Positions 1 to 64,000 of a stretch of 64,000 bases of DNA are shown piece by piece. Position 1 is the stretch's first letter, and every line of letters begins with the position of its first letter. The DNA lies in assembly GCA_023143095.1 (NCBI GenBank), contig JAGLIF010000011.1, positions 1 to 64,000 on the forward strand, written 5' to 3'. The position numbers and the translations under genes were made by a program. The DNA is from Candidatus Altimarinota bacterium. Lineage in GTDB: Bacteria; Patescibacteriota; Gracilibacteria; UBA4473. Under the pieces are notes generated by a model. The model worked only from the letters and a program-made list of their open reading frames with translations, was not told the origin of the DNA and did no database searches.

Positions 1-1
1 G

Positions 2-505
2 GAAAAAGCAAAGTTGGAATATGAAGAGTTAAAAAAACTCTATGAAAATACGGGAAACAAGTTTGATAATTTAGTTAAAGACAGAAAAGAAGCAGGAGAG
101 ATGAAGGTGGAAGAAGGGTATTTTGAAGAGGTTGATGAAAATATTGCGAACATAGGTCTTGATGTTGAAAAAATGGATAGATCTTTTGAAAAAATAAATG
201 AAAAACGAAAGAAAATACAGGAAGGAGAAGCTGCTTTAGAGAAGGAGGAAGCTTCTTTGGATGAGTTGTTGCAGGGTTTGGAGTCAGGAGAGTTGGGAGA
301 AAAAGAGTTGGAAATGTTTTTAGAAGAGGTTGATAAGGAAACTAAGGCGGAGAGAAAAGCCGCCATAAAAAAAGGAAAAGAACTTGATGTAGAAATAGAT
401 AGGCTTAATAAAGAATGGATGGAAGGAATCATGAGGTTAGGGCATGATATTGAGAATGCAGTTAAGAAGAGTAATAAACCACCTAATGAGATAAATGGGA
501 GATAA
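2..505 (+). CDS. C-terminal part of a coiled-coil protein (5' end outside window)
   Basis: The reading frame is open to the left edge of the window, so this is the C-terminal part of a longer protein; the first in-frame start-like codon is only a TTG at 14. The visible roughly 168 residues are almost entirely Glu, Lys, Leu and Asp with heptad-like spacing, which predicts a long alpha-helical coiled coil. There is no signal peptide or membrane segment in the visible part. The stop codon TAA (503-505) is the first three bases of a dispersed TAAGGAAAC repeat. I do not recognise the family. It may form a unit with the equally charged hypothetical gene at 614, but a promoter lies between them. Confidence 0.7.
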   Translation, partial: EKAKLEYEELKKLYENTGNKFDNLVKDRKEAGEMKVEEGYFEEVDENIANIGLDVEKMDRSFEKINEKRKKIQEGEAALEKEEASLDELLQGLESGELGEKELEMFLEEVDKETKAERKAAIKKGKELDVEIDRLNKEWMEGIMRLGHDIENAVKKSNKPPNEINGR

Positions 506-534
506 GGAAACACTGATAAATAAACTTGCAACAA
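503..534 (+). repeat. TAAGGAAAC...CTGAT dispersed repeat, copy 1
   Basis: The sequence reads TAAGGAAACACTGATAAA followed by TAAACTTG. Similar copies, in both orientations, occur near 4151, 5789, 6158, 6657, 6812, 10981, 11112, 16311 and 53592. This copy overlaps and supplies the TAA stop of the coiled-coil gene. Confidence 0.7.
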
Positions 535-562
535 AAAAATTAAGATTTACCTTGAAACGAGT

Positions 563-591
563 TTGTAGAATTTTGTTAATTATGGTATAAT
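563..591 (+). promoter_or_regulatory. Predicted sigma70-type promoter with extended -10
   Basis: A TTGTAG -35 box (563-568) is followed by a 17-base spacer and a perfect TATAAT (586-591). TGG directly before the -10 box gives an extended -10. Transcription would start near 598, about 16 bases before the ATG at 614. Confidence 0.6.
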
Positions 592-613
592 AGCTAGATT
601 TTTTAAAGGAAAG

Positions 614-2341
614 ATGGAAGAAGGAATTAGCGATAAAAGTCCCTCTGGATTTGAAAGTAGAGAAGCGGAGAAGTCAGCCTCTCGAGAAAAAATGGCACCA
701 TCGCCAGAGGCGGTGCAAGTATACATAAAGGCTGTGCGAGGATTGGGGGTGGAAATAAATTCACTTTCGCCTCAAAAAGTTTTTGAACTTTGTACGCATT
801 CCAAAATAGCTCCATTGCTTGAATCCTTTTCTGCTTTATCGACTCCGGAAGAACAGCAGGCTTTTTTGGTGCAAAATCCAATATTGGGAAAAGTAGCGAA
901 TAATATAAAAAAATTACTGGAAGCAGAAGCAAAACAAAAAGAATTGATGAAAAAGAATCCGGAACAACGGTTTGCTGAGATGGAGGAATTTGTGATGTCT
1001 GATCCAGAACTTTCAGTATTAGCGGGGGAAAATTTGGAATATGCAGAATTGTTGGCGCAAACATTGGTTGTATTGGAGCAACAGTTTTCCAGAGCAGAGA
1101 AAAGATCAGTGAACATGTTGTCATTGCTTTCAAACGGTGTTTTTCGATCTGAAATTGTGGGGCGTTTGAAAAAGAAAGTGAAGGACAAACAAGCTAGTGA
1201 AAAAGTGGAACAAGGAGGTGAGCAAGTGGAACAAGTAGATGAAAGAGAAGAACAAGAGTTGCATGAAACAAAACAGGAAGTGCATGAAACAAAACAGGAG
1301 AATAAAACATTTGGTGCTAAGGCAAAAATAGAGGAATACACAAATCAACCAGATTTTCAGTCATTTTCACTTCAAGACAAATTTAAAGTGTATGAAGAAA
1401 CTATGGCTAATTTTTATTCAAAAGGAGAAGAAAATTTAAAAGAAAAAGAGGCAGTGGCATTTGCAAAATTTGAAAAACTCTTTTCAATCATCGAAGGAGA
1501 AAACATCAAATCCGAGGAAAAGGAAGCTATCACGAAGATTATCAATTCTGGGATTGATTTTTCGGATTTGGCAAGAAGTTTTGGTGGAGATGGAAAAGAC
1601 AATGAAGGGATTTTTGATAAGGTAATGGATTCGGATGATGTTTCAGCGGAAACGAAAAAACTCATTCGAAAAGAGTTTGATATTCAGACTGGTTCTGATC
1701 TCCAAGAAGCTTTGAAGTCAGGGCAGTTTGATGGAGAAGGGAATGCTTATAAATTTCGAGAAAATATTTCTGCGTATCAGGATAGTAATGGAGAAACTGT
1801 GATGGAGATAAACCTGCCTGGCAGAAATATTGCACCAGTGCGGATAGAAGGAAATGAGATGTGGGGAGAAAAATTGGCTGAAAGAGTGAACTATCTCATG
1901 GTGTTGCAAGTTATGGAACGCATGGGGATGACTGACTTTTTGGGTCAAGGGATAGGAAAAATGGATGGAGCTTCTCAGATTGATTTTCATGATGAGAGCC
2001 ATCTCAATAAATCACAAAGAATCCAGAATACGCTTTTGGGAGGTGTCCGGGAAGAAGGAGAACTTTTGACGAATTCCGAAATCAAACAGATGAAGCATTC
2101 GTTGCAGTGGTTTCGAAAAAAAGGGGATTGGGCGGAAGACGATTATGATCGGACAGCATCTCGAGATGATTTGAAAGAATTGGGAATTTATAACGAAGGA
2201 AATCAGCTTGATGCAAAGGGTTGGGAGCGATTTGAGCGAGCAGGGGATTATATTCAGAGAAATTATGGAACTGGTGCACCAGATTTTGATTCCTTGAAAT
2301 TATATCTTGATGTAGCAGATGATTTGGATTCTAGCTTTTAG
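614..2341 (+). CDS. Hypothetical charged protein, 575 aa
   Basis: I do not recognise this family. The protein is soluble by appearance, with no signal peptide or membrane segment. An N-terminal helical part (about residues 30-190) is followed by a Glu/Lys/Gln-rich linker (about 195-235) containing a short tandem HETKQE repeat, then a more globular C-terminal half ending in an acidic tail. The ATG is chosen because it follows an AAAGGAAAG stretch, one of the few convincing Shine-Dalgarno-like sequences in the window, and because a good promoter lies 23-51 bases upstream. The neighbouring gene on the left is also a charged helical protein. It is probably a lineage-specific protein; function unknown. 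Confidence 0.75.
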   Translation: MEEGISDKSPSGFESREAEKSASREKMAPSPEAVQVYIKAVRGLGVEINSLSPQKVFELCTHSKIAPLLESFSALSTPEEQQAFLVQNPILGKVANNIKKLLEAEAKQKELMKKNPEQRFAEMEEFVMSDPELSVLAGENLEYAELLAQTLVVLEQQFSRAEKRSVNMLSLLSNGVFRSEIVGRLKKKVKDKQASEKVEQGGEQVEQVDEREEQELHETKQEVHETKQENKTFGAKAKIEEYTNQPDFQSFSLQDKFKVYEETMANFYSKGEENLKEKEAVAFAKFEKLFSIIEGENIKSEEKEAITKIINSGIDFSDLARSFGGDGKDNEGIFDKVMDSDDVSAETKKLIRKEFDIQTGSDLQEALKSGQFDGEGNAYKFRENISAYQDSNGETVMEINLPGRNIAPVRIEGNEMWGEKLAERVNYLMVLQVMERMGMTDFLGQGIGKMDGASQIDFHDESHLNKSQRIQNTLLGGVREEGELLTNSEIKQMKHSLQWFRKKGDWAEDDYDRTASRDDLKELGIYNEGNQLDAKGWERFERAGDYIQRNYGTGAPDFDSLKLYLDVADDLDSSF

Positions 2342-2407
2342 GTTAAAAAAAATTCGCCAAATTTTTTGTTTCTCTTAAAATTTAAGTGATTTTTTTATTT
2401 CACAAAA

Positions 2408-3310
2408 ATGGATTTAGGAGCATATGTTTGGCGAAATGGTAAGTTTGTAAAATCAGAAGATGCTCATATTTCTTTGGTCAATCATGCTTTGCATTATGGA
2501 AGCGGAGTGTTTGAAGGGGTGCGGTCATATCAAACTGTTGATGGCGGCAGTGCCATTTTTCGACTGAAAGATCATTATGAAAGGCTTTTTTATTCAGCTA
2601 GTATTCTTGAATTAGAAATTCCTTACACGATAGAGGAGCTTATGGAAGTGACTATGGAGCTTTTGAGAAAAAATAATCTTTCAGCGGGATATATTCGTCC
2701 AGTGGCGATGTTTGGAGAAAATAAAATGGGGCTTAATCCCAAGGGAGCTGTTCTGGAAGTATTTATTGCGGTTTGGCCTTGGGGAAAATATCTTTCGGAT
2801 AAACCTATAAGAGTGGGGATCTCGCCTTGGATTAGGATTCATCCAAAGTCTTTGCAGTGTGATGCCAAGGTAACCGGACACTATGTGAACTCTATACTTT
2901 CAAATTTGTGGGCGGTTCGAAATAATTATAAAGAAGCTTTGATTTTAGATTTTGAAGGGAATGTTGCAGAAGGACCTGGTGAAAATCTGTTTATTATAAA
3001 AGATGGAAAACTTTTGACTCCAAAACCTGGAAGTATTCTTCCTGGGATTACGCGAAATAGTATTATGCAAATAGCAAAAAAAGAATTGGGTATTGAAACA
3101 ATAGAAAAAACTATCACGAAAGAAGAGGTTTTTGCAGCGGATGAAGTGTTTTTTACCGGAACGGCGGCAGAAGTGACGATTATCGAGTCGGTAGATGGTA
3201 AAAAGATTGGAGATCAAAAAAATGAAGTTTCGGAAAAACTAAAGACCATTTATGATGAAGTTGTAAGAGGAGGGAAAGATCAATACAAAGATTGGTTGAG
3301 TTATCTTTAA
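2408..3310 (+). CDS. ilvE: Branched-chain amino acid aminotransferase
   Basis: This is a PLP-dependent fold-type IV aminotransferase that moves the amino group between glutamate and the 2-oxo acids of leucine, isoleucine and valine. The length (300 aa) is typical of IlvE. Landmarks are HYGSGVFEGVR (about 29-39), the PLP-binding Lys154 in CDAKVTGHYVNS, the GNVAEGPGENLF motif (about 184-195) and the phosphate-binding TGTAAEVT (about 250-257). The start has no Shine-Dalgarno; the ATG follows CACAAAA. The gene stands alone: ilvB and ilvN lie 4 kb away and ilvC and ilvD are not in the window. D-amino acid or ADC-lyase relatives share the fold, but the motifs favour IlvE. Confidence 0.95.
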   Translation: MDLGAYVWRNGKFVKSEDAHISLVNHALHYGSGVFEGVRSYQTVDGGSAIFRLKDHYERLFYSASILELEIPYTIEELMEVTMELLRKNNLSAGYIRPVAMFGENKMGLNPKGAVLEVFIAVWPWGKYLSDKPIRVGISPWIRIHPKSLQCDAKVTGHYVNSILSNLWAVRNNYKEALILDFEGNVAEGPGENLFIIKDGKLLTPKPGSILPGITRNSIMQIAKKELGIETIEKTITKEEVFAADEVFFTGTAAEVTIIESVDGKKIGDQKNEVSEKLKTIYDEVVRGGKDQYKDWLSYL

Positions 3311-3311
3311 A

Positions 3312-3614
3312 TCATCTGCTTTTTCGAACGATGCAGATTTCTCGAATTTTTTGTGGGAAGTCAACAGTTTCAAATTTTTCCAATAATTCGTGTGTGCGCA
3401 TGAAAAGTTCGGAGCTGGCTGCCGAGTTTTTGGCTGAAACAGTGAGTTTGCCGTGTTCAAATTTTTGAGGTTCCCAAAATTCTACAAAGTTAGGACAGTG
3501 TTCTTTAAAAATCTTTTGTACTTTTACCAAGCAGATTCCAGAGGCTACTTGGTGGTGCAAGTTATATTTTTTTGCTGCAATGAAGAGGAATGCACTCGCT
3601 TTTTCAAAAGTCAT
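3312..3614 (-). CDS. dciA: DUF721/DciA-type protein, probable DnaB-loading factor
   Basis: The central part carries the DUF721 signature: a KLTVSAKNSAASSEL stretch followed by a helix ending LLEKFE, matching the KH-like core of DciA. DciA proteins help place the replicative helicase DnaB in bacteria that lack DnaC or DnaI, and a dnaB gene is present at 11937. I choose the ATG at 3614 (MTFEKASAFLF, 100 aa); an upstream TTG at 3671 would overlap the divergent ATG at 3662 and adds a weakly conserved-looking Lys/Arg-rich extension. The gene is convergent with ilvE, with one base between the stops. The helicase-loading role is family knowledge, not visible here. Confidence 0.75.
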   Translation of the reverse strand: MTFEKASAFLFIAAKKYNLHHQVASGICLVKVQKIFKEHCPNFVEFWEPQKFEHGKLTVSAKNSAASSELFMRTHELLEKFETVDFPQKIREICIVRKSR

Positions 3615-3721
3615 ATTAAAATATGGTTGTTTTCTACTTCTATTTTTAATACACTTTGGATATGAATTCAAATGAAAATACAGTTGAAGAGTTAATTGTT
3701 ATACAAAAGCAAAATTAGGAG

Positions 3722-3985
3722 TTGCTAAAAATCATTGCTGAAAATCAAACTTTGCTTTTGGGAGTTGAACAGAATCGATTAAAAGAAGAAAAACGAAAAT
3801 TTTGGTTGAAAGTGGGTGGATTTGTTTTTTGGATTATCATGATTTGGATTTCTTTTGTGTTTACACAGACTTTGATGGGGGATTTAATGGGAAGTGGTTC
3901 GGGAGATGGATTCAATATTAGTAATTTATTGCAAGGGGGACTTGATCCAGAAATGCAGGAGGAGCTGAATCGGTATTTGCAGTAG
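3722..3985 (+). CDS. Small single-span membrane protein, possibly interrupted by an amber codon
   Basis: The protein is 87 aa from a TTG start: a charged N-terminal helix, one membrane segment (about residues 31-52, rich in F, W, I and V), then a short Gly-Ser and acidic tail. The same frame continues upstream to an ATG at 3662, whose first 18 codons end at TAG (3716-3718) and continue seamlessly in character into this ORF. The natural gene may therefore be 3662-3985 with an in-frame amber codon. If the TAG is real, translation must restart at the TTG or the gene is a recent pseudogene. I do not recognise the family. A repeat cluster follows. Confidence 0.55.
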   Translation: MLKIIAENQTLLLGVEQNRLKEEKRKFWLKVGGFVFWIIMIWISFVFTQTLMGDLMGSGSGDGFNISNLLQGGLDPEMQEELNRYLQ

Positions 3986-4033
3986 TGGGAGATAGGGGGA
4001 AAATTAAGCATTAAAATGTAGCTTTTGTGGAAT

Positions 4034-4183
4034 GGGTTCCTGCCTTCGCAGGAATGAGGAAAGACACCCCGTCTTCGTGGGCAGGAAATCCCGTTTCAAG
4101 AACGGGAAGACAATCTTTTGTGCTGGAAGACAATTTTTTTGTATGAGAAGACAACAAGTTTATTTATCAGTGTTTTTCCAATA
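4034..4183. repeat. Composite intergenic repeat cluster
   Basis: The 299-base gap between 3985 and 4285 is mostly repeat. A TTCCTGCCTTCGCAGGAA palindrome (4037-4054) and a TCCCGTTTCAAGAACGGGA palindrome (4090-4108) are followed by repeated GAAGACAA motifs and an inverted copy of the TAAGGAAAC...CTGAT repeat (4151-4179). Related palindromes occur at 6730-6783, 32398-32480, 36259-36278, 41580-41602 and 50181-50213. Confidence 0.75.
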
Positions 4184-4198
4184 TTGGGTTCAAAATCT

Positions 4199-4227
4199 TT
4201 GACATTTTACAAAAAGCATGATAAAAT
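4199..4227 (+). promoter_or_regulatory. Predicted sigma70-type promoter for the DHH-like gene
   Basis: A perfect TTGACA (4199-4204), a 17-base spacer and TAAAAT (4222-4227). The start site would be near 4234, giving a leader of about 50 bases that contains a tandem duplication. Confidence 0.7.
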
Positions 4228-4235
4228 CATACTTA

Positions 4236-4273
4236 ATATGAATCTAAATTAAAGATATGAATCTAAATTAAAG
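4236..4273 (+). repeat. 19-bp tandem duplication in the leader
   Basis: The unit ATATGAATCTAAATTAAAG occurs twice in direct succession (4236-4254 and 4255-4273), just downstream of the promoter and 11 bases before the ATG at 4285. It looks like a recent slippage duplication. Confidence 0.85.
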
Positions 4274-4284
4274 AAAGCTAAAGA

Positions 4285-5727
4285 ATGGAAATTTCACCAA
4301 AAGATCAAGCGGCTGCCTTTATAAGAAGGGCCAATAAAATACTCTGCGTAACACAAGAAAAGACTCAAGGAGATGGGATTTGTTCGCTTTTAGCGGCTCA
4401 AATGTTTCTGACACGGCTTGGAAAAGAAGTTTTTACGATTGTTCCTCATGGAATTGAGAAGCCTTTTAAGTTTTTGCCAGGAAGTGATAATACACAAACA
4501 GATTTGGGTGATAATGGGGATTTTGTAATATCTATTTCGACGAAAAGTACCGAAGTTGAGCGTGTGAAATACACTATAGAAGATGAATCAGTGGATATTT
4601 TGGTGACGCCTAAGACTGGGCATTTTTCTTCTTCGGATGTAAATTTTCGTCAAAGTGCAGGGAATTTTGATCTTGTTTTAGTTTTTGATAGTCCCAATCT
4701 TGAAAGTTTAGGATTTCTTTTTGAAAATCACGTTGAAATCTTTTCTACTGTACCAATCATCAATGTTTCAGCTAATCCAGCGAATGAGTACTTTGGGAAA
4801 ATTAACATTGTAGAACCGCAAAAATCAAGTACTTCGGAAATCTTATTTGATTTTATTCGTGAAAACGATTCGTTTGCCTCTCTTTTGGATGAAAAATTAG
4901 CTACTATCCTCTTATCTGGAATCATTGAAAGTACAGGAAGTTTTTTGGAAAATTCAACTACGGCTCATTCGCTTGAAGCAGCTTCTCGACTACAAAATTT
5001 AGGAGCTAATCAATCTGATATAATTGAAAATATTTTTAAGAAAAAAAGTCTCAAGACGCTGAAAAGTTGGGGACGAGTATTGGGAAATTTGCAAGTTGAT
5101 CCAGTGCATAAAATAACATGGTCAAATGTTTCTAAAGCGGATTTTGAAATTTCAGAATCAGTGCCTGAAGATATTGAAAACATTTCTGGAAATTTATTGC
5201 GATTTGTCCAAAATATTGATTTAGCAGTCCTCTTGATTGAATATCCAGAAAGAACGGTTATTCAGATGCGTTCAGCGAATTTAGGACTTAATTTTGCTGA
5301 GCTTCGGGCGATTTTTGGAGGAGAAATAGTTAAAAATGGTTTAAATATTGAAGTACCGAAAAAAAATGTGGCAGAGATTGAAGGGGATTTTTTGCGATTG
5401 TTATTGAAATTTCAAAAAAAACGATTGGGTATTTCAGAAGACATTGGACTTCAGAAGGTAGAATTGATGCCCAAAGAGGAAGTTTCACCCAAGCAAACAA
5501 ATTTTGCACAAGTTTCTGAGGATTTTTCGAAAAGCGTAAAGCCTACGCCGCCTTCTCAGATTCCTTTTATTGCACCTTTTCAGCCACATGAGTCTGTAGA
5601 GAAAGTTGAAAAGGAAAAGAATGAAAATATTCCACCAGGAACTAGATCTGCGGAAGTAATGATAGATCCAAATAATTCTGAGATTCCAGATTGGTTAAAG
5701 AAAAATCTTCCAAAAATGGGGGAATAG
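4285..5727 (+). CDS. Degenerate DHH/DHHA1 phosphoesterase-like protein
   Basis: The layout follows NrnA-type DHH phosphoesterases, which cut short nucleotides or cyclic dinucleotides using Mn ions. Motif I is recognisable near residues 23-34 but its His and first Asp are both Gln (Q24, Q28), leaving only D30. The region around N160-P165 aligns with the DHH motif, but DHH is replaced by SAN. The following SSTSEILFDFI and the later GIIESTGSF and LGA segments are well conserved. The C-terminal third has DHHA1 character, then a low-complexity Pro/Lys/Glu tail. The metal-binding site appears lost, so I infer a pseudoenzyme, possibly a nucleotide-binding or scaffolding protein. It has its own strong promoter. 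Confidence 0.75.
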   Translation: MEISPKDQAAAFIRRANKILCVTQEKTQGDGICSLLAAQMFLTRLGKEVFTIVPHGIEKPFKFLPGSDNTQTDLGDNGDFVISISTKSTEVERVKYTIEDESVDILVTPKTGHFSSSDVNFRQSAGNFDLVLVFDSPNLESLGFLFENHVEIFSTVPIINVSANPANEYFGKINIVEPQKSSTSEILFDFIRENDSFASLLDEKLATILLSGIIESTGSFLENSTTAHSLEAASRLQNLGANQSDIIENIFKKKSLKTLKSWGRVLGNLQVDPVHKITWSNVSKADFEISESVPEDIENISGNLLRFVQNIDLAVLLIEYPERTVIQMRSANLGLNFAELRAIFGGEIVKNGLNIEVPKKNVAEIEGDFLRLLLKFQKKRLGISEDIGLQKVELMPKEEVSPKQTNFAQVSEDFSKSVKPTPPSQIPFIAPFQPHESVEKVEKEKNENIPPGTRSAEVMIDPNNSEIPDWLKKNLPKMGE

Positions 5728-5740
5728 AATGGAGTGCTGT

Positions 5741-5769
5741 TTGTATTTTCCTCTATTTTATAGTATAAT
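5741..5769 (+). promoter_or_regulatory. Predicted sigma70-type promoter
   Basis: TTGTAT (5741-5746), a 17-base spacer and a perfect TATAAT (5764-5769). It would transcribe the small genes at 5848 and 6184 from about 5776. Confidence 0.65.
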
Positions 5770-5788
5770 TGTGAGATTGGAGTAATGA

Positions 5789-5818
5789 AGAAAACATTGA
5801 TAAAAAATAAAAATGGTA
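5789..5818 (+). repeat. Repeat copy upstream of a leader ORF
   Basis: AGAAAACATTGATAAAAAA followed by TAAAAATGGTA closely matches the sequence at 6158-6189. In both places the copy ends with ATGGTA, an ATG that can start translation. Confidence 0.55.
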
Positions 5819-5851
5819 AAACTACAGATTAATTTCGTACAAAAAAAATGA
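5813..5851 (+). CDS. Possible 12-aa leader peptide
   Basis: An ATG provided by the repeat copy opens a 12-codon frame (MVKLQINFVQKK) whose TGA stop overlaps the ATG of the next gene in an ATGA junction. This geometry is typical of translational coupling. It may be chance, as the ORF is very short. Confidence 0.3.
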   Translation: MVKLQINFVQKK

Positions 5852-6159
5852 ATTCTTTAGATCCCATATACTTGCTCAAACTTTTGGATGCTTCTGAAAT
5901 TTTTTCTGTTGATAAAAAAGAAAGGATAAAAAAAGTATTTCCACAGTTGAGTGTGGTGGCATTGGCAGAGCTTTTGGAGATACTTGAAAAAGAGTTTAAA
6001 GCGAAGAATAAAATGCTCAAAACGGTTCTTGAAGCGAAAAAGATTTTTGCGCGGAAAAAATTAAAAGCGATGTATAATTTTGCAGAGAAAAAGATTACAC
6101 AAGACGAAGAAATAGAACTAGCATTGCTTGATAAAGAATTAGCTTCTTTAGAAACTTGA
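5848..6159 (+). CDS. Hypothetical small helical protein, 103 aa
   Basis: Not recognised. It is a soluble, Lys/Glu/Leu-rich, all-helical protein with no signal peptide or membrane span. It starts at an ATG after a run of eight A residues, lies about 70 bases downstream of a clear promoter and shares an ATGA junction with a 12-aa leader ORF. Its TGA stop lies at the start of a dispersed repeat copy, and the next gene begins 24 bases later, so the two are probably one transcript. Confidence 0.7.
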   Translation: MNSLDPIYLLKLLDASEIFSVDKKERIKKVFPQLSVVALAELLEILEKEFKAKNKMLKTVLEAKKIFARKKLKAMYNFAEKKITQDEEIELALLDKELASLET

Positions 6160-6189
6160 GGAAACGACTGATAAAAAACAAAAATGGTA
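6158..6189 (+). repeat. Dispersed repeat copy supplying a stop/start junction
   Basis: GAGGAAACGACTGATAAAAA followed by ACAAAAATGGTA. The copy runs from the stop codon of the 5848 gene to the ATG of the 6184 gene, so it forms the whole intergenic junction. Confidence 0.6.
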
Positions 6190-6660
6190 CATCATCCAGA
6201 TGGTCACGAAATTGAAATTTCTTCTAAAAAGGAGGGAGTAGAGAATTCTGATTTGGTGTATAAAAATGAATCTTTAACTAAGGATTCAAGTTATGCAGAC
6301 GATGCTTTAGAGCAAAGTATAAGAGGCTTTAATGAAAATCATAATTATCCAGAGGCGAAAAATAGTGACGCAGTTGAGGAAGCAAAAGAAGAATTAGGGC
6401 GTGCTGAGAAATATGCAAAAGATGAATTTGGAGAAAAATTGAATAATAAAAATGATGGTGTTTTAGTGAGCATGGTTGATTGGGTTGATAAAAATATAGA
6501 GCCTACTATAGAGACTAGAACAGCTTTGCAAGCAGAGTTGCCAGATGCTGAAGGTGATTTAATAACACCAGAGAATAGACTTTCTTCTATGAACGGTGAG
6601 ACAGTACCTGATGGGAAGGTGAGTGAGGGTAACAATACGACGCAGAGCTGGAAAACTTAA
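6184..6660 (+). CDS. Hypothetical acidic protein, 158 aa
   Basis: Not recognised. It is hydrophilic, Glu/Asp/Asn-rich and probably largely disordered, with no signal peptide, membrane segment or Cys residues. Both ends are formed by dispersed repeats: the ATG lies at the end of one copy and the TAA stop lies inside the terminal inverted repeat of the element at 6657-6840. It probably shares the transcript of the 103-aa gene upstream. Its low-complexity character makes it a weak gene call, but the frame is clean and unopposed by a better one. Confidence 0.55.
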   Translation: MVHHPDGHEIEISSKKEGVENSDLVYKNESLTKDSSYADDALEQSIRGFNENHNYPEAKNSDAVEEAKEELGRAEKYAKDEFGEKLNNKNDGVLVSMVDWVDKNIEPTIETRTALQAELPDAEGDLITPENRLSSMNGETVPDGKVSEGNNTTQSWKT

Positions 6661-6840
6661 GGAAATACTGATTTCCTCTTCGCACTTTTTCCCGTTTTCA
6701 TCTTCACGCAGATGGGGGATTTAGGTGGAGGTTCCTGCCTTCGCAGGAATGAGGAAAGACACCCTGCCTTCGCAGGAATGAGGTAGAAAAAAAGAGTTCA
6801 AACTTGAATATAATAAGTTTATTTATCAGACCTTCCTTAA
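6657..6840. mobile_element. MITE-like element with TTAAGGAA inverted ends
   Basis: The left end TTAAGGAA-(3)-CTGAT (6657-6672) and right end ATCAG-(3)-TTCCTTAA (6825-6840) are symmetric inverted repeats. Between them are two CCTGCCTTCGCAGG palindromes (6730-6783) and no ORF. The ends carry the TAA stop codons of both flanking convergent genes, the 158-aa gene and the HIT gene. The 184-base length, lack of coding capacity and related copies elsewhere fit a non-autonomous transposable element. No transposase is visible in the window. Confidence 0.55.
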
Positions 6841-7184
6841 AGATCACATTCAAAATCAGGACTTAGTAAATGCAAGTGGACACGGGGAATAACTTGTCCG
6901 CCAGATTCATCGACATTCATGTGAAGTTTGTAACCATTTATCCCTTCCATTTCAGCTACTTGTTTTGCAACAAAGAAAAGTTCTCCAAATAGTGATAAAT
7001 TATCATTATGTACATCTTTGGCGGTTTTAAGAGCTTGTTTTGGAACAATTAGGATATGTACATTGGCTTTGGGGTTAATATCACGAAAGGCAATCATAGT
7101 TTCTGTTTCAAATACAATGTCTGCTGGTATTTCGCGATTAATAATTTGATTGAAAATGTCGATTGATAAAAAACTCATTATCAT
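6837..7184 (-). CDS. HIT-family nucleotide hydrolase/transferase
   Basis: HIT proteins act on nucleoside phosphoramidates and similar bonds through a His triad. The 115 aa length, IINREIPADIVFE near the start, the AFRDINPKANVHILIVPK stretch and the C-terminal GGQVIPRVHLHLLS match the Hint branch. The triad H-x-H-x-H-x-x reads R-V-H-L-H-L-L: the first His is Arg, while the middle nucleophilic His and the last are kept. The start could be the first or third codon. The TAA stop lies in the right terminal repeat of the element at 6657-6840. The gene is divergent from ilvB. Confidence 0.9.
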   Translation of the reverse strand: MIMSFLSIDIFNQIINREIPADIVFETETMIAFRDINPKANVHILIVPKQALKTAKDVHNDNLSLFGELFFVAKQVAEMEGINGYKLHMNVDESGGQVIPRVHLHLLSPDFECDL

Positions 7185-7248
7185 AAGTCTCTCTATTTTT
7201 TATTGGATTTGCAAATAATTTATTGATAATTTTTTCATAAATCTTTTT

Positions 7249-7283
7249 ACAAAATTTTGTTTGCTTGTAAAATTTTGTTAACA
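7249..7283. promoter_or_regulatory. Paired AAAATTTT palindromes upstream of ilvB
   Basis: A perfect ACAAAATTTTGT palindrome (7249-7260) and a second AAAATTTT block (7269-7276) are centred 18 bases apart in the divergent promoter region between the HIT gene and ilvB. They could be a repressor site, but such AT palindromes are common in this composition. Confidence 0.25.
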
Positions 7284-7299
7284 TTAACGGTTTAAAAAA

Positions 7300-9006
7300 A
7301 TGATTGGTGCGGATGCTTTGCTCAAGAGTTTGGAAAATCAGGGAGTAACGGAAATTTTTTCGTATCCAGGAGGGTCGGTATTGCCGATATTCGATCGCAT
7401 GCCTCATTCTAATATTCGTAGGATTTTGGTAAGACATGAGCAAGCGGCGGCGTTTGCAGCAGCAGGTGTATCACGATCGACTCAAAAAGTAGGGGTTTGT
7501 TTAGCGACTTCTGGACCTGGTGCGACCAATTTGATTACAGGAATTGCTGATGCAAAACTAGATTCTATACCGATGGTGGCAATCACTGGGAATGTTTTCA
7601 AAAATTTAATTGGTTCGGATGCTTTTCAAGAAGTGGATATGGTGGGGATTTGTGAATCTATTGTAAAACATGCTTATTTTGTGGAAGATGTGGAGGATTT
7701 GCCGCGAATTATTACGGAAGCGTTTTATTTAGCTGCGTCTGGGCGTCCTGGTCCAGTGCTCATAGATATTCCAAAATGTGTTCAGGCTGGAGAAGTAAGT
7801 GCGGAGTTGGTCAAAAAGATAGAAAGAAATGAACTGTTTGAAATGCATTTGCCAGGATATTTTCATGAAATGTCATCAGATATTTCGCAAGAAATTAAAT
7901 CAATAGAGTTAATAAAGAAAGCTCAAAAACCAGTTGTTATTTTTGGTCATGGAGTAGTGCTTTCAAATGCGGAAAAAGAATTGAAGGATTTTTTGGATAA
8001 AACTGGAATTCCATCAGTTTGGACTCTGCATGGGATTGGAGCTTATGATGGGAATAAGGATTTGAGTCTCGGAATGCTTGGTATGCACGGGACGGCAGCA
8101 GCGAATTTTGCGGTACATCATGCAGATTTGATTATAGGTATTGGGATTCGATTTGATGATCGGATTACAGGTGTGATCAAAGAGTTTGAAAGACAGGCGA
8201 AAATTATCCATTTTGATATTGATCCTTCTGAATTTGGAAAAAATGTGAAGACGGATGTGAGAGTTTGCGGGCAGATTGCCTCAACTTTGCCTCTAATTAC
8301 AAAGGCTTTGCCTAAAAATAGTTCAAATAACTGGAAAGATTGGCAAAAAACGCTTATCGAAAAAAAGCAAAAATGGCCTATTGATGGGAGAAAAAAAGGA
8401 AAATTAACAGAAATATCTGTTATAGAGGAGTTGTATAAAAAAATTGATCAAGATGATGTTGTTGTAGCAGATGTGGGACAGCATGAGATGTGGTTAGCAC
8501 AACGGTTTATAGGAAAAAAATCTCGAAAATTTTTAGCTTCAGGAGGACTTGGAACTATGGGTTTTTCGCTTCCTACTGCTATGGGGGCGGCTTTTTCCGG
8601 ACACAAAGTTTGGTCGATTTCAGGGGATGGGGGGATTCAGATGAATATTCAAGAATTGGTGACACTTGTACAAGACAAAATTCCAGTAAAAATATTGATT
8701 CTTAATAATGGATACTTGGGTATGGTTCGGCAATGGCAAGAACTTTTTTATGATAAAAATTATGTTGATACGCCACTTTTTAATCCTGATTTTCAAAAAA
8801 TAGGGGAGGCGTATGGAATACCGAGCTTTCGAGCACAAACGCAGGAAGAGACACAGGATGTTTTGGAGAAAATGAAAAATTATAATGATGGACCGATATT
8901 GTGTGAATTTGTTGTGGAGCGAGAAGAAAATTTGTTTCCAATGGTTCCAGCGGGAAAAAGTTTGGGAGAAACACTTTTAAATAAAGAAGAAAGTATTGAA
9001 GATTAA
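7300..9006 (+). CDS. ilvB: Acetolactate synthase, large (catalytic) subunit
   Basis: This is a ThDP-dependent enzyme that condenses pyruvate with pyruvate or 2-oxobutyrate, the first common step of valine, leucine and isoleucine synthesis. The 568 aa length is normal. The catalytic Glu47 sits in RHEQAAAF, the FAD-domain region is near residues 190-330, and the ThDP/Mg motif SGDGGIQMN with the later NNGYLGMVRQWQ lies at about 440-470. The ATG follows a run of A residues without a Shine-Dalgarno. The ilvN gene begins 14 bases after the stop. The regulatory subunit next door supports ilvB over other ThDP enzymes such as oxalyl-CoA decarboxylase. Confidence 0.96.
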   Translation: MIGADALLKSLENQGVTEIFSYPGGSVLPIFDRMPHSNIRRILVRHEQAAAFAAAGVSRSTQKVGVCLATSGPGATNLITGIADAKLDSIPMVAITGNVFKNLIGSDAFQEVDMVGICESIVKHAYFVEDVEDLPRIITEAFYLAASGRPGPVLIDIPKCVQAGEVSAELVKKIERNELFEMHLPGYFHEMSSDISQEIKSIELIKKAQKPVVIFGHGVVLSNAEKELKDFLDKTGIPSVWTLHGIGAYDGNKDLSLGMLGMHGTAAANFAVHHADLIIGIGIRFDDRITGVIKEFERQAKIIHFDIDPSEFGKNVKTDVRVCGQIASTLPLITKALPKNSSNNWKDWQKTLIEKKQKWPIDGRKKGKLTEISVIEELYKKIDQDDVVVADVGQHEMWLAQRFIGKKSRKFLASGGLGTMGFSLPTAMGAAFSGHKVWSISGDGGIQMNIQELVTLVQDKIPVKILILNNGYLGMVRQWQELFYDKNYVDTPLFNPDFQKIGEAYGIPSFRAQTQEETQDVLEKMKNYNDGPILCEFVVEREENLFPMVPAGKSLGETLLNKEESIED

Positions 9007-9019
9007 TATTGTAATTATA

Positions 9020-9499
9020 ATGGAAAAACAAATTTTATCAGTATTAGTGGAGAATAAACCGGGTGTGCTTTTCAAGATTTCAGGTCTTTTGCGGCGAAAA
9101 AGGTTTCAAATTGACTCGTTGACTGTTGGAAAAACAGCTGACGAAACAGTTGCACAGTTCACTATTGTTATTTTAGGAACGCTTGAGGAGGCTCAAAAAA
9201 CGGTTGGAATGCTTAATCGAATTGTAGATGTTTTTTCTGTGGAAATATTAGATAAAGATTCGATTGTTCGAGAGATTGTTTTGGCACGATTGGAGTTGGA
9301 TTCGGAAAATCAACGAATTTTTCTTCAAGAGGCTGAACAAAAAATTTTGGTACAAGCATTGTATCAAAAAAATAAAGAAATTTGTGTAGAATTAATTGAT
9401 ACTTCTCAAAAGATTGAAGAGTTTTTGTTTTCCATCAAAAAAGCTAATATCAAGATTTTGGAATGGATTCGAAGTGGTGTAATTGCGATAAAAAAATAA
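9020..9499 (+). CDS. ilvN: Acetolactate synthase, small (regulatory) subunit
   Basis: The 159-aa protein starts at ATG 9020 with ILSVLVENKPGVLFKISGLL, the opening of the ACT domain of the regulatory subunit, followed by the C-terminal ALS_ss_C domain. It stabilises and, in known cases, makes the large subunit valine-sensitive. An in-frame TTG at 8996 lies inside the end of ilvB and is rejected because it precedes the conserved beginning of the domain. The gene sits 14 bases after ilvB and 16 bases before the aminotransferase, so the three probably share a transcript. Confidence 0.94.
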   Translation: MEKQILSVLVENKPGVLFKISGLLRRKRFQIDSLTVGKTADETVAQFTIVILGTLEEAQKTVGMLNRIVDVFSVEILDKDSIVREIVLARLELDSENQRIFLQEAEQKILVQALYQKNKEICVELIDTSQKIEEFLFSIKKANIKILEWIRSGVIAIKK

Positions 9500-9514
9500 T
9501 TTTTAGTAAATATA

Positions 9515-10678
9515 ATGTTTGAATCACTTCAAAAATTACAAATAGACCCTATATTTGCGCTAATGCAACAGTATGAGAGAGACGAAAATCCACAAAAAGT
9601 GAATGTTGGGATTGGTATTTATAGGGATATTAAGGGAAAACCGTTTGTTTTTGATTGTATCAAAAAGGCGATTGGATGTGTTAGAAATAATAATTTTGAA
9701 TATGAATCGATGGGAGGTAATCAACAATTTTTAGCACATACTGCAAAATTGTTTTTGGGAGAGGATTTTGATTCAGAAAAATTATCTTTACAGCAAGCTT
9801 GTGGAGGGACACATGCATGTAGACTTTTTGCAGATCTGTATTTGCGAAACAATATCTTGGGTTCTGTAAAAAATAAACCTAAAATACTGCTTAGTACTCC
9901 TTCTTGGGGTAATCATTTTGGTATTTTCAAGGATTTTGAAGTTGTAAAATTTTCACATTTAGACGAAAATAAAGCTTTTAATTTTTCTGAATATTTAGCA
10001 CAAGTGCAGGCGCATCCAAATTCAGTTTTGCTTTTGCATGGAGGTCGTACGCATAATCCTACGGGCGAGAATTTTACACTTTCTCAGTTGGAAATATTGG
10101 CGGAGAAGTGTAATGAAAACCAGGTTTTTGTTTTTGTTGATTTTGCGTATTTGGGATTGGGAAAAAGTATCTTGGAGGATCGAAAATATCTACAAATATT
10201 GTATAAAAAATGTGTTCAAATGGCGTTTGGGGTTTCTTTTTCTAAAAATGCGAGCTTATATAAACAGCGACTTGGAGCACTTTTTATCAAAACTAATGGA
10301 GTAAATGAAAAAGAGATTTTGGAATCAAATCAACAAAATCTTATTCGAGAATCACTTTCCAATTTACCTATTTATCCAGCGGAGGTGATGAATATTGTTT
10401 TTGAAAATTTTTATGAGGATTGGGTTTCAGAATTAGGATTGGTTTGTGCGGATATTGCTTTGCGTCGAAAACGGTTATTGGGACCACTTCCTGCTCGATT
10501 TTCGTATTTAAAAAATGGACAGGGTATGTTTGGTCTTTTGGGTTTGTCACAAGCACAAGTTTTGGAATTGCGTGAAGTTTATTCGATATATATGATGGCA
10601 GATTCTAGAATTAATTTTGCTGGTGTACGAGAGCAGGATTTTGATTATTTGGTTCACAATATTAAAAAAGTATTGTAA
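9515..10678 (+). CDS. Class I aspartate/aromatic amino acid aminotransferase
   Basis: This is a PLP enzyme of the AspC/TyrB subgroup that exchanges amino groups between aspartate or aromatic amino acids and 2-oxoglutarate. The N-terminal KVNVGIGIYRD matches the VNLGVGVYKD signature, and HGGRTHNPTG (about 174-183) is the cofactor loop. The Schiff-base Lys244 lies in SFSKNASLYKQRLGAL, and SRINFAG near the C-terminus holds the substrate carboxylate-binding Arg. At 387 aa it is normal length. It follows ilvBN by 16 bases; acting as the terminal aminotransferase for aspartate supply is plausible but inferred. AspC and TyrB cannot be told apart from sequence alone. Confidence 0.9.
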   Translation: MFESLQKLQIDPIFALMQQYERDENPQKVNVGIGIYRDIKGKPFVFDCIKKAIGCVRNNNFEYESMGGNQQFLAHTAKLFLGEDFDSEKLSLQQACGGTHACRLFADLYLRNNILGSVKNKPKILLSTPSWGNHFGIFKDFEVVKFSHLDENKAFNFSEYLAQVQAHPNSVLLLHGGRTHNPTGENFTLSQLEILAEKCNENQVFVFVDFAYLGLGKSILEDRKYLQILYKKCVQMAFGVSFSKNASLYKQRLGALFIKTNGVNEKEILESNQQNLIRESLSNLPIYPAEVMNIVFENFYEDWVSELGLVCADIALRRKRLLGPLPARFSYLKNGQGMFGLLGLSQAQVLELREVYSIYMMADSRINFAGVREQDFDYLVHNIKKVL

Positions 10679-11028
10679 TAATTAAGAGTGTCATCTCATG
10701 TTTTATGTACTCTTCGTTCTTATACTCGCGTAGGTTGGTATTGTTGTTCGGAACGGTACTATTGTCGTCCTGAACTTGATTTGGGATCTACGATATTTTG
10801 TTTTATTTGATTATTTTATGTACTTATTTAAATCATGATTATAATAATGATTATAATCATTACATAACTATAAACAGTTTACTTTATCCTCATACCTGCT
10901 TTCTCACTCTTATATTCGCTATGTCTGCGTAGGCGTATATCCAAAAGAGTTCGAACTTGGGGAGCTTAAAGTTCGAACTCGAAAACAACGAGTTGATTTA
11001 TCAGTTTGTTTTTTTATATAGCGAAGAT
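10679..11028. repeat. Repeat-rich gap before tRNA-Arg
   Basis: No gene is seen. The stretch holds a GGGATCTACGATATTTT segment (10784-10800) also found at 32473-32490, an imperfect palindrome built on ATGATTATAAT (10818-10864) related to the 36-bp palindrome at 32506, a GTTCGAACTT/AAGTTCGAAC hairpin (about 10949-10978) and an inverted copy of the CTGAT repeat family (10981-11008). Confidence 0.65.
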
Positions 11029-11102
11029 TGGTGACCTCAACAGGGATCGAACCTGTATCTACTCCTTAGGAGGGAGTTGTTTTTCCATTAAACTATGAGG
11101 TC
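11029..11102 (-). tRNA. tRNA-Arg (anticodon CCU)
   Basis: A 74-nt cloverleaf on the minus strand with the CCA end encoded. The acceptor stem is GACCTCA/TGAGGTC, the anticodon stem ACTCC/GGAGT closes a CTCCTAA loop with anticodon CCT, and the T arm is ACAGG-TTCGATC-CCTGT. It would read the AGG codon. Copies of the dispersed repeat family lie on both sides in opposite orientation. Confidence 0.95.
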
Positions 11103-11111
11103 GAATGTTTC

Positions 11112-11152
11112 TTTAAGGAAACGCTGAGTTAATAAACTCGTATTTCCTTAAA
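11112..11152. mobile_element. 41-bp palindromic mini-element
   Basis: A perfect 10-bp inverted repeat TTTAAGGAAA (11112-11121) and TTTCCTTAAA (11143-11152) encloses a CTGAGTT-AATA-AACTC hairpin. This is the shortest complete member of the element family, between tRNA-Arg and miaA. Confidence 0.6.
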
Positions 11153-11178
11153 TTTTAGAAAACAGTAAGATTCTACTG

Positions 11179-11940
11179 ATGAATTTGTTTTCCAAAAGCG
11201 AAATTTTGAAAAAAGTACTGGATTTTTATGATCAGAATTCACAGTCTGTTTTGGAAATAGTAGGACCTACTGCTAGTGGGAAGACCGATTTTACGGTGGA
11301 AACGGCACAATTTTTAGAAAAATCGATAGGAAAAAAGGCAGAAGTGATAGTAGTGGATTCTCGGCAAGTATATCGAGAATGTAATATTTCTTCGGCTAAA
11401 ATTACAAAAGAAGAAATGTGTGGAGTGGTACATTGGGGGATTGATTTAAAAAATCCAGACGAAGATTTTAGTGTTTATGCATTTCAGCAGTATGCATTTG
11501 CAAAGATTCAGGAAATTTTGAATCGAGGGAATATTCCGATTTTGTCAGGTGGAACGATGTTGTGGTTGGACAGTATTTCAAAAAATTATATTTTTGCTGA
11601 AACGCAAAAAGAAAAATCTCAAAAGAAGGGGACTCCTAAATGGTTATTTTTAAAAGTTGGAATTTTTTGTGAACGAGAAATTTTGTATGAACGAATTAAT
11701 GCTCGTGCATTAAAGCAGTTTGAGAATGGGCTTATTGAGGAAACAGCACAGATTTTGAAGCAGTATGATGTTTCATCTAGTGTGATGACGAGTTTTGGGT
11801 ATACGGAGATAAAAGACTTTTTAGAAGGTTATATTTCTTATGATGAGGCTTTGACACAGAACCAAAAACGAAATCGGAATTATGCAAAACGCCAATTGAC
11901 TTGGTGGAGAGGACGGGATGATGTGATTTGGATGGGTTAA
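11179..11940 (+). CDS. miaA: tRNA dimethylallyltransferase, short form
   Basis: MiaA adds a dimethylallyl group to N6 of A37 in tRNAs reading U-starting codons. The P-loop GPTASGKT is at 29-36, DSRQVYRE (about 57-64) matches the conserved substrate-recognition segment, GGTMLWLDSI matches GGTGLYI, and the C-terminal KRNRNYAKRQLTWWR is the conserved tRNA-binding end. At 253 aa it is shorter than the usual 300 or so, mainly in the middle insertion domain. Its TAA overlaps the dnaB stop on the other strand by four bases. Confidence 0.9.
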   Translation: MNLFSKSEILKKVLDFYDQNSQSVLEIVGPTASGKTDFTVETAQFLEKSIGKKAEVIVVDSRQVYRECNISSAKITKEEMCGVVHWGIDLKNPDEDFSVYAFQQYAFAKIQEILNRGNIPILSGGTMLWLDSISKNYIFAETQKEKSQKKGTPKWLFLKVGIFCEREILYERINARALKQFENGLIEETAQILKQYDVSSSVMTSFGYTEIKDFLEGYISYDEALTQNQKRNRNYAKRQLTWWRGRDDVIWMG

Positions 11941-13298
11941 AATCCAGCTTGATGATTTTTATCTAAGTCGGCGAATTTCATTCGGCTTCTATCGAAGAAA
12001 AGTTTTACTCGTCCAATAGGTCCATTTCGATGTTTGAGGATATTTACCTCAAGGGTGTTTTTGTCGCTTTCATCACAGTCTTCGTCATAATAATCTTCAC
12101 GATAAAGCATCATTACAATATCTGCATCTTGCTCGATAGATCCAGAGTCACGGAGATCGGATAGAACAGGTCGTTTGTTAGGACGACTTTCTACAGAACG
12201 AGAAAGTTGAGAGAGTGCAATGATTGGGATATTCATTTCTCGAGCGAGTTCTTTGAGACTTCTAGATATTTCTGAAATTTCTTGCACTCTATTCATTGGA
12301 TTTCCTCCACTCATGAGTTGCAAGTAGTCAATCATCAACATATCTATGCCATGTTCCATTTGGAGTCGTCGTACTTTTGCGCGGAGTTCTGAGATAGAAC
12401 TTCCCATTGTGTCATCAATAAAGAAAGGTGCTGTAGCAAGTTGATCCATAACAGGTCCCATTCGTTCAAAATCTTCTTCTGTTAGTTTTCCTTTGTGAAG
12501 TTTCCAAGAATCAACACCCAAAAGCCCACAAAACATTCGTTCTACGAGTTGTTCTTTGGACATTTCCAGTGAGATGACTCCAATTCTTTTTCCAGACTGT
12601 ATGGCAGCATTTTGACAAATTGCGAGAGATAAGGCAGTTTTTCCCATAGAAGGGCGTGCGGCAAGAATCACGAGGTCAGAAGAACTAAATCCGCCATTGA
12701 GTTGTGAGTCGAGACTTTTGAAATGAGATTTAATTCGGTTTGCATTGGCTAACTCTGGGTTCTCATGAATTTCACAAAATTTTTCATAACTACTTTCTAG
12801 GATTTCTTTAATATTAATAAATCGATTTTTCAGAAATGTTTGAGAAATTGAGAAAATAGATTTTTCGGCAGATTCTAGGAGTTCTTCAATAGGTTTTTCT
12901 GTTTCATATCCAAGACTTACGATGGAGTTTCCTGTTTTTATAAGTTTTCTTAGAGTTGATCTATGTTTTACGCTTTGTGCATATTTAAAAATGTGTGTAG
13001 CTACAGGTACGATGTTTTGCAGTTTTGCTAAGTATTCTGGACCACCTATGAGTTCCAGTTTTTTTTGTCCTTCTAGTTTTGTTGAAACTGTTATGAGATC
13101 AATCGGTTCAGATCGAAAAAATAGATCTAGAATAGACTGATAAATAAAACGGTGATGATCATGATAAAAATCATCTGGATTTAGAAAATCAGCAATTTTT
13201 ATAGCTGCATCTTTATCCAAAAGTAAACAGCCTAAAACAGATTTTTCGGCTTCTATCGCCTGTGGTGCTATTTTTTTTTCATCTGAGGACATATTCAT
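11937..13298 (-). CDS. dnaB: Replicative DNA helicase
   Basis: This is the hexameric 5'-3' helicase of the replication fork. The N-terminal DnaB-N domain begins PQAIEAEKSVLGCLLLDKDA. The RecA-like motor carries Walker A ARPSMGKTALS near residue 213, Walker B MLMIDYLQLM, and the Arg-finger region near SRSVESRPNKRPVLSDLRDSG. At 453 aa it is full length and no intein is seen. The start is the ATG at 13298; the frame runs one codon further to a TTG. It is convergent with miaA. The DUF721/DciA protein at 3312 is the likely loader (inference). Confidence 0.96.
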   Translation of the reverse strand: MNMSSDEKKIAPQAIEAEKSVLGCLLLDKDAAIKIADFLNPDDFYHDHHRFIYQSILDLFFRSEPIDLITVSTKLEGQKKLELIGGPEYLAKLQNIVPVATHIFKYAQSVKHRSTLRKLIKTGNSIVSLGYETEKPIEELLESAEKSIFSISQTFLKNRFINIKEILESSYEKFCEIHENPELANANRIKSHFKSLDSQLNGGFSSSDLVILAARPSMGKTALSLAICQNAAIQSGKRIGVISLEMSKEQLVERMFCGLLGVDSWKLHKGKLTEEDFERMGPVMDQLATAPFFIDDTMGSSISELRAKVRRLQMEHGIDMLMIDYLQLMSGGNPMNRVQEISEISRSLKELAREMNIPIIALSQLSRSVESRPNKRPVLSDLRDSGSIEQDADIVMMLYREDYYDEDCDESDKNTLEVNILKHRNGPIGRVKLFFDRSRMKFADLDKNHQAGF

Positions 13299-13345
13299 CA
13301 AAAAAACTGGTAGAAAAGTTTTGCCTTAATCTGGCATGAATGTCA

Positions 13346-13377
13346 AAAAAAAAGCTCAATATTTTGAGCTTTTTTTG
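13346..13377 (-). terminator. Intrinsic terminator, probably bidirectional
   Basis: AGCTCAA (13353-13359) and TTGAGCT (13364-13370) form a short-loop stem flanked by A and T runs on either side, giving U-tracts in both directions. It lies just downstream of the secreted protein gene at 13397 and upstream of dnaB. Confidence 0.75.
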
Positions 13378-13396
13378 AAATAATTGTGAATAAATT

Positions 13397-14044
13397 CTAG
13401 TCTCTAAAACGCATATAAGGATGCATGAAGTTTCGAATAGAATCTCCTCGTCGGAAAGAAGTTGATTGGTATCCTGTTGGAACCTGTTCTTTTCGACCGA
13501 TAAATCGAATTTCATTTCGATTTTGAAGATTTATTTTACCTAATGCTTCAGTAAAAGCTCGAATAGGTATTCGTGATACTTTATGTGTCGAACCATAGAT
13601 TACACCTGATTGCATAGATTTTTTGTTTGCGTCACCACCCTCTACATAATAATCGATTGCTCGTGAACGGAAATTTCGTTTTGGATTATTTGGAAAATTA
13701 TATTGTCCTTGATTTAGCTCTCGTCTATCATCATAAAATGGAACATCTTTTAATTCGCCTGTTCTAGTCACTTTTGTGGATCGCTCGTTTACATTGATTT
13801 CTTTTTTTCCTATATTTCGTCGTATTTGTTGATTTGTACGACTTTTATAATCAGTTGTTCTAAATTTATTCTTAAAATAGTACCATTGTCGTTTTTTGAT
13901 TGCTTCGTTTAATTTTTGTTGAGAGGATTTTTGTCCCAAATTACTTACTGGATTTTCAAATCCATCTTCTCTTGTTTCTGAATAGGCAAAAGTTGTTCCA
14001 GAAAGGACTGCGAAAGAAATAGTTAAAATAAGTACTTTTTTCAT
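13397..14044 (-). CDS. Secreted basic hypothetical protein, 215 aa
   Basis: Not recognised. The ATG at 14044 starts a clear Sec signal peptide (MKKVLILTISFAVLSG, then TTFAYS), so I prefer it over the longer frame reaching 14122. The mature part is rich in Arg, Asn, Gln and Lys, with many RR and NR pairs and no Cys, and lacks a membrane anchor. It probably acts outside the cytoplasmic membrane and its charge could favour binding to acidic polymers, but this is inference. A terminator follows at 13346-13377. Confidence 0.7.
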   Translation of the reverse strand: MKKVLILTISFAVLSGTTFAYSETREDGFENPVSNLGQKSSQQKLNEAIKKRQWYYFKNKFRTTDYKSRTNQQIRRNIGKKEINVNERSTKVTRTGELKDVPFYDDRRELNQGQYNFPNNPKRNFRSRAIDYYVEGGDANKKSMQSGVIYGSTHKVSRIPIRAFTEALGKINLQNRNEIRFIGRKEQVPTGYQSTSFRRGDSIRNFMHPYMRFRD

Positions 14045-14341
14045 GGTTATTTTTTTTACTGAATTAAATAATGAAATAATTTTTAAATTGTTTAGTTCTA
14101 GAGCGTTTCCTGAACCCAACAATGAAATTCTAGTAGTTTTTTAGAGAGACGCAAATTTTTTATGATGTATAATTTAGTTTTTGTTATTAATTGTAAAAAT
14201 TTAGATGGTTAGTGAAATATTAATAATCTCAATTATGAAAAAGTAAAACAAATTTATATTTTATCAAGGGGAAAAGGTTGAAACCTTTTCTGTGTTTTTT
14301 TAGACTTCCTGAGTGTTTTATTTTTTAACTTTACTAAAATA
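14045..14341. other. Gap with one hairpin, no gene seen
   Basis: The stretch contains a TATAAT-like hexamer at 14168-14173 without a convincing -35 box, and a hairpin AAAAGGT/ACCTTTT (14274-14291) followed 6-13 bases later by a T run. The hairpin could end a short transcript before the gene at 14342. I see no ORF of interest. Confidence 0.4.
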
Positions 14342-14671
14342 ATGAATAATCCTTTTATTGCAAAAAATTGGAAAATTGGAAAAATCGTTTTGATTTTGTG
14401 GGTACTATTTTCGGTAGTTTATGTGTCTTTAAGTCTCTGGACAAATGGGATAATGGCTGTTCATAAAACAGGATTCCAACAAGGACAAATGAACGGACAT
14501 AGTATTGCCGTTAATAGAATTATTGAATTAACTCAAAATAGTTGTGCGACTTTGCCGCTTGAGATGGGAGAAGGAGCAGATAGAGCACCAGTGGTAACAT
14601 TGATCAATGTAGCTTGTGTTGAAAAATTAAGAGATCAAGCAGTGAATGCAGGAGGTGCTTCAGTTGAATAG
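14342..14671 (+). CDS. Small membrane-anchored hypothetical protein, 109 aa
   Basis: Not recognised. One N-terminal membrane segment (about residues 13-35, IGKIVLILWVLFSVVYVSLS) anchors a soluble domain of about 70 residues with two Cys. The segment is long and lacks a clean signal peptidase site, so I infer a type II anchor with the C-terminus outside. The gene ends at a strong terminator and is convergent with the membrane protein at 14734. Confidence 0.65.
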   Translation: MNNPFIAKNWKIGKIVLILWVLFSVVYVSLSLWTNGIMAVHKTGFQQGQMNGHSIAVNRIIELTQNSCATLPLEMGEGADRAPVVTLINVACVEKLRDQAVNAGGASVE

Positions 14672-14696
14672 GAAAATAGAGAAAAAACTAATAAAT

Positions 14697-14726
14697 AAAA
14701 CACTCTGAAGAATAGAGTGTTTTTTT
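14697..14726 (+). terminator. Intrinsic terminator between convergent genes
   Basis: The arms AAAACACTCT (14697-14706) and AGAGTGTTTT (14714-14723) are followed by more T residues. It suits the 14342 gene on the plus strand, and the A run on its left gives a U-tract on the minus strand too. Confidence 0.8.
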
Positions 14727-14733
14727 ATTTTTT

Positions 14734-15498
14734 TTAGAGATTTTCGTAGGAAGGGTCAATTGTTTTATCCTTTCTTCCATAATCTTTTCCAAATCTTTTT
14801 TTACTATCAAGAAAGTCGTTTCCGTAAGTTTTTTCTGCCCAAAGATAAAACATTTCAGCGATTCCATTGCCTGTTGCAAGTGAACTAAGAATTAGCGGTA
14901 AAACGATAAAGCTTAAGATAATGGTCTTTCCGTTGGAAAAAATAATACCAAAGAAAAAGAAAAGTATCAGTCCAATAATTATTCCATAAAGGCTGACCAA
15001 AATATAGGAGGAAGTACTAAGTATCTCTAAAATAAAAAAAGTAAAGATTGCGGTTAGTATTACATGTGTAAGGGATGCAATAGCGATTCCAGCTGGTCCG
15101 TGAGTATTGCTTGCCACAAGATAAACAGGAAGAAAAAAAACCAAAATGCTTAAATTTCCAAAAAATACATGAGTGAGGTTTGTTGATTTCATGTAATATT
15201 TTTCTTCTAATGTTGAAGCAATAGTGCAATAAATGAGGTTTGAAATTAAGCTTGCTAAAAAGACTGCAATGAGCACGATTCCCAGAAAGAGAGGATGTAC
15301 TGTTTGCATTGAAAGATCTACCCCAAATTCATTTCTACTGACATTTGATTGAGTGATTGTTTCTCCTATCATGGACCAGGTAAAAAACAAAATGATGCCC
15401 AAAACAATAGTTCCTGCTAGTCCAGCTCCAAATCCACTAATAAATCGTAAGAAAATAGTAAAAAGAGTTGCATCAGAGGTGAATTTTTGTTGGTTCAT
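14734..15498 (-). CDS. Polytopic membrane protein, 254 aa
   Basis: Not recognised. It has about six hydrophobic segments (roughly residues 15-45, 68-95, 110-130, 135-160, 165-190 and 195-210) and a hydrophilic Lys/Asp-rich C-terminal tail of about 35 residues. No transporter signature or catalytic motif stands out. The start ATG at 15498 precedes a short hydrophilic N-terminus. It is possibly co-transcribed with trmD upstream on the minus strand; the gap is 61 bases. Similar proteins in reduced bacteria are annotated only as hypothetical membrane proteins. Confidence 0.7.
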   Translation of the reverse strand: MNQQKFTSDATLFTIFLRFISGFGAGLAGTIVLGIILFFTWSMIGETITQSNVSRNEFGVDLSMQTVHPLFLGIVLIAVFLASLISNLIYCTIASTLEEKYYMKSTNLTHVFFGNLSILVFFLPVYLVASNTHGPAGIAIASLTHVILTAIFTFFILEILSTSSYILVSLYGIIIGLILFFFFGIIFSNGKTIILSFIVLPLILSSLATGNGIAEMFYLWAEKTYGNDFLDSKKRFGKDYGRKDKTIDPSYENL

Positions 15499-15559
15499 AA
15501 TTTTAAAAGAATATTATCTTTCGATTATACCTGAAAAATGGAGTTTTCTCAAGAGTAAA

Positions 15560-16231
15560 TTAATTTTTCTTCCAACAGTGTTCTTTTTTCCAGGTTTCAA
15601 TATTGGCATGATGTCCTGATCTCAAAACTTCTGGCACTTTCATACCACGGAATATTTCAGGTCTGGTGTAATGTGGATATTCGACATGGTTGCGTCCAAT
15701 TTTTGTTGAGAAGCTTTCTTCTTGGTGTGATTTGGCTTTTCCAATGACGCCTGGGATAAGGCGAGAAACACCATCAATGAATATTTGAGCAGGAAGTTCT
15801 CCTCCAGTGAGTACGAAATTTCCAATGGATATCTCAATATCTACTAATTTTTCTCGTACGCGTTCATCAATACCTTCATAATGACCACAAAGAAGAATTA
15901 ATCGAGTATGTTTCTTGGTATTTGAAAATTGTTCGAAATCTTTTTGTTTAAGTGTTTTTCCATGTGGTGTAAAGAAAACCACTGGGGCTTTGTCTTTTTT
16001 TAGTTTTTTTATGTGTTCGATACTCTCGAAGAGTGGTTGGCATGTCATCACCATTCCAGTTCCTCCACCGTAGGGGATGTCATCAACTTTTTTATGTTTA
16101 TTAGTAGAAAAGTTTCGAATATCAAAACAATTGACTTCAATAAGTTTTTTTTCAATTGCTTTACCGATGAGAGATGTTTTACAAAAACTCTCAAACGCTT
16201 CGGGAAAAAGTGTTAAAATATCAAAACGCAT
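15560..16231 (-). CDS. trmD: tRNA (guanine-N1-)-methyltransferase
   Basis: TrmD methylates G37 next to the anticodon of tRNAs for Leu, Pro and Arg, preventing frameshifts. The SPOUT fold signatures are present: MRFDILTLFPEAF at the start, PYGGGTGMVM (about 53-62), the knotted SAM site LLCGHYEGIDERV (about 113-125) and IGNFVLTGGELPA (about 136-148). The C-terminal YTRPEIFRGMKVPEVLRSGHH is the tRNA-binding end. The 223 aa length is normal. The usual rpsP-rimM-rplS neighbours are absent. Confidence 0.95.
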   Translation of the reverse strand: MRFDILTLFPEAFESFCKTSLIGKAIEKKLIEVNCFDIRNFSTNKHKKVDDIPYGGGTGMVMTCQPLFESIEHIKKLKKDKAPVVFFTPHGKTLKQKDFEQFSNTKKHTRLILLCGHYEGIDERVREKLVDIEISIGNFVLTGGELPAQIFIDGVSRLIPGVIGKAKSHQEESFSTKIGRNHVEYPHYTRPEIFRGMKVPEVLRSGHHANIETWKKEHCWKKN

Positions 16232-16408
16232 CCAATATAATGGTATATAGTGGAAATTTAAAAAGCAAATTTATAATGTCGTTCTAAACTTGAAGTTCAC
16301 CAAGTTTGAACTCGAAAACAATGAGTTTATTGAATCAGTGTTTCCTTATAATTTTGCATTCGTTTGTTTCCTATTCTATACTTTTCTTGATTTTTTAATT
16401 TCAAATCT
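16232..16408. repeat. Intergenic repeat copy between trmD and purC
   Basis: A hairpin AAACTTG/CAAGTTT (about 16286-16307) leads into an inverted copy of the dispersed repeat (16311-16348) that reads GAGTTTATTGAATCAGTG then TTTCCTTATAA. The arrangement GAACTCGAAAACAA plus repeat also occurs at 10977-11008. Confidence 0.6.
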
Positions 16409-17374
16409 ATGATTTCAGAAGAACAAGTGACGGAACAGTTGGATAGCACTATTGATAAGGTTGATTTTGCGGGAGCGATTTCGCGTCATTCTGGAAAAGT
16501 TAGAGAAAGTTTTGAATTGTCACAAGGGCGTCGGGCGATTGTCGTGACAGATAGAGTGAGTGCTTTTGATTTTGTGTTGGGGACAGTTCCATTTAAAGGA
16601 CAAGTACTCAATCAGATTTCAGCATGGTGGTTTGATGAATTGGATAAAATAAATATTCCACATCATTTCTTGTCTGTGCCTCATTCTAATATTTCTGTAG
16701 TAAAAAATGCAAAAGTGTTACCGATTGAAATTATTGTTCGTGGTTATTTGACAGGGAGTACAAAAACTTCGTCTTGGTATGCGTATCAGAATCTTGATCG
16801 AAATATTTGTGGAATTATCATGCCAGAAGGGATGGTAAAGAATGAAAAATTTGATTCTCCTATTATTACGCCAACCACAAAACCAGATACTGGACATGAT
16901 GAAGCTATTTCAAAAGAGGAAATTTTGGAACAAGGTTTAGTTACTCACTCAATGTATAAACAAGTAGAGGCATATGCTTTAAAGATGTTTGCGCATGGAC
17001 AGAAGGTGGCAGCGGAAAGAGGACTTATATTGGTGGATACAAAATACGAAATGGGAATTGATGAAGCAGGGGATTTGATGGTTATTGATGAAGTACATAC
17101 GCCGGACTCTTCCCGATACTGGATAGAGGATTCTTATGCGGCACGGCTTTCTTGCGGGCAAGAACCGGAAAGTTTAGATAAGGAATTTGTGAGAAGTATG
17201 ATGGTAAAGGCTGGTTATGATGTAGATTCAGATGAGGATCCTCAAAAGTATATGACTGATAAGGTGCGAATTGAGGCGGCGAAGAAATATATGATATTAT
17301 ACGAGAAAATGACTGGGAAAGTCTTTGAGGTGCAAAAAACAAGTTTAATAGAAGAAATTTTAGAAAGGTTATAA
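16409..17374 (+). CDS. purC: SAICAR synthase
   Basis: This enzyme joins aspartate to CAIR using ATP in purine synthesis. The N-terminal HSGKVRESFEL is the glycine-rich ATP loop, IIVRGYLTGS (about 112-121) is the conserved signature, and DTKYEMG with VIDEVHTPDSSRYW (about 211-236) matches the C-terminal SAICAR signature. At 321 aa it belongs to the longer form. Other purine genes in the window (purM and purF) are 42 kb away, so the pathway is dispersed. It stands alone between repeat-rich trmD and the pilin genes. Confidence 0.95.
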   Translation: MISEEQVTEQLDSTIDKVDFAGAISRHSGKVRESFELSQGRRAIVVTDRVSAFDFVLGTVPFKGQVLNQISAWWFDELDKINIPHHFLSVPHSNISVVKNAKVLPIEIIVRGYLTGSTKTSSWYAYQNLDRNICGIIMPEGMVKNEKFDSPIITPTTKPDTGHDEAISKEEILEQGLVTHSMYKQVEAYALKMFAHGQKVAAERGLILVDTKYEMGIDEAGDLMVIDEVHTPDSSRYWIEDSYAARLSCGQEPESLDKEFVRSMMVKAGYDVDSDEDPQKYMTDKVRIEAAKKYMILYEKMTGKVFEVQKTSLIEEILERL

Positions 17375-17486
17375 GAACTAAAAAGGTATAATTTGCAATG
17401 ATTTCTTGAACAAATAATTTGATTTCTTACCTATTCCCTTTTAATATTCCCCTTGAACACAAAATTTATTATTTATTTACTCAAAA

Positions 17487-18143
17487 ATGGAAACAAAACT
17501 CAAAAAAACAGGATTTACTTTAATCGAGTTATTGGTGGTAATTGTGATTATCGGAATTCTTTCAACAATTTCAACTGCTACTTTTAAGTCGTATTTTGGA
17601 AAGGCGAGAGATGCGGAACGGGTAGCAGCGGTGCAGAACATAGCACTAATGATGAAAGTTGAGAATGCTGATGTTTGGTCAGATTCAAAATATCTATTTG
17701 GTGCTACTACTGCTGGGGCGTTTGTTACGGGGCTGCAAGATTTATTTGCTGAAAATGATTTTAGGGTTCCGAAAGCTGGAAAAATGATTTGTTATGTAAT
17801 AACTGCTTCGAATGCTGATGTAACAGCTATAACAGGAAAGACTGGAGATAATAATCAGTTTGTTATTTCTACTTGGGGAGAGACTAAGAGTAGTGATGAT
17901 GGTGCAACTGCAGGGATAATTCTTGATGGAACGGCTCTTATAATGGGTGGTGTTACAGGTGCTTCTACGGCTTTGCTGGAAGCAGATTATCGTTGTGCGA
18001 ATAATGCTGCAGTGGTAACGGCAGCTGTTGCGGTACTAGTGGAGGGTTCAGACGGTTCAGCTGCTGTGGCTTTGTCTACGGCGGAAACAACTCTTTCTGT
18101 TTATATTACTTCAACTGGAACAGTATCAGAAACTTCTTCATAG
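17487..18143 (+). CDS. Type IV pilin-like prepilin 1
   Basis: A class III signal is present: a short charged leader ending KKTG, then FTLIELLVVIVIIGIL with the prepilin peptidase site between Gly9 and Phe10 and the conserved Glu at mature position 5. A long helix (ISTATFKSYFGKARDAERVAAVQN) follows, as in pseudopilins and major pilins. The C-terminal domain is low in charge and rich in Ala, Thr and Gly, with three Cys (in MICYV, DYRC and the region between). The pilin assembly ATPases are not in the window. A paralogue follows after 47 bases. Confidence 0.9.
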   Translation: METKLKKTGFTLIELLVVIVIIGILSTISTATFKSYFGKARDAERVAAVQNIALMMKVENADVWSDSKYLFGATTAGAFVTGLQDLFAENDFRVPKAGKMICYVITASNADVTAITGKTGDNNQFVISTWGETKSSDDGATAGIILDGTALIMGGVTGASTALLEADYRCANNAAVVTAAVAVLVEGSDGSAAVALSTAETTLSVYITSTGTVSETSS

Positions 18144-18190
18144 GGTTTGTTTAATGTTTTGTGTATATTTAGTTATTTATTTAATTTAAA

Positions 18191-18889
18191 ATGAAAATGG
18201 AAATGAAAAAAACAGGGTTTACATTAATTGAGTTGCTTGTGGTGATTGTGATTATTGGAATCCTTTCTACAATTTCTACAGCAACTTTTAAATCGTATTT
18301 TGGGAAAGCACGAGATGCTGAGAGGGTAGCTGCTATACAAAATATGGCATTGATGATGAAAGTTGAAAATGCGGATGTTTGGTCAGATGGTAAATATTTG
18401 CTAGGTGGTACTGATGCAGCAACATTTATTACTGGTCTGGGTTCGTTGTTTGCTGCGAATGATTTTAGGATTCCAAAACCTGGAAAACAAATTTGTTATA
18501 TTATTTCCGCTTCTAGTGCTGATGCGGATGCTTCTGGAGCTGCTGGAGATAATAATCAGTTTGCGATTTCTACTTGGGGAGAGACAAAAAGTACAAATAA
18601 TGCTAATGTTGCTGGTGTGATTGCAGATGGAACTGAGCTTGCTTTGGATGGAGATGGGACAAATGCTGGTATTTTGTCAGATTCTGACTTATCAGAAGCG
18701 ATTTATCGATGTGAAGCACTTAATGTTGTGACAGGACAAGGGACTGGGCCAGCTAATACATTTGAAGGTGTTACAATAGTACCTTCTCAAGGAGGAACGG
18801 CTGTTGGTATGGAGGCAACAGATGATATGACAACTGTTCATGTTTTTATAAATGATGCGGGAGAATTGGATACGGATAGTACTAGTTAG
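18191..18889 (+). CDS. Type IV pilin-like prepilin 2 (tandem paralogue)
   Basis: The first 80 or so residues are nearly identical to the preceding pilin (same GFTLIELLVVIVIIGIL cleavage region and the same FKSYFGKARDAERVAA helix), while the C-terminal half diverges and is longer, ending in an acidic stretch. This marks a tandem duplication with an N-terminal part under strong constraint. Three in-frame ATGs open the gene within five codons; the first fits a leader of nine residues before the cleavage site. A terminator follows at 18921-18953, so the pair forms one transcription unit. Confidence 0.9.
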   Translation: MKMEMKKTGFTLIELLVVIVIIGILSTISTATFKSYFGKARDAERVAAIQNMALMMKVENADVWSDGKYLLGGTDAATFITGLGSLFAANDFRIPKPGKQICYIISASSADADASGAAGDNNQFAISTWGETKSTNNANVAGVIADGTELALDGDGTNAGILSDSDLSEAIYRCEALNVVTGQGTGPANTFEGVTIVPSQGGTAVGMEATDDMTTVHVFINDAGELDTDSTS

Positions 18890-18920
18890 TAACTAATTAA
18901 TATGTTTTTGTGATTATTTT

Positions 18921-18953
18921 AAAAACTGAAGGATTTTCCTTCGGTTTTTTTTT
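18921..18953 (+). terminator. Intrinsic terminator after the pilin pair
   Basis: AAACTGAAGG (18923-18932) pairs with CCTTCGGTTT (18938-18947) with a G-T pair, followed by a run of nine T residues. Confidence 0.85.
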
Positions 18954-18980
18954 ATAAAAAAATAAGTATACTGAAACACG

Positions 18981-21814
<2,834 letters not shown>

Positions 21815-22018
21815 TTAACTGAGTGGTAAAATGTTCATTACTTCTTTTATAATTTCAATAAGTCCAATGAAAATATAAAGTTGCATTCCAAGTATAAAAA
21901 GGAACAGTAAGCTTGCAATTAGCTGTGTTCTAGATGATTTGAACATTGCTCTAGGAAGGAGTAACGATTGGAATTTTGTTCGTTTTTGTTGTTTAGGATC
22001 TTTTTTGATTTCGGTCAT
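21815..22018 (-). CDS. Small single-span membrane protein upstream of gyrB
   Basis: Not recognised. A basic N-terminus (Lys/Arg-rich, about residues 5-32) is followed by one long hydrophobic segment (about 34-60). It lies 78 bases upstream of gyrB on the same strand and is directly preceded by the strong promoter at 22050-22078, so it is probably the first gene of a gyrB transcript. Confidence 0.6.
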   Translation of the reverse strand: MTEIKKDPKQQKRTKFQSLLLPRAMFKSSRTQLIASLLFLFILGMQLYIFIGLIEIIKEVMNILPLS

Positions 22019-22049
22019 TTTTTATGTTTTTTTAGGGAGACTTCTTTTC

Positions 22050-22078
22050 ATTATATCATAGAATAAATTCTTTTTCAA
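22050..22078 (-). promoter_or_regulatory. Predicted promoter of the small membrane gene and gyrB
   Basis: Read on the minus strand: TTGAAA (22078-22073), a 17-base spacer and a perfect TATAAT (22055-22050) preceded by TGA, an extended -10. The start site would be near 22043, 25 bases before the ATG at 22018. Confidence 0.7.
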
Positions 22079-22150
22079 ACATTTAGATGACAAAAAAAAA
22101 ATAGTGTCTAAAATTCGTGGCGTTTATCTTTAATTTTTAATTTAAAAAAG

Positions 22151-22453
22151 ATGGGAATGCTTTCACAAATGGGCGATATGTATCGACTTCAAAAAGATGC
22201 GAAAAAAATCAAAAAAGAATTGGCAAAGACTCATATTTTTTCTGAAGTAAATGGTGTAAAAGTGACTGTTTCAGGAGAGCAAGAGGTTATTTCTGTAGAG
22301 ATTTTAGATGAATCGATTCTAGAAAATACAAAGAAACTAGAAAAAGCCATTGTTGATGCGAGTAATAAGTCTTTTAAAAAAGCTCAACAAATCGCAGCAG
22401 AGAGAATGAAGGCGGTGATGGGCGGTTTTCCTGGAATGGGTGGGAATTCATAA
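22151..22453 (+). CDS. ybaB: YbaB/EbfC family nucleoid-associated protein
   Basis: YbaB proteins are small dimeric DNA-binding proteins. The 100-aa length, the helix-sheet-helix pattern with VNGVKVTVSGEQEVISVEI and the C-terminal GGFPGMGG tail are typical. The usual dnaX and recR partners are absent; instead mltG follows 19 bases after the stop. The ATG follows a run of A residues. Confidence 0.9.
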   Translation: MGMLSQMGDMYRLQKDAKKIKKELAKTHIFSEVNGVKVTVSGEQEVISVEILDESILENTKKLEKAIVDASNKSFKKAQQIAAERMKAVMGGFPGMGGNS

Positions 22454-22472
22454 TATACTGAAAAAAACAAAA

Positions 22473-23447
22473 ATGAAAAAAATATTACTTTTGGCTGTTT
22501 TGTTTTTGGGATTGTATTTTTCAGCTCGGGTTTTGTTGGTTTGGGATAAACCAAATTCAGAGGATGTTACGCGTGTTTCTTTGGAAATAGTACCTGGAAC
22601 AAGTGTAAAAAGAATTGCATTTCTATTGAAAGAAAAAGATTTAATTTTGGATGATTTCGTTTTTCGTGTTTTTGTGAAGTTGAATGGTTTGGAATCAAAA
22701 CTCCAGGCTGGAGATTATATTTTACAAAAGAATCTGACTTTGTCTGAAATTACGGATATTTTGCAACATGGGAAGAGCCAGGAGATGAAGATTACCATTC
22801 CAGAAGGCTCAACAATTGATCAGATAGATGAAATATTAACGAAAAAATCTTTGATAGAAGCAGGGGATTTCAAGAAATGTACGGCGACATGTGATCTTGG
22901 GTTTTCGATTTCTACTTTGGAGGGATACCTTTTTCCTTCAACTTATTTTATAAATACGAATAATTTTTCCAGTAAAAAGTTTATTCAAAGATTGTATCGA
23001 AATTTCAATGTACAAATAGCTGATTTTAGAATAGATATTCAAAAAAATGGACGAACTCTTGAGGAGATTGTTATTGTAGCCTCAATGATTGAGAGGGAAG
23101 CGTTTGGAGATAGTTATGAGGAAAAACAAAAGATTGCGAATGTGATTTGGAAACGATTGGATGAACGGATGTATTTAGGTATTGACGCTACTACGCGTTA
23201 TGAACTGGGGGACTGGAAGCGTCCACTTTATACAGAAGATTTTGAGTCAAATTCTCCGTATAATACGCGAAGGAAATTGGGGCTTCCTCCAACTGCTATC
23301 TCCAATCCTGGGGTTTTGTCGCTCAAATCAGCGATTTATCCGCAAGAAACACCTTATTATTATTACTTGCATGATAGAAATGGTGGTGTGCATTTTGGAA
23401 AAACTCTTCAAGAACATAATGAAAATAAATTGAAGTATTTGTATTAG
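22473..23447 (+). CDS. mltG: Endolytic murein transglycosylase
   Basis: MltG cuts nascent glycan strands at the inner membrane and sets chain length. The ATG at 22473 (MKKILLLAVLFLGLYFSA) gives a signal anchor and a 324-aa protein. The upstream GTG at 22440, within ybaB, is rejected because it would place polar residues before the anchor. The LysM-like part (IPEGSTIDQI) precedes the catalytic domain with VIVASMIEREAFGDSYEEKQKIANVIW, holding the essential Glu, and GLPPTAISNPGVLSLKSA near the end. The length and motif order are those of the YceG family. Confidence 0.95.
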   Translation: MKKILLLAVLFLGLYFSARVLLVWDKPNSEDVTRVSLEIVPGTSVKRIAFLLKEKDLILDDFVFRVFVKLNGLESKLQAGDYILQKNLTLSEITDILQHGKSQEMKITIPEGSTIDQIDEILTKKSLIEAGDFKKCTATCDLGFSISTLEGYLFPSTYFINTNNFSSKKFIQRLYRNFNVQIADFRIDIQKNGRTLEEIVIVASMIEREAFGDSYEEKQKIANVIWKRLDERMYLGIDATTRYELGDWKRPLYTEDFESNSPYNTRRKLGLPPTAISNPGVLSLKSAIYPQETPYYYYLHDRNGGVHFGKTLQEHNENKLKYLY

Positions 23448-23453
23448 TTAGAT

Positions 23454-24074
23454 TTAATATACAGTTGAGATGGTAGGATCTCTATTTATTTCTATTATTA
23501 TTTTTTCGACATGTGTTCGAATATTAAGACAGGATTCTATTAATTGTGGATTGTAATATTGTGGTCGATCTTCAAAAAAGATAAGTTCAGATATTTTTTT
23601 TCGAAGTTCAAAAGGTATTGAGTTGATTAAGTCTATTGTAAACTGTGATTTTTGTTCTCCTTCTGAGACATAGAATGCTGGAATGTCTTTGGTGTCTTTT
23701 CCAATTGTATTGAGAATTTTTTGTTGATGAATGTGAATTGGACCAGCGGTAATAATAATATTTATGGCGTTTCGAAAAGTGTCAATTAAATTATGTTGTA
23801 ATCGATGCGGTTGGAAGTGTTTTAGAAAGAGTTGTAAGCCTTCTTTGATTCCAAATTGTTTAAAAATTTCTGTATAAAAATTGATACCAGGGAAATCTTT
23901 TGGGTTTGAGAGTAAACTTTTTCCATATTTACTAGAATAAAGAGTGTCATCAAAATCGTAGATGTAAAGAGGGGATGGGGAGATGAGTGTTTCTAGCTTT
24001 TTAAGAAATTGACAATAAGAATCAGATGGTATCAATATTGTTTTTTCTATTTTAGGCGTTTTTATTTTTTCCAT
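23454..24074 (-). CDS. HAD-superfamily protein, possibly the Swiss Army Knife RNA-repair HAD type
   Basis: The frame has HAD motifs: DFDDTLYSS (motif I, about residues 40-48) with two Asp, IIITAGP (motif II) and FFEDRPQYY (motif IV), in the correct order and distance for a 206-aa phosphatase-like fold. The EDRP motif resembles HAD_SAK domains linked to RNA repair, but the usual ligase partners are absent. Substrate unknown. It is convergent with mltG and divergent from the pyruvyl transferase gene. Confidence 0.6.
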   Translation of the reverse strand: MEKIKTPKIEKTILIPSDSYCQFLKKLETLISPSPLYIYDFDDTLYSSKYGKSLLSNPKDFPGINFYTEIFKQFGIKEGLQLFLKHFQPHRLQHNLIDTFRNAINIIITAGPIHIHQQKILNTIGKDTKDIPAFYVSEGEQKSQFTIDLINSIPFELRKKISELIFFEDRPQYYNPQLIESCLNIRTHVEKIIIEINRDPTISTVY

Positions 24075-24149
24075 TAATGTGTTAATGTTTTTATATCTTT
24101 TATGTGTTTATTTTTTTGTCAAATTGAAAGATTTTGTTAAATCATTATA

Positions 24150-25085
24150 TTGGCAAGTGTGCAGACACAAAAAACATTGCTTATCGGAAATTTTGGAGCC
24201 AAAAATTTAGGTGATGAATTGATTCTTGCGTTTGCATTGGAAAACGAGAAAAATAATGTAATCATTATGACAGTGAGTGGTGATTTTTCACAACATTTTT
24301 GCGAGAAATCATTTCAAACTGTTTCATTTTTTCCAACAGGATTTAGGAGTTTTTACAGGTTTTTGACCAATAAAAGCTATCGAAAAGAGATTTTGTTATT
24401 AAGGGAAGAAGTAGAAGAGATTGTTTTTCCTGGAGGTGGTCTTTTTGCTATTTCATTTCGGGCGGTTTGGCTTTGGTTTATCGTGTTTTTGTGGGTGAAA
24501 TATTTGTTTAAAGAGAAAAAAGTGCGTTTTGAATATCAGGGTATAGATGCCAATTTAGGATTTTTTAGTCGGTTTTTAATAAAACAAGTTTTTTCTAGAG
24601 TAGAAAGAGTTTCTGTTCGTGATGAGGTATCGGCTCAAGCTATTGAGTCATTATCTATAAATGGTTTGAAAATTAAGATTGAAGAGGACTTGGTATTTGA
24701 GCAATTGCGGGAAAGAACGGGAGTGAATGAGGAAGTGGAAAAGACACCTATCTTGTTACTCAACGCTCTTTCGGAGTTTTCCATCGATAAATGGGAAGAT
24801 ATTGAATATAAATTTTCAAAATTAGAAAAAGTTTTTGTTTGCTTCGATCCGAAAGACAAACAATTTTTACCAGAAGGTTTTTCTGGGCGTATTTTGTTTC
24901 CTAAAACAAAAACAGATCTTTTTAAATTGTTTGTGCAGGCGAAAACGGTAATTGGGGAGCGGTTGCATTTTTTGATTTTAGGTCAGTATTTTTGTGGATC
25001 AAAACAGACTTTTTCTCTTAAAGATCCGTATTCACAGAAGGTGAAGAATTTTTGTCGAGAAAAAAATATAAATGTTTTTAAATGA
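24150..25085 (+). CDS. Polysaccharide pyruvyl transferase family protein
   Basis: CsaB/WcaK-type enzymes transfer pyruvate from PEP to sugars of envelope polymers. Landmarks are GNFGAKNLGDELI near the start, VFPGGGLF (about 93-100), VSVRDEVSAQ (about 154-163) and GERLHFLILG near the C-terminus (about 271-280). At 311 aa it is a normal length. The start is uncertain: TTG 24150 or GTG 24159 both fit, with no ATG nearby. Its stop overlaps the next ATG in an ATGA junction, implying translational coupling to the flavoprotein gene. Confidence 0.85.
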   Translation: MASVQTQKTLLIGNFGAKNLGDELILAFALENEKNNVIIMTVSGDFSQHFCEKSFQTVSFFPTGFRSFYRFLTNKSYRKEILLLREEVEEIVFPGGGLFAISFRAVWLWFIVFLWVKYLFKEKKVRFEYQGIDANLGFFSRFLIKQVFSRVERVSVRDEVSAQAIESLSINGLKIKIEEDLVFEQLRERTGVNEEVEKTPILLLNALSEFSIDKWEDIEYKFSKLEKVFVCFDPKDKQFLPEGFSGRILFPKTKTDLFKLFVQAKTVIGERLHFLILGQYFCGSKQTFSLKDPYSQKVKNFCREKNINVFK

Positions 25086-26287
25086 AAAAGATAGCTGTTG
25101 TGGGAGCGGGGCCAGCTGGGATTTATACGAGTATTTTATTGAAAGATTTTCCAGTAGGGGTAACGCTTTTTGAGCAAAATAAATCTATTGGTGAAAAATT
25201 AAAACTTACAGGAGGCGGACGCATGAATATCACTAATAAAGTTTTTTCTGTAGACAAGTTTTCGTCTTCACAGCCTAAATTATTAAAGCATTTTTTTAAA
25301 AATCCAATCGCTAAAAATCCAGAATCTATTTTTTCAGAACTTGGAATTGAGTGGGTTTGGGAAGAAAATCGGGCGATTTTGGCTTCTGGAGAGGCTGTTG
25401 AGGAAGTTTTTCGATTGAAGAATGAGTTGGAACAACAAAAAAATGTGAACTTGGTGTTGGGAAGTAAAGTTTCAGCTGTAACAAAAAAAGGAGATTTGTT
25501 TGAATTAACTGTACAGTCTCACGGAAAGACTTCAAAAGAGGTTTTTGATGTTTTGATTTTGATGAGTGGGGGAATGTTTCGTGTGCGTGAGTTTGGAGAT
25601 AAAGAGCAAATTTATACATTACCTATTTCTCTTGGGCACAAGATACAAACAATTACTCCAAGTCTTTCACCGCTTTCGATTGAAGGGAAGCCTTTTCGTG
25701 CACTTGCGGGGATTTCTTTGCGAGTAGAGTTGACTGATATTCAGACTAAAAAAAGTTTAAAAGGGGATTTGGTTTTGACTCATTTTGGAATTTCTGGACC
25801 GGTGGTGTTGGATTTTTCGTCCATGCTTTCTGGTACGGAGATGGAAATGAATTTCTTACCAGATATTTTGGAATCTGATTTTGTTGAAAAATTTCAAGTT
25901 TTTCGTCAGGGAAAACATTTTGTTCGAACTTTTCTGAAAGCTTTTTTACCTCAGAGAGTGGTAGATTTTTTATTAGAATTTTCGCAGATAGAAAAAGAAT
26001 CTCTTATTGCAGATATTTCTAAAGAAAAATTGAAAAAGTTGAGAAGGAACTTGTTTCGTTATGAATTAAACAATGTCTCAAAACAGGATTTTTCTGCTTG
26101 CTGGACAACGAAAGGAGGAGTTGATTTGGCGGAAGTTTCTTTATCAACATTGGAATCAAAGAAACATCAGAATTTGTTTTTTGGTGGAGAGATATTGGAT
26201 ATCGATGGATTGTGTGGCGGGTACAATATTTCTTTTGCGGCGATTTGTGCGAAGATTGTTACGGAGACATTGAAAAAATTGGCTTAA
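25082..26287 (+). CDS. HI0933/BaiN-type FAD-dependent oxidoreductase
   Basis: The N-terminal VVGAGPAGIY is the Rossmann dinucleotide-binding motif, and LTGGGRMNITN (about 43-53) matches the GGGRCN(V/I)TN signature, with Cys replaced by Met. The C-terminal GGEILDIDGLCGGYNISFAAICA closes the FAD site. At 401 aa it is typical. The substrate is unknown in this family. It overlaps the pyruvyl transferase stop by four bases. Low specificity is expected; the name BaiN refers to one studied member only. Confidence 0.85.
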   Translation: MKKIAVVGAGPAGIYTSILLKDFPVGVTLFEQNKSIGEKLKLTGGGRMNITNKVFSVDKFSSSQPKLLKHFFKNPIAKNPESIFSELGIEWVWEENRAILASGEAVEEVFRLKNELEQQKNVNLVLGSKVSAVTKKGDLFELTVQSHGKTSKEVFDVLILMSGGMFRVREFGDKEQIYTLPISLGHKIQTITPSLSPLSIEGKPFRALAGISLRVELTDIQTKKSLKGDLVLTHFGISGPVVLDFSSMLSGTEMEMNFLPDILESDFVEKFQVFRQGKHFVRTFLKAFLPQRVVDFLLEFSQIEKESLIADISKEKLKKLRRNLFRYELNNVSKQDFSACWTTKGGVDLAEVSLSTLESKKHQNLFFGGEILDIDGLCGGYNISFAAICAKIVTETLKKLA

Positions 26288-26304
26288 TTGTTAATAATTA
26301 AATC

Positions 26305-27354
26305 ATGAAATATAATTATCTTCCAACGACAGATATAAAAGTGAGTAAAACTTGTCTTGGGACGATGAGTTTTGGTGCGCATGTTTCACAGGAAACTGCT
26401 TTTGAGGTAATGGATAAATCTTTAGAGTTGGGAATAAATTTTTTTGATACGGCGGAGTTATACGCGATACCTTCTTGTAAAAAAACATACGGTTTAACTG
26501 AAGAAATTATCGGACGCTGGTTTAAAAAACGAAAAAATAGAAAAGATATTATTTTGGCAACAAAAGTTGTGGGACCTTCTCGGAAGGATACGAATTCTTA
26601 TATTCGGGGAGGTAATTCTCACTTTGATAAAAAAAATATTCATGAAGCAATTGATGGAAGTCTCAAACGACTTGGGACGGATTATATTGATCTTTATCAA
26701 CTGCATTGGCCAGATAGGAATGTTAATAAGTTTGGAGAAAGATCTTTTGTGCTGCAAAGAGGGGAATATATGACTCCTATAGAAGAAACATTAGAAGTGT
26801 TGGCTGGACTTCAAAAATCAGGGAAGGTGCGTCATGTTGGTATTTCAAACGAATCGCCTTGGGGAACTATGGAGTTTTTACGAATATCCCGAGAAAAAAA
26901 TTTACCGCTCATGGTTACTGTTCAAAATAATTACAGTCTTCTTACTCGTACTTTTGAAACGGCTATGGCAGAAGTGTGTTATCGAGAAAATATTGGTTTA
27001 TTAGCTTATTCACCTTTGGGGTATGGTGTACTAGGAGGGCGTTATCTAGATGGAAATCGACCAAAGGGCGGGCGTTTAACGAAATATCCTAATTTTGTGC
27101 CTCGATACAGAACAGAGCGAGTGGAGGGGGTTATTAAAAAATACAAGTTATTAGCAGAAGAACATCAGCTTACTTTGCCTCAATTGGCATTGGCTTTTGT
27201 GTATGGGAAAAGTTTTATAACGAGTAACATTATAGGTCCTTCTAATGTGATACAATTAATAGAGGATACTAAAGCGATAAATATAGAACTTTCTTCAGAA
27301 ATTTTGAAAGCGATTGACGAGATATGTGAGGAATGTCCAAATCCTTGTGCATAA
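26305..27354 (+). CDS. Aldo/keto reductase, Tas-like
   Basis: An NADPH-dependent reductase with the TIM-barrel fold. The active-site set is seen as FFDTAELYA (Asp and Tyr, about 48-56), LATKV (Lys, near 83) and YQLHWPD (His, near 130). SPLGYGVLGGRY and SFITSNIIGPSNVIQL are the NADP-binding segments. The 349-aa length and the C-terminal ECPNPCA fit the Tas/YajO branch. The natural substrate is not predictable. The gene ends at 27354, convergent with an unrelated minus-strand gene. Confidence 0.88.
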   Translation: MKYNYLPTTDIKVSKTCLGTMSFGAHVSQETAFEVMDKSLELGINFFDTAELYAIPSCKKTYGLTEEIIGRWFKKRKNRKDIILATKVVGPSRKDTNSYIRGGNSHFDKKNIHEAIDGSLKRLGTDYIDLYQLHWPDRNVNKFGERSFVLQRGEYMTPIEETLEVLAGLQKSGKVRHVGISNESPWGTMEFLRISREKNLPLMVTVQNNYSLLTRTFETAMAEVCYRENIGLLAYSPLGYGVLGGRYLDGNRPKGGRLTKYPNFVPRYRTERVEGVIKKYKLLAEEHQLTLPQLALAFVYGKSFITSNIIGPSNVIQLIEDTKAINIELSSEILKAIDEICEECPNPCA

Positions 27355-27369
27355 GTGGAATAGGAGAGT

Positions 27370-28074
27370 TTAACTGTTATTTTCGTTTATTAAATCCATA
27401 ACTTTTTGATTTTGATTCGCAACAGCTTTTACTAAAACGAAAGTTGCTTCTTTTTCCTCATTCCATTCACCTTTATCAAAATCTACGCAGTAAAGATTCA
27501 TCGTTTCTGGATTTACAAGTAAATTAGGGGAATTCATGAAATTTGGGTCTATGATTTTTGAATTATAGGGTTTTTCATTCAAATAGTCTTCAGCAAATTT
27601 AGATAAACCTCCTAAATCAAGTTTTCCATCGATTTGTCCTTTGTTTACCGCATTATTTACTTGATTGATAATTTTGTGCATATTACCAAGTTTTCTGATT
27701 AAAAGATGTATATTTTTTAGGAGAATAGGATTATTTTTTTTGTCTTCATCAAGTTCTGCAATTGAAACTTTAGGAACTCTTTTTTGAATAGTGTATTCTT
27801 TAACTTTTATTTTATTTCCGTCTTTTTTATTACCTAATACGAAATATGACTCAGGAATGAAATCACCTAAAAAGAATTTTAACATTTCGTATTTTTTCTT
27901 TTTATATAAAGTTCGATTAAATGACTGTTCTTTTTCAATAGGTTCTTTTGGGTCATGATTCCATTTTACGACGAGATTATTATCGTTTGATAAAGGCACG
28001 ACAACATTATCTTGACCTCTGCCTATACTGTCTTTAAATCTATGGAGAAATGGACTTGTTTCATTGATTTTCAT
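27370..28074 (-). CDS. Protein-kinase-like fold hypothetical protein, 234 aa
   Basis: Weak resemblance to small kinases: VVKWNHD near residue 35 could hold the ATP-binding Lys, YTIQKRVPK could be the hinge, and NLLVNPETMNLYCVDFDKGEW (about 185-205) resembles a catalytic loop plus the DFG-like Mg site. The canonical HxD catalytic motif is not clear. I would not assign a substrate. It lies next to the accessory stretch that begins at 28.1 kb and ends just before a 19-bp sequence repeated at 41605. Confidence 0.45.
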   Translation of the reverse strand: MKINETSPFLHRFKDSIGRGQDNVVVPLSNDNNLVVKWNHDPKEPIEKEQSFNRTLYKKKKYEMLKFFLGDFIPESYFVLGNKKDGNKIKVKEYTIQKRVPKVSIAELDEDKKNNPILLKNIHLLIRKLGNMHKIINQVNNAVNKGQIDGKLDLGGLSKFAEDYLNEKPYNSKIIDPNFMNSPNLLVNPETMNLYCVDFDKGEWNEEKEATFVLVKAVANQNQKVMDLINENNS

Positions 28075-28112
28075 AAAATTTATGTCTATCTAATTTTAGA
28101 ATTATATTGACA

Positions 28113-28131
28113 ATAGTGTGAAAATATCTTT
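28113..28131 (+). repeat. 19-bp direct repeat, left copy
   Basis: ATAGTGTGAAAATATCTTT occurs here and again at 41605-41623, in the same orientation. The two copies bracket the 13.5 kb holding the GNAT, GIY-YIG and type I R-M genes. Confidence 0.6.
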
Positions 28132-28165
28132 ATGCAACTTATTTTGAAAAATATTATAAACTTTT

Positions 28166-28199
28166 CATCTCGTTTTATTTCACTTTGTGAAATTTCTAT
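28166..28199 (+). repeat. Cassette-associated palindromic repeat, copy 1
   Basis: CATCTCGTTTTATTTCAC followed by TTTGTGAAATTTCTAT, with an ATTTCAC/GTGAAAT palindrome in the centre. Further copies lie at 28973 and 30260. Confidence 0.6.
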
Positions 28200-28345
28200 A
28201 AAAGTGAGAGTTCATAAATCTTTAAATGGGAATTGGTGGTATACTTTTTTGAAGCAGATTTATTGTGATTTTAGTGATGAGGTTGGGTTAATAGATGGAA
28301 ATAATTTGGATTTCAGTATAAAATTACTTATGAAAAACTTAAAAA

Positions 28346-28855
28346 ATGAAACCTGTTCTAATTAGTCCAACAATAGATTTGATAGACTCTTGGATAGAAT
28401 TTATTCAAGAATGTGATGAAAAAAATATTAGCGGATTTTGGGACTATCCTGATAGATCTGAAAATTGGAAGGACTATGTTAAATTGGAAGCAACCAGAAG
28501 GACTATTAACAGGGAATCTCTTGTTTCAAGTTCCACTTTTTGGCTCGTTAATGATGGTGAAATTCTTGCGGCTACAAGTATTCGTCATCGACTCAATGAG
28601 AAACTTAAAAAATTCGGAGGACATATCGGCTACTATGTTAAACCAAGTCAATGGAAAAATGGATACGGAACAAAAATTTTAGAGTTAGCTTTACTTGAAG
28701 CTCGAAATCTCGGAATCCGAAAAACTTTAATCACTTGCTCTGATGACAATATAGCCTCAGCGAAGATAATTGAGAAAAATGGTGGAGTTCTGGAGAAAAA
28801 AGAAATTTATAATGGGAAATTGTATCGATATTATTGGATTGGTTTGTCTTCTTGA
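28346..28855 (+). CDS. GNAT-family N-acetyltransferase
   Basis: The 169-aa protein has the GNAT order: FWLVNDGEILAATSIRHRLN (strands 2-4), GGHIGYYVKPSQWKNGYGTKIL with the Q/RxxGxG/A acetyl-CoA loop (about 89-110), and SAKIIEKNGGVLE (about 140-152). The closest type is the predicted acetyltransferase COG3981. Substrate unknown. It sits between two copies of a palindromic repeat (28166 and 28973), as in a gene cassette. Confidence 0.88.
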   Translation: MKPVLISPTIDLIDSWIEFIQECDEKNISGFWDYPDRSENWKDYVKLEATRRTINRESLVSSSTFWLVNDGEILAATSIRHRLNEKLKKFGGHIGYYVKPSQWKNGYGTKILELALLEARNLGIRKTLITCSDDNIASAKIIEKNGGVLEKKEIYNGKLYRYYWIGLSS

Positions 28856-29175
28856 GAGTGTTCTAAAATGAATCTTATCCAAATGTACATCTATTACATC
28901 ACATCAAAAATATTAGTACATCTACGAAATGCTTTTGCGAAAATTGTAAAAAAGAACGAAAAACCTTCTACACATCTCGTTTCATTTCACTTCATGAAAT
29001 TTCTCTCTCTATGTAATCAATTTATTAATGTTTCATTGTTGGAAATATAGATGAAATTATGTATACGGAGAGCCAAGTTTGTATAATGTTTAAATTTAAT
29101 ATCATTGATTATTGAACTTTAAACCTTTGTTTTATTTGTTACTATTTATAGAATAAAAGAAATAATCAAAATATT
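28856..29175. repeat. Gap with cassette repeat copy 2
   Basis: No gene is supported. A copy of the palindromic repeat lies at 28973-29008 (CATCTCGTTTCATTTCAC then TTCATGAAATTTCTCTCT). The 60-aa frame over it has no protein-like features. Confidence 0.55.
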
Positions 29176-30018
29176 ATGATAAGAGGTAAAACGATTAACA
29201 TTTTTGTTCCTGATAGCAATCCAAGAGGAATTAAAATATGTGATATCAAAGATTCTATTGTGAAAGCTATTTTTATCCCACGGAATAAACTTGATGATAT
29301 AGCGAAAAGAACAGATGTATCGGAACCTGGAATTTACTTTCTTTTTGGCAAAGAAGATGAAATTGGAAAACCAAGAGTTTATATTGGTGAAGCTGAAAAT
29401 TTACTTAAAAGAATTAAGCAACATAATAGAGATATAAATAAGGATTTTTGGACAACTGCAATTGGATTTGTTTCTGAAAAAAAGAACATTAATAAAGCGC
29501 ATATAAAATATTTAGAAAATTATTGTTGTAATAAAGCAAAGGAAATTAACAAATATGAATTAGAGAACGACACAACACCAACGCAACCCAGTCTCACAGA
29601 ACAGGATGTTGATTTCGTTTTGAGTTTTTTTGATGACCTTAAAATTCTTATTGCAACACTTGGTTTCTCTATCTTTGAAAAAAACAAGAAAGAGAAACAA
29701 AACTTATTTATCTGTAAGGGCAAAAAAGCTTATGCAGAGGGAGAATATGCTGAAGATGGTATGATAGTATTTAAGGGGGCTAAATCGAATTTTGAAGAAG
29801 CGACTTCTGCTAATGAATGGGTAAAAAACATAAGAGATCTACTTCTAGAAAAAAGGGTAATGCACCTTGAAAATGATGTTTATGTATTTGATGAGGACTA
29901 TACTTTTAGTTCTCCGAGTAGTGCTGCTGTTGCACTACTTGGAAGAAGTGCCAATGGTTGGACTGAATGGAAAGATAAAAAAGGAAAAACATTAAGTGAA
30001 CGATTTAGAAAATCATAA
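29176..30018 (+). CDS. GIY-YIG nuclease-domain protein with C-terminal DUF4357
   Basis: The central GIYFLFG...VYIGEAENLLKRIKQH (about residues 51-80) is the GIY-YIG core with the expected catalytic Arg (in KRI), and the Glu is plausibly in the following helix (KYLENYC). The last 60 residues, with SPSSAAVALLGRSANGWTEW and a Lys-rich end, match DUF4357. Such proteins are found in phage-defence and mobile contexts; the nuclease role is family knowledge. The gene sits between two cassette repeats and 9 kb from the DNA-modification operon. Confidence 0.85.
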   Translation: MIRGKTINIFVPDSNPRGIKICDIKDSIVKAIFIPRNKLDDIAKRTDVSEPGIYFLFGKEDEIGKPRVYIGEAENLLKRIKQHNRDINKDFWTTAIGFVSEKKNINKAHIKYLENYCCNKAKEINKYELENDTTPTQPSLTEQDVDFVLSFFDDLKILIATLGFSIFEKNKKEKQNLFICKGKKAYAEGEYAEDGMIVFKGAKSNFEEATSANEWVKNIRDLLLEKRVMHLENDVYVFDEDYTFSSPSSAAVALLGRSANGWTEWKDKKGKTLSERFRKS

Positions 30019-30111
30019 AGTTTCCTGATAGCGAGTTAAGTTTGCACAATGCTACTAAGTGTCTAGAGAAAACTTTCTGTCTTCAAAGATTTATTTAACA
30101 ATTTGTTTGTT

Positions 30112-30258
30112 GTGCAAGTGAAATGGAATGGACTCTTGTATGAAGATGATTTAACAAAACTTTTGAAACCTATTTTTGATACAGTTGCTCATGTTGTAGG
30201 ATTGCGTCAGTCTCCACATTATGATGAAAATGGAGATTTTATTCCAAGAAAGAATTAA
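30112..30258 (+). CDS. Short ORF, possible gene remnant, 48 aa
   Basis: Read from GTG 30112 the frame gives VQVKWNGLLYEDDLTKLLKP and ends PHYDENGDFIPRKN, a natural protein-like sequence. The frame is open back to 30067 without an ATG, so it may be the C-terminal remnant of a longer gene. I do not recognise it. A cassette repeat copy begins two bases after the stop. Confidence 0.35.
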   Translation: MQVKWNGLLYEDDLTKLLKPIFDTVAHVVGLRQSPHYDENGDFIPRKN

Positions 30259-30259
30259 A

Positions 30260-30292
30260 TTCGTTTCATTTCACTTCGTAAAATTTCTCTCG
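30260..30292 (+). repeat. Cassette-associated palindromic repeat, copy 3
   Basis: TTCGTTTCATTTCACTTC then GTAAAATTTCTCTCG. It is the third copy, two bases after the remnant ORF. Two further short hairpins (CGAACCTGAAGGTTCG and GTGCGTTGCACGCAC) follow by 30337. Confidence 0.6.
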
Positions 30293-30340
30293 ATGGTATC
30301 TGGCGAACCTGAAGGTTCGAATGTGCGTTGCACGCACAGT

Positions 30341-30382
30341 AAAAAACATTTTTAAACCACAAGGGCTTAAAAATGTTTTTTA
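30341..30382 (-). terminator. Terminator of tRNA-Pro
   Basis: AAAAAACATTTTTAA (30341-30355) and TTAAAAATGTTTTTT (30367-30381) form a 15-bp stem directly after the tRNA 3' end on the minus strand, followed by the T run that ends the transcript. Confidence 0.75.
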
Positions 30383-30459
30383 TGGTCGGGGTGAAAGGAC
30401 TCGAACCTTCGACCTCACGGTCCCAAACCGCGTACTCTAGCCAACTGAGCTACACCCCG
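30383..30459 (-). tRNA. tRNA-Pro (anticodon UGG)
   Basis: A 77-nt cloverleaf with the CCA end encoded. The acceptor is CGGGGTG/CACCCCG, the anticodon loop is TTTGGGA (anticodon TGG) closed by CGCGG/CCGTG, and the T arm contains GGTTCGAGTCC. Upstream of its 5' end lies a copy of the repeat array found next to tRNA-Ser. Confidence 0.96.
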
Positions 30460-30471
30460 TCGTCGTCGGTG

Positions 30472-30566
30472 ATTGTTTCGCATCACCTCCTCTTCCCTTC
30501 AAAACTCTCGCTTCGCTTCGAATTTTGTGGGAGCACTGTTTTTAAGGCAAGTGCTTCGTTACTTCA
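30472..30566. repeat. Single copy of the tRNA-upstream repeat
   Basis: The copy begins CATCACCTCCTCTTCCCTTC (30481) and contains the CGCTTCGCTTCG and GTGGGAGCACTG segments of the tandem array at 42452-42727. Both instances sit immediately upstream of a tRNA gene on the minus strand (tRNA-Pro here, tRNA-Ser there). Confidence 0.75.
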
Positions 30567-30655
30567 CTTTATATAAAAAAAGCTAATCGATTTTATGGCG
30601 AAATCAAGGAAAGTCAATTTGATTTTTTAGGGAAATTTTGGCAGAGTCGCACACG

Positions 30656-32305
30656 ATGAGAAAACAAAAAAAGAAAAACTTACGAATACCGTTTTTTGGT
30701 GGTGTAATCCTTTTTATTACTGGAGTGGTTGGGGCAGCCTTCCATTTCTATGGAGTTTTTACGGAAGATTTGAAAGAACTTTTTCCTGAAAAAACACTTT
30801 TTTTGATGGAAGCTCATCTGGATGAAGATTCTTTTCAACAGTTTTCGGATATATTTGGGGAAGGGGAGTTGTTTAAATTATTGGATGAGGTTTTAATACA
30901 GAAGTTTTCTTTTTCTTTTTCAAATGATGTGAAACCTTGGGTTGGAAGTAATATAGGTGTTGGGATATTGGAAGAAGGGGATCTTGTCGTGGCGTTGCAG
31001 TTTTTAAATCGAAAAAAAGTAGAATCTTTTTTGGATAATTTTAAAACGCCTTTGGAAAATTTTTTAGTGCAAAAAACAGATAGTGGAGAAATATGGACTC
31101 CAGAGTTTTCTTCCAATTTGGCTTTTGGATTTACAGGAAAATGGTTTTTGATTGGAACTTCTCAGAGAGGGATAGAGAGTATCATGAATAAAACTGTTTC
31201 TTTGAAAAAATCAGAAAAATTTCAGGATATTTTCCAAGACTTACCGAAAAAAAATACCTTTCAAGTGTATGCAGATATTCAAACGCTTGTGTCGGTTTTA
31301 CTTCAATCAGATAGTTTTACCAAATATCAACCTATTTTTGAGGCTTTATCTCAAACGATTCCAGCAATGGGGCTTACAGTGAAATTAGAAGAAAAGGGTC
31401 TTATGGTTGAGTCTAAGTTTTTGACGCATAAAGGAGTGTTTTCCGAAAGGGAAATTCAAAAAACAGAAAATCAAACAATTCCTGATCTTACAAATTATGC
31501 ACCAAATGATGTTTTGTTTTTTTTAAACGGTTCGGATCTTTATGCTAAATATCTTCATACAAAAACCTTTTTATCAGATTTGAATGAACAGTTTCCAGTG
31601 ATTTTTGATGGTATTTTGAGGGCACAGTCTCGGGAAATCTTTGGAGAAGAGTTTGATTTTGAAAGAGATTTTTTAGCGAAAATGCGTGGACAATATGCGT
31701 TTTTGATTGATTTTGAGAACTCTCTTTATCCGTTTTTAGATTTTACTTTTTTGACGGGGTTTGGAGGAACAGACAAAGAACAAAATTTGTCACATTTTCA
31801 TGAAGCCATTCATTTTGCGCAAACGCGGTTTGCTCCAAAGATAGAAAAAGTAGAGTTGCCTGATGGAACGATTCGGGAGGAACTTGTTTCAGCAAAGCCA
31901 GAAGAAGTTCCAATTCGAAAAGTTGAATTTGAAGATCGAACATATTTTACGGCACAAAATCCCGTTTCTGATAAAAAGTTTTCCTACGGATTTATCGATA
32001 ACTATTTTGTTTTTTCTACCCATGAATCAGGGATAAAGTCTGTTGTTTCTGTGGCGGAAAAAAAGAGTTCTAATTTAGCAAGGAATCTTGATTTTCGGGA
32101 TTCAGTGTTGTTTCGATTTAGTCCTTCTGAAAGTTATGGATTTATCAATTTTACTAAAATGGTTTCAGGTTTAGAGGTTTTAACGAAATTGGATTCAGAT
32201 AGCTTATGGGGGAAATTTTGGAAATCAAATATTCGAAATGTAACTTTTGCTAGAAAAGTTTTTCCAGGAGAAGTCTTTATTAAAGCAATTTTCTTTTCTC
32301 GATAG
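30656..32305 (+). CDS. DUF3352 family membrane-anchored protein
   Basis: The N-terminal Lys-rich stretch and membrane segment (about residues 8-30) are followed by a long, largely beta-strand extracytoplasmic domain with the pattern of DUF3352, including FPEKTLFLMEAHLDED and repeated GFTGKWFLIGTS-like strands. The ATG at 30656 is chosen over the upstream TTG at 30638 because the anchor follows naturally. Function is unknown in the family; these proteins are frequent in Patescibacteria and some Cyanobacteria. The 549-aa length is typical. A repeat-rich gap follows. Confidence 0.75.
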   Translation: MRKQKKKNLRIPFFGGVILFITGVVGAAFHFYGVFTEDLKELFPEKTLFLMEAHLDEDSFQQFSDIFGEGELFKLLDEVLIQKFSFSFSNDVKPWVGSNIGVGILEEGDLVVALQFLNRKKVESFLDNFKTPLENFLVQKTDSGEIWTPEFSSNLAFGFTGKWFLIGTSQRGIESIMNKTVSLKKSEKFQDIFQDLPKKNTFQVYADIQTLVSVLLQSDSFTKYQPIFEALSQTIPAMGLTVKLEEKGLMVESKFLTHKGVFSEREIQKTENQTIPDLTNYAPNDVLFFLNGSDLYAKYLHTKTFLSDLNEQFPVIFDGILRAQSREIFGEEFDFERDFLAKMRGQYAFLIDFENSLYPFLDFTFLTGFGGTDKEQNLSHFHEAIHFAQTRFAPKIEKVELPDGTIREELVSAKPEEVPIRKVEFEDRTYFTAQNPVSDKKFSYGFIDNYFVFSTHESGIKSVVSVAEKKSSNLARNLDFRDSVLFRFSPSESYGFINFTKMVSGLEVLTKLDSDSLWGKFWKSNIRNVTFARKVFPGEVFIKAIFFSR

Positions 32306-32829
32306 GGGAGAGGGGTTAGGTATATGTGAGTGATTTATTTCGTCTATATTTCCGTGTCCATTCTACCATTATTTTCGCATCATTCTATCTTTCCCTCATC
32401 CCTGCGAAGGCAGGGATCTATTTTTAAAAGTGTTGTTCTGAATGATAAAAAATGTCTTCCCGTTCTTGAAACGGGATCTACGATATTTTATTTTTTTATG
32501 ATTTTATGTACTTATTATAATCATGATTATAATAAGTACATAACTAGTTACAAAACAGGTTCGGGAAAATACTTGTGTTAGCTGTATGAGCTACGCGGTA
32601 GTCATACGATTTTAGAGGTGCGAAAGTTGAAATAGTGAGAAGAAAATCGATTTTTTGACTCTTAAATTTTTTAATAAAACAAGATAGCACAAAAGTGTGA
32701 AATGAGTAAACTTCATTCAGTAACGAATATCTTCATTTTAATTATGGAAATATTGATAAAAACAAAAACGATAAAACAAAAAAGCCACATATTTATGCAG
32801 TATAAGTTAATTTATTTTACAAATTTTTT
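32306..32829. repeat. Repeat-rich gap before the R-M operon
   Basis: No gene. It contains a CCCTGCGAAGGCAGGGATC palindrome (32401-32419), a CCCGTTCTTGAAACGGGATC palindrome (32458-32477), a perfect 36-bp palindrome (32506-32541) and AT-rich sequence leading to hsdM. I find no clear -35/-10 pair for the operon, though the last 100 bases are suitably AT-rich. Confidence 0.6.
32506..32541. repeat. Perfect 36-bp palindrome
   Basis: The arm ATGTACTTATTATAATCA is followed by its exact reverse complement with no loop. A degenerate relative lies at 10818-10864, after the same GATCTACGATATTTT segment in both places. Confidence 0.9.
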
Positions 32830-34884
32830 ATGAATAATTTTCAATCTAAAGTCAGTCTCATTTGGAGTATTGCCAATCTCCTACGAGGAGCGTGGAAACA
32901 ACATGAATATCAAGATGTGATTTTACCGCTTACAGTACTTCGTCGACTTGATTGTGTACTGGCTCCTACTAAATCTCAAGTTCTTAAAGAATTTAACCAG
33001 CATCAAGGAAAAATAAACGTTGATCCAATTCTAAAACATATCACAGATGTTGGGTTTTATAATACTTCTCCCTATGATTTTAATAAATTATTGGAAGATC
33101 AAAAAGATATTGCTAAGAACCTTCGTCATTACATCAATGGATTTTCTCCAAATATTCAAGATGTTATTGCCAAGTTTGATTTTGAAAAACACCTGACAAG
33201 ACTTGAAGGTGGGAATTTGCTTTATTTGATTATCAAGCAATTTACAAAAGTAGATCTACATCCTCAAGTGGTCTCAAATATGGAGATGGGATATGTTTTT
33301 GAAGAACTTATTCGGAAATTTTCAGAACAATCCAATGAAACCGCTGGGGAACATTACACCCCTCGTGAAGTAATCCAATTAATGGTAGAAGTAATGTTTT
33401 CAATGGATAAAAAATTGCTTGAAAAAGCTCACGCCATAAAAACGATTTATGATCCTTGTTGTGGAACAGGTGGAATGCTGAGCGTTTCGAAACAATTTAT
33501 TCAAGAAAATATTAATGACCAAGCTGATATTTTTCTTTTTGGGCAAGAGCTAAACCCGATTACTTGGGCAATCTGTAAAGCGGATATGTTGATCAAAGGA
33601 GAACTTGGGAGTTCTGGAACCGATGATCGAGTTAAAGGAGGAGAAAAAGATCATTCAATTGCCAGTACTCTTTCAAATGATCAATTTCACGACAAAAAGT
33701 TTGATTATATTCTTAGTAATCCGCCCTATGGGGTTGAATGGAAGAAAGATAAAGACGCAGTCCTTGCCGAGGTTTCTCGTGGATATGTGGGACGATTTGG
33801 AGCAGGTACGCCTAGAATTTCTGATGGACAATTACTTTTCCTTCAACATATGATCTCAAAGATCAATAATCCCACAGATGGAGGTGGACGAATTGCGGTT
33901 GTTTTCAATGGTTCGCCACTTTTTACAGGTGATGCAGGCAGTGGAGAAAGTGAAATTCGACGATGGATTCTCGAAAAGGATTTACTAGAAACGATTGTAG
34001 CCCTTCCAAATCAACTTTTTTACAATACAGGGATCTCAACCTATATTTGGTTTTTAACGAATCGAAAAGATTCAGAACGAAAAAATAAAGTTCAACTTAT
34101 TGATGGACGAGAATTTTATAAAAAAATGCGAAAAAGCTTGGGAAATAAAAGAAATGAAATTTCGGGAAGTAATCGAGAAAAAATTCTGAAACTATACCAA
34201 GAATTTACTGAGGGTGAACATTGCAAGATTTTAAAGACTACAGATTTTGCTTTCAGGCAAATTACGGTTGAACGACCACTGCGATTAAATTTTCAAGTTA
34301 CGCCAGAACGAATCGAACTCATTAAAACTCAATCAGCTTTTGAGAATTTAGCTACCAGTAAAAAGAAAGGAGAAAAAGCTTTGGAGGATATTGAAGCAGG
34401 AAAAGAATTACAAGTAGCTATTATCACCACTCTGAAATTTATGGATGATACTCTCTACAAAAATCGAGAAGTGTTTCTCAAAGTTTTTGATACAGCTTTT
34501 AAAACAGCCAACCTCAAGCTTTCGGCAGGGATCAAAAAAGCAGTACTCACAGGACTTTCCGAACGAGATGAAGAGGCTGACATCTGTATAAAAAACAAAA
34601 AAGGTGATCCTGAATACGATTCAGAACTTCGAGACACGGAAAATGTGCCTTATGGCGAAGATGTGTACGAATATTTTGAAAAAGAAGTTTTACCATACGC
34701 CCCTGACGCTTGGATTGATGAAAATAAAGTTGATCACAAAGACGGAAAAGTCGGGAAGGTTGGCTATGAAATACCAGTAACCAGATATTTTTATAAATAT
34801 GAACCACCTCGACCATTAGAAGAAATTGAAACGGATATTGAAGCGGTAGAAAATGAACTCTTAACTCTTTTGAAAAAATTGTAA
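32830..34884 (+). CDS. hsdM: Type I restriction-modification DNA methyltransferase subunit
   Basis: HsdM methylates adenine in the target chosen by HsdS and also forms part of the restriction complex. The N-terminal HsdM_N domain (about 1-160) precedes the N6-MTase fold with the SAM motif DPCCGTGGM (208-216) and the catalytic NPPYG (297-301). At 684 aa it is on the long side, with a C-terminal extension of about 150 residues rich in charged helices. The stop TAA shares one base with the next ATG (TAATG), a sign of translational coupling. It is the first gene of a plus-strand operon reaching 41370. Confidence 0.96.
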   Translation: MNNFQSKVSLIWSIANLLRGAWKQHEYQDVILPLTVLRRLDCVLAPTKSQVLKEFNQHQGKINVDPILKHITDVGFYNTSPYDFNKLLEDQKDIAKNLRHYINGFSPNIQDVIAKFDFEKHLTRLEGGNLLYLIIKQFTKVDLHPQVVSNMEMGYVFEELIRKFSEQSNETAGEHYTPREVIQLMVEVMFSMDKKLLEKAHAIKTIYDPCCGTGGMLSVSKQFIQENINDQADIFLFGQELNPITWAICKADMLIKGELGSSGTDDRVKGGEKDHSIASTLSNDQFHDKKFDYILSNPPYGVEWKKDKDAVLAEVSRGYVGRFGAGTPRISDGQLLFLQHMISKINNPTDGGGRIAVVFNGSPLFTGDAGSGESEIRRWILEKDLLETIVALPNQLFYNTGISTYIWFLTNRKDSERKNKVQLIDGREFYKKMRKSLGNKRNEISGSNREKILKLYQEFTEGEHCKILKTTDFAFRQITVERPLRLNFQVTPERIELIKTQSAFENLATSKKKGEKALEDIEAGKELQVAIITTLKFMDDTLYKNREVFLKVFDTAFKTANLKLSAGIKKAVLTGLSERDEEADICIKNKKGDPEYDSELRDTENVPYGEDVYEYFEKEVLPYAPDAWIDENKVDHKDGKVGKVGYEIPVTRYFYKYEPPRPLEEIETDIEAVENELLTLLKKL

Positions 34885-35558
34885 TGATGGATAATTCTCA
34901 AGCTTGTGCAGAAACTAATGGTGTGCTCTCCGGAGTTGCGGGGGTGATTTTGTCTTGTAATCCGATATCGGGATTTATGTGGAATGTTTGGAAAGATCAA
35001 CAGGATGCAAAATGGAAGTATCGAGTGAAGGAATTTATGAGATATATTTCAAGTGGAGACTTTTCGGCAGATTTATTTAAAAGTGAATCATCTCAAGATG
35101 GTCTAGCTCTTTCTTTTCGAGCTTTTATTCAGCAAAGAAACAAACAAAAGCGAAAATATATAAAAAGTATTTTTTTTGAATTTATTAAATCTGGTGCAGA
35201 AGAAGATTTTGAGCTTGAACGCAATTTCGATGTTGTTGAAAAAATTTCAAAAGAACAAACAGAAATACTTAGGAACTTATATATCACTGGGACAGTGTTA
35301 CTTGTTTCGGAAAATACTTTCCAAAAAGAAGTTGATACTGTTTATTACTCTAACTCTAAATACTTGGAATCCTTAGGATTAGTTTATATTGAATTTTATT
35401 CGGAAGTGAGAATGGAGGAAGAATATGAAGCTGATTATGAAGGTGGAGTGGTTGCGAGCACTCACCTTACAGGGAGAGATATTGCAAGACTTGAAACAAG
35501 TGAAACACTTGTTCTTTCTGACTTTGGAAAAGAATTTATCCAATACATTCAAGAATGA
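34884..35558 (+). CDS. Unrecognised protein embedded in the type I R-M operon, 224 aa
   Basis: Not recognised. A Gly/Val-rich hydrophobic N-terminal stretch (about residues 14-36) is followed by a helical, Lys/Glu-rich body with RRNxxRK-like segments around 80-100 and a C-terminal mixed region. The ATG overlaps the hsdM stop by one base. No nuclease or kinase motif is evident. Being sandwiched between hsdM and a toxin-like pair, it may be an accessory or anti-phage factor (inference from context only). Confidence 0.7.
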   Translation: MMDNSQACAETNGVLSGVAGVILSCNPISGFMWNVWKDQQDAKWKYRVKEFMRYISSGDFSADLFKSESSQDGLALSFRAFIQQRNKQKRKYIKSIFFEFIKSGAEEDFELERNFDVVEKISKEQTEILRNLYITGTVLLVSENTFQKEVDTVYYSNSKYLESLGLVYIEFYSEVRMEEEYEADYEGGVVASTHLTGRDIARLETSETLVLSDFGKEFIQYIQE

Positions 35559-35571
35559 ATAACAAACACAA

Positions 35572-35796
35572 ATGATCACTCAAAAAATCTCGCCATCGGC
35601 TTATGCACTTCGTTTGCAATGGGAAAAAGAAGATTCTGCAATTTTCCAAAAATTCCATAAAGAAAAAGGTTCAATGGAAGTCATTAATGCCTTGGCAGAG
35701 CTGATTATTCAAATGCAAAATGGGATAATTCCTAAACAATTTCAATTTTTAAAAGTTCAAAGGGATCGAATTCGACCCCTTTCTAAAAAATTCTAA
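35572..35796 (+). CDS. Small protein upstream of a MazF/PemK-like toxin, possible antitoxin
   Basis: A 74-aa soluble protein with a helical first half (LRLQWEKEDSAIFQKFHKEK) and a basic end. It begins 13 bases after the previous stop and precedes the toxin-like gene by 38 bases, the size and place of an antitoxin. It lacks the AbrB-like signature common in MazE, so the pairing is inference from order and size. Confidence 0.5.
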   Translation: MITQKISPSAYALRLQWEKEDSAIFQKFHKEKGSMEVINALAELIIQMQNGIIPKQFQFLKVQRDRIRPLSKKF

Positions 35797-35834
35797 TTAT
35801 GGCGAATATGCCCCAATTAATCTTATAAATAACT

Positions 35835-36251
35835 ATGAACCAAAAGCCTTTCGACCCTTGGAACGATGAAAAACAAATGATTGATCAGATTGATCAAAAA
35901 ATTCTTTTTCGTGAAAGCGAGGTTTGGTGGGTAAAGTTGGGAATAAATGTAGGAATTGAGCAAAATGGAAAGGGTGATGATTTTAGTCGTCCTGTACTTG
36001 TTTTAAGGAAATATAACAATCGGCACTGCTTGATAGTTCCTCTTACGACGAAACAACAATCTGAAAAATTTTCTTTTCATTTAGATCCCAATATTAGCTT
36101 TCTAAAAAAAGAAAGTTGGATTGTTTTTTCTCAAATTCGAGTAATGGACAGTCGAAGGTTGTTTGAAAAAATGGGAAAACTACCCGATCCAATTTTTGAT
36201 AGCATAAAAAAAGAAGCGAGAGAGAAAATATTCCCTTTCACTTCTGATTAG
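35835..36251 (+). CDS. MazF/PemK-family toxin-like protein
   Basis: The core EVWWVKLGINVGIEQNGKGD then SRPVLVLRKYN (about residues 29-60) is the signature of PemK/MazF endoribonucleases, which cut mRNA and arrest growth. The IVPLTTK strand and SQIRVMDSRRL (conserved Ser/Thr and Arg near 105-110) follow. An N-terminal extension of about 28 residues (FDPWNDEKQMIDQID) precedes the core, a form common in Patescibacteria. It sits inside a type I R-M operon between hsdM and hsdS. Toxicity is inferred from the family. Confidence 0.8.
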   Translation: MNQKPFDPWNDEKQMIDQIDQKILFRESEVWWVKLGINVGIEQNGKGDDFSRPVLVLRKYNNRHCLIVPLTTKQQSEKFSFHLDPNISFLKKESWIVFSQIRVMDSRRLFEKMGKLPDPIFDSIKKEAREKIFPFTSD

Positions 36252-36258
36252 TACATCA

Positions 36259-36278
36259 CCCACTTCCGAAGAAGTGGG
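36259..36278. repeat. CCCACTTC...GAAGTGGG palindrome in the operon
   Basis: CCCACTTC (36259-36266), CGAA loop, GAAGTGGG (36271-36278), then ATC. It belongs to the CCC...GGGATC palindrome family seen in other gaps. No T run follows, so it is not a standard terminator. Confidence 0.65.
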
Positions 36279-36337
36279 ATCAAGTGCCTAACGGCAATAA
36301 GTACATTTATTATATTCTCTGCAAATTAAAAAGTCAA

Positions 36338-37630
36338 ATGATCTTCCAAATTAAAAAAACTCACCCAAAATACAGCTCTTATCGAGCCACGGGAATTCCG
36401 TGGTTGGGGGAGGTGCCGAGTGGTTGGGAAGTGAAAAAGTTGAAAAATGGATTTTCTTTTAGGAAAGGTAAAAATTCGCAGATATATACAAAAGAGTTTA
36501 TTGGAGATTCTCAGAATCAAGGTGATTATCCTGTCTATAGTGGGCAAACGGAAAATCAAGGGATTATGGGAATGGTCAATAATTATGAATATGATTTAGA
36601 AGAATCTATATTTGTTACAACCGTTGGAGCAAAAGTAATGACCCCCTTAGTTTTGTCTGGCAAATTTAGTTTGTCTCAAAATTGTGCTTTATTTTTCCCG
36701 AAATCAGAAGTTCTTCCAAAATATTTTTTCTATTATCTTTTTCCACTTTTTAAACAAATGAAGGATGACATTCCTTCTGATATGCAACCGTCATTGCGTC
36801 TAAGTGATTTAAACAAAGCAACTGCATTATTTCCTTCTCCTCAAGAACAAACCACTATCGCCCACTATCTCGATAAAAAAACAGCCATTCTCGACCAAAC
36901 TATCGAAGCGAAACAAAAACAAATAGAACTGCTCAAAGAACGACGATCAAGTTTGATTAATCGAGCGGTAACAAAAGGGATTGATGATGGTGTGGAGATG
37001 AAAGAAAGTGGCGTTGAGTGGATTGGGGAAGTGCCGAAAGGATGGGAAGTTTTACCTCTTTTTTCTAGGATAAAAGAGGGGGCTGAGAAAAATATTGGGA
37101 ACAATGAAAAAAATATTCTTTCTTTAAGCTATGGACGAATTATAAGGAGGGATGTTGAAACTAATTTTGGTTTGATTCCAGCCTCTTTTGAAACCTATCA
37201 AATTGTAAAAAATGGAGATATTATACTTCGATTAACTGACCTACAAAATGATAAAAAAAGCCTTCGAGTTGGACTTGTAACAGAAACAGGGATTATAACT
37301 TCTGCTTACGTTTGCTTGAAATCGACACATTTAATAATTTCAAGATATCTGTACGCACTCTTGCATTCGTATGATCTAGAAAAAGTATTTTATAGTTTGG
37401 GAGGAGGAGTGAGACAAACTATGAAATTTGCAGATCTCAAAAGATTACCAATTACGATTCCATCAATCCAAGAACAACAAAAAATAGTCGATTATCTTGA
37501 TTCCAAGACTCAAAAAATAGATGAAACCATAAGTCTGGTCAAAAAATCTATCACTCTTTTGCAAGAGTACAAAACCTCTCTGGTTTCCAAGGTGGTTACA
37601 GGGAAGGTTAAAGTAATCCACTCACAATGA
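36338..37630 (+). CDS. hsdS: Type I restriction enzyme specificity subunit
   Basis: HsdS recognises the DNA target for methylation and restriction. Two target-recognition domains are seen, each opening with a WIGEVPxGWEV-like segment (near residues 19-33 and 228-242 of the 430 aa). Each is followed by a conserved helical spacer (TIEAKQKQIELLKERRSSLINRAV and the parallel TLLQEYKTSLVSKVV). The ATG at 36338 is chosen: the frame opens at a GTG at 36284, whose extra residues precede the normal start. The N-terminal TGIPWLGEVPSGWE fits the usual opening. The gene is the fifth in the operon. Confidence 0.95.
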   Translation: MIFQIKKTHPKYSSYRATGIPWLGEVPSGWEVKKLKNGFSFRKGKNSQIYTKEFIGDSQNQGDYPVYSGQTENQGIMGMVNNYEYDLEESIFVTTVGAKVMTPLVLSGKFSLSQNCALFFPKSEVLPKYFFYYLFPLFKQMKDDIPSDMQPSLRLSDLNKATALFPSPQEQTTIAHYLDKKTAILDQTIEAKQKQIELLKERRSSLINRAVTKGIDDGVEMKESGVEWIGEVPKGWEVLPLFSRIKEGAEKNIGNNEKNILSLSYGRIIRRDVETNFGLIPASFETYQIVKNGDIILRLTDLQNDKKSLRVGLVTETGIITSAYVCLKSTHLIISRYLYALLHSYDLEKVFYSLGGGVRQTMKFADLKRLPITIPSIQEQQKIVDYLDSKTQKIDETISLVKKSITLLQEYKTSLVSKVVTGKVKVIHSQ

Positions 37631-37697
37631 TTCAAGGAAAAACACAGTTTTTTATTCGATATGAGCCATCTCAATCCACTTTAACCACTGAATAAAA

Positions 37698-38429
37698 ATG
37701 AGCTTCTTAACTAGCTATACACTACTATTTGAACTTCTTAATGATGAAAAAACCTATTATTCAGGAAGCGATTTTTTGAAAGTTTTAAAATCAGTTTATT
37801 CTGGAATTCCAAGCTACACTCAACTAATCAAATATAGAAGAAAAAAAGGATTAAGCACAAGCAGAAAGGATTACTACTATGATGTATTACTTGAGATGCC
37901 AGAGAAAGAAAGGTTTAAAGCTATATCAGAATTTTTAGATATTCTTGAATTGAAAAAACCAAAAGAAGTTCAACATATAAGGGAAAAGATGAATATTCAA
38001 ACAAAGATTCAATCGGGGGTTGCTCCTATTGAGATCGATAATGTTTTTCATTTTGAAGACAAACTTCAGAATATTTTGGAAAAAATAGACAAAGCTATGT
38101 CTGATAAAGATGGGAATCAAGTTTTGACTCTTAGTTATACTTTTTTAGAGGGAATATTTTCAGAGTTTCTCACGAAAAAAAATATAGATTTTTCATCAAA
38201 AGATGACTTACTAAAACTGGCTAAAAAAACTAAAAATCATATTAAAACTATCGCTCCAAATCTACCAGATCAAACACTGAATTTAATTAGTACAATCACA
38301 AATACAATAGCTCACGCAAGAAATAATTTTAGTGATTCACACTTTGCAAATGACGCAGATTTTTATTTTGCAGATTTCATTCGAGACCAACTAAATTCAA
38401 TCTCTAAATTTATCATTAAATTTATTTAA
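37698..38429 (+). CDS. Abortive-infection-like protein between hsdS and hsdR
   Basis: A 243-aa soluble protein. The C-terminal part (about 165-235), with ISTITNTIAHARNNFSDSHF, resembles the Abi-C domain shared by AbiJ-like and other anti-phage proteins (LRN..SDAHG pattern, weak match). The N-terminal part has a helical body with KYRRKKGLSTSRKDYYYDV near 48-65. It ends four bases before the hsdR start codon. The Abi-like role is inferred from the weak match and from context. Confidence 0.5.
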   Translation: MSFLTSYTLLFELLNDEKTYYSGSDFLKVLKSVYSGIPSYTQLIKYRRKKGLSTSRKDYYYDVLLEMPEKERFKAISEFLDILELKKPKEVQHIREKMNIQTKIQSGVAPIEIDNVFHFEDKLQNILEKIDKAMSDKDGNQVLTLSYTFLEGIFSEFLTKKNIDFSSKDDLLKLAKKTKNHIKTIAPNLPDQTLNLISTITNTIAHARNNFSDSHFANDADFYFADFIRDQLNSISKFIIKFI

Positions 38430-38433
38430 ACCA

Positions 38434-41370
38434 ATGAAAACAAACATTCTCGAAATCGGTTTTGAAAAATATATTGAAAAAAAGCTTCAAGACTTGCATC
38501 AATACGAAGTACGAAAGCCAAATAATTATGATAAAACTTTGTGTGTAGATCGTGAGATCGTTTTACAGTTTATCAAATCCACTCAGCCCAAAGAATGGGG
38601 GAAACTAGAAGAACATCATGGAAGTTTTGCCGAAGATAAGTTTTTTAAAAGGTTAGATCAGGAAATTAAGGCACGGGGGTTATTGGATGTTTTGCGAAAA
38701 GGAATTAAAGATAATGGATCAAGTTTTGACTTGGCGTATTTCAAACCCAATACGAATATCAATGAAGAAACCAAGACTTTGTATGAAGGGAATATTTTTA
38801 CTGTTATCAGACAGCTCAAATATAGTGTACGAAACGAAAACTCAATAGATATGGTGTTGTTTTTGAACGGACTTCCGATTTTTACCATTGAGCTAAAAAA
38901 CCAGTTTACAAATCAATCGGTTAAAAATGCTCTGAGGCAATACAAAATTGATAGAGATCCAAATGAATCACTCTTGCAATTTCAGCGTTGCCTGACTCAT
39001 TTTGCGGTGGACACAGAGGAAGTATATATGACTACAAAACTAGAAGGACTAAAAACCTATTTTTTGCCATTCAACAAAGGGTATAATATGTCCGCAGGGA
39101 ATCCTCCTGCCAAAGATAAATACAAAACAGAGTATATGTGGGAGGATATTTGGAAGCCTGATAATACCTTGGAAATTATCAGTCGGTTTTTGTGTTTACA
39201 AAAAGAAGAAAAAGTAGATGAAAAAGGACGGAAGAAAATTATTGAGACCTTTATTTTCCCTCGATATCATCAATTGGATTCGGTGCGAAGATTAGTCGCT
39301 GATACCACAGAGAATGGAGCAGGGAAAAATTATTTGATTCAGCACAGTGCAGGATCTGGAAAATCGAACTCGATTGCGTGGTTGGCTCATCGACTGGCAG
39401 ATTTACATAAAGATGGAGACAAAAAGATTTTTGATTCGGTAGTTATTATTACTGATCGTCGGGTTTTGGATAAACAGTTACAAAGCACGGTGGCTCAGTT
39501 TGAGCAAGTTCGAGGGGTGGTAAAAAAGATTGATAAACAGAGTGATCAACTTCGTAAGGCATTGGAGACTGGTGAAAAGATTATTATTACGACTTTGCAG
39601 AAGTTTCCGTTTATCGTGACAGATATGGCGGCACTTTCGGGGAAAAACTTTGCTGTAATTGTAGATGAAGCTCATTCATCACAGACAGGAGAAAGTGTGA
39701 AAAGTCTCAAGCAGGTCTTGGGGGAAAATGAACAGGAAGCCGATACCGAAACCATTGAAGACCAGATTTTGAAAGAAATGCAGTCCCGAGGACAACAAAA
39801 AAATGTCAGTTTCTTTGCTTTTACGGCTACTCCAAAGCAAAAAACTTTGGAAATGTTTGGAGAAAAGCAGTTTGACGGAACTTTTCGAGCTTTTTCAAAT
39901 TATTCAATGAAACAAGCGATTGATGAAGGGTTCATCTTGGATATTTTGAAAAACTATACGAGCTATCAGATGTATTTTAGCTTACTCAAGAAATCAATGG
40001 ATGATCCTGAGTATCAAAAAAAGAAAGTACAGAGACTGATGATTGATTATGTAGGAAAACACGATGTTACGATCAACAAAAAAGTAGAAATTATGATCGA
40101 TCACTTTTGGAAAAATATTCGATCAGAAATTGGTGGAAAAGCTAAGGCAATGATTGTAACTCGATCACGACTTCATGCCGTTCGTTATAAAAAAGCAGTT
40201 GATGAGTATTTTAAAGCCCAAAATCTACCAATGAAGTCTCTAGTGGCATTTTCTGGAATGGTGGAGGATGGGGAGCTAGAATACACGGAAAGTCAGATGA
40301 ACGGAGTACCTGAGAGTCAAACGGCAGAAAAATTTAAGGAAGATAATTATAAATTCTTGATTGTAGCAGAAAAATTTCAGACAGGATTTGATGAGCCATT
40401 ACTTACGGCAATGTATGTTGATAAAAAATTGGGGGGCGTAAATTGTGTGCAAACCTTATCTCGCCTCAATCGAACTCTACCAAATAAAGAAGAAACTTTT
40501 GTTTTGGATTTTGTAAATGAGACTGATGATATCAAGGAGGCTTTTCAGCCATATTACACAACTACGGTATTATCTGAGGCGACGGATCCAAATATTTTAC
40601 ACGATTTGCAACGAGATATTTTGAATTACAAACTTTTTGATGAACGAGAAGTGGATGATTTTTGTGGAATGTATTTTCAAGCTGTTTCACCGTCAGAATT
40701 GAATGCCTTTTTTGATAATATTATTGAGAGGTTTAATGAGTTGGATGAAGAGGAGCAAATGGAGTGTAAGAAGAAGATTAGTGATTACATAAAAAAATAT
40801 GCTTTTATTTCTCAGATTATTTCTTTTTCCGATACCAGCCTTGAGAAACTTTATATTTTCCTGCGACTCTATCGTCGAAAACTTCCGATTAATAGTGAAA
40901 CACCACCACTTGAGGTTTTAGATTCTGTAGACCTTGAATCCATTAAGATTCCAAAAGTAGGTGAAACAAATATTTCTTTGGAAAAAAAGGATGGAACACT
41001 TGATCCAATTGAAGGGTCTGGGCGTGGTAAAAATGAGGATGAAATAGAAATACTGTCTCGGATTATTAAGGATATAAATGAGCGATTTGGAACGGATTTT
41101 AGTTTGGAAGATCGAATTATATTGAATAACTTAACACAGCGTTTACTTAGTTCAAAATCACTAGTTGGAGCGATCAAACATAATCAATCAAAAGATTCAG
41201 TAAAAATAAAGTTTGATGAGGTTTTTTCAAAAGAGCTGATTTCAATGTTCAAAAGTAATTTTGATCTTTATCAGAAACTCGATTCAAATGTTGATTTAAA
41301 AGATTATGTGAATAACAAAATGTTTGATTTTATTCACCAGGCGATCCAAAAGGATTCGGAGAAAACATAA
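38434..41370 (+). CDS. hsdR: Type I restriction endonuclease, motor/nuclease subunit
   Basis: HsdR pulls and cuts DNA lacking methylation. The N-terminal nuclease domain carries the PD-(D/E)xK residues: MVLFLNGLPIFTIELKNQ with E153 and K155. The helicase-like motor has Walker A AGSGKS (306-311) and DEAH (411-414), followed by FAFTATPKQKT and the QTGFDEPLL segments typical of SF2. At 978 aa it is full length. It begins four bases after the Abi-like gene and ends the operon. Confidence 0.96.
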   Translation: MKTNILEIGFEKYIEKKLQDLHQYEVRKPNNYDKTLCVDREIVLQFIKSTQPKEWGKLEEHHGSFAEDKFFKRLDQEIKARGLLDVLRKGIKDNGSSFDLAYFKPNTNINEETKTLYEGNIFTVIRQLKYSVRNENSIDMVLFLNGLPIFTIELKNQFTNQSVKNALRQYKIDRDPNESLLQFQRCLTHFAVDTEEVYMTTKLEGLKTYFLPFNKGYNMSAGNPPAKDKYKTEYMWEDIWKPDNTLEIISRFLCLQKEEKVDEKGRKKIIETFIFPRYHQLDSVRRLVADTTENGAGKNYLIQHSAGSGKSNSIAWLAHRLADLHKDGDKKIFDSVVIITDRRVLDKQLQSTVAQFEQVRGVVKKIDKQSDQLRKALETGEKIIITTLQKFPFIVTDMAALSGKNFAVIVDEAHSSQTGESVKSLKQVLGENEQEADTETIEDQILKEMQSRGQQKNVSFFAFTATPKQKTLEMFGEKQFDGTFRAFSNYSMKQAIDEGFILDILKNYTSYQMYFSLLKKSMDDPEYQKKKVQRLMIDYVGKHDVTINKKVEIMIDHFWKNIRSEIGGKAKAMIVTRSRLHAVRYKKAVDEYFKAQNLPMKSLVAFSGMVEDGELEYTESQMNGVPESQTAEKFKEDNYKFLIVAEKFQTGFDEPLLTAMYVDKKLGGVNCVQTLSRLNRTLPNKEETFVLDFVNETDDIKEAFQPYYTTTVLSEATDPNILHDLQRDILNYKLFDEREVDDFCGMYFQAVSPSELNAFFDNIIERFNELDEEEQMECKKKISDYIKKYAFISQIISFSDTSLEKLYIFLRLYRRKLPINSETPPLEVLDSVDLESIKIPKVGETNISLEKKDGTLDPIEGSGRGKNEDEIEILSRIIKDINERFGTDFSLEDRIILNNLTQRLLSSKSLVGAIKHNQSKDSVKIKFDEVFSKELISMFKSNFDLYQKLDSNVDLKDYVNNKMFDFIHQAIQKDSEKT

Positions 41371-41604
41371 TAAAAAGATATATCAAAAGATGTATTTATT
41401 TTGCCTTATTCTTGGAGGATTTTTCGGTTACTAAGTTTCTATTAAAGATATTTTCAACAACTCAATATTTATATTTATTCAATTAAATAACTATCTTTAG
41501 ATTTTATTGATTGAATATAAATTCGTATTTCTATGTATTCATTTTTGGTAAATGGAGAATCCAGTCTGTTTTTTATGTGGATACCAGCCTGTGCAGGTAT
41601 GAAG

Positions 41605-41623
41605 ATAGTGTGAAAATATCTTT
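41605..41623 (+). repeat. 19-bp direct repeat, right copy
   Basis: An exact second copy of ATAGTGTGAAAATATCTTT (28113-28131). It follows a degenerate member of the CCTGCC...GGCAGG palindrome family. Confidence 0.6.
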
Positions 41624-41712
41624 GAATATAGATTTCAAATACATTAAAATGCTTAATTTTAGCAAACTGAAAAAACTTAGAATGATTTAAGAACCATTTT
41701 AAGTTTTCTTTT

Positions 41713-41760
41713 TGGCGGAGTGCACAGGATTTGCACCCTTCTATTTAAGCCGTTCAATCC
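41713..41760 (-). pseudogene. Degenerate tRNA 3'-end fragment
   Basis: The minus strand reads GGGTGCAAATCCTGTGCA then CTCCGCCA, like a T arm, acceptor 3' strand (GCACTCC), discriminator G and CCA. The T stem has a mismatch, and no matching acceptor 5' strand (GGAGTGC) is found within tRNA distance. It looks like a leftover tRNA 3' half, as left by element integration. Confidence 0.4.
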
Positions 41761-41841
41761 CCAAAAGACTTTTCAAGATTTAAAGTGTTATTTTATCCAA
41801 AATATTTTCCTCTATAGTGAATAGGGAGGTTATTTAAAACA

Positions 41842-41870
41842 TTGACTTTTCTATAGAAAATCTATAGAAT
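41842..41870 (+). promoter_or_regulatory. Promoter overlapping two CTATAG operator repeats
   Basis: TTGACT (41842-41847), a 17-base spacer and TAGAAT (41865-41870). Between and over them lie TTCTATAGAA (41849-41858, a perfect palindrome) and ATCTATAGAAT (41860-41870), centred 11 bases apart, or one helical turn. A further CTATAG lies at 41812-41817. This is the geometry of autoregulation by a ribbon-helix-helix antitoxin. Confidence 0.65.
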
Positions 41871-41895
41871 AAGTGTGAATAATGAATATTTAAAA

Positions 41896-42147
41896 ATGAA
41901 TTCAACTATCATGGTCCAAAAATCAGTTAAAGATATTGCTGCCCGAAAAGCAAAACAAGAAGGGCTTAGTTTGAGCGTTGTTACGCGTTTTCTTCTTCAG
42001 GGGTACGCAGAAGGGAAGTTGAATATAGGGCTTGTGTTAGGAAATAATGTTTCTATAAATAAAACTGAAATTATTGATCTTGATACATCGACTCAATCGA
42101 AAATCAATAACTCTGCTAAAAAATGGCGTAGTAAGATTAAATTATAG
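41896..42147 (+). CDS. RelB/DinJ-like antitoxin (no toxin partner seen)
   Basis: The N-terminal VQKSVKDIAARKAKQEGLSLSVVTRFLLQGYAEG (in pieces, residues 7-40) has the order of a ribbon-helix-helix antitoxin: short strand, then two helices with the GLSLS turn. It is 83 aa from ATG 41896; a GTG at 41875 would sit at the predicted transcription start. The strong promoter with operator repeats supports a self-regulated antitoxin. The region after the stop (42148-42300) holds no convincing toxin. Confidence 0.6.
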   Translation: MNSTIMVQKSVKDIAARKAKQEGLSLSVVTRFLLQGYAEGKLNIGLVLGNNVSINKTEIIDLDTSTQSKINNSAKKWRSKIKL

Positions 42148-42306
42148 AAACGCTCTTACTGCCCGTTTCACACAAGTTGTAAAGACTCCTACTTTCAAAA
42201 ATAGAAACTCAATCCATGAAAGAGTTTAGAAATTTTAAATAGGTGAAAGCTCCCAATGTCCAATCTACTATAGTGAAAATGAATCAGGTGCCATTAGTGT
42301 ATGTTT
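42148..42306. other. Gap between antitoxin-like gene and tRNA-Ser
   Basis: No gene. One frame reads NALTARFTQVVKTPTFKN before a stop and has no start codon; it could be a fragment of a lost toxin gene, but that is a guess. Confidence 0.3.
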
Positions 42307-42396
42307 TGGCGGAGAAGAGAGGATTCGAACCTCCGGTACGGTTGCCCGTACACTCCCTTAGCAGGGGAGCGCTTTCGACCACTCAGCCACTTCTCC
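42307..42396 (-). tRNA. tRNA-Ser (anticodon GCU)
   Basis: A 90-nt cloverleaf with CCA encoded and a long variable arm. The acceptor is GGAGAAG/CTTCTCC, the anticodon loop CTGCTAA (anticodon GCT) is closed by CTCCC/GGGAG, and the T arm is GAGG-TTCGAAT-CCTC. The tandem repeat array begins 56 bases upstream of its 5' end. Confidence 0.96.
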
Positions 42397-42451
42397 GTCG
42401 TCGGTGATTGCTTCGCATGTTTCGTTTCAAGCAAGCTTGAAACTTCACGAC

Positions 42452-42727
42452 TTCGCATCACCTCCTCTTCCCTTCAAAACCCTCGCTTCGCTTCGGATTT
42501 TGTGGGAGCCCTGTTTTTAAGGCAAATGCTTCGCTTACTCCGTTTTCTGCTTTGCAGAAAAACTTCGTTACTTCGCATCACCTCCTCTTCCCTTCAAAAC
42601 CCTCGCTTCGCTTCGGATTTTGTGGGAGCCCTATTTTTAGGGCAAATGCTTCGCTTACTTCGTTTTCTGCTTTGCAGAAAAGCTTCGTTACTCCGCATCA
42701 CCTCCTCTTCCCTTCAAAACCCTCGTT
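42452..42727. repeat. Tandem repeat of 119-120 bp upstream of tRNA-Ser
   Basis: Two full copies (42452-42570 and 42571-42690) and a partial third (42691-42727) share CTTCGCATCACCTCCTCTTC, then CTTCAAAACCCTCGCTTCGC, GTGGGAGCCCTG and a TTTTCTGCTTTGCAGAAAA hairpin. There are no spacers, so it is not a CRISPR array. A single copy lies upstream of tRNA-Pro at 30472. Confidence 0.85.
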
Positions 42728-42733
42728 CGGTCT

Positions 42734-44206
42734 CTATTCTTTGGTCAGTAATTTCTTGCGGAATCTCCACAAAAAACTCAAATAAATCAAAGAACAAAAG
42801 ACGATGGCGAGTATAAGATTTTGTTTGAGCGGCGTCAAAAAAATTATTCCAAATAAAACGGTGTTGATACCAAAAATGTATAAAATATTTGATAGAGATA
42901 GATAAAAAGTGAAGTGTTTCGATATCTCCCAACTCAAGAGTAAAAAGACGAGTGTTTCACAAAAGATTGTAGAAAAAGCTGCGGCTTTGATTCCGAATTT
43001 TTTGAGAAAAAGAATGTTGAGCAGAACATTGAAAATCAATGCAGTGGCGTTTACGAATAGAAGATAGCTTTGTCGGTTTTTTGAAACAAGGGAAAAGGAA
43101 AAGAGTTGGTTGAAGTATGCAAAAAATACGGTGGGAGTGAGAATGAGGAGTATTTTATCGGCTCCAAAAAAGTTTGGTTTTGATAAAAATTCTTCTGAAC
43201 TGAGAAGTAAAATAATGTCAGGGGCGAAAAAATAGACGCCAATGAGAATTGGGAGTGAAAAAATGAGGAGTTTTTCGATGCCCCAAGAAAGTGTTTTGGA
43301 AGAAGTTTTGTGACAATGTTCTTCTGCGGATATTTTTGGCAGTATGGCTTGACCAAAAAAGACGCCTAGAACGAGAAAACTTTCTAATACGCGTGCAGAG
43401 ACACCATAAATACCCACTGCACCAGCTCCTAAAATAATGGAAATGAGAATGAGATCGACACGAAGATAGAGTGTTTGTAACACTAAAGCTGCCCCGTAAG
43501 GAAGCGAAACTTTAAACACTTTTTTCCACCAATCGAAATTAAATTTAAGTTGGATTTTTATTTCTCGAGAAACGAAAAAATAAACGAGTAAACAAAAAAT
43601 TAAGTTGGAAATAACACCTGCCCAAAGAAATAGAAAGAAAAGTGTTTCGGGTGCTTTTATACCACTCCATAAAAAACTGATCAAAAAAATGAGAATCGCC
43701 AGAACTATTTTTCCAATGACTAGACTGCCAGAAAAAAAATGAATCTTCATTCGCGCTTGGAGAATTGAACTCAATGTGCCTGCCACGATGGTCAGTGCCA
43801 TAGAAAGTCCTGTTATCCAGATTCCCAGTTTTACAGCTAAAGAGAAAGAGGGGATGAATTGAGCAGTGATACCTGCAAAAAGTGTGGCACCTAAAATCAG
43901 AAGGAGGCGCATTGATAATATGTTTCCCAAAATAAACTTGGTGTTTTCTTCTGGAGAAAGGAGAGCTTCGCCTGTTTTTTGTTTTTGTTCAAACTTAGAA
44001 ATTTCTCTTACTGCAATGGCGAAAAGTCCTGCGTCAGCTAATATTCCAAAAAAAGCGAGAAATTCATAGGTGGTGACATAGTTTCCATAAAAGGTTGTTC
44101 CAAATCCTGATATGATTTTGACAACCACGAAAGCGACTAATACGGTTAAAAGTTTGCCGAAAAATTGGGCGAACGCGTTTTTTAGGACTTTATTATTCAT
44201 GGACAT
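42734..44206 (-). CDS. Polysaccharide flippase (PST/MATE-like)
   Basis: A 490-aa membrane protein with about 12-14 hydrophobic segments and few charged loops, the pattern of Wzx/PST-type flippases that move lipid-linked sugar repeat units across the inner membrane. The opening NNKVLKNAFAQFFGKLLTVLVAFVV and the internal YGAALVLQTLYLRVDLILISI segment fit the PST group. The gene ends seven bases after the tandem repeat array. MurJ cannot be excluded, but the sequence is closer to polysaccharide flippases. The ATG is at 44206. Confidence 0.85.
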   Translation of the reverse strand: MSMNNKVLKNAFAQFFGKLLTVLVAFVVVKIISGFGTTFYGNYVTTYEFLAFFGILADAGLFAIAVREISKFEQKQKTGEALLSPEENTKFILGNILSMRLLLILGATLFAGITAQFIPSFSLAVKLGIWITGLSMALTIVAGTLSSILQARMKIHFFSGSLVIGKIVLAILIFLISFLWSGIKAPETLFFLFLWAGVISNLIFCLLVYFFVSREIKIQLKFNFDWWKKVFKVSLPYGAALVLQTLYLRVDLILISIILGAGAVGIYGVSARVLESFLVLGVFFGQAILPKISAEEHCHKTSSKTLSWGIEKLLIFSLPILIGVYFFAPDIILLLSSEEFLSKPNFFGADKILLILTPTVFFAYFNQLFSFSLVSKNRQSYLLFVNATALIFNVLLNILFLKKFGIKAAAFSTIFCETLVFLLLSWEISKHFTFYLSLSNILYIFGINTVLFGIIFLTPLKQNLILAIVFCSLIYLSFLWRFRKKLLTKE

Positions 44207-44302
44207 CAGGGGTATTGTAGTTGAAAATTAAAAATTTACTCAGAGTTTTCTTTGTTTTTTTCGAAAAATATTTATATTTTAAAGTAACATAAACATTTAT
44301 TT

Positions 44303-47300
44303 ATGAAAAAATTTTTTATTGGTTTGAGTTTGAGTTTAGGTGTTGTTTTATCTGTTCCAAATGTACAAGCATCACTTTTTTTATCGGATATTTCGAAACT
44401 ACTGGAAGTGAGTATTTTTAGACCGCTTGAAGAGTTTTTTGGATATGAAGAAGAAACGGAGGAGACTAAAGTTGAAGAAAAAAAAATTGAAGAGGAAAAT
44501 TCAGATTTAACAATAAAAAATGCTTCGGTGGTTTTTGTTTCACCAGAAGATGGAACTACGAATGTTTCTGGAAAAATGCCAGTAACTTTTTTGTTTGCGG
44601 ATTCTATTTTCGCATTACAAAATCCAGAAACGGTTCAGAATTTCTTGAAAGAAACGATTAAAGTTGATCCAGTCCATGCAGGGAGTTGGCAACTATTGGG
44701 AACGAGTGGGATTTTGTTTGAACCAGAAGAGTCTTGGGTGAATTCAACATATTATGAAATATTTATTCCTTCAGAAATTACTGGGGCTGATATATTACAT
44801 ACCTTTGAAACGCCTCGAATTACACTTAAGAATGTTCAATCGTACGATCTTATTGGACGAAAACCGATTGTTTTAACTTTTTCACAAAAGGTTGATTTAT
44901 CCGAAGTGAGAAAGATTTCTTTTTCTCCAAATATTGAGTTTGATGTGGAATATAAAATAGAAGAAGATGGGAGTTTCTCTCAGAATATTGTACGACTTAC
45001 TCCTAGAGAAGATTGGTCTGAAGACACTTCTTTTTCTCTCACAGTGCCAGCTGGGTTTTCGAGTTTAGAGGGACCGTTAAAAACAAAGATGCCTGTGGTG
45101 CGAAAATTTTCTACAATTCAATCTTTTAAAATAAGAAATAGTGAGAAACCAGAACATGTTTTTAATTCTTTTACATTGAGTTTTACAACTCCTGTTTATC
45201 CAAAAGATTTGATTAAAAATTTGGAAATTTTACCAAAACCAGAGATTGAGGTTTGGGAAAAATATTTGAAAGAACTGGAAAAATCAGAAAACGAAAGAAA
45301 TTATTATAGGTTGCCTCCCTTTGGTAAATATTGGGATCCACATACAAAATATACCGTAAAACTATCTGAAAATTTGATGGATAAGTATGGAAGAGTTTTA
45401 GGAGACAGTTTTTCCAAGTCTTTTACTGTTTCGTTTCCGACAACATTTAATAAAGTCTTTTTGCCAGAGAATAATTCAGTTTTGAAACCAGAAACAAAAT
45501 TCAAACCTACTTTTTGGTATTCAGGAGACATAAGCGAAGTGCAAGTGGAAGTGAATGAAGTTTTATTACAAAAGCAAAAATTCTCTAAAACTTTTTCGGT
45601 AGAGAAGTCACCAGATAAAGAACAGTTTTGGGAATTTGATTTACAGGAACATTTTCCAGATATTTTTACGGAGTCTGGGGAATGGTTGCCAGGAAAGTAT
45701 GAAATTAGTGTTGAAGGGAAAAAAGAAGCTTCTGTTCTTGATACGATTAATGAGTGGACTGGAAGAAGATGGTGGCCGCAAAGTTATGAAACTTCTTTTT
45801 ATGTTTCAGAGTTTGGAGTAGCTTTAAAAGATCTTCCAAAGAATGAATATGAAATTCAAATTTTGGCTTTTCCAGGGGAAGAAGCGTTACCTGAAAGTTT
45901 TTCTTATGAGATTTTTCAAAGAAAAAATTATAAGGAGGTTTTTTATAAAGAACCTATAAAAACGGATTTTAATGTTAAAAATTCATCTTATATTGAGTTC
46001 TCAGGTAGAATGGAAGTGTTGGTAGTAAAAGCTGGAGAAAAAGTTGGTTTTGGGGGAAGTGGTTTTGGAAATGGGTTTGATATTTATGAGTCAAAGATTT
46101 CACTAAATCCAAATTTTTATGAAAGAGATCAGATTCGAAAGTTGAGTTTTTCAGATCGTCCTTTGTATAAACCTGGGCAAAAAGTGTATTTCAAAAGTTT
46201 GTTTCGGGAATTAGAAACAAGAGGAAAAACATTCCCTCTCAAGAATGTTAATTTTTTATTAGAAGAAGATTTTGTAGTTAAGATTCGTGATTCGCGTTGG
46301 AATGAAGTGGAAATATTAGATGTATCAGGAACAAAAAATAGTTTTGATGGATATTGGGATATTCCCGAAGATGCACCGCATGGAAATTATCAATTACAAT
46401 TTTCTACCAAAAGTGGTAAATCTTTAGGGGAATTAACACTTTTTATTGGAGAGTATCGAAAATCTAATTTTTTATTAGATGCTGAATTTAATAAAGAAGC
46501 AGCTTTTTATAAAGAAGATATTGTGGCAAAAACAAAGGCGGAATTTGCTTTTGGAGGGGCGCTTAAAAATCGGTCAGTGAGTTACAGAGTATTTCTTGAA
46601 GGATATAAAGATTGCGGTTGGCGGTTTTGGGGAGATTGGGGCTGTTGTGGATCAGAGGAAAAAACATTGGAAGAAGGAAAAGGTATTTTAGATGAAAAGG
46701 GGATATTTGAAAAACCTGCTAATTTTAATTTTGAAATAGAAAAAGATGATCCTGTTTGGAGTCAATTAAAACTTCGTGTGACAGTGAAAGAAAGTGATGC
46801 TGAAGAAAATTCAAAAGAAATTTCAGTTCCGTTTTACATGAGTGCGGAAAAACTCATTTTAGATCGGTCGCCTTATTATTTTAAAAAAGGTACTCAAGTG
46901 GAAATCTCAGGTAAAATTACGGATTGGCAGGAGGAATCTTTGGGGCTTAAAGAAATTGCAGTACAATTATTTCGTTCGAAAGATTTATTACCTATTCCTT
47001 TTCTTGAAAAGGATGCAGATGGAAATGAAATAGTTATTGAAGTTAAACCGATTTGGGAATCGAAAATTTATTCAGAAAAAAATGGAGAGTTTCAGATATC
47101 TTTTGAGGCTCCAGAAGAAGCGGGAAATTATGAATTGAAGTTTATAAGTGTTGATGAGAAAGAAAGAATCACAAATGTTTCAAAAACTTTTTGGGTGCCT
47201 GGAGTTGAGAATCGAACTCTGCGAACAGAAGATGAAAATAAAATGGTGCCGTTATTGTTAGATAAGGAAGTTTATGAAATAGGTGAAACCGTTGAGGTTT

Positions 47301-50158
47301 TTATTCCTCATTCAGATTGGGAAATTGTGCGAGCAAGGGCTACTTTAGAACGAGGAGAGATTTTGGAAGAACTCCCGATTGATTTGGAAACGCAAACGGT
47401 TTCTTTTCTTGTTGAAGCATGGATGGTTCCAAATGTGTATGTTTCGGTGGTTTTGGAGGGAAAAGATGAAAATAATAATCCAAAAGTTAAGTGGGGGATT
47501 GTGAATATTTCGGTTTCAGATAGTATTCGTGCTTTGGATATCGAACTTACTCCAAATAAAACTGTTTATAATCCAGGTGAAACAGCTTTATTTAAAATTA
47601 AAACTTCAGCAGGTGGAAATCCTATTCCAGCCGAATTGACCGTGGTGGTGGTGGATGAGACTCTTTTAGCTATAAAATCAAGAGATTCTATGGATTTGAT
47701 CAAAACTTTTTTAGCAGATTTACCTTTAGGGATTTCGTTTTCACATACTTTGGCGAATTTTGTATCGCAGATGCAGATTGATGAAGTGTTAAAAAATATT
47801 TCAGAAATAAAATTATTTGAGGATGAACAAGATTTTGATGAAATGGATATAGAAGAGTATTCTCTTGGGGCGGTGTTTTCGGATAGTGTGGGTGGAAGAG
47901 GGATTATGAATAAAAGCATGATGCTCATGGAGTCAGTATCTGCTCCGCAGTCAGCAGGTGTGGATAAGGTCAGTACGGTCAGTACGCCTCGTGAAAATTT
48001 TCAAGATACGGCAAAATTTGTCGGAAAACTTTTAACTGATGAAAATGGAGAAGGGGAGTTGATTTTTGATCTTCCAGATAATCTCACGACTTGGAACATT
48101 TTTGTGGTAGGACACACAGAATCAAATAATTTTGGATCTGAGGAGTTTTCTGTGCAAACCCAACTGCCACTTTTAATTTCTGAAATTGTACCGAACTTTT
48201 TTCAAATGGGTGATACATTGAGAGTAGGACTTTTGATTCGACGAGATATGCCTGAAATAGAAAAAGAACAGGTAAGAGTGTCACTTATCGCAGATATTGA
48301 TAAGGTAGAGGTTTTGGGAGAACGAGAAAAAACAGTGGAAATTGAAGAAGAAGGACGAGTATTTTTTGATCTTAAAATTCCAACGGAAAATTTTGATCTC
48401 AAAAAAGAATTTGAAACGATGAAGTTTGGATTTTCAGTTAAAGGTCTCACTAGCGGGTTAACTGATTCGATAATTTTAGAGCGAAAACTTTTTCCTCCAA
48501 AAGTTGCACTTACTGCAGCAGAATTTTTGAGGGTTGATGGAACTAAAAGCATAGATATCAAACCAGATTTTGTGCGTGCGATTACTTCGAAATTATTAGT
48601 GAAAGTGTTTTTGTCTTTAGCTGAAAGATTGGGTACGCTGATAGATGTAACTAGTACCCGAGACTACGGATGTGCGGAGCAACGATTTTCGCATTCCACG
48701 GCTGTTTTGGTTCAAAAAGAGTTTGACGATCGTCTTGGACGAAAAAGCGGAGAGATTAGTATTTCGAATCTAAAAGAAACTCGTGATTATATTGAAAAAA
48801 GTTTTGTTTATGGCGGGGGATTTTCTTTTTGGAAAGGGGAGAGAGAGGCAAGTGTTTGGGTAACTACTCAGATATTGGAATTTGCTAATCTTTGGGAAAA
48901 ACATGGTGTAGAAATTAATGAAAAAAAATTGAGTGATTCTCGAACATGGTTGAAACGAGAAATTTTGAAATCATGTGATGATTGGTGGCACAATTGGCGT
49001 TGTATTTCGGGGACAACGCGTCAAAATGCAGGATATGTCTTGGCGAGAGATGGAAAAATTTCTTCAAAGGATTTAAATACTTTATCGAATTATACTCGTT
49101 CGCTAGAAGCAAAAGTTTGGTGGCTTAAAACAGCTCGCGTGCTTCAGGAAAAAAATATTCCGTTATTGGAAAGTGATAAAAGACATATTGTGGATTTTTG
49201 GAAGGAAATTGATTCGCATTTGAAAGCACGAGATCGGTATATCTATTGGGAAGAAAACAAAACTTATTGGAGTTTTTATACTCAAAATGAACGCTTAACT
49301 GCTTTAATTTTTGAAGAGGCACTCAAACAAAATAGGCTTCCTGATTATCAACATAAAATTGCACGATATCTTTCGGAAACTAAAATAGAGAATTTCTCTG
49401 GAAACTCGGCACTTAGGGTTTTACAATCATTGGGACAATATGCAGAGATGCGTGAAGCTAAAAATTTGGGGGCATCTTTTGTGATACAGACAAGACCGTT
49501 AGGTTCGGATGTGATGTCAGAGAAAGGTGTTTTGGAAAATCTAGATTCAGAATATGATTTTGAAAAAGATATTACTAAGGAGACATCTTTTAAAGGTTTG
49601 CTTCTTAAACCAGAAAATAAAAAACCGTTTTATGCTGATATTGTTTTGCAAGAAACTTTTCCAGCTAAAGATTTAACTTCTGTAGAAAGAGGTTTTTGGT
49701 TAGAGAGAAATATTTATGCTTTGGAAGATGAAGAAATGGAGACTCCTCTTACACAGTTGGAACTTGGTAAGAACTACATTGTAAAACTTAATATTGTGAC
49801 CAATACTTCACACAGGCAGATTATGTTGGAAGACAAAATCCCTTCGGGTGCGGAGTTTGTAAATTTTGAGTTTGAAAATGTGAATAAAGAGTTACAAAAA
49901 TTGGTTGGGAATAATTCTCAAAATAATTATCGATGTTGGGGATGGTGTGTGCCGACCTTTAATCACAAAGAATTTCATGCAGAAAAGGCTCGATTCTTTG
50001 CACATTATCTTTCACCAGGAGCGTATGAGGTGAAATACATAATAAAGACTCGTCTGCCAGGTGTATTTGAGGTTTTACCAGCAAGAGTGGAGGAAATGTA
50101 TTACCCAGAAGTGTTTGCATTAACGAAAGGAGAAAAAGTGACCATAGTTGAACCATAA
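44303..50158 (+). CDS. Giant alpha-2-macroglobulin family protein
   Basis: The 1951-aa protein has a signal peptide (MKKFFIGLSLSLGVVLSVPN then VQAS), bacterial MG domains, a bait-like region and the A2M thioester domain. The thioester motif GCAEQ (Cys1457-Gln1460) is intact, with the typical YGCAEQRFSHS context and following alpha-alpha toroid repeats (about 1460-1780). Such proteins trap attacking proteases at the cell surface or periplasm. The typical partner, penicillin-binding protein 1C, is not adjacent. A repeat hairpin (50181-50213) follows the stop. Confidence 0.92.
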   Translation: MKKFFIGLSLSLGVVLSVPNVQASLFLSDISKLLEVSIFRPLEEFFGYEEETEETKVEEKKIEEENSDLTIKNASVVFVSPEDGTTNVSGKMPVTFLFADSIFALQNPETVQNFLKETIKVDPVHAGSWQLLGTSGILFEPEESWVNSTYYEIFIPSEITGADILHTFETPRITLKNVQSYDLIGRKPIVLTFSQKVDLSEVRKISFSPNIEFDVEYKIEEDGSFSQNIVRLTPREDWSEDTSFSLTVPAGFSSLEGPLKTKMPVVRKFSTIQSFKIRNSEKPEHVFNSFTLSFTTPVYPKDLIKNLEILPKPEIEVWEKYLKELEKSENERNYYRLPPFGKYWDPHTKYTVKLSENLMDKYGRVLGDSFSKSFTVSFPTTFNKVFLPENNSVLKPETKFKPTFWYSGDISEVQVEVNEVLLQKQKFSKTFSVEKSPDKEQFWEFDLQEHFPDIFTESGEWLPGKYEISVEGKKEASVLDTINEWTGRRWWPQSYETSFYVSEFGVALKDLPKNEYEIQILAFPGEEALPESFSYEIFQRKNYKEVFYKEPIKTDFNVKNSSYIEFSGRMEVLVVKAGEKVGFGGSGFGNGFDIYESKISLNPNFYERDQIRKLSFSDRPLYKPGQKVYFKSLFRELETRGKTFPLKNVNFLLEEDFVVKIRDSRWNEVEILDVSGTKNSFDGYWDIPEDAPHGNYQLQFSTKSGKSLGELTLFIGEYRKSNFLLDAEFNKEAAFYKEDIVAKTKAEFAFGGALKNRSVSYRVFLEGYKDCGWRFWGDWGCCGSEEKTLEEGKGILDEKGIFEKPANFNFEIEKDDPVWSQLKLRVTVKESDAEENSKEISVPFYMSAEKLILDRSPYYFKKGTQVEISGKITDWQEESLGLKEIAVQLFRSKDLLPIPFLEKDADGNEIVIEVKPIWESKIYSEKNGEFQISFEAPEEAGNYELKFISVDEKERITNVSKTFWVPGVENRTLRTEDENKMVPLLLDKEVYEIGETVEVFIPHSDWEIVRARATLERGEILEELPIDLETQTVSFLVEAWMVPNVYVSVVLEGKDENNNPKVKWGIVNISVSDSIRALDIELTPNKTVYNPGETALFKIKTSAGGNPIPAELTVVVVDETLLAIKSRDSMDLIKTFLADLPLGISFSHTLANFVSQMQIDEVLKNISEIKLFEDEQDFDEMDIEEYSLGAVFSDSVGGRGIMNKSMMLMESVSAPQSAGVDKVSTVSTPRENFQDTAKFVGKLLTDENGEGELIFDLPDNLTTWNIFVVGHTESNNFGSEEFSVQTQLPLLISEIVPNFFQMGDTLRVGLLIRRDMPEIEKEQVRVSLIADIDKVEVLGEREKTVEIEEEGRVFFDLKIPTENFDLKKEFETMKFGFSVKGLTSGLTDSIILERKLFPPKVALTAAEFLRVDGTKSIDIKPDFVRAITSKLLVKVFLSLAERLGTLIDVTSTRDYGCAEQRFSHSTAVLVQKEFDDRLGRKSGEISISNLKETRDYIEKSFVYGGGFSFWKGEREASVWVTTQILEFANLWEKHGVEINEKKLSDSRTWLKREILKSCDDWWHNWRCISGTTRQNAGYVLARDGKISSKDLNTLSNYTRSLEAKVWWLKTARVLQEKNIPLLESDKRHIVDFWKEIDSHLKARDRYIYWEENKTYWSFYTQNERLTALIFEEALKQNRLPDYQHKIARYLSETKIENFSGNSALRVLQSLGQYAEMREAKNLGASFVIQTRPLGSDVMSEKGVLENLDSEYDFEKDITKETSFKGLLLKPENKKPFYADIVLQETFPAKDLTSVERGFWLERNIYALEDEEMETPLTQLELGKNYIVKLNIVTNTSHRQIMLEDKIPSGAEFVNFEFENVNKELQKLVGNNSQNNYRCWGWCVPTFNHKEFHAEKARFFAHYLSPGAYEVKYIIKTRLPGVFEVLPARVEEMYYPEVFALTKGEKVTIVEP

Positions 50159-50180
50159 GGAGGAAAGGTGAATAATAAAA

Positions 50181-50213
50181 AATGTCTTCCCGTTCTTGAA
50201 ACGGGAAGACATT
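50181..50213. repeat. AATGTCTTCCCGTT...AACGGGAAGACATT palindrome
   Basis: A 14-bp stem with a short loop. The same TCTTCCCGTTCTTGAAACGG sequence occurs at 32453-32472 and, inverted, at about 4092-4110. It could terminate the alpha-2-macroglobulin transcript; a TTCTTTTG stretch follows. Confidence 0.7.
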
Positions 50214-50249
50214 CTTTTGTCCATGAAGACAATCTTTGACAATGTTTTT

Positions 50250-50324
50250 TGGTATCACCAGGGGGAATCGAACCCCCGTTACCAGGATGAAAACCTGGCG
50301 TCCTAACCACTAGACGATGGTGAC
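50250..50324 (-). tRNA. tRNA-Glu (anticodon UUC)
   Basis: A 75-nt cloverleaf with CCA encoded. The acceptor is GTCACCA/TGGTGAT (first pair G-U), the anticodon loop TTTTCAT (anticodon TTC) is closed by CCAGG/CCTGG, and the T arm is GGGGG-TTCGATT-CCCCC. The D arm reads CGTCTAGTGGTTAGG, typical for tRNA-Glu. Confidence 0.96.
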
Positions 50325-50499
50325 TTCATTTTTTACAAAGCTAATGGATTTTATGAGAAAAACTTTGAGCGTCAAATTTTTTTATTCGCTTTGTTGTGGT
50401 AAAACTACTTTCAGAATAAAAAAGGGGAAAAAAAGACTGCTTTTTTAAATAAAATGATTATACTTCCCAGTGTTTCCTAAATGTTTTTAAAATTATAAG

Positions 50500-50937
50500 A
50501 TGAAAATTTTTATTGGTTCAGATCATGGTGGTTTTTTGTTAAAGCAAAAAATAAAAGACTTTTTTAGCGCACAAGGGAAGCATCAAATAGTCGATTTGGG
50601 ACCAAAATCATCCGAAAGTGTGGATTATCCAGTGTTTGGTAAAAAAGTAGGGGAAGCAGTTGTGGAGATTCCAGGAAGTCTTGGGATTGTACTTTGTGGT
50701 TCTGGAATTGGTATTTCTATAGCAGCTAATAAAGTAAAAGGTGTACGATGTGCCCTGTGTAACTCAAAAGAATTAGCGAAGCTTGGACGAGAACATAACG
50801 AAGCCAATGTTTTGGCTATGGGAGAACGAACTCAATCTGTCGATGATCCATTGGAAATAGTCGAAACATTTATCTCTACAGAAGTAGATAAGGAAGAAAG
50901 GCATGAACGAAGGCGTGCGATGCTGAACGAAGGATAG
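50500..50937 (+). CDS. rpiB: Ribose 5-phosphate isomerase B
   Basis: RpiB converts ribose 5-phosphate and ribulose 5-phosphate. The opening MKIFIGSDHGGFLLKQ has the conserved Asp-His pair, and LCGSGIGISIAANK holds the catalytic Cys66. REHNEANVLAMGERT is the conserved C-terminal motif. The 145-aa length is normal. It is convergent with clpP, four bases apart. Allose isomerase activity seen in relatives cannot be excluded. Confidence 0.93.
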   Translation: MKIFIGSDHGGFLLKQKIKDFFSAQGKHQIVDLGPKSSESVDYPVFGKKVGEAVVEIPGSLGIVLCGSGIGISIAANKVKGVRCALCNSKELAKLGREHNEANVLAMGERTQSVDDPLEIVETFISTEVDKEERHERRRAMLNEG

Positions 50938-50941
50938 TGGA

Positions 50942-51541
50942 TTACCGTTCTCGGATTACTTTATCTATCAGACCATGTTTTCCGTATTTTACGGCATCGT
51001 CTGCTTTGATAAAATTATCTCGATCGCAGTCTTTTATGACTTGTTCATGAGTTTGTCCAGTATTTTTTTCGATTATCTTGTACAAGAGGTCTTTTGTATC
51101 CAAAATATGTCGAGCGTGAATTTCCATATCGGAAGCTTGTCCTTGCATACCACCTAGAGGTTGATGGATCATAACCTCAGCATGAGGTAGTGAAAACCGT
51201 TTTTTTCTAGTACCACTCATTAAAATCATAGCTCCCATACTTGCGGCCATACCAAGACAAACTGTTGATATGTTTGGTTTTATGAAATTCATGGTATCGA
51301 TAATAGCAAGACCGGCAGAAACAGATCCTCCAGGAGAATTTATATAAAGCGTAATATCTTTCTTTGAATTTTCTGATTCAAGAAAAAGTAATTGTGCAAC
51401 GATAACATTAGCCATATGGGCTTCGATTTCACCTTGAACAAAGATAATTCGATCTTTGAGCAAACGAGAATAAATATCATAGGCTCGTTCTCCTGCATCA
51501 GTTTTTTCGATTACGGTTGGTACTAAATAATTTTTCGGCAT
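50942..51541 (-). CDS. clpP: ATP-dependent Clp protease proteolytic subunit
   Basis: This serine peptidase forms a barrel with ClpX or ClpA. The catalytic Ser101 lies in [13 protein letters not shown] and His126 in [12 protein letters not shown], with the Asp in DCDRDNF (171-177). [15 protein letters not shown] is the conserved substrate-strand region. At 199 aa it is full length, with a short N-terminal propeptide-like stretch. clpX is not adjacent. Confidence 0.96.
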
Positions 51542-51635
51542 ATTTTCAATTAATTAAAAACAAAAGTTTATTCTTCCCCCTATACTAGCAAAAAAAGAGA
51601 TTTTTCTCAATCTTTACTGGTTGAAATAATTAAGA

Positions 51636-52805
51636 TTAATGTTTATATCTGACATAGAGAGTTAGCCCACCTAGGGAAAGAAGTGTAAGACTAATTACGA
51701 TAAATACAGTTAAAAAAGGAAAAGATGTCTGTTTTTCAGTTGTTGTAGTAGTGTTTCTATTGTTGATTGTATCACAAGCATCTCCAATTCCATCTTGATC
51801 AGAATCTTTTTGGTCAAGATTGCTTTGATCTTTGCAATTATCGATGATGTCACCTATTCCATCATCATCAAGATCAGCTTGATCGTAATTTTTTACATTA
51901 AAAGCGTTATCACACAAATCGCCAACTTGATCTTTATCAATATCTTCTTGTTTTTTATTTTTTTTGAAAACACAATTATCAAGATGATTCATTATTCCAT
52001 CTTTATCGTAGTCATCAGGGAAACTTGGATTCTCCCGTTGGGTTTCAAGTTTTCCAATTAAAGCAATGTTTTCTGGAATAGTGTCAATCCGTTTGGAGTA
52101 TCTCTTGGAGTCTAAAATGGGATTTCCATATAAAATTCTGTATGATTGTCCTGGTTTTGCATCAAAATAAACGGAAGCGCTTTTTTTAGCAAAAAGACAA
52201 ATATCATCAATTTTAATGCTAGTACCCCAAAAAGAAATTTTTATAAATTTATAGATTTCAGAATTGATATTAATGTTTCTATCAAATGTTCTTTTGGCAA
52301 TAATGGTTTTTAAATCTTTCTCATTATTTCCTCCTTTTACTTCAATAGAGCGGATAACTGCAGTGCTTTTAGGAATAATTTGTATTCTATAAATATTTTG
52401 AGGGGAAGTTAATTCAATTAAAGCCCATGAATCATTTTGTGCATCTATTTTTTCGTCAAAATTGAAAGTTGTGAAAGAATCATTATCAATTAAAAATTCA
52501 TCGTCTGAATTTTTACTGGAAGAAGTAGTTATTTTAGCAAATTCTTTTATTTTCCCTCTTTTTTTATCAAGTAATAAAAAGGGGACTTCTTCTTTTTTAC
52601 TATTGATGATTTGGATATCTTCAAATTCAGAACCAATCTTGCTTAAAAGTTCTTGATCAAAATCAATGCCTATTGATGTAGATTTTGAAAGAGAAGGTAT
52701 TCGAATCTTTTTGGATAATGGATATTCGGATACATCTGGTGCTGCAGAAAAAGAAACTGGTAGGTAAAAAATGCTTAAAAATGAAAGTAAAAATAATTTT
52801 TTCAT
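51636..52805 (-). CDS. Surface protein with thrombospondin type 3 repeats
   Basis: The 389-aa protein starts with a signal peptide (MKKLFLLSFLSIFYLPVSF). Residues about 30-250 form a beta-rich domain whose opening resembles DUF3999. About 255-340 carry repeated DxDxDGIxD-type calcium loops (DDYDKDGIMNHLDNC, DLDDDGIGDIIDNC, DSDQDGIGDACD), the thrombospondin type 3 pattern. A Thr-rich linker and one C-terminal membrane span (about 362-385) anchor it. I infer a cell-surface, calcium-stabilised protein. The function of the N-terminal domain is unknown. Confidence 0.8.
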   Translation of the reverse strand: MKKLFLLSFLSIFYLPVSFSAAPDVSEYPLSKKIRIPSLSKSTSIGIDFDQELLSKIGSEFEDIQIINSKKEEVPFLLLDKKRGKIKEFAKITTSSSKNSDDEFLIDNDSFTTFNFDEKIDAQNDSWALIELTSPQNIYRIQIIPKSTAVIRSIEVKGGNNEKDLKTIIAKRTFDRNININSEIYKFIKISFWGTSIKIDDICLFAKKSASVYFDAKPGQSYRILYGNPILDSKRYSKRIDTIPENIALIGKLETQRENPSFPDDYDKDGIMNHLDNCVFKKNKKQEDIDKDQVGDLCDNAFNVKNYDQADLDDDGIGDIIDNCKDQSNLDQKDSDQDGIGDACDTINNRNTTTTTEKQTSFPFLTVFIVISLTLLSLGGLTLYVRYKH

Positions 52806-52834
52806 TATATAGAGATGTTTTTATTAGTGTTTTC

Positions 52835-53503
52835 TTAAGAAATAATTAGGTCTTTTTTTCTTTTTAGAGCCTTTTCATGTTCTTGTTTTTCGATCATGTT
52901 TTTGATTGCCATTACTTGTACAATAGAAGATCGTTCTGCTTCTCCCAATTTCATTTGAATGAATTTTAGTGTATCGGTTAGATCTGGTATAAGAGTGTGT
53001 TCAAGTGCATTTACTCGTCTTCTGGTCTTTTCGATTTCGAGTGCCAAGTTTTCAGCTGATTTTTCAATTTCAGCGAGTTCGATAAGTAATTGAAAAACTT
53101 TTGCAAACTTAGAAATAGATAAATCAAGTTCTCCTCGTGTTTGAGTTAGTCCATAATGAAGCGGATTACCGCTTGTTTCTATATTAAATTGGGGAATTTT
53201 AACAGACATAACATTTTTTGTTTTAACGGATAAATTTAGTGTTTGAGAAGGAACAGAAAGGGTGTTTTCAAGAATAGCTTTAGGAATTAATGCTTGGGCT
53301 TCTAAAAAATTTGCATTAGCTTCATGCAGTGCTGTTTCTACTTCTAATCGAAGTTGTTTTGCTTTGTGAATGATGCTTAAAAATTCTTGCATTAATCCGT
53401 CTTGCTTGTCTTTTAGTAGTTTGTGACCTCTTTCTGCAACCTTAGTTTGATTTTTAAGGTTGAGCATTGTCATTCTCGTTGCCGTTACATTTTTAATTGC
53501 CAT
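52835..53503 (-). CDS. V-type ATP synthase subunit D (orphan)
   Basis: Subunit D is the central shaft of V/A-type ATPases, linking the catalytic head to the membrane ring. The N-terminal VTATRMTMLNLKNQTKVAERGHKLLKDKQD and the C-terminal LEIEKTRRRVNALEHTLIPD (in pieces) are the family signatures, and the whole chain is two long helices with a short middle part. At 222 aa the length is normal. No other V-ATPase subunit is in the window; the gene is flanked by the thrombospondin gene and, after a 278-base gap holding a MITE-like element, the virB4-like gene. Confidence 0.9.
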   Translation of the reverse strand: MAIKNVTATRMTMLNLKNQTKVAERGHKLLKDKQDGLMQEFLSIIHKAKQLRLEVETALHEANANFLEAQALIPKAILENTLSVPSQTLNLSVKTKNVMSVKIPQFNIETSGNPLHYGLTQTRGELDLSISKFAKVFQLLIELAEIEKSAENLALEIEKTRRRVNALEHTLIPDLTDTLKFIQMKLGEAERSSIVQVMAIKNMIEKQEHEKALKRKKDLIIS

Positions 53504-53591
53504 AAAATAATTTCTACTAAATTTCGCGCAAAGACTAAAGAAACTTTGAAAAAAAACAAATATATAATATCTTTTTGAACTTGTTTCAAGG

Positions 53592-53682
53592 TTTAAGGAA
53601 ATACTGATAAACTCAGAAAATAATAAAAAAACAAAAAAAGCAATTCGCCAAAAATTCGTCTTTTAAGATCTTTTTCCTTAAA
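53592..53682. mobile_element. 91-bp MITE-like element
   Basis: A perfect 10-bp inverted repeat, TTTAAGGAAA (53592-53601) and TTTCCTTAAA (53673-53682), encloses AT-rich sequence with TACTGATAAACTC just inside the left end. It lies between the orphan V-ATPase subunit D gene and virB4. Confidence 0.6.
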
Positions 53683-53781
53683 AATTGTTTCTATTAGCCT
53701 GCTAAAAAGAAAAATTTGTTAAGAAAAAATTTCTCAAAAATAATCTTTTAATTATGGAGAATAGATCCCTGCCTACGCAGA

Positions 53782-55878
53782 CTAGCTATTCTTTTGTTTT
53801 AAAATTTCTTCTGGGTTGGTGGTAACTATTTTATTTTCGCCATAAGAGGCGATAATCTGAATTGCAACATGTTGATTTCCTGCAAAGAATAGACCTTGTC
53901 CTACATTAGAATTCAATAAAAGATGTTTTTCTTGATCAGTAAGATTAAATACTTTTTGGAGTTTTTCCATCGCAGAAGGGGCTTGTTTCAAAAGTATTTG
54001 CATGGAAGAGTTTGTAATAATAGGTTTTCCCCAAGGAGAATCTAGGAAATCTTCCACATCTTGAGTAATGGTTGAAATTCCTAAATAGTATTTTCGAGCT
54101 CGTTTGCAGAGATTATGTAAAAATTGTCCAGAATCTTTGTGTTGTACAATATTCCAGGCTTCATCAATAACTAAAATTCTTTTTTTGAGGTCAGAACGAA
54201 TACGATTCCAAATGTAATTGAGCAAAATATGCATGGAAATCGGTCGTAATTGTTCTTCGAGATCACGAATACAGAAGGTAATCAATCCAGAATTAAGGTT
54301 GACATTTGTTTGATTAGAAAAAAGACCGGCAAAAGTACCTTCAGTATATTTTTCTAAACGAATAGAGAGACTTTTACTGCCTTCCATAGAAGATAAAATA
54401 TTTTGTAAATCTTTCATTGTAGGCATTTCAAAGTTGTTTGGTTTTTCTGTTTTATCAGTGATGCCTTTTATTTCATAGCATTGAAAAAGGGCTTTCTCGA
54501 TTAGACTAGATTCTTCTGGAGAGAGTTTTCCGAGCATCAGGTTCATAAGACCTGTTAAGGTAATGATGTTTTCTCTCAAGAGAGCAGCCGTATTGGAGCT
54601 AGCTTTATCAATGGGAAGAGGAAGATCAAAAGGATTGATTCGATGATTGGAGGAGAGGGAAATATTTATAAAGGTTCCTCCAACTGTGTTGGTTAAGGTT
54701 TCGTATTCTTTTTCTGGATCGAGAATAATGACATCAGTACCAAGCATTAGTGATCGGAGAACTTCTAGTTTTACAGCATACGATTTTCCAGCACCTGATT
54801 TTGCAAAAATAACTGAATTAGCATTTTCTAGATTAAAGCGATCAAAAATGATTAAAGAATTGTTGTGTCGATTTAAACCAAATAAAATACCTTCATTGGA
54901 AGTGAGACTTGAGGAGGTAAATGGAAATGTTGTAGAAAGCGGACCTGTATTCATATTTCTCACATGTTGAATTTCGTCGGTACATTGTGGAAGTGTCGAA
55001 TTAAAAGCTCTTTCAGTTTGAAAATCAGCGGAGCGTGTCATGACAAGTTGTCCTCCCAAGAGAGTTTCAATTTGTTTTGTAGTGCTATCTAATTTTTCTT
55101 TGGTATCAGCGTAAACGGTTAGATATAAGCCGACTTGAAAAAATCGTTCAGTTCCTCGTTGAAGATCAATACGGAGTTGTTCAGCATCTTCCAATGCAGT
55201 ATCAAGAGATGTATCATTTAAGACACCTTTTTTTTCTCTCATGTGTTTTGTTGAGAGCATTTCTGTTACTTTTTTTCTCAACACTTTCATAATTTGTGCT
55301 GATTCAGAAGGATATACGAAAATGGATAAGTCTATTGTGGCATCAAAGTTTATAATTTGGTTGAGCCAATTGCTTTCGATGAATCTTGGATAATTAAAAA
55401 CATAAAAACTTTGAACAAATTTATTGTTAAGCCTCATTCCTTTTGAGGAAATATCCATAGAAGAGGGTGCAATTAGGTCTTTGATAGAGATGATTCCGTC
55501 TTTATAAACTTTTTCGGCAGCCATAATTTTTTTACGAAGTTCTTTTGTGAGAAGTTTTTTATCTTTTTTGGGATTAAAGTTTTCAAAAAGATTTTCCAAT
55601 TCAGTTGATTCAAGAGGTGTTGAATTTTTTTCATGATTTTTTTTTCGTTCTGTTGCCTTTTTTTTATTTTTATCTACATGCGATTGCCACATTTTTTTTA
55701 GACTAAAAGAAGATTTTTTTGTTTTCTCTTTTTTTTCTGTTTGAAGAAGGGCATCTTTAGATTTCTTTGGAGAAAGGGGTGACACATTTTCTTCTTGCGA
55801 CGCAGGAGTTGCTTCTGTTTTTTTATTTTCAGAAACTATTGGTGTTGTTTTGTTTGTCTGAATTGGATCTTCTCCCAT
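53782..55878 (-). CDS. VirB4-family (type IV secretion-like) ATPase
   Basis: The 698-aa protein opens with about 110 residues of low-complexity Lys/Glu/Ser-rich sequence, then the VirB4 N-terminal domain, then the RecA-like motor. The motor has Walker A AKSGAGKSYAVK (about 358-369), VIILDPEKEYETL (about 387-399) and RILVIDEAWN (about 565-574, Walker B with Asp-Glu). VirB4 proteins power DNA or protein transfer through type IV systems. No VirB6, VirB8 or VirB10 neighbours are visible, so it is an orphan here. It could instead serve competence or pilus-like function in Patescibacteria (inference). Confidence 0.88.
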   Translation of the reverse strand: MGEDPIQTNKTTPIVSENKKTEATPASQEENVSPLSPKKSKDALLQTEKKEKTKKSSFSLKKMWQSHVDKNKKKATERKKNHEKNSTPLESTELENLFENFNPKKDKKLLTKELRKKIMAAEKVYKDGIISIKDLIAPSSMDISSKGMRLNNKFVQSFYVFNYPRFIESNWLNQIINFDATIDLSIFVYPSESAQIMKVLRKKVTEMLSTKHMREKKGVLNDTSLDTALEDAEQLRIDLQRGTERFFQVGLYLTVYADTKEKLDSTTKQIETLLGGQLVMTRSADFQTERAFNSTLPQCTDEIQHVRNMNTGPLSTTFPFTSSSLTSNEGILFGLNRHNNSLIIFDRFNLENANSVIFAKSGAGKSYAVKLEVLRSLMLGTDVIILDPEKEYETLTNTVGGTFINISLSSNHRINPFDLPLPIDKASSNTAALLRENIITLTGLMNLMLGKLSPEESSLIEKALFQCYEIKGITDKTEKPNNFEMPTMKDLQNILSSMEGSKSLSIRLEKYTEGTFAGLFSNQTNVNLNSGLITFCIRDLEEQLRPISMHILLNYIWNRIRSDLKKRILVIDEAWNIVQHKDSGQFLHNLCKRARKYYLGISTITQDVEDFLDSPWGKPIITNSSMQILLKQAPSAMEKLQKVFNLTDQEKHLLLNSNVGQGLFFAGNQHVAIQIIASYGENKIVTTNPEEILKQKNS

Positions 55879-55935
55879 TTAAAATAAATCAATATTAATC
55901 CCTTCATTATATCATGAAAGTCCATATTTTCCTAG

Positions 55936-55988
55936 AAAAAACGCAGGAATTTTTCACATAATAATTAGAGGTGTTTCCTGCGTTTTTT
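55936..55988. terminator. Bidirectional terminator upstream of virB4
   Basis: AAAAAACGCAGGAA (55936-55949) pairs with TTCCTGCGTTTTTT (55975-55988), a 14-bp stem with T runs on both strands. No known gene ends here on either strand, which suggests an unlisted short transcript. Confidence 0.7.
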
Positions 55989-56418
55989 ACACTGAAAATC
56001 TTTATAAAAAATTTCAGCGGGTTTTAAGCTATTGCGACGCATAACTTAAAGCTCACTGGCACTCCTGGTTTTCTGTTTTTTTGAGCGGAAAACCTCGCTC
56101 TTTTTTTGTTTTTTTATTTTTTGTATGTTTTTAAGTCTTTCTCTTCGAGAAAATTTATTAAAGGTGTGTCGCGCCTTTAAAATTTGGGGGAGAGGAAGGC
56201 CAGGAGAAATTTCGGTTCTCACGAATACTTAAAAGTTACCAAAATTAGGTACCAAAGCCGCAAAAACCGAAGTTTCTCCTGACGGAAAATCTTTAAGTTA
56301 TTATATTGTTTTTTCAAATAGCTTGTTAGCCATTTTATCATAAAATAATAAAAAAAGAAAATGTTTTTTAAAATTCTATGCAAGTGAATAAAAATTTAGT
56401 AATCTGTATCTTGAAAAA
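55989..56418 (+). ncRNA. Candidate structured RNA or attenuator leader before ftsX
   Basis: No ORF. In order on the plus strand: a TTTAAGCTAT/ATAACTTAAA-type hairpin (about 56013-56049); a GAGCG/CGCTC terminator (56083-56100, then seven T) whose loop GAAAACC (56088-56094) can instead pair with GGTTTTC (56067-56073); a TTCTC-TTC-GAGAA hairpin (about 56139-56151); an AAAGG/CCTTT hairpin (about 56160-56179); and a 17-bp helix of CAGGAGAAATTTCGGTT (56201-56217) with AACCGAAGTTTCTCCTG (56265-56281). It does not match SRP RNA, RNase P, tmRNA or 6S by the motifs I know. Confidence 0.45.
56083..56107 (+). terminator. Intrinsic terminator with alternative pairing
   Basis: GAGCG (56083-56087) and CGCTC (56096-56100) followed by seven T residues (56101-56107). 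The loop sequence GAAAACC can pair with GGTTTTC upstream, which would compete with the hairpin as in attenuators. Confidence 0.75.
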
Positions 56419-57273
56419 ATGAATAACAACTGGAAAGGCTTTTTTATTCGAAGTTTTCGTGAGAGCTCGGTGCAGCTCTGGCGTAATAAGTTTTTGTCAG
56501 GAGCGACGATACTGTTAGGCGCTTTGATTTTATTTTTATTGAATTTTGTTTTTTCCATTAAGTTTTTTGCTGATTATTCATTAAAAAATTTAGAATCGCG
56601 TGCAGATTTTTCAGTACCACTACAAGAAGGTTTTGATTCTTTTAAATTTGATGCGTTAAAAAATGATCTTAATAATAACTTTTCTGTTGATTTGAAATTA
56701 TTAGAAGAGGAGTCATTTGAAAATTTTTCTGTACCAGCTCGATTACATGTAAAATTTAAAAAGCTAACAGAGGTAAGAGCGGTTTTTGAAATGCTAAAAG
56801 GTATTAGATATGATGAGATAATAGGTCTTTGGGATGTTTCAGCAGAAGTGGATTTTACGAATTTAATCGAAAAATTACTTACGATTAGAAGCGGAGTGGA
56901 GGTGGCGAGTCGTTGGTTATTATTGTTATTTTTAGCTGGGGGTGTTTTATTGGTAATCAATACTTTTCGAATTGTTATTTTTTCGCGAAGAGAGGAGATA
57001 TCAATTGCACGGTTGGTGGGGGCTGATACTTGGTTTATAGCAGGTCCTTTTTTGATGGAAGGTCTTTTGATGGGAATTCTTTCAGCCCTAATTGCTATTT
57101 TTACCTTTATTTTTGTTTTGCGAAAAATTGCTATTTTTCCAGGTGGAGAAATTTTTCTTTATCTTTGGAATAATGTTTTTCCTTATGAAATTTTTGTGGC
57201 GGGAAGTATTGGTATTTTGGGAGCTTGGTTGGCTATAAAAAGATATTTATTTGCTCCATTAAGTGAACACTGA
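56419..57273 (+). CDS. ftsX: FtsX-like cell division permease
   Basis: FtsX with FtsE forms an ABC-type complex that activates cell wall hydrolases at the septum. The 284-aa protein has an N-terminal cytoplasmic stretch, one membrane span (about 27-50), an extracytoplasmic domain of about 110 residues, and three C-terminal spans (about 165-280) with REEISIARLVGADTWFIAGPFLMEG, the FtsX signature segment. The partner ftsE is not adjacent. It is followed by recO 29 bases later. The 540-base upstream gap is the structured stretch described separately. Confidence 0.9.
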   Translation: MNNNWKGFFIRSFRESSVQLWRNKFLSGATILLGALILFLLNFVFSIKFFADYSLKNLESRADFSVPLQEGFDSFKFDALKNDLNNNFSVDLKLLEEESFENFSVPARLHVKFKKLTEVRAVFEMLKGIRYDEIIGLWDVSAEVDFTNLIEKLLTIRSGVEVASRWLLLLFLAGGVLLVINTFRIVIFSRREEISIARLVGADTWFIAGPFLMEGLLMGILSALIAIFTFIFVLRKIAIFPGGEIFLYLWNNVFPYEIFVAGSIGILGAWLAIKRYLFAPLSEH

Positions 57274-57302
57274 ATGATATTGTGTAGTAAAATATTTATA
57301 TT

Positions 57303-57968
57303 ATGAGGGAAAAAATAACGCATGGTATTCTTTTAAGAAAAGTCTTTTTAGCAAACGACGATGGGGTGCTAGAGTTTTTTACGAACGACTATGGGAAATG
57401 TTCATTGTTTGTTCCGAAATTTGCTAGATCAAAAAAGAAAATAAATGAGATTGATTTTTTCCGTTTATTGGAACTTGAAATTTTTGAGGGACGAAATTCA
57501 AAAAGATTGAAAACTGTTACGACAAAGTCTTTATTTCATGGTTTTGAAAAGAGTTATGAGCTCAATCAGTTAGGATTTTTATGGTTAGAAATATTAAATA
57601 AAATATTACCAGAAGAAAAAGAAAGTTTAGCCTTTTTTTCTCAAGTAGTTAGTATTTTTGGATATGTTGAGTCAATAGCAATAGAAAAAATAGAAGTTTT
57701 TTTTTGGGTAAAAATTTTTAATTTTTTAGGAATCTTTCCTCGATTTGATCAAATTCAGACAGATGTTTTTTTTGATCCAATGGATTGTCAATTTTTTTCA
57801 GCAGCTCGTCCTAAAACATTGAAGATTACTAATCTATCAAGACAAATTTTGGAATTTTTAAGAAGAAATGATGTTGAATCTTTAAATGAGAAACAAGAGT
57901 TGTTTTCAGATGAAAATCTGAAAGAAGTTCTTTCCGTTTTATTAGAAATGAAGAAATACCACATTTAG
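57303..57968 (+). CDS. recO: DNA repair protein
   Basis: RecO helps load RecA at gaps. The N-terminal OB fold reads GILLRKVFLANDDGVLEFFTNDYGKCSLFVPKFA; the helical C-terminal domain has the family's leucine-rich pattern. No Cys zinc cluster is seen, as in many RecO proteins. At 221 aa it is a normal length. It follows ftsX and probably shares its transcript. RecR is not in the window. Confidence 0.85.
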   Translation: MREKITHGILLRKVFLANDDGVLEFFTNDYGKCSLFVPKFARSKKKINEIDFFRLLELEIFEGRNSKRLKTVTTKSLFHGFEKSYELNQLGFLWLEILNKILPEEKESLAFFSQVVSIFGYVESIAIEKIEVFFWVKIFNFLGIFPRFDQIQTDVFFDPMDCQFFSAARPKTLKITNLSRQILEFLRRNDVESLNEKQELFSDENLKEVLSVLLEMKKYHI

Positions 57969-58045
57969 GTATTTAATCAATATCAAAATATTGACGACTT
58001 GCTAAAAAACGAAAAGAATAAGGATACATTTTTTATACAAACTGA

Positions 58046-58579
58046 ATGAAGAAAATCATAATATTAGCTGTTTTGTTTAGTCCTGTTTTTTCGTTTTCTG
58101 TTTTTGCTCAAACACTTCCAACAACTGCAGATGTAACATTTTCTGTTTTAAATGTTTCACAAGAAAATAAGGATGCACAGCAAATTGGAGCAAATAATGG
58201 GGATGTGTTGCGTTATGAAATTTTAATCAGTTCTGATGAAGAAGATGTTGTAAATTATATAACAACGGTTGATCTTACGAATCTCTTGGAGGCAACAGAA
58301 ATTATAGATACTGGCTTTGGAGAATTAACGGGAACTCAATTAGGTTTTCCAGCTTTTTCTCAAACAGTTCCTTGTGAGAAGAGTTTTAGTTTTTTTGTAC
58401 GAGTAAAACCTTGTGATGGAAATGCTTCGGTTGAAGTTTCGGTTAATGGAAAAACAACAAAAGTAATGCTCAATTGTGGTTTAACAGAATCGGGATCAAG
58501 TTTTAGTTGGAAACTTATGGTCTTGTTGGGAGTAGGAACAATGATTTTTTTCGGGTTTTCTTTTCGAAGGAAATCCTAA
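58046..58579 (+). CDS. Secreted DUF11-like protein with C-terminal anchor
   Basis: A 177-aa protein with a signal peptide (MKKIIILAVLFSPVFSFSVFA), a beta-rich domain resembling DUF11-type repeats (ITTVDLTNLLEATEIIDTGF) with Cys residues that could form disulfides, and a single C-terminal membrane span followed by RRKS. I infer a surface protein. It ends at a convergent terminator. Function unknown. Confidence 0.7.
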   Translation: MKKIIILAVLFSPVFSFSVFAQTLPTTADVTFSVLNVSQENKDAQQIGANNGDVLRYEILISSDEEDVVNYITTVDLTNLLEATEIIDTGFGELTGTQLGFPAFSQTVPCEKSFSFFVRVKPCDGNASVEVSVNGKTTKVMLNCGLTESGSSFSWKLMVLLGVGTMIFFGFSFRRKS

Positions 58580-58597
58580 GGGTATAAAAACAAACAG

Positions 58598-58630
58598 AAA
58601 AAAGCCTCAATAAATTTTGAGGCTTTTTTT
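58598..58630 (+). terminator. Convergent intrinsic terminator
   Basis: AAAGCCTCAA (58601-58610) pairs with TTGAGGCTTT (58618-58627) and T runs follow in both directions. It separates the DUF11-like gene from hpf. Confidence 0.85.
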
Positions 58631-58635
58631 GATTT

Positions 58636-58950
58636 TCAATTTTTATTTTGGAATTTTTTTGTTTGAACTGTTAACTTTTCATAGATTTTATCAGCACATT
58701 TTTTTATGTTATCTTCTGTAACTTCTGCATGAAATTTTCCATGAGTTGGACAGAAAATAGTAGTGTTACATTCAAATCTTTCTCCTGTGTGATGTTTATT
58801 TTTTTTAATTTTTACATGAACATCTATAACATCAGGATTTTCTGAATCCTTCTTTCTAAAAAATTTCTTGAGATTAGAAATTTTTTCTTCAAAATAAGAT
58901 TGATCCTCTTTGAAAAAGGTTACATCACTCGTTTTAAAATGAAAAATCAT
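58636..58950 (-). CDS. hpf: HPF/RaiA-type ribosome hibernation factor, short form
   Basis: The 104-aa protein has the fold order of the sigma54-modulation/HPF family: an N-terminal strand, helix, the VIDVHVKIKKNKH strand, a central FECNTTIFCPTHGKFHAEVTEDN segment and a C-terminal helix. It binds the decoding centre and silences ribosomes in starvation (family role). It lacks the long C-terminal dimerisation domain. It is the last gene of the purine run. Confidence 0.85.
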   Translation of the reverse strand: MIFHFKTSDVTFFKEDQSYFEEKISNLKKFFRKKDSENPDVIDVHVKIKKNKHHTGERFECNTTIFCPTHGKFHAEVTEDNIKKCADKIYEKLTVQTKKFQNKN

Positions 58951-58968
58951 TTTTTTTGAAATTAAGAA

Positions 58969-60051
58969 TTATGTTGAAATCCAGTTTCCAGAAAATTTTG
59001 AGAGAAGTTCAATTTTTCCAGTCTCAGTGATTTCACCTACAATTTTAGATGCTGTTTCTGGATCTGCCAAGTTTAAAATCTCACAAATCTTTGTTGCTTC
59101 GTTTTCTTCACAGATGATCATGAGTGCACTTCCGCAGTGCCAAGTTTTATAACATTCTTGTTCTTCTATATTGCCTAATTGTTGAAGATCTTTAATGGCT
59201 TGGTGCGGTTCATGTAAGTCATGAAATTTTGCTCCAAAACCTTTATTTTTAGGAAAAATTCGTGGAATATTTCCAAATATTCCACCACCCGTTATATGTA
59301 TTATACCAGAAATATTAAAATTTAAGGCTGTTTCAAAATCACCTAAAATGTTATCAATGATTAGTCGATGAAAAATCTTTGAAGGTGTTAGTAAAATTTC
59401 TCCCCAAGTTTTTCCATCTCTCCATGGTTTATTGTGCCAGTCTTTTCCAAAATGCACTTCACAAATTTTTCGTGCGAGAGAGATACCGTTTGAACGGAGT
59501 ACTCGTCCACTTAATCCTATTATTTTTTGTCCAACTTTAAGGTTTTTTCCCGTAATGAATTTATTTTTTTTAACTACACCAACAGCTGTGGCGTTCCAAA
59601 CCATTTTATTTAAGGCATCACCAAGTTCAGCAATTTCTCCGCCTGGAATGACAATCTTTTGTTTTTGGCACGCTTTAGAGAGACCTTTTGTCATAATCTC
59701 GATGATTTGAGCGTCTACTTTTGGAGTATCAACAGTATTTGTTATTGAAATAACTTCTGCTCCAACACAAATAGCATCATCGGCAACCATACAAACTAAA
59801 TCTTCTCCAATAGTATCGAATTTATTTGTTCGTTCGGCTATTTCCATTTTAGTTCCTATTCCATCATCATTTTGAACGACTAAAAAATCGCCAAAGTCTA
59901 ATGCTCCTGAGAAACTATCATCTTGTTCAAAAGGAGCACCAAGTAATCCTTTTCTGGAAGCAAAGGTTTTTTTAGCGTTTAGATAGGCTATTTTTGAAGC
60001 ATTATTGCCTTTTTCAATGTTCACACCAGCATTAGTATAATTTAGCTCCAT
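58969..60051 (-). CDS. purM: AIR synthase (phosphoribosylformylglycinamidine cyclo-ligase)
   Basis: PurM closes the imidazole ring of AIR with ATP. The opening NYTNAGVNIEKGN, the GIGTKMEIA segment (about 65-73) and VADDAICVGAEVISITN (about 88-104) are the family signatures, and the C-terminal HITGGGIFGNIPRIFP (about 252-267) closes the active site. At 360 aa it is normal. It lies in a minus-strand run downstream of purF with a Wzz-like gene between the two. Confidence 0.95.
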   Translation of the reverse strand: MELNYTNAGVNIEKGNNASKIAYLNAKKTFASRKGLLGAPFEQDDSFSGALDFGDFLVVQNDDGIGTKMEIAERTNKFDTIGEDLVCMVADDAICVGAEVISITNTVDTPKVDAQIIEIMTKGLSKACQKQKIVIPGGEIAELGDALNKMVWNATAVGVVKKNKFITGKNLKVGQKIIGLSGRVLRSNGISLARKICEVHFGKDWHNKPWRDGKTWGEILLTPSKIFHRLIIDNILGDFETALNFNISGIIHITGGGIFGNIPRIFPKNKGFGAKFHDLHEPHQAIKDLQQLGNIEEQECYKTWHCGSALMIICEENEATKICEILNLADPETASKIVGEITETGKIELLSKFSGNWIST

Positions 60052-60075
60052 TTTTATCTAAAAATTAAATGTCTT

Positions 60076-60969
60076 TTATTTTTCAAATACCACAATACCT
60101 AATTCTTTTCCAAAAATTGCTTCTAGGTTTTCCAATTCTTGAATAGTTGTTTTTCCTAGTTGAATTAACAAAATAGGGGTATCAACACTCTTATCAATAG
60201 CGTTTTTTTCGGTGAGAGAAAATATTTCTTCTGCCTTTGGAAAAGTTCCGATAAGACGAGGAGAGGCAAAAGTAAGGATAAATTGTTCTAATAATTTTTC
60301 ATCATGTGTTCCTGTCTTTTCAGAAATTTTTAAAAGAGGAGAGTGAGGGAAAGATTCTCTTATTTGGGAAATAAAGGAAACTTTTCCTAGAATGCTTTCA
60401 AAGAGATAAAGTATATAGAAGCTTAAAATAAGTCCAAAAAAAGCACTTCCAAAAAGACTCCAATAGAAAGGGATTGTTTTTAATTCTCTAAAAACTTGTG
60501 GTCTGGTATGTTCAAAAGGGAAAGCGTTGTTTTGATTAAATTCCTCAAAATTTTTCTCGAAAACATTGATTGTTGATTGTGCAATTTTTTTTGAATATTT
60601 TTTTTCTTCCATATCAAGTGATATTGTCCAAAAAACATTGGTTCTATTTTGTTTTCGAGCGGTTATTTTTTCTTTGAAATGGTTAATGAATATATCAGAA
60701 TCTTTTAATATATCTTCACGAAAAGCGGGATTTTTTGCCCATCCAGCAATCATATCTGCTATTTTCATACTGCTTTCTGTAGGATCAAGATTGGTTAAAG
60801 TATTTTGTTGTGTTGTTTGTGCTGGCTTAATAGAAAAATAAATAGTTGTTTTTTCGCTTTTTGGTAAGAGTTTAATGATTCCAAAAATACTTCCAGAAAG
60901 TAAGATGATCAAGATAAAAAACAGTAGTTCATGTCGTTTTAATGGCGAAAAAAAATCTTTTAATTTCAT
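60076..60969 (-). CDS. Wzz-like chain-length-determinant membrane protein
   Basis: The 297-aa protein has two membrane segments (about residues 16-36 and 172-192) enclosing an extracytoplasmic helical domain, as in Wzz co-polymerases that set the length of surface polysaccharides. The C-terminal 90 residues (FPHSPLLKISEKTG and IGTFPKAEEIFSL) could be a remnant of a kinase-like domain, but no Walker motif is present. Its ATG directly follows the purF stop (TAAATG), so it is translated with purine genes. The Wzz call is by topology and is tentative. Confidence 0.65.
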   Translation of the reverse strand: MKLKDFFSPLKRHELLFFILIILLSGSIFGIIKLLPKSEKTTIYFSIKPAQTTQQNTLTNLDPTESSMKIADMIAGWAKNPAFREDILKDSDIFINHFKEKITARKQNRTNVFWTISLDMEEKKYSKKIAQSTINVFEKNFEEFNQNNAFPFEHTRPQVFRELKTIPFYWSLFGSAFFGLILSFYILYLFESILGKVSFISQIRESFPHSPLLKISEKTGTHDEKLLEQFILTFASPRLIGTFPKAEEIFSLTEKNAIDKSVDTPILLIQLGKTTIQELENLEAIFGKELGIVVFEK

Positions 60970-62457
60970 TTAAATATTAAGTAATTGAATTTCGGTTATA
61001 TTTTGTGTGCCTCGACCCTTGGTTTCTACCTCTTCTAAATAAGCAGGTGTTACTTCTTCTGTAACATATTTTCCGTTAAAACATCCAGTGCAGAATTTAT
61101 CAATGTCTTTGTTGAAATTTGCAGAGTCAACTAAATCTTCAATTTTTTGATAGAATAGTTCATCTACACCTAAAACTTTTTTAATTTCTTTGATAGAAAG
61201 ACCATTGGCAACAAATTCTTTCTTTGATGGCATGTCTACACCATAAACACAAATGTGTTTTAGAGGAGGGGCAGCACTTGCTACAAAAATATTTTTAGCG
61301 CCAGCTTTTCTGCACATTTTAACAATTTGTTTCATCGTATTACCACGGACAATAGAATCATCAACTAGTAAAATATTTCTATTTTTAAATTCTAGATCAA
61401 TAGTATTTAGTTTTCGTCGGACGCATTTTTTTCGTTCATTTTGTCCTGGCATAATAAATGTGCGTCCGATATATCTGTTTTTAACTAATCCTTCACGATA
61501 TTTTATTCCTAATGTTTGGGCTATTTCAAGTGCTACAGGACGAGCAGAATCAGGAACGGGCATTATTGAATCAATTTTAAGATTTGCTGCTTTAATTTGT
61601 TTAGAGAGTGCAATACCGAGTCGAAGTTGCGTTTTATAAACAGATACTTCGTCTAACATGGAATCAGGACGAGCTAAATACACATATTCAAAAATACAAG
61701 GTCTTAGTTTTCCATTAACACAAAGTTTAGAAATCATTTCTCCTTTTGGAGTGATTAAAATAGCTTCACCAGGTTTCACATCACGAACTTTTTCAAATCC
61801 TAGTGCTTTGAGTGATACATCTTCAGAGGAAAAAATCCACTCATTACCAAAAACAGTTGATCGTTTCCCGAGGACTAGAGGACGAATACCTGCTTTATCT
61901 CGAAAAGCAAAAAGTCCGACTTTATCAATGATTGAAATAATAGAATAGGCGCCTTGAACGCGGTGCATTGTTTGTTTTGTGGCTTTAAAAATCGTTTTTA
62001 TGTCATCGAGTTCAGGATTTTCTTTTTGAACTTTATATATTTGATCGGCAAAAACATTTAATAATATTTCAGAATCAGATTTAGTTCGTAAATGACGACA
62101 ATATGTTTTTTGTATTTTCTCTCTTAAATCGTTAGTATTGGTTAAATTTCCATTATGTACGAGATATATCCCAAATGGAGCATTTACAAAAAATGGTTGA
62201 GCTTCTTTTGCATTAAGACTGCCTGCGGTGGGATATCTCACATGACCAAGTCCGACTTTCCCTTTTAATTCTTGGATGTCAGCATATTTGAATACATCTT
62301 TTATAAGACCACTATTTTTTTTCTCATAAAAAAATTCATCGTCAAAAGTGACAATACCAGCAGCATCTTGACCTCGATGTTGGAGCATGAGCAGACCGTC
62401 ATAAATTTCAGTGAAACAGCTATCTTTTCGTTTTGAAATGCCGATGATTCCACACAT
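60970..62457 (-). CDS. purF: Amidophosphoribosyltransferase
   Basis: PurF transfers the amide nitrogen of glutamine to PRPP, the first step of purine synthesis. The N-terminal MCGIIGIS exposes catalytic Cys2 after Met removal, LQHRGQDAAGI and RYPTAGSLN follow in the Ntn domain, and the PRPP loop LLVDDSIVRGNTMKQI lies near residues 355-370. At 495 aa it is full length. It heads the purF/wzz-like/purM/hpf run. Confidence 0.95.
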   Translation of the reverse strand: MCGIIGISKRKDSCFTEIYDGLLMLQHRGQDAAGIVTFDDEFFYEKKNSGLIKDVFKYADIQELKGKVGLGHVRYPTAGSLNAKEAQPFFVNAPFGIYLVHNGNLTNTNDLREKIQKTYCRHLRTKSDSEILLNVFADQIYKVQKENPELDDIKTIFKATKQTMHRVQGAYSIISIIDKVGLFAFRDKAGIRPLVLGKRSTVFGNEWIFSSEDVSLKALGFEKVRDVKPGEAILITPKGEMISKLCVNGKLRPCIFEYVYLARPDSMLDEVSVYKTQLRLGIALSKQIKAANLKIDSIMPVPDSARPVALEIAQTLGIKYREGLVKNRYIGRTFIMPGQNERKKCVRRKLNTIDLEFKNRNILLVDDSIVRGNTMKQIVKMCRKAGAKNIFVASAAPPLKHICVYGVDMPSKKEFVANGLSIKEIKKVLGVDELFYQKIEDLVDSANFNKDIDKFCTGCFNGKYVTEEVTPAYLEEVETKGRGTQNITEIQLLNI

Positions 62458-62555
62458 ATTTTTGAGGATAAAAAAGACAAAAGAATTTTAGGAAGAAAAT
62501 TATTTTTGTAAATTGCAAATTTGTAGAAATAAAAGAATATGTTATTTCAATCCCA

Positions 62556-63986
62556 TTAAGGAGAATGTTCAGGCATTTTTGGTGCTTCTGGTGTTATTGG
62601 TTTTTCATTTTGAATGAGTAGTTCATTATATTTTTCAGCGGCTAGATTTACAAGGGAAGAGAAATTTTTATATTTTTTTCCTAACTCATAGCTTTTTTGA
62701 TACATTTGAATTGCACTCTCAAATTCCTTTTTTTCTTCGTAAAGTAGTCCCAAATTTAAAAATGTTCTTGGATTTTCTGATTCAAGTTCTTTGGCTTTAT
62801 TGAGAATATTCTCAGCTTCTAAAAAGTTTTTATTAGCAATAAGTGCCCAAGCATGAATATTCATAGCAAATACATCGTTTTCATTTTTGGATAGGAGAAT
62901 TTTTGTGAATTTCAACGCTATTTCAGGTTTCTTTACTAAATCAACAGCTGTATGTACTGCTGCAACAAATTTTTCTGGTTTAGAATCATACTCCAAAAGT
63001 TCTTCGTAAAGGGTTAGTACTCGGTCGAATTTTTTTTGTCGAGCAAAAATTTCGACTAATTTCCAACGAACTTCTTCTGAAAATTTAAAGTCATATTCGA
63101 GAGATTTTTCGAAGAAAAGAGCTGCTTCACTATAGTTTTTTTGTTCATAAAGGGCTAAGGCTAGAAAATAATGGATTTCAGGACGAATTGGATCTAGTTC
63201 GTAGGCGTGACGGAAATCGTTAAGTGCATTTTCAAAATCTTGTGCTAGAAACTGGGCGTATCCACGAAGAATCCATCCATCAATATAACCAATGTCTTCT
63301 TTTATGGCGGCATCTGCGAATTCTTTGGCTAGAATTGCTTCATTGTTTTCTGCTAAAACTTTAGATAATTTTGCAAATAGGTGTGCATTTTTTCCTTCAT
63401 GGAGATTTTCAAATTCTTCATAAACAACGGCAAAATCCTTTATTTTTTTTGTAAATTCTTGTTGTAATATGTTTTTGGAATTTGTATTGGTTGATGTTAT
63501 TCCTTCCTCCGTTATTTGAAATTCTTTTGTTTTGCTTGAAAGCTTTTCTAGTTCTTTTAGAATTTTTTTGGATTCGATGTGGTTATTTTGTAATGACAAA
63601 AGTACGGCATGATAGAATTTTAGGTCTTGTGGAAGATCTTTAGTGTTTTTGAATAAATCGAGACTTTCTGCGAATTTTTTTTCGTTTATCCATTTTCGTA
63701 TTTGTATGATTAAAATATAAGGATTGTTTTTAAAATTTTCTTGGAGATTGGTTAATAGATTATCTAGTTTTTTTATATCATTTGATTGAATATAGATTTC
63801 TCCTAAGAGTAAATAAGGTTCTATGAAATCGGGTTTTTCTTTTATGGCTTCAGTTAATTCAAGTGTAGCAAGGGTAAAGTAACCTTTATTGATTAAATCT
63901 TTTGCTTTGCGAATACGGCCAAGGTATGAAGTTTTTCTTGGAATACCTTTTGTTGTTTGTGTGGTTCTTTTGATATCGGAAATCAT
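62556..63986 (-). CDS. TPR repeat protein
   Basis: The 476-aa protein is built from repeated helical pairs with TPR spacing, clearest at about 239-310 (AQFLAQDFENALNDFRHAYE and FLALALYEQKNYSEAALFFE) and about 380-450. No signal peptide or membrane span is present, so it acts in the cytoplasm, probably as a protein-binding scaffold. The start ATG is near the window edge (63986). A 98-base gap separates its stop from purF. Confidence 0.82.
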   Translation of the reverse strand: MISDIKRTTQTTKGIPRKTSYLGRIRKAKDLINKGYFTLATLELTEAIKEKPDFIEPYLLLGEIYIQSNDIKKLDNLLTNLQENFKNNPYILIIQIRKWINEKKFAESLDLFKNTKDLPQDLKFYHAVLLSLQNNHIESKKILKELEKLSSKTKEFQITEEGITSTNTNSKNILQQEFTKKIKDFAVVYEEFENLHEGKNAHLFAKLSKVLAENNEAILAKEFADAAIKEDIGYIDGWILRGYAQFLAQDFENALNDFRHAYELDPIRPEIHYFLALALYEQKNYSEAALFFEKSLEYDFKFSEEVRWKLVEIFARQKKFDRVLTLYEELLEYDSKPEKFVAAVHTAVDLVKKPEIALKFTKILLSKNENDVFAMNIHAWALIANKNFLEAENILNKAKELESENPRTFLNLGLLYEEKKEFESAIQMYQKSYELGKKYKNFSSLVNLAAEKYNELLIQNEKPITPEAPKMPEHSP

Positions 63987-64000
63987 TTTTTTTGAGAAAA

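Follow-up and report, generated by a model that had tools for sequence, protein, structure and literature searches.

The RNAs OLE, ROOL, GOLLD, and raiA are long intergenic RNAs with pseudoknots and a restricted distribution, whose functions were found late or are still pending. Here, we describe a locus that is alike in these respects, in a 64,000-nucleotide stretch of a Candidatus Altimarinota contig (the window). Unlike those RNAs, the putative RNA encoded here has no Rfam match, is smaller (about 270–580 nt), is built of other helices, and has virB4 as its sole gene link. Two further RNAs invite comparison. tmRNA (RF00023) is similar in length (about 360–400 nt) and in its A-rich pseudoknots, but the new RNA has neither tRNA-like ends nor a tag frame, and the true tmRNA gene lies elsewhere in the genome (G000:C11:169258). 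The PreQ1-I riboswitch (RF00522) likewise has an H-type pseudoknot in which the third loop is A-rich, and its model gives a weak match to positions 56067–56104 of the minus strand. However, the score of 14 bits is far under the 39-bit cut-off (E = 3.3), and we rejected this identity. The second pseudoknot stem of the new RNA, moreover, has 5–7 bp of variable sequence, and virB4 has a promoter of its own.

The interval 55878–56419 has no gene of note and lies between a virB4-like gene on the minus strand and ftsX on the plus strand. An earlier note, made from the sequence of the window, had described here a bidirectional terminator, a second terminator whose loop can pair with an upstream segment, and a 17-bp helix, and had read them as a structured RNA or a regulated leader of ftsX-recO. 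All of the elements that it described were located. A perfect 14-bp inverted repeat with A6 and T6 flanks occupies 55936–55949 and 55975–55988; a 17-bp repeat of 94% identity with one G-T pair occupies 56201–56217 and 56265–56281; and GGTTTTC (56067–56073) can pair with GAAAACC (56088–56094), next to GAGCG..CGCTC-T7 at 56083–56107. The stretch contains five terminator-like sites, against 0.7 expected. Its folding z-score is −5.7 for the plus strand and −7.0 for the minus strand, and none of 100 shuffled sequences folded equally well. Together with covariation among homologs, these scores bear out the suggestion of a structured RNA. No ftsE gene is found directly upstream of ftsX, which therefore stands apart from its usual operon partner here. 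The ftsX frame ends at TGA, so the genome appears to use TGA as a stop.

The comparisons below place the RNA on the minus strand. See Table 1 for the coordinates of all features. From 5′ to 3′, the predicted gene consists of a probable promoter, P1, P2 with its cap, an A-rich linker, a pseudoknot, additional hairpins in a sub-group, and a terminator hairpin. The promoter was assigned by homology and consensus only. Most homologs have TTGATT-17-TGGTAYAAT at this position and then GUUCUUU where the transcript presumably begins, which suggests that a conserved sigma-70-type promoter transcribes the RNA. If the alternative promoter ending at 56300 were used, the RNA would be ~358 nt long.

Table 1. 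Predicted features of the RNA gene and its neighbors in the window
Feature	Position	Strand	Remarks
virB4/TraC-like ATPase gene	53782..55878	−	Pfam TraG P-loop and CagE_TrbE_VirB; usual downstream neighbor of the RNA
−10 element of separate virB4 promoter	55907..55912	−	TATAAT (TGATATAAT); between RNA terminator and virB4 start
Whole RNA gene	56325 -> 55936 (about)	−	~390 nt; homologs in 16/20 family genomes, promoter homology, terminator
3′-terminal terminator hairpin with U6	55936..55988	−	Conserved apical motif CACCUCU...AUGUGAAAAA
H0, small hairpin	55992..56017	−	Arms CUGAAA/UUUCAG; from window/G005 comparison
H1 hairpin	56023..56050	−	UUUAAGUUA 56050-56042 / UAGCUUAAA 56031-56023; loop with GUCGC
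P3, putative long-range helix	56052..56206	−	CUCCUGGC 56206-56199 / GCCAG(U)GAG 56060-56052; excludes P1 base
H-type pseudoknot	56067..56100	−	"Attenuator" of the earlier note, reread on the minus strand
Pseudoknot S1	56100-56096 / 56087-56083	−	GAGCG / CGCUC
Pseudoknot S2	56094-56088 / 56073-56067	−	GGUUUUC / GAAAACC
Pseudoknot loops	L1 56095; L3 56082-56074	−	L1 A (1 nt); L2 0; L3 AAAAAAACA (9 nt, A-rich)
A-rich unpaired linker	56101..56132	−	AAACAAAAACAAA-like; composition conserved in homologs
P2	56135..56200	−	CUU.C.CUCU / AGAG.A.AAG; 56200-56191 with 56144-56135; two conserved C-A mismatches
P2 cap, variable hairpin	56185-56174 / 56164-56153	−	Sequence differs among homologs
P1, long 5′ hairpin, 17 pairs	56201..56281	−	Arms 56281-56265 and 56217-56201; from repeat and homologs
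Second candidate promoter	56329-56300	−	CTAACA-18-TATAAT
Probable promoter	56332..56360	−	Extended −10 TGA-TAAAAT 56340-56332; weak −35 TTTCTT 56360-56355; 17-nt spacer
ftsX	56419-57273	+	On the far side of the gene-free interval

We located homologs by synteny and by models, finding the RNA in 16 of the 20 genomes of the family (all but G004, G014, G016, and G019). In 13 genomes (G000, G002, G006–G013, G015, G017, and G018) virB4 follows it directly and has the same orientation. The copy in G003, recognized through its terminator motif, is ~1.1 kb upstream of virB4, and those of G005 and G001 stand alone elsewhere. virB4 itself is present in all 20 genomes, including these last two, in which it has no RNA beside it. 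The virB4 match of G008 (L134) contains one in-frame TAA, which reflects either a genuine break in the gene or a mistake in the assembly. The virB4 genes of three other genomes of the class (G030, G120, and G032; L177, L179, and L180) have 18–38 in-frame TGA codons, as expected where TGA encodes an amino acid.

The searches suggest a narrow distribution. Searching 60 related genomes at the DNA level yielded a single clear match, on contig C152 of G005, where the element precedes rpiB instead of ftsX. A model built from these two sequences (R1) found one additional copy only, in G008, immediately upstream of virB4 and on its strand, as is the case in the window; a match in G126 and other weak ones look like chance. 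When 353 genomes of the class were scanned with a second model (R2), built from the P2 block, a further full copy came to light in G001, beside an oppositely oriented tRNA-Gly gene and a long way from virB4. The promoter, the terminator motif, and the pseudoknot (AGAGUU/AACUCU and GCUAUC/GAUAGC) are all present there, and all of them lie outside the R2 model. R2 matches in other families were weak (20–25 bits), and among 14 R2 loci scanned, G001 alone had the terminator motif. No such RNA was seen upstream of virB4 in 28 genomes of other families, nor anything of the kind upstream of ftsX in 17 relatives. An exact conserved 22-mer and a two-part motif, sought in GTDB and viral contigs, returned only the window, G005, and chance matches in coding sequence.

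The segments that the earlier note took for a second terminator with a pairing loop are present as described, and on the minus strand they instead form an H-type pseudoknot. The T7 tract of that reading is the A7 loop of the pseudoknot. Only the minus strand can adopt this geometry; the plus strand would need a loop of 1 nt to bridge 7 bp, so that only one helix at a time could form there. Searching whole transcripts for the best pseudoknot without guidance led to this site in 13 of the initial 14 homologs. The window scored 29.6, whereas 20 shuffled versions averaged 20.1 and reached 24.5 at most. All 75 tested S2 pairs across 15 genomes are standard, with the strand occurring in 13 different sequences. 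When S2 strands were permuted among genomes, ignoring relatedness, the mean was 39.5 and the maximum 61 in 20,000 trials. S1 pairs at 100% with its own strand and at 75% with swapped strands; the corresponding values for the terminator stem are 100% and 41%. For these helices, as for those of the unguided search, the contrast with swapped strands is the meaningful figure, because they were picked for being paired. The pseudoknot is absent from the G011 copy.

The 17-bp helix of the earlier note is P1. The helix stood up to comparison; its single G-U pair becomes a C-A mismatch on the minus strand. The majority of 13 homologs keep P1 as a helix; an internal loop sits close to the base, and the base is like AGGGAG/CUCCCU across the family. 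P2 has the family form CUG.C.CUU.C.CUCUC / GAGAG.A.AAG.A.CAG, in which the two C-A mismatches are nearly invariant. It shows eight two-sided changes, a covariation above that of all 500 shuffles, and the block is absent from the G006 and G003 copies. As a caveat on strand, the P1 mismatch and one pair of the variable hairpin would both be G-U if read on the plus strand. In the terminator hairpin, which is the bidirectional terminator of the earlier note and the predicted end of the RNA, the stem sequence varies freely among homologs and the tip keeps CACCUCU...AUGUGAAAAA. Overall, the comparison shows that the predicted terminator hairpin with its apical motif, the A-loop pseudoknot, P1, and P2 are conserved.

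A sub-group comprising the window, G005, G011, G012, G017, and G018 carries two extra hairpins after a GGCAGGUGAG-like motif, and H1 is present only in the sub-group with GGCAGGUGAG/AAACCC. Stem differences between the window and G005 are largely paired changes, and three pairs of H1 are altered on both sides. In both the window and G005, the H1 loop (GUCGC, 56033–56039) is complementary to the loop of the P2 cap (GCGAC, 56164–56173), and the two may make a kissing contact; the other homologs examined lack this match. The minimum-energy fold of the window also contains a helix between the 5′ leader and H1, with no equivalent seen in G005.

An alternative pairing, as the earlier note proposed, does exist, but it involves the base of P1 and not GGTTTTC/GAAAACC. 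CUCCYKGCC, the strand that immediately precedes P2, makes up the P1 base but can also find a partner, for P3, downstream of the pseudoknot. All 13 homologs tested are able to form P3, with a mean duplex energy of −13.6 kcal/mol for own strands vs −10.2 kcal/mol for swapped ones. The pairs differ between genomes: CUCCCUGCC with GGCAGG(U)GAG in G017 and CUCCCUGUC with GACAGG(U)GAG in G012, a compensating change; GCUCCC with GGGAGC in G002; and CUCUCUCGG with UUCGAGAG in G007. P3 is the weakest of the helices and its statistics are modest, as more than 10 of 100 shuffles pair equally well in 4 of the 13 genomes. For the window RNA, a model without pseudoknots gives −105.4 kcal/mol for the P1-base fold and −105.5 kcal/mol for the P3 fold. 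Since the two are nearly equal in computed energy, a two-state switch, with CUCCYKGCC pairing in either the P1 base or P3, is likely.

What kind of gene this is can be judged from these observations. The predicted locus has its own probable promoter, its own terminator, a conserved and covarying structure, and no long conserved ORF, as an independent structured non-coding RNA gene would. The best explanation, which we hold with reasonable confidence, is a single, independently transcribed, minus-strand gene of this type, representing a new RNA family of one family of the Candidate Phyla Radiation (CPR), as far as tested. By its placement, the putative RNA is associated with virB4, yet independent of it. 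A cis-acting virB4 leader that senses something and sets read-through at its terminator, in the manner of a riboswitch or attenuator, would account for 13 of the 16 copies lying directly ahead of virB4 in the same orientation, for the terminal hairpin, and for the alternative pairing; the frequency of the link also leaves room for an effect in cis. We nevertheless consider this reading unlikely. In most genomes, virB4 has a promoter of its own, of the type TTGAAA-17-TGGTATAAT, below the RNA terminator and ahead of its start codon, and the RNA is therefore not a simple virB4 leader. Furthermore, the lone copies of G001 and G005 have no same-strand gene close downstream, and we found no antiterminator that would melt the terminator stem, from which the switch strand is far away. 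A plus-strand reading, with the RNA as a regulated ftsX-recO leader, fares much worse, despite the terminator-like hairpin with T7 at 56107, the start of ftsX at 56419, and a G-U pair in P1 that suits this strand. The RNA is on the opposite strand, the pseudoknot is infeasible on the plus strand, and no relative carries the RNA upstream of ftsX, as the homologs travel with virB4 or alone. We therefore give up the ftsX attenuator or leader, which has hardly any probability left.

If the RNA were a housekeeping RNA (tmRNA, RNase P, SRP, or 6S) that had diverged, its size, its promoter and terminator, and its pseudoknot would fit, but this reading is very improbable. Against 4227 Rfam models, the RNA and its homologs stayed below every gathering cut-off, with SRP and 6S among the families that do not score; only nearby tRNAs and chance matches appeared. 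This agrees with the earlier note, which had seen no motifs of SRP RNA, RNase P, tmRNA, or 6S and had called for the Rfam search. Models of 6S and SRP RNA gave no match in 416 bases even with lax filters, and ARAGORN found no tmRNA in the stretch, which shows neither the tRNA-like domain nor the tag frame. RNase P RNA (RF00010), like tmRNA, is encoded elsewhere (G000:C8:86959–87342, L034; 96 bits, E = 2e-30); with an Rfam cut-off at 100, that gene falls just short and would escape automatic annotation. In addition, the searches did not find the new RNA elsewhere in the class. A short mRNA for a small protein is suggested by a 58-aa frame in the window that resembles a 60-aa frame in G005. However, the other homologs do not preserve this frame, and no long ORF inside the RNA is conserved; where the two frames are most alike, the DNA is nearly identical at every codon position, and the helices covary. 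We regard a coding role as extremely improbable.

For the independent non-coding RNA, we propose the following mechanism. A sigma-70-type promoter would transcribe the RNA, and its CUCCYKGCC strand would pair either upstream, in the P1 base, or downstream, in P3, which would enclose P2, the linker, and the pseudoknot. Co-transcriptional folding or a bound partner would decide between the two states. The RNA probably acts in trans, as a protein-bound RNA (RNP) or as a translation-related regulatory RNA. The tip motif ACACCUCU (55950–55974 in the window, and in the 3′-terminal hairpin of the homologs) resembles the 3′ end of 16S rRNA (AUCACCUCCU) and could mimic the anti-Shine-Dalgarno sequence. 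A bolder proposal is a new class of trans-acting RNA switches in one CPR lineage, whose pseudoknot and partner-trading pyrimidine-rich strand control translation or the VirB4 type IV secretion or pilus-like machine; we put this forward as a rather doubtful possibility.

Little work seems to have been done on non-coding RNA in the Candidate Phyla Radiation; within the set of papers searched, nothing relevant turned up on this lineage in combination with structured RNAs. The RNA is kept in 16 of 20 small genomes (about 1 Mb) with its pairing intact, although in most of them its sequence has become nearly unrecognizable, and it is therefore probably selected for function. At ~390 nt, it offers a testable predicted fold, a putative switch strand, and a genetic neighbor.
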